Origin: Sphingomicrobium sp.
Lineage (GTDB): Bacteria; Pseudomonadota; Alphaproteobacteria; Sphingomonadales; Sphingomonadaceae
Assembly: GCA_030146725.1 (NCBI GenBank)
Contig: JASLBJ010000298.1
Location: 1 to 11,638 of the forward strand
Length of the DNA stretch: 11,638 nucleotides
Direction: 5' to 3'
Positions within the stretch are counted from its first letter, which is position 1; each line of letters opens with the position of its first letter. Positions 1 through 11,638 of this stretch are shown here, one piece after another. A model generated the notes under the pieces. The model was not told where the DNA came from. It made no database searches and saw nothing but the letters and a program-made list of their open reading frames with translations. Made by a program: the position numbers and the translations under genes.

Positions 1-1425
1 GGCGAGGATGGCATTGCCACCGGGCGAGCCAAGCGCACCGACAAAGCGGCGGTTACCGTCGAGCATGATTAACGGAGTCATGGACGAACGTGGCCGCTTG
101 CCCGGTGCAACCGAATTGGCTGCACCGGGCCGAAACGAGAAGTCGGTCATCTGATTGTTGAGGAAAAAGCCGTCGACCATCCGGCCCGAGCCGAAGAAGG
201 ATTCCACCGTAGTAGTCATCGACACCACATTCCCCTGCGCGTCCACGACTACGAAATGCGAGGTGCCGGCGGGCTCGGCCGTGAGGTCGTCGACGGCAGC
301 ATTGGCTCCTGGCGGAGTTCCGGGTTTCGGGGGCGGTCCAGCGCTTGGGCCGATCAGCCGGGCACGAGCCGTGACATACGCGCGGTCGAGCAAGCCCTCT
401 ACTGGCACGCGAACGAAGGCGGGATCGCCGACATATTGGTCGCGGTCGGCGTACATGATGCGGCTTGCGGCGGCGAACAGATACCAGGCTTCCGGGTCGT
501 TGCTGCCTCCCGCCGCAAGGTCGGTGCGCTCAAGGAGAGCGAGAAGCTGTAGCAGGCCTATCCCGCTCGAGGGCGGGGGCGGTACGCAGATCAGCGTCAG
601 CCTATAGGTCTGGCACAAGGGCTCGCGCCTGATTGGCTGATAGCCGCCAAGATCGGCGAGTGTCATCGTCCCGCCCAGCGGTCCGGCACGCGTGCGGGCA
701 ACGATCCGCCGTGCCGTCTCACCTTTGTAGAGCGCATCAGGCCCTTCAGCCGCCAGTCGGGCGAGGAAGGCTGAATAGGCCGGGTTGCGGAGCGTGTAGC
801 CGGCGGCGATCCGGCCTCCGCCGGGGCTGGCAAAATAAGCCGCGACATCGGGCGCGCTCGCCTGGGGGAAACGTCCGCCGGCGAAGCGGGCGAGGCGCGC
901 GGTTACGGAGAAGCCGTTGGCGCTGGTGCGCCGGGCATCGTCGAACAGGGTCCGCCACGCGAGCTGCCCGTGCTCGCGATGGGCTGCGGCGAGCATTCTG
1001 ACAACTCCAGGTACGCCGGTCGCGATCCCGCCGGTCATGGCGGCGGCTCGGGGCAATGCTTTGCCATCCTGGTCAAGGAACATGCTGGCGGTGACACCGG
1101 CAGGCGCGGTTTCGCGGCCGTCGTAGACGACCACCCGCCGGGTGCGTGCGTCGTAATGAGTCATGAAGGCGCCGCCGCCAAGGCCGGAGCTCTGCGGCTC
1201 GACCAGGCTCAGCATTGCCTGGATCGCAATCGCCGCATCGACTGCGCTTCCCCTGCGGCGCAGGACGGCGAGGCCGGCCTCGGTTGCGAGCGGGTGGGCG
1301 GATGCCACGAAGATCTGCGCCGCCGGCCTGGGAGCGACGGCCGTTGCCGCAGCGGGCGGACGCAAGGGCGTGCATGACGCACTGACGAAGGCTGCGGCAG
1401 CCGCGATCAGGAGCCGGCGGATCAT
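1..1425 (-). CDS. ggt: Gamma-glutamyltransferase, lid-loop-less type (3' end cut by window edge)
   Basis: Ntn-hydrolase that self-cleaves before a catalytic Thr and transfers or hydrolyses gamma-glutamyl groups. 475 residues are visible; roughly the last 100 of the small subunit lie outside the window. The N-terminus is hydrophobic and ends in SASC (Cys18), so it is exported and possibly a lipoprotein, although Ser at -3 is not ideal for a lipobox. Visible landmarks: Arg104 in DGRETAP (equivalent to E. coli Arg114), nucleophile Thr388 in GTSHF, Thr406, Glu408 (Asn411 in E. coli), FLNNQMTD with Asp428 (Asp433 equivalent), Ser447-Ser448, and GSPGG at 466-470. Only 14 residues separate Asp428 from the KRP motif, so the lid loop of E. 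coli GGT is missing. This and Glu408 resemble Bacillus GGT. The ATG overlaps the upstream ggt stop as ATGA, implying coupled translation. Family assignment is firm; polymer specificity is inferred. Confidence 0.95.
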   Translation of the reverse strand, partial: MIRRLLIAAAAAFVSASCTPLRPPAAATAVAPRPAAQIFVASAHPLATEAGLAVLRRRGSAVDAAIAIQAMLSLVEPQSSGLGGGAFMTHYDARTRRVVVYDGRETAPAGVTASMFLDQDGKALPRAAAMTGGIATGVPGVVRMLAAAHREHGQLAWRTLFDDARRTSANGFSVTARLARFAGGRFPQASAPDVAAYFASPGGGRIAAGYTLRNPAYSAFLARLAAEGPDALYKGETARRIVARTRAGPLGGTMTLADLGGYQPIRREPLCQTYRLTLICVPPPPSSGIGLLQLLALLERTDLAAGGSNDPEAWYLFAAASRIMYADRDQYVGDPAFVRVPVEGLLDRAYVTARARLIGPSAGPPPKPGTPPGANAAVDDLTAEPAGTSHFVVVDAQGNVVSMTTTVESFFGSGRMVDGFFLNNQMTDFSFRPGAANSVAPGKRPRSSMTPLIMLDGNRRFVGALGSPGGNAILA

Positions 1426-3146
1426 TGACCGACTGCCCTCGCTCCAGGCCGCCGCGGATCCGCGCCGCCAAGTCGAAGCCCCTTCTCGATCATTATCGAC
1501 TGAGCGCTGCCCATCGTCTCGTCGGACGTGATCCGATGACCTCTGGCCTTGAGCGCGGCTACGGTGTCGGGGTTGAAATTGGGCTCGACCCGAAGGCTTG
1601 GTCCGGTGCCTTGATAAATGCGCGGCTGATGCGTCGCTTCCTCAACGTTGAGGCCGAAATCAACGGTGTTGACGATGAGCTGAAGCACCGTGTCGATGAT
1701 CGTACTACCGCCGGGCGTGCCGGTGATCAGCCATGGCTTGTCGTCCTTGAACACGATAGTCGGCATCATGGTGGAGAGCATGCGCTTGCCGGGCTCAAGC
1801 GCGTTTAGTGGCGGCTCTTCTCCCTTGCGCTCCGCTTGCCAGGCCTGCTCATGGCTGAAATTGTTCATCTGGTTGTTGAGCAAGATGCCAGTGCCCTCGA
1901 TCATCACGCCAGAGCCGAAATCGGCGCCCAAGGTGTAGGTCGTGCTGACGGCATTCCCCGCCGTGTCCGCAACCGAGAAATGGGTCGTTTGCGGGCTTTC
2001 GAACCGCCAGGGATCACCCGGCCCAAGCACTTTGGCGGTTCGGGCCCGGTCGGGCGAGATGAGGGTCGCACGCTCGGCCGCATAGGCTTTCGAGATGAAG
2101 CCGGAGAGCGGCATCTTGACAAAGGCTGGGTCGCCCAGGACCTGGTAACGGTCGGCATAGCCGAGCTTCATCGTCTCGGCCATCAGATGGAGCGAGGCGG
2201 CCGATCCGGCCCCGAGCGGCTTTAGTTCGAAATGCTCGAGGATGTTGAGCATGTTGAGCAGGGTCGCGCCGCCCGAACTGGCCGGCGGAGTCGTGGCGAT
2301 CCGGTAGCCGCGGTAACTGCCCATAAGCGGCTCGCGCTCGACGGGCCGGTAGGCGGCCAGATCGGCCAAGGTAACGAGCCCGCCGTGCGCTCGCATGTCG
2401 GAAGCGATCCGGCGCGCGATACTTCCGCGGTAAAAGGCGTGGGACCCGCCGGCCGCGATTTGCTCGAGGGTCCAGGCAAGCTCCGGCTGCTTCAGTATCT
2501 CGCCCGCCGAATAGAGCGCTCCGCCCGGCTTGTAGAAGGTCCGGCGCGCCGCCTGGCTGGTCGACAGCCGCTCCTTGCCCCAGCTGAAGACGAAAGCCTC
2601 GTCGGCCGAAAGCACGACTCCGTTGCGGGCAAGGGCGATCGCCGGCCGCACCACCTCGGCCCAGGGAAGCCGGCCATATCTGTAATGCGCGAGATAGAGC
2701 CCGGCGACGGTGCCCGGGACCGCCGGCGCAAGATAGCCCTGGCTCGCCTCGTCGAGTTCCTTGCCCTTGGCATCGACGAACTGGGCAAGGGTCGCGGATT
2801 GTGGCGCGATGCTGCGGAAGTCGATGACGTGCACTCTTGCCGTCTTCGCCACATAGATGGTCATGAAGCCGTCGCCGCCGATATTGCCGGCACGGGGCAA
2901 GGTGACGGCAAGCGCGAAGGCGGTGGCCACGGCGGCGTCCACGGCATTGCCGCCGCGGCGCAGGATCGCTGCCCCGGTGCGGCTTGCGAGTTCGTTCTGC
3001 GACACGACCATTCCTCGGGTCGCAACCGTCGGCGAGTGGATGCTCGGATATTCGAGCAACTGCCTGCGCTGCGCCTGAGCGGCCGGCGCAGCGGCGAGCG
3101 AGAAGGCCGCGAAAGCGAGCAGGACACGGGAGACAAGGCTATTCAT
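1422..3146 (-). CDS. ggt: Gamma-glutamyltransferase with altered substrate-binding residues
   Basis: Full-length GGT-family Ntn-hydrolase, 574 residues from the chosen ATG. That start gives a clean signal peptide (MNSLVSR, then a hydrophobic core, AAQA|Q cut near residue 25), so it acts in the periplasm. An ATG at 3161 is also possible; neither has a clear ribosome site, and the start overlaps the symporter stop by 8 bases. Motifs: Arg111 in DFRSIAP, nucleophile Thr387 in QTTHF, NNQMNN near 425-430, GTPGG at 476-480, and a lid-loop segment (432-453) of E. coli length. Compared with E. coli GGT, Asn411 is Gly407, Asp433 is Asn429 and Ser463 is Thr459. Asp433 holds the alpha-amino group of the gamma-glutamyl donor, so the natural substrate may be N-blocked or deaminated at that carbon. 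Catalytic machinery looks intact. Membership is certain; specificity is inferred. Confidence 0.95.
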   Translation of the reverse strand: MNSLVSRVLLAFAAFSLAAAPAAQAQRRQLLEYPSIHSPTVATRGMVVSQNELASRTGAAILRRGGNAVDAAVATAFALAVTLPRAGNIGGDGFMTIYVAKTARVHVIDFRSIAPQSATLAQFVDAKGKELDEASQGYLAPAVPGTVAGLYLAHYRYGRLPWAEVVRPAIALARNGVVLSADEAFVFSWGKERLSTSQAARRTFYKPGGALYSAGEILKQPELAWTLEQIAAGGSHAFYRGSIARRIASDMRAHGGLVTLADLAAYRPVEREPLMGSYRGYRIATTPPASSGGATLLNMLNILEHFELKPLGAGSAASLHLMAETMKLGYADRYQVLGDPAFVKMPLSGFISKAYAAERATLISPDRARTAKVLGPGDPWRFESPQTTHFSVADTAGNAVSTTYTLGADFGSGVMIEGTGILLNNQMNNFSHEQAWQAERKGEEPPLNALEPGKRMLSTMMPTIVFKDDKPWLITGTPGGSTIIDTVLQLIVNTVDFGLNVEEATHQPRIYQGTGPSLRVEPNFNPDTVAALKARGHRITSDETMGSAQSIMIEKGLRLGGADPRRPGARAVGQ

Positions 3147-4434
3147 GGCGCGGCGAGCCATATTCCGCGACGTCGATCTCGCCTTCCCAACGCGCGACGG
3201 CGGTTGCGATTGCAAGATCCGCAGTGACGTTAGGAACGGTCCGGATCATGTCGAGGATGCGGTCGAAGGGCAGGATGAAGCCGACCACCAGCGCCGTCTG
3301 TGCGGGTGTAATGCCGATGGCCGCAAGCACCGCGGCGAGGACGAACAGGGAGCCCGAGGGTACGGGTGCGACGCCCATGGCGACGACGGTCGTCGTTGCC
3401 GCGATCACCACATAGTCGGCGACGCTGAGGTCGAGGCCGAACGCCTGGGCGGAGAACAGCGCAAGCATGGCGACATACATGGCCGCGCCGTCCATTCCGA
3501 TCGTCGCACCAAGCGGGAGCACGGTCGAGGCGATCGGCGGTGAGATTCCGAGGTTCTTCTCCGCGACGCGGATCGCGACGGGCAGCGTTGCCGAACTGGA
3601 CGAGGTCGAGAACCCGACCAAGATCGCATCGGCAACCCCGCGGAAAAAGGGGGCGACCGGAAGCCATGCGCCGATGCGGACGACGCTGCCGTGGACCAGC
3701 AGGGTCTGGACGAGGGATCCCACGAGAACGCAAATTGTCAGCCAGAAAATGCTGACGAAGGTTTCGGGGCCGTTGGCGCCGACTACCACGGCGATGAGCG
3801 CGAACACGCCGAACGGGGCCACTTCCATCACGAAGCCTACGATCCGAAGCATCACCTCCGAGCCCGACGCAAGCAGGCGCCGGACGGGCTCGCCAGTGTC
3901 GCCGGCGGTGATCACGCCCGCCCCGACCATGACCGCGAAGAAGATGGTCGCGAGCGTATCGCCCTCGGCCATCGCCTGAATCGGGTTCATCGGGATGATT
4001 CCGATGAAGATTTCGGCCGGGGTCTTGGGCGAGCTAATGAGATTGGGCGTGGTGCCGCCGAAACTCGCTCCCGAACCGGGCGCCAGCAAAGTCGCGACGG
4101 TGAGGCCCACGGTCACTGCAAGCGCCGTGGTGAAGACGTACATGGCAAGCGTCTTCACCCCGATCGTGCCGAGGCGCCTGGGATCGGCGAGCGACGCGAC
4201 GCCCGACGCGATGGTCAGGAACACGAGCGGCGTGACCAGCATCCGGATCAGCCGGACGAAGATGTCGCCGATCCATCTGATCTGGCCGGCGCCGTCACCC
4301 CAGGCCAGGCCGACGATTACCCCGAGTAGCAGTGCCGCCAGGATACGCTTCCACAGCGAAACGCCGAACCAGTAGCGGGCAAGCGGACCGCGGGACTTGG
4401 GTGCCAACGCGCCGGCGGCTACGGTGTCGGTCAA
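3139..4434 (-). CDS. DAACS-family dicarboxylate/amino acid:cation symporter
   Basis: Inner membrane elevator-type carrier related to GltP, DctA and GltPh; likely imports glutamate, aspartate or a dicarboxylate. From the TTG at 4434 it is 431 residues, normal for the family, with hydrophobic helices along its length. The open frame extends upstream, but that part overlaps the deacylase gene and is not transporter-like. The TTG overlaps the deacylase stop as TTGA, with GGAG nine bases upstream. HP1 carries TSSSSATLP (277-285). TM8 keeps the GltPh cation and substrate residues as Asp391, Asp395, Arg398, Thr399, Asn402 and Asp406; Arg398 favours an acidic substrate. Oddities: the TM7 NMDGT signature is GMDGA (313-317), and neither of the two known positions for a second arginine (HP1, or the residue after the TM8 Asp) is Arg. 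In the operon it probably imports what the deacylase and GGTs release. Confidence 0.9.
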   Translation of the reverse strand: MTDTVAAGALAPKSRGPLARYWFGVSLWKRILAALLLGVIVGLAWGDGAGQIRWIGDIFVRLIRMLVTPLVFLTIASGVASLADPRRLGTIGVKTLAMYVFTTALAVTVGLTVATLLAPGSGASFGGTTPNLISSPKTPAEIFIGIIPMNPIQAMAEGDTLATIFFAVMVGAGVITAGDTGEPVRRLLASGSEVMLRIVGFVMEVAPFGVFALIAVVVGANGPETFVSIFWLTICVLVGSLVQTLLVHGSVVRIGAWLPVAPFFRGVADAILVGFSTSSSSATLPVAIRVAEKNLGISPPIASTVLPLGATIGMDGAAMYVAMLALFSAQAFGLDLSVADYVVIAATTTVVAMGVAPVPSGSLFVLAAVLAAIGITPAQTALVVGFILPFDRILDMIRTVPNVTADLAIATAVARWEGEIDVAEYGSPRHE

Positions 4435-6026
4435 GTCGCGCAACTCCAGGATGGACGTTGCGGCTTGAGCAAGGCGCGGCCGCCAAGTCGACCGGTCGGC
4501 TTGCCGGCGTCGAGAGCAAGAACACCGTTCACCAGCACGGTTCGGACGCCCACCGCCGGGGCGGTCGGATTGGTATAGTCGGCACGCGCTGCAAAGCGCT
4601 CGGGATCGATCACGGCTATGTCTGCATAGTATCCAACCCGCAGAACACCGCGCCCGGCGATGCCGAAGATCTTGGCGGTAAGGCCGCTCGACCGCCGCGC
4701 AAACGCTCCCGGGGACAGGTTCGGAGGCTTCTTCACGAACCGTTCCCAGCTTCGGGCGAAGCTCCCGAACTTGCGCGGATGTCCGTCGGTAGCATCGGAG
4801 CTCCCGACCACCCAGTTCTGGCGAGCCAGGAGCGCGATATCGGTCTCGCTCATGTTGAACGAGGCTACCCGAGCGTCGCCGTCTTCGCGCAGGATCCGGA
4901 TTGCGGCGTCGACCGGCTCGAGTCGCCATCCCGCGGCGACTGCCAGGAGCGACTGGCCCTTGTGGCGTCCACTGGTCAGGAGCAAGGCTCCGGCCCCTCC
5001 GCGGCGCTGAAGCGAGCGGCCCATGTCGGCTTGCAGGCGCGCCCGGAAAGACGAGTCCGCCAGCCGCTCGAGCATGCTGCGGCGGCCCCCGGCCAGTGCC
5101 CATCCGGGAACGAGGGCGGACGACAGGCGCGTCCCGGATGCAGTCCACGGATATTGGTCCGCGGTAACCGCCAGCCCCTCGCGCTGCGCTGCCACGACCT
5201 TGGCGATGATCGCCGGCGCGAGGCCCTGAGCCTCCGTGCCAAGCGCCTTTACATGCGCGATGTGGACTGGAAGCCGGGCGGCGCGGCCGATTGCGATGGC
5301 CTCGTCGACACTCGGCAAGAGCCCGACGTTTCCGGACCCTTCGTCACGAAGGTGAGTCTCATAGACGCCGCCGCGCGACGAGGCCTCGCCGGCAAGCGCA
5401 ACGACCTCCTCGGTCCTGGCGAAGGACTGGGGCGCATAATAGAGGCCACTCGAGAGACCGAGCGCGCCGCTGCACATGCCGGAGGCCACGAGCGTCTTCA
5501 TGGTCGCGAGCTCGGCATCGCTCGGCGGCCGGTCGTCGTCGCCGAGGACCTGGCGGCGAACTGCCCCGAAACCGACAAAGGCCGCGACGTTCACGCCTGC
5601 ACCGCCCTGGGCGATCGGGGCAAGTACTGAGCGGACATCGGCCGGGCCACCACCGTCATTGCCGATGAAGACCGTCGTGACGCCCTGCATGACGTGATTG
5701 GGCACCGCTCGTGTGCCCGGGTCCGGTGCCGCAAGTTCATCGCCCGAATGCGTGTGGGGATCGATGAACCCGGGCACGACCATCAGCCCGCGTGCGTCGA
5801 TCGTATTTCGCGCGGAATAGCCGAGGCTGCGGCTGTTCCCGATGAAGAGGATCCGGTCCCCCTTGACGCCGATGTCGGCCGATCGTCCCGCTTCCGCTTC
5901 ACCGTCGAAGATGGTCCCGCCGCGGATGATGAGATCGGCCGAACGCAGGAGAGGCGGCTGCGGAGTGGTGCAGCCGTTCAGGGCCGCACAGGTGCCAGCC
6001 ATCCACAGGAGCGATCTCTGGTACAC
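4431..6026 (-). CDS. N-acyl-D-amino acid deacylase family amidohydrolase, probable lipoprotein
   Basis: Metal-dependent amidohydrolase resembling D-aminoacylases, which release D-amino acids from N-acyl-D-amino acids. 531 residues from a GTG start, 11 bases after the receptor stop. The GTG start gives a lipoprotein signal: MYQR, a hydrophobic stretch, then LNGC with Cys19. The later ATG (6002) would remove the basic n-region. Family features: DLIIRGGTIFDG start of the beta-sandwich, metal-binding HTH at 91-93 in IDPHTHSGD, GLSSGLYYAP (190-199), YETHLRDEG with His225, IAHVK with His258, GSSDATDG with Asp411, and a C-terminal GYYADIAVIDPERF. The usual GNCG, whose Cys bridges the metal in Alcaligenes D-aminoacylase, is GNDG (Asp124). 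Membrane anchoring in the periplasm fits a job between receptor and symporter. The exact substrate cannot be read; a dipeptidase-like role on D-residues is an alternative. Confidence 0.88.
   Translation of the reverse strand: MYQRSLLWMAGTCAALNGCTTPQPPLLRSADLIIRGGTIFDGEAEAGRSADIGVKGDRILFIGNSRSLGYSARNTIDARGLMVVPGFIDPHTHSGDELAAPDPGTRAVPNHVMQGVTTVFIGNDGGGPADVRSVLAPIAQGGAGVNVAAFVGFGAVRRQVLGDDDRPPSDAELATMKTLVASGMCSGALGLSSGLYYAPQSFARTEEVVALAGEASSRGGVYETHLRDEGSGNVGLLPSVDEAIAIGRAARLPVHIAHVKALGTEAQGLAPAIIAKVVAAQREGLAVTADQYPWTASGTRLSSALVPGWALAGGRRSMLERLADSSFRARLQADMGRSLQRRGGAGALLLTSGRHKGQSLLAVAAGWRLEPVDAAIRILREDGDARVASFNMSETDIALLARQNWVVGSSDATDGHPRKFGSFARSWERFVKKPPNLSPGAFARRSSGLTAKIFGIAGRGVLRVGYYADIAVIDPERFAARADYTNPTAPAVGVRTVLVNGVLALDAGKPTGRLGGRALLKPQRPSWSCAT
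4444..4447 (-). promoter_or_regulatory. Ribosome binding site deciding the TTG start of the symporter
   Basis: GGAG on the minus strand lies nine bases before the TTG at 4434, inside the end of the deacylase gene. With the TTGA stop/start overlap and the normal protein length this supports TTG over upstream starts in the same open frame. No ATG or GTG is available nearby in frame. Confidence 0.55.
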
Positions 6027-6037
6027 CAGGTCGACGA

Positions 6038-9000
6038 TCAGAAGCGCTTGCGGGCCGAGACATAGAAGTAGCGTCCGCGGTTGCTGTGAAGTTCTCCCAG
6101 ATAGCCGAAGGTCGCGTCGGCGAGCGGTGCCAGCCTGTTGCCGATGTTGCGGATGCCGAAGCGCAGCCGGGCATCGTTGAGCGGGTGCTGCTCATCGTCC
6201 ACCGCATATTGGACATAGAGGTTGTGGGTCAGGAAATCGTCGACCTGGAACGGCGTCCCGTCGGCCAGCGTGGCACCGGTGTCCACGACGCTGCTGACGT
6301 AGCTGCCGAAATAGCCCGCACCGAAGCCGTTGCGCCGCCACGTCAAGGTCGCCGTCGCGCGCCACTTGGGGCGGCCGTTCTGGCGGATGAGATCCTCGGC
6401 ACCGACGATGTTGATTGTCGAGTCGATGACCCCGTCAGCCTGGGCCTGGAGCAATTGCGACTGCAGCTCACCGGGCTCCTGATAGAATTTCAGCAGGCGG
6501 GCGCCGTTGAGCTTGACGTTGAAGTCGCCGAGCGGCGTGTCGTCCACGTCATAGTAGAAGGCAAGGTCGATCCCCCGCACCGTTCTCGGCGAGAGGTTGC
6601 GGTAGTTGTCGACGACCTGGATCACCCGCCCGACCGGCGCGATGCCCGTTCCCTCGAACAGTTCGATCTCCTCGTCGGTCGGAGCAGCGCGCTCGACCAG
6701 CGGGTTCGAGCTGCCCTGCAGGCGAAGCAGATAATCGAGCGTCAGGGCATTGGCGTCGCCGAAAATGCCGATCAGATCCTTCTGCTTGATCTGCCAATAG
6801 TCGGCGGTCAGGGTCACTCGTCCGAACCTCCGCGGAATCGGCGGCTGAAGCGTTGCACCGACGGTGAAATTCTCCGACTCCTCGGGGTCGAGATCCTGGC
6901 TTCCCGAGCGGTTGCTGACGATTCCAAAGGTGCGGCCGCAATCGTCGAAATTGGCGATCCGGCCGGCGCGGACGTCGGCCTCGCAGCGGATGTAATCGGT
7001 TCGCGTATTCGAGCGCTGGATGCCGCTTTCGAACAATTGCGGCAGGCCGGGAGCGCGGAAGCCCTGCGACCAGGCGCCGCGGAACTGCAGCGCCTCGAAC
7101 GGATAGTAGGACAGAGCGATCTTCGGCTTGGCGACCGATCCGAAGGTCGTGTAGCGCTCGAAGCGCCCGGCCAGCTGCATTTCGATCGAGTGCACGAGCG
7201 GGATGTTCATCTCGGGCGAGACGATCGGCACGGCCAGTTCGGCGAAGGCGGAGACGACGTCGCGGCTGCCCTTCGAATCCGGGGTCGGGCTTGCACCCAA
7301 TACGTCGCTGCCGTTCGACGATCCGTCCAGCGCAGTAAAGACGATAGTGCCGTCCAGCCGGTCGTCGCGATCGTCCTTGAATGTTTCGTGGCGGAACTCG
7401 GCGCCGGTAGCGATGCCGACACGGCCGGCCGGCAGCCGGAACAGATCGGCCCGCGAGATGCGCAGGTCGGCAAGCGCCAGGCTCGTTGTGTTGATGCGCG
7501 AAACGTCGACGAGCAGCGCGTCGGTGACCGTTGCCGGGTTGGGCGTGGAGTCGGCACGGCTGGGATCGAGCGGATCGCCGCCATTGAACGGATTATAGGC
7601 GCTCTCGTCGGTGCGCGAGAGCGCTTCCTGGAACAGGGTCGCGCTGATCGTGCGCATGGTGTCGTTGCTTCGCGCGCGCGAGTAGAGGCCGGCGGATTCC
7701 CAGTCCCACCCGGCGACCTCGCCGCGAAGGCCTCCGAGAAAACGGGTGGTCACATTGTCGACGTTGAACCGGAGCGGGCCGACATCGACCGGGCGATAGT
7801 CAATCAGTTCCAGGTTGAGGCCGGCGGTGGGAACACCGGTCAGGCCGGGCAGCCGGTTGGCGCTGCCGACGGCACCAAGCGGATTGTAGAAATTGTTTGC
7901 CGGGATGACCAGCCGCTGGTTGGCGAGCGAGGTTTCCTGCTCGCGCACCGAGTTGAAGTCGGCGTGGTAGAAACCGACCTCCCCGAAGAACTCAAGCGTG
8001 TCGCTGAATTCGTGATTGACGAAGCCGAACAGGTTGAGGCGCTCGACCTCGCCGAGGATCGTCCGTTCGGTGTTGGTGTCGTAGCGCAGGTTGCGATCGG
8101 TGCTGACGGTCGACAGGCTGCTGTTGTCGAAGCAAACGCCTTCGCCTGCGGGGGCGATGCAGCCCTCGTTGCCGGTCGGCTGGACGTGGAAAATCCCGCT
8201 CGTGGTAAGCGAGACACCATTGTAGCGCACCAGCGTGCTCGAGCGCGAGAAGTCGCTATTGAGCCGCGCGAACTCGCCGAATATGGAATCGGTGCTGCGA
8301 TTGTCGAAATCGACGTCGCCTTCGAACTCGGTGCCTTCGACCAATGGGCGCAGGTCAGACGAGCGTGAGTTGCGGCGGTCGCGTGCGAACAGGGGATCGC
8401 GCTTGGTGAACGAGCCGAACAGGGAGACGTTGGTGCGGCTGTCGTTGAAGCTGTGGCCGGCCTCGAACGACAGTTCATATTCTTCCTGGTCGGAATCGTC
8501 GGTCACCCCGAACTCGCCCTCGATCGCAAGGCCTTCGGAGCGGGTCTTGAGCACGGTGTTGACGACTCCGGCGACCGCATCGGTGCCGTAGATGGCGGCC
8601 GCGCCGTCGCGCAGCACTTCGATCCGGCGAACGCCCATGACCGGAATGGCATTGGTGTTGACGCTCTGCACCGGAACGAGGTTTTCGGTCTGGGTGCCAG
8701 GGTGGAGCACGAGGCGGCGACCGTTGAGCAGGACCAGGGTGTTGCCGGTGCCGAGCGAGCGCAGGTTGATCGACGCCGTATCACCGCGCGCATCGTTGAT
8801 CCCGCCAGCGTCGCGGCTTTCATTGAACGCAACGTCGCCGGCCTGCGGGATCGAGCGGAAGAGCTCGTCGCCGCTGACTGCTCCGGTCGCGTCGATGTCG
8901 TCGGTTCCAAGCACCGTGACGGGCAGTATGTCGGTGACGTCCGAGCCGCGGATCTGCGTTCCGACGACGACGATCTCCTCTTCCACGTCAGCGGGCACCG

Positions 9001-9145
9001 GGGAGATGGGGACGGTCGAGGCCGGCTGGGCGGTTGAATCCGGAACAGCCGGCTGCACGGCTTCCTGAGCAAGCGCGGCAGACGCCGCAAGCAGCGAAAC
9101 GCCGGCAAGCAAGCCTCGGGTCATGACGGTACTGGTCATCTGCAT
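6038..9145 (-). CDS. TonB-dependent outer membrane receptor
   Basis: Energy-coupled outer membrane channel, 1035 residues. The ATG at 9145 is chosen because AAAAGGGG lies just upstream and it starts a signal peptide (basic Arg10, hydrophobic 11-25, ALA|QE cut near residue 26); the open frame continues upstream without signal-like sequence. A Pro/Ala-rich linker leads to a TonB-box-like EIVVVG (57-62). The plug follows (about 70-200) with VLLNGRRLV and IYGTDAVAGVVN (185-196). The rest is beta-barrel, with alternating aromatic strands and long loops. One loop holds Cys329 and Cys338 and a later one another Cys pair, possibly disulfides. The protein ends SARKRF with terminal Phe, as outer membrane barrels do. 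It heads the catabolic operon, so it likely imports the oligomeric or acylated substrate. Receptors of this size in sphingomonads take up sugars, peptides or aromatics, so the ligand cannot be told from sequence alone. Confidence 0.95.
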   Translation of the reverse strand: MQMTSTVMTRGLLAGVSLLAASAALAQEAVQPAVPDSTAQPASTVPISPVPADVEEEIVVVGTQIRGSDVTDILPVTVLGTDDIDATGAVSGDELFRSIPQAGDVAFNESRDAGGINDARGDTASINLRSLGTGNTLVLLNGRRLVLHPGTQTENLVPVQSVNTNAIPVMGVRRIEVLRDGAAAIYGTDAVAGVVNTVLKTRSEGLAIEGEFGVTDDSDQEEYELSFEAGHSFNDSRTNVSLFGSFTKRDPLFARDRRNSRSSDLRPLVEGTEFEGDVDFDNRSTDSIFGEFARLNSDFSRSSTLVRYNGVSLTTSGIFHVQPTGNEGCIAPAGEGVCFDNSSLSTVSTDRNLRYDTNTERTILGEVERLNLFGFVNHEFSDTLEFFGEVGFYHADFNSVREQETSLANQRLVIPANNFYNPLGAVGSANRLPGLTGVPTAGLNLELIDYRPVDVGPLRFNVDNVTTRFLGGLRGEVAGWDWESAGLYSRARSNDTMRTISATLFQEALSRTDESAYNPFNGGDPLDPSRADSTPNPATVTDALLVDVSRINTTSLALADLRISRADLFRLPAGRVGIATGAEFRHETFKDDRDDRLDGTIVFTALDGSSNGSDVLGASPTPDSKGSRDVVSAFAELAVPIVSPEMNIPLVHSIEMQLAGRFERYTTFGSVAKPKIALSYYPFEALQFRGAWSQGFRAPGLPQLFESGIQRSNTRTDYIRCEADVRAGRIANFDDCGRTFGIVSNRSGSQDLDPEESENFTVGATLQPPIPRRFGRVTLTADYWQIKQKDLIGIFGDANALTLDYLLRLQGSSNPLVERAAPTDEEIELFEGTGIAPVGRVIQVVDNYRNLSPRTVRGIDLAFYYDVDDTPLGDFNVKLNGARLLKFYQEPGELQSQLLQAQADGVIDSTINIVGAEDLIRQNGRPKWRATATLTWRRNGFGAGYFGSYVSSVVDTGATLADGTPFQVDDFLTHNLYVQYAVDDEQHPLNDARLRFGIRNIGNRLAPLADATFGYLGELHSNRGRYFYVSARKRF

Positions 9146-9148
9146 AGT

Positions 9149-9156
9149 CCCCTTTT
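9149..9156 (-). promoter_or_regulatory. Strong ribosome binding site of the receptor gene
   Basis: AAAAGGGG on the minus strand ends three bases before the ATG at 9145. It decides this start against upstream in-frame starts and is the clearest Shine-Dalgarno sequence in the window. Confidence 0.7.
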
Positions 9157-9181
9157 GCCGCCCTGCACTCCCGCAGGTTCG

Positions 9182-9215
9182 GTCGTTCGTTCGATCATAG
9201 GTCGGTAGTCGTTCG
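9182..9215 (-). promoter_or_regulatory. Putative receptor operon promoter with flanking direct repeats
   Basis: On the minus strand TATGAT (9199-9194) matches a -10 hexamer in five of six positions and would start transcription about 40 bases before the receptor ATG. An 8-base direct repeat CGAACGAC lies on either side of it (9215-9208 and 9189-9182), and the downstream copy is preceded by a further CGAA. No good -35 is seen, which would suit an activator-dependent promoter. The repeats could bind a regulator, but with this base composition chance cannot be excluded. Confidence 0.35.
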
Positions 9216-9281
9216 GCCAGGCCACCCGGCGATTGCCCCGGGCCATGGTTGCACGGGTGCCGACGGGGTGACAATCCCCGC

Positions 9282-10505
9282 TCATCGGGCGCGCTCCAGC
9301 AGCAGTCCGGCAGCGCGCTCGCCCGAGCCCATGGCGAATGTCCAGCCAAGTGCGCCATGGCCGACGTTGAGCACGAAGCCGGGCCGGACCTTGCGGATGA
9401 TCGGCAGTGACGACGGGGTCATCGGGCGGAGGCCGGACCAGCAGGTCTCGATCCGGCTGTAATCCGCAGCGCCGGGGAGCGAGGTTCGGGCAGCCGCAAG
9501 CAGGCCCGACAAGCGTCTGGAGTCAATCGTCAGGTCGCGATGACCAAGGTCGGCCAGGCCGGCGATCCGGATCTTCCCGGAAAGCCGGCAGAACACCAGT
9601 TTGCGGGCAGCGTCGGTGATGCTCACCTTTGGCGCGGCGGACCCAAGCGGCGCCGTCACCGAATAGCCTTTCATCGGCCAGATGGGCACGCTCACGCCGC
9701 TCCCCCTGAGCAAGGCGGGCGTATCGACACCGGTACACAAGGCGATCTGTCGGGCTTCGATCCGGCGGCCGTCGATCGTTGCAGCGGGATGTCCGCCCGC
9801 CAGGTCGAGCTTCGATACCGAAGCGCCGAAGCGCGTCTTCACCCCGTAATCGGCGGTGAGCCGCTCCAGCAGCGCGGTGCAGAAAAGATGGGGGTCGCCG
9901 ACCTCGTCCTCCGGGGAATGAACCGCGCCGCTCAGACGATGCGCGATCGAGTCCAGCGCCGGCTCCACCTTGATCGCCTCGCCCGGACCGAGCAGCTCCT
10001 GCCGCGCGCCGGCCCTCCGCTTGGCCTCGACCAACCGGGCTGCGGCGCGCAGTGACGTGCCGCCTTCGAGCAGATGCAGCTTGCCCGGCACCGAATGGCC
10101 GAAGGCGATGCTGTGCCGTTCGAGCAGGGCATGCATCGCAGCGCGCGATTCGAGCGCCAGCTGCAGGCCGGCAAGCGTGTTATGGAGAAAGCGTGACGAG
10201 CTTGCATTGCGCAGCACGTCGAGGCTCCAGCGCGCAAAACCAAGATCGAAGCTGGCCTTCAGGCGGAAGGCCGGATCGGCCAGCATCAGCAGTGCAGGAA
10301 GCCGCCGAAGCAAGGCCGGCGAGGCGAGCGCGTCGGTGTAGGCATAGCTGAGCTGCGCGCCATTGGCGAAGGACGTGCCGAGGCCAGGCCCCGCCGAGCG
10401 GTCGACGAGAGTCACCGACAGCCCGCGGCGCGCAAGCGCGTAGGCCGTCGCCATGCCGACTACGCCTGCACCAAGGACAAGCGCGTCGCATCGCTCATCC
10501 GCCAT
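9282..10505 (-). CDS. dadA: FAD-dependent D-amino acid dehydrogenase (DadA-like)
   Basis: Flavoprotein that oxidises D-amino acids to 2-oxo acids and ammonia, passing electrons to the respiratory chain. 407 residues from the ATG at 10505, usual for the family; a TTG at 10517 would add four residues. The N-terminal Rossmann motif GAGVVG (12-17) ends in VDR with Asp35 to bind the FAD ribose. TSFANGAQLSYAY (44-56) is the DadA signature after the dinucleotide fold. Other hallmarks are SPEDEVGDPHLF, SGLRPMTPSSLPII and the C-terminal NVGHGALGWTFAMGSG, which closes the FAD site. There is no signal peptide, so it faces the cytoplasm. No alanine racemase gene is adjacent, unlike the classic dadAX pair, which points to a peptide-catabolic rather than an alanine-specific role. 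A D-hydroxyproline dehydrogenase is an alternative in this family. It lies between the LysR gene and the receptor operon. Confidence 0.88.
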   Translation of the reverse strand: MADERCDALVLGAGVVGMATAYALARRGLSVTLVDRSAGPGLGTSFANGAQLSYAYTDALASPALLRRLPALLMLADPAFRLKASFDLGFARWSLDVLRNASSSRFLHNTLAGLQLALESRAAMHALLERHSIAFGHSVPGKLHLLEGGTSLRAAARLVEAKRRAGARQELLGPGEAIKVEPALDSIAHRLSGAVHSPEDEVGDPHLFCTALLERLTADYGVKTRFGASVSKLDLAGGHPAATIDGRRIEARQIALCTGVDTPALLRGSGVSVPIWPMKGYSVTAPLGSAAPKVSITDAARKLVFCRLSGKIRIAGLADLGHRDLTIDSRRLSGLLAAARTSLPGAADYSRIETCWSGLRPMTPSSLPIIRKVRPGFVLNVGHGALGWTFAMGSGERAAGLLLERAR

Positions 10506-10607
10506 GCACTCTGCCAACTGGTGCGTGCGAAATCCGCCGCGACGACCTCATGCCGGTTTTCCCCTTGGAGGATACGGCTCTGGTCGGCCGCTCGCTACTG
10601 GAACGGC

Positions 10608-10635
10608 ATCCTATCAGCCCCAACGCCCTCGCCAA
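10608..10635 (-). promoter_or_regulatory. Putative dadA promoter
   Basis: On the minus strand TTGGCG (10635-10630) and TAGGAT (10613-10608) are separated by 16 bases and would start transcription near 10601, about 95 bases before the dadA ATG. Both hexamers deviate from consensus. Its main support is its distance of about 60 bases from the inverted repeat at 10654-10670. Confidence 0.3.
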
Positions 10636-10653
10636 GGCCGCAGAGCCAAGGAT

Positions 10654-10670
10654 TATGGTCGAAGGGTATA
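10654..10670 (-). promoter_or_regulatory. Putative LysR-type regulator binding box
   Basis: TAT, 11 bases, ATA: a perfect short inverted repeat matching the T-N11-A pattern bound by LysR-family regulators. It begins nine bases after the end of the LysR gene and is centred about 61 bases upstream of the predicted dadA start site, the usual location of a LysR recognition site. This suggests the neighbouring LysR protein controls dadA. Short motifs like this occur by chance, so confidence is modest. Confidence 0.35.
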
Positions 10671-10678
10671 GCCTGGGT

Positions 10679-11578
10679 CTATGAAAGGAGCGCCTGGCTC
10701 GCGAGCAATTCCTCGGCAAAGATTGCCCTGAAGCGCTCGGCAGCGGCGGACAGGGGACGCTGCTCGAGGGTCACGCACTGGACCGAAAAACGCAGGGCCG
10801 GGTCGAGCAGGCGATGTTCCACTTGGCCGTTCGACCAGGCGCGCGCGGTGAACTCGTCGACTACGGTTAGCCCGGCGCCAAGCTGGACCAGCGCGGCTGC
10901 GACGTAGAACGTCTGGACGCTGATCGGCTCGCGGCAGTTCAGTTCCATGCGCTCGATCGCTGCCGCGAGCAGGTCCCCGAGGGGCCCGCTCGCGGTAAGG
11001 CCGATCAGGTCTTGGCCGTCGAGCACGCCCAGCGGCAGTCGTTCATCGCCGCTGCCGAACGTACCCTTGCGGAACAGCAGCGCAAGCTCGCCCGACGCGA
11101 TCTCACGCATCACCAGGCGCGGGTGCGGCGATGGATCATAGGCAAAGGCCAGGTCGCAGTTGCGCTCGTGCAGGACGCGCACGAGGCTGTCGTGATGGAG
11201 CGTCTGGACGTCGAAGCTGATGTTCGGCTCGACGCGCCGAAAACGCGCGATCGCCTGTGGAGCGACGCTGAGCGCGAGCGACGGGACCACGGCGAGCCGG
11301 ACATGGCCGCCGCCCACGTTGCGAAGGTTCCTGGCGGTCTTCTGCAGGGAGGCAATCCGGTCGAAGATATCGCCGGCCTCGCGAAACAAGGCGTGCGCCT
11401 CGTCGGTCGCCACCAGGCGGCCGCGGACGAGGCGGAACAGAGGGAAGCCGAGCTGATCCTCGGCATGGCGCAGCATCTTGCTGACCGAAGGCTGGGAAAT
11501 GTGCAGCGCCCGCGCCGCCGCGCTGATCGAGCCGTTCGTGTAGACGGCATGGAAGATCTCGATGTGGCGGAAGCGCAT
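10679..11578 (-). CDS. LysR-family transcriptional regulator
   Basis: DNA-binding regulator of 299 residues, standard length. The N-terminal winged helix-turn-helix covers about residues 1-60; the recognition region SISAAARALHISQPSVSKML (17-36) is a textbook LysR pattern, followed by the linker helix. From about residue 90 a periplasmic-binding-like effector domain begins (VRLAVVPSLALSVAPQAI). No membrane segment or signal is present. The ATG at 11578 is the natural start for the family, which begins right at the helix-turn-helix; only a weak ribosome site precedes it. It is encoded on the same strand as dadA, 173 bases upstream of it, and not divergently as many LysR genes are. It probably senses an amino acid or peptide breakdown product and activates dadA and perhaps the receptor operon; the effector cannot be predicted. 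Confidence 0.93.
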   Translation of the reverse strand: MRFRHIEIFHAVYTNGSISAAARALHISQPSVSKMLRHAEDQLGFPLFRLVRGRLVATDEAHALFREAGDIFDRIASLQKTARNLRNVGGGHVRLAVVPSLALSVAPQAIARFRRVEPNISFDVQTLHHDSLVRVLHERNCDLAFAYDPSPHPRLVMREIASGELALLFRKGTFGSGDERLPLGVLDGQDLIGLTASGPLGDLLAAAIERMELNCREPISVQTFYVAAALVQLGAGLTVVDEFTARAWSNGQVEHRLLDPALRFSVQCVTLEQRPLSAAAERFRAIFAEELLASQALLS

Positions 11579-11580
11579 AG

Positions 11581-11594
11581 TTGAAGATTCTTAA
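11581..11594 (-). promoter_or_regulatory. Possible autoregulatory LysR box
   Basis: The plus strand reads TTGAAGATTCTTAA, an AT-rich near-palindrome in GC-rich surroundings that fits T-N11-A. It ends two bases before the LysR start codon, where it would overlap the translation start region, so bound protein could repress the gene. Only 60 bases upstream of the gene are visible. Confidence 0.25.
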
Positions 11595-11638
11595 GGCAGA
11601 GGGGATCAGAGATGGGGTCTAGACGGGCGGCAGGGAGC

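What the first reader, a model, noticed from the sequence alone, without database searches (positions are those of the whole stretch)
1..10517. Candidate utilisation locus for gamma-glutamyl / N-acyl D-amino acid compounds
A TonB receptor, an anchored D-aminoacylase-like deacylase, an acidic amino acid symporter and two distinct gamma-glutamyltransferases form one tight same-strand cluster, with a D-amino acid dehydrogenase and LysR regulator just upstream. Each step of a pathway is covered: outer membrane uptake, removal of gamma-glutamyl and acyl groups in the periplasm, import, and D-amino acid oxidation. Candidate substrates are gamma-D-glutamyl oligomers such as poly-gamma-glutamate fragments, acylated D-amino acids of lipopeptides, or peptidoglycan peptides. 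I know of no described system with this exact gene set, but that is recall, not a search.
Basis: partly seen in the sequence, partly recalled or inferred. Interest (0 to 1): 0.7.

Follow-up and report, generated by a model that had tools for sequence, protein, structure and literature searches.

The report
Bacterial D-glutamate scavenging gene cluster
A run of seven bacterial genes looks like a kit for pulling in D-glutamate-containing fragments, probably pieces of bacterial cell wall, cutting D-glutamate out of them and burning it, all under one switch; it includes an unusual relative of a well-known enzyme family.

Summary
The genes are real: LysR, DadA, TonB receptor, lipoprotein D-aminoacylase (DAA), acidic amino-acid symporter (SDF) and two GGT homologues, all minus strand; the last four overlap. 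The order recurs in three Sphingomonas loci, and in a Caulobacter MAG where DgcN-DgcA, a known D-glutamate pair, replace DadA. Of 80 DAA loci, 57 carry DgcN/A or DadA, none both. The LysR genes share a palindrome, YATARC-N5-GYTATR, at their stop codons (window 10667-10683; 53 of 65 distinct relatives). It also precedes dgcN, many related receptors and some GGT genes, so one regulon joins import, hydrolysis and D-Glu catabolism. "Two gamma-glutamyltransferases" needs correction: GGT1 is canonical, but GGT2 has Asn411->Gly and Asp433->Asn, in 12 of 12 locus orthologues and 120 of 120 best homologues, so it may not need a free alpha-amino group. Best reading: scavenging of N-acylated gamma-D-glutamyl peptides, most likely peptidoglycan stem peptides, to D-glutamate. 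Poly-gamma-glutamate is a live rival. Substrates are inferred, not shown. New variant of a known kind.

The parts
10679..11578 (-). LysR-type regulator, related to the LysR next to dgcN-dgcA in other bacteria
   Evidence: PF03466/PF00126; 32-64% identical to LysR genes in related loci
10667..10683 (.). Predicted LysR operator, palindrome YATARC-N5-GYTATR with one mismatch, overlapping the lysR stop codon upstream of dadA
   Evidence: 0.03 expected by chance in the window at up to one mismatch
9282..10505 (-). D-amino acid dehydrogenase-like FAD enzyme (DadA); inferred D-glutamate oxidation
   Evidence: PF01266; NCBIfam D-amino acid dehydrogenase PRK00711 333 bits, under its cut-off of 383; TTG start at 10517 also possible
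6038..9145 (-). TonB-dependent outer-membrane receptor
   Evidence: PF07715 and PF00593; signal peptide read by eye; 34 of 74 distinct relatives (37% identity or more) carry the operator upstream
4431..6026 (-). N-acyl-D-amino acid deacylase-like lipoprotein (DAA), GTG start, lipobox LNGC read by eye
3139..4434 (-). Acidic amino acid or dicarboxylate symporter (SDF), TTG start overlapping the DAA stop
   Evidence: PF00375, E 9e-108; TM8 motif DMIRTVPNVTAD keeps the acidic-substrate Arg (GltPh residue roles recalled)
1422..3161 (-). GGT2: GGT-family Ntn-hydrolase with G411, N433 and R444 (E. coli numbering), R114/T391/S462 kept, Sec-like signal peptide read by eye
1..1425 (-). GGT1: canonical GGT without lid loop (B. 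licheniformis type), lipoprotein-like N-terminus; 3' end outside the window

Best explanation
A LysR-controlled operon for scavenging D-glutamate from N-acylated gamma-D-glutamyl peptides, most probably peptidoglycan stem peptides (L-Ala-gamma-D-Glu-diamino acid). Inferred path: the TonB receptor imports the fragments. In the periplasm GGT2, which keeps the alpha-carboxylate site but has lost part of the alpha-amino site, hydrolyses the gamma bond of an N-acylated D-Glu. The lipoprotein DAA then removes the N-acyl group (for example L-Ala), and GGT1 handles gamma-D-Glu with a free amino group. SDF imports D-Glu, and DadA oxidises it to 2-oxoglutarate. LysR binds YATARC-N5-GYTATR between lysR and dadA, probably with D-Glu as inducer. 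Shown here: gene set, conservation, residue pattern, shared operator. Inferred: every enzyme activity, the inducer and the substrate.
For: Seven-gene order in L001, L002, L049; L036 has LysR-DgcN-DgcA-TBDR-DAA-SDF-GGT2-GGT1, DgcN over its NCBIfam cut-off. DgcN/A or DadA in 57 of 80 DAA loci, both in 0. In 40 loci found through the receptor, a D-Glu catabolic gene is present in 12 of 14 with DAA and 2 of 26 without. Operator core at 53 of 65 distinct LysR stops. Upstream sites at up to one mismatch, distinct genes: DgcN 38 of 43, receptor 34 of 74 (18 not beside a LysR stop), GGT1 4 of 14, GGT2 3 of 18, against 0.019 expected per gene. G411 and N433 in 12 of 12 locus GGT2s and 120 of 120 best homologues; D433N in E. 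coli GGT brings glutaryl-7-ACA acylase activity (PMC8062742, passages). Receptor relatives co-occur with a GGT or M14 hydrolase: 20 of 25 long loci against 2 of 43 without the receptor. In genome G202 a second locus with the operator holds DgcN-DgcA-DAA-TBDR, and in G162 DAA sits with LysR-DgcN-DgcA, S13 and an AmpG-like gene. S13 near 28 of 80 and AmpG-like genes near 20 of 80 DAA loci. dadA expression rises on D-Glu in Raoultella and P. aeruginosa (PMC6131576, abstract). Stem peptides carry D-Glu N-acylated by L-Ala (established knowledge).
Against: No activity or transcription data. The review that reports the D433N acylase activity also says this mutant kept 82% of its hydrolytic activity, and cites the view that class IV acylases are mainly GGTs (PMC8062742), so N433 alone need not exclude ordinary gamma-glutamyl substrates. 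S13 and AmpG-like neighbours are found only in DAA loci without this receptor clade (0 of 28 and 0 of 20 with it) and rarely carry the operator (2 of 28, 0 of 20). PGA_cap genes carry the operator in 4 of 9 cases, which points towards poly-gamma-glutamate. Of 6 genomes with a close GGT2, DAA is in the same locus in 2, elsewhere in 2 and not found at 45% identity or more in 2; L142 has a lone GGT2. L193 pairs a canonical (N411/D433) GGT with TBDR-DgcA-DgcN. Fold and sequence do not separate D-aminoacylase from N-acyl-D-Glu deacylase. All counts are over related genomes.
Confidence: 0.5

Rival explanations
1. The same D-Glu regulon, but the substrate is poly-gamma-glutamate: the receptor imports oligomers, GGT1 (no lid loop) trims from the free amino end, GGT2 cuts internal, N-acylated gamma-Glu bonds, and D- and L-Glu are taken up.
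For: GGT1 has the short loop of B. licheniformis GGT, and loop-less GGTs are suggested to accept the polymer (PMC8062742, passages). PGA_cap genes recur in the regulon (4 of 9 with the operator, 2 of them not beside a LysR stop). Poly-gamma-glutamate enriched Sphingomonas and Caulobacter OTUs in soil conditioning (PMC11937826, passages). DAA is missing from some GGT2-receptor loci.
Against: Gives the N-acyl-D-amino acid deacylase no clear job. In the same paper two Sphingomonas and one Luteimonas OTU fell after transplant. Cell-wall genes (S13, AmpG-like, an M15 fusion) stand near DAA relatives.
Confidence: 0.28
2. A locus for other N-acyl-D-glutamate or N-acyl-D-amino acid compounds (lipo-amino acids, lipopeptides); the GGTs serve unrelated acyl or glutaryl amides.
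For: The DAA family acts on N-acyl-D-amino acids; GGT2 shares N433 with class IV cephalosporin acylases (PMC8062742); penicillin-amidase genes carry the operator in 8 of 15 cases in related loci.
Against: Does not explain a canonical GGT1 kept beside GGT2, or the D-Glu-specific DgcN-DgcA replacement.
Confidence: 0.12
3. Ordinary glutathione or gamma-glutamyl peptide scavenging; DadA and DAA are chance neighbours.
For: GGT family membership; the D433N mutant of E. coli GGT keeps most of its hydrolytic activity (PMC8062742).
Against: Conserved set, shared operator and D-Glu catabolic genes; GGT2 has lost N411 as well as D433.
Confidence: 0.06

Closest known systems
DgcN-DgcA D-glutamate pathway with its LysR regulator (marine Proteobacteria)
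   Same: The LysR is 41% identical to the LysR beside DgcN-DgcA in Pseudoalteromonas (L078), which has the same palindrome core at its 3' end; product D-Glu
   Different: The window has DadA in place of DgcN-DgcA and adds receptor, deacylase and two GGT-family hydrolases. The original DgcN and regulator papers are recalled, not read (one look-up failed)
E. coli gamma-glutamyltranspeptidase and class IV cephalosporin acylases
   Same: GGT2's best PDB match is E. coli GGT (482 bits); N433 as in class IV acylases (PMC8062742, passages)
   Different: GGT2 also has N411->G, no Tyr at 444 and, in most alphaproteobacterial members, S463->T
D-aminoacylase (1V4Y, 1M7J) and N-acyl-D-glutamate deacylase (3GIP)
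   Different: Asp124 stands where D-aminoacylase has its metal-binding Cys (role recalled); exported lipoprotein, about 32-33% identity
TonB-dependent utilisation loci (PUL-like; recalled)
   Same: Receptor, periplasmic hydrolases, inner-membrane transporter, catabolic enzyme, regulator
   Different: Inferred cargo is a D-Glu peptide rather than glycan or siderophore; none of this kind stood among the titles listed

Membership tests
Gamma-glutamyltransferase (PF01019) | Thr391 nucleophile, GG483-484, R114 and S462 alpha-carboxylate contacts | tested here: met
   Both GGT1 and GGT2; roles of S462 and GG partly recalled
Gamma-glutamyltransferase (PF01019) | Alpha-amino site of the gamma-glutamyl donor (N411, Q430, D433) | tested here: not met
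   GGT2: G411, N433 (Q430 kept); GGT1: E411, D433 as in B. licheniformis, so met there; the roles of N411 and Q430 are recalled
Class IV cephalosporin acylase | Asn at the D433 position | tested here: met
   GGT2; significance from PMC8062742 passages
Class IV cephalosporin acylase | Activity on glutaryl-7-ACA | not testable with these tools
   needs enzyme assay
N-acyl-D-amino acid deacylase | Family fold and metal-site His/Asp residues | tested here: met
   H91, H93, H225, H258, D411 align with the D-aminoacylase ligands (their identities recalled)
N-acyl-D-amino acid deacylase | Metal-binding Cys96 | tested here: not met
   Asp124 instead, invariant in the 17 aligned sequences; whether it is required in this branch is unknown, so the name is used as 'like'
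N-acyl-D-glutamate deacylase | Specificity for D-Glu | not testable with these tools
   sequence and fold tie with D-aminoacylase
DgcN-DgcA D-glutamate catabolic locus | DgcN and DgcA present | tested here: not met
   None in the window; DadA in that slot. The host genome is not held
LysR regulon of dgcN loci | Shared palindrome at the lysR 3' end / dgcN promoter | tested here: met
   window 10667-10683, one mismatch
LysR regulon of dgcN loci | LysR binds the palindrome and responds to D-Glu | not testable with these tools
   needs binding and expression assays
TonB-dependent receptor | Plug plus beta-barrel, signal peptide | tested here: met
   signal peptide read by eye

The most novel reading that the evidence does not exclude
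A TonB-energised uptake system for peptidoglycan stem peptides, whose key step is done by a previously unrecognised GGT subfamily re-tooled (G411/N433) to hydrolyse N-acylated gamma-D-glutamyl bonds, wired into a D-glutamate LysR regulon with a defined operator, in Alpha- and Gammaproteobacteria.
Probability: 0.36. Interest if true: 0.75.

Novelty: new variant of a known kind. Interest (0 to 1): 0.6.

Why it matters
D-glutamate from cell walls is a large pool of organic matter. If right, this gives a genetic marker (receptor, operator, GGT subfamily) for bacteria that live on it, a testable substrate for an orphan TonB-receptor clade, and a natural GGT branch with altered donor specificity. 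It would also correct routine 'gamma-glutamyltransferase' annotation for that branch.

Tried and rejected
Disfavoured: plain glutathione scavenging (GGT2 residues, gene set). Set aside: antisense plus-strand ORFs such as 6086-8368 (taken as high-GC shadows of minus-strand genes). Not decisive: promoter and terminator scan; solved-structure and fold searches for DAA, which do not separate D-Glu from general D-amino acid specificity; the M14 peptidase of relatives matched no NCBIfam family at 1e-10 and, in the PDB, only other M14 carboxypeptidases, so it is not called MpaA-like. A genome-wide scan with the strict operator in 8 genomes gave 0-2 places per genome, no more in total than the reversed control pattern (1-6 per genome), so the strict motif is informative inside loci, not genome-wide. 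The motif was derived from LysR-stop regions of the same loci in which it was then counted; the sites before TBDR, DgcN and GGT1 away from LysR stops are the more independent part. The control of all other half-site rearrangements had one close competitor (CATARY, 27 sites against 58), which shares the core. Similarity thresholds were chosen after seeing tables, and gene starts for the upstream counts were estimated from alignments. Two of the receptor-found loci (L202, L211) repeat L030 and L066; searches counted them twice, and the counts given are those without them unless or 83 is named. A claim of absence from print rests on the listings in an open-access library. A GGT2 structure model was not made. 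On re-checking I lowered the main reading from 0.55 to 0.5 and the novel case from 0.4 to 0.36, because D433N keeps most gamma-glutamyl hydrolysis and the S13/AmpG neighbours occur only in receptor-less loci; the poly-gamma-glutamate rival rose from 0.25 to 0.28 and glutathione from 0.05 to 0.06.
Full report
What is there. The 11.6-kb window (63-69% G+C per kb) holds seven genes on the minus strand: LysR, DadA-like dehydrogenase, TonB receptor, D-aminoacylase-like lipoprotein (DAA), SDF symporter, GGT2, and GGT1 cut off by the window end. From the receptor on, genes lie 11 bp apart or overlap, which suggests one transcript. The host genome is not held. Named sources among the best homologues are mainly Sphingomonas, Sphingosinicella, Allosphingosinicella and Caulobacteraceae, so a sphingomonad host is likely. 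Signal peptides and lipoboxes, read by eye, put DAA, GGT1, GGT2 and the receptor outside the cytoplasm.

Is the set conserved? Three Sphingomonas loci (L001, L002, L049) have all seven genes in the same order, and L004 has DadA-DAA-SDF-GGT1. In L036, a Caulobacter MAG, the order is LysR-DgcN-DgcA-TBDR-DAA-SDF-GGT2-GGT1. Independent of that scan, 15 longest-contig lengths are shared between the lists of 120 best DAA and 120 best GGT2 homologues, one of them the window itself; equal length is only a proxy for the same contig.

What is the product? NCBIfam names the L009 and L036 proteins DgcN and the L047 protein N-acetyl-D-Glu racemase DgcA, all over cut-off. DgcN-DgcA turns D-Glu into L-Glu (PMC10845958, passages). 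Of 80 DAA loci 41 carry DgcN, 39 DgcA and 16 a DadA; 57 have at least one of the three and 0 have DadA with DgcN or DgcA. Of the 68 loci of 15 kb or more, 55 have one; 5 of the 13 without are Gemmatimonadota. The D-Glu catabolic module thus comes in two interchangeable forms. Growth on D-Glu went with raised dadA expression in Raoultella and, in stationary phase, P. aeruginosa (PMC6131576, abstract).

Reciprocal tests. With GGT2 as query in 296 genomes of the order, 72 matched at E <= 1e-100 and 6 at 55% identity or more. Of these 6, 5 have the receptor and DadA nearby and 1 (L142) has neither. DAA is in the same locus in 2 (G002, G193), elsewhere in the genome at 47-50% in 2 (G202, G162), and not found at 45% or more in 2 (G132, G213). 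The two separated DAA genes are telling: in G202 the DAA lies in operator-DgcN-DgcA-operator-DAA-TBDR (second operator with one mismatch), and in G162 in LysR-operator-DgcN-DgcA-DAA with S13 and an AmpG-like gene (operator with one mismatch). So G202 has both DadA and DgcN-DgcA, in different loci under the same operator. Of 15 other GGT regions that I chose and fetched (L146-L160), none has DAA, DadA or DgcN. A counterexample exists: in L193 a canonical GGT lies beside TBDR-DgcA-DgcN. With the receptor as query (91 of 296 genomes matched; I chose and fetched 40 regions), 14 of 40 have DAA, 22 an M14 peptidase and 12 DadA. D-Glu catabolic genes are present in 12 of 14 with DAA and 2 of 26 without (Fisher 1.3e-6; related genomes, so the p-value is optimistic). 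In the DAA set, receptor relatives co-occur with a GGT or M14 hydrolase in 20 of 25 long loci, against 2 of 43 without the receptor. M14 (13 loci) and GGT2 (12 loci) overlap in one (L034), so they look like alternatives.

One switch. At the end of the window's lysR lies TATAGCCTGGGTCTATG (10667-10683), a palindrome of T-N11-A type overlapping the stop codon; 0.03 are expected in the window at this stringency. ATA-N9-TAT lies within -20..+150 of the stop of 53 of 65 distinct related LysR genes (55 of 67 with two repeats). The same stretch after 11 other gene families gave 0-7 hits each (for example DadA 0 of 32, TBDR 2 of 115, DAA 6 of 99, GGT2 7 of 39). Columns not used for picking also follow the palindrome (C and G in 49 of 55 each, outer Y and R in 54 of 55). 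The site is found in loci with DgcN/A (30), DadA (22) and neither (3). The strict consensus occurs 58 times in the 80 loci; the other 359 half-site rearrangements reach at most 27, median 0. Allowing one mismatch, it precedes 38 of 43 DgcN genes, 34 of 74 receptor-clade genes (18 of them not beside a LysR stop), 8 of 30 DadA, 4 of 14 GGT1, 3 of 18 GGT2, 4 of 9 PGA_cap and 8 of 15 penicillin-amidase genes, but only 3 of 95 DAA, 1 of 52 SDF and 0 of 34 M14 genes, as expected if these are inside operons; 0.019 are expected per gene. Strict sites stand before both dgcN and the receptor in six loci: L031, L033, L034, L050, L065, L075. In the receptor-centred set the site precedes the receptor in 10 of 14 loci with DAA and 3 of 26 without. 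This ties receptor, hydrolases and D-Glu catabolism into one regulon. Genome-wide the strict motif alone is no more frequent than its control.

The odd GGT. In E. coli numbering GGT2 has R114, T391, Q430, S462, T463 and G483-484 but G411, N433 and R444; GGT1 has E411, D433 and no lid loop, like B. licheniformis GGT. All 12 GGT2 orthologues in DAA loci have G411 and N433 and all 11 GGT1 relatives E411 and D433; one distant GGT (L010) fits neither. The 120 best homologues of GGT2 all have G411 and N433. Fourteen other GGTs seen in the 13 genomes of GGT-bearing DAA loci lack G411/N433; one of them (L100) has the GGT1-like E411/D433 (30 of 39 matches had a readable locus). D433N in E. coli GGT abolishes transpeptidation and brings glutaryl-7-ACA acylase activity, but keeps 82% of the hydrolytic activity, and class IV acylases have been viewed as mainly GGTs (PMC8062742, passages; the glutaryl activity also in PMC11421214, passages). 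D433's counterpart contacts the alpha-amino group of the donor (PMC8062742); N411 and Q430 are recalled to do so as well. So GGT2 is expected to accept gamma-glutamyl groups whose alpha-amino group is blocked or absent while still holding the alpha-carboxylate, perhaps besides ordinary donors. D-Glu in peptidoglycan is such a residue (L-Ala on its amine, diamino acid on its gamma-carboxyl). After GGT2, L-Ala-D-Glu is an N-acyl-D-amino acid, the substrate type of the DAA family. This gives each gene a step; it is inference.

Peptidoglycan or poly-gamma-glutamate? For peptidoglycan: the need for DAA, and neighbours in relatives, namely peptidase S13 (28 of 80), AmpG-like transporters (20 of 80; the one tested scores 335 bits against a cut-off of 350), and a beta-lactamase/M15 fusion (L026, L033, L050). 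C. crescentus, which lacks LdcA and Mpl homologues, is thought to break stem peptides down to amino acids (PMC13046382, passages). Against: S13 and AmpG-like genes occur only in DAA loci without this receptor clade and rarely carry the operator (2 of 28 and 0 of 20). For poly-gamma-glutamate: loop-less GGT1, PGA_cap genes in the regulon, DAA missing from some GGT2 loci, and soil enrichment of Sphingomonas and Caulobacter (PMC11937826, passages; the same paper reports Sphingomonas and Luteimonas OTUs that fell). I put peptidoglycan ahead but not far.

Novelty. No paper in the library held TonB-dependent, D-aminoacylase and gamma-glutamyltransferase together, and no title listed by three wider searches describes such a locus; the library is open-access only. 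The parts are known kinds; the combination, the GGT branch and the operator are, as far as searched, undescribed. All counts come from related genomes, and no activity is shown.

Noticed in passing
L146, L151, L156: Another GGT-family group next to a related TonB receptor has Tyr at 114, Ser/Thr at 411 and Asn at 433 (YTSSN/YTTSN), lacking even the alpha-carboxylate Arg; no D-Glu genes in view.
   Followed up: no
L013, L019, L032, L043, L045, L046, L052, L056: Penicillin-amidase family genes near DAA-DgcN loci carry the same LysR operator upstream (8 of 15), so a further Ntn-hydrolase may belong to the D-Glu regulon.
   Followed up: partly
L191, L196, L199, L212: PGA_cap (capsule-type) genes carry the operator (4 of 9); their role in D-glutamate use is unclear.
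   Followed up: partly
L197, L200, L201, L204-L209, L214-L216, L223, L224, L226-L229: A second group of loci pairs this receptor clade with a distant SDF symporter and/or M14 peptidase, with no DAA, no D-Glu genes and no operator before the receptor: probably another substrate.
   Followed up: no
L242 6169-6185 and 8247-8263: One genome (G202) carries two D-Glu loci under the same operator: LysR-TBDR-SDF-GGT2 with DadA-GGT1 (L145), and DgcN-DgcA-DAA-TBDR.
   Followed up: partly
window 9146-9281: The 136-bp gap between dadA and the receptor gene shows no operator at up to two mismatches; the receptor is probably read from the lysR-dadA promoter.
   Followed up: partly
window 4431-6026: The DAA branch has an invariant Asp124 where D-aminoacylase has a metal-binding Cys.
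   Followed up: no
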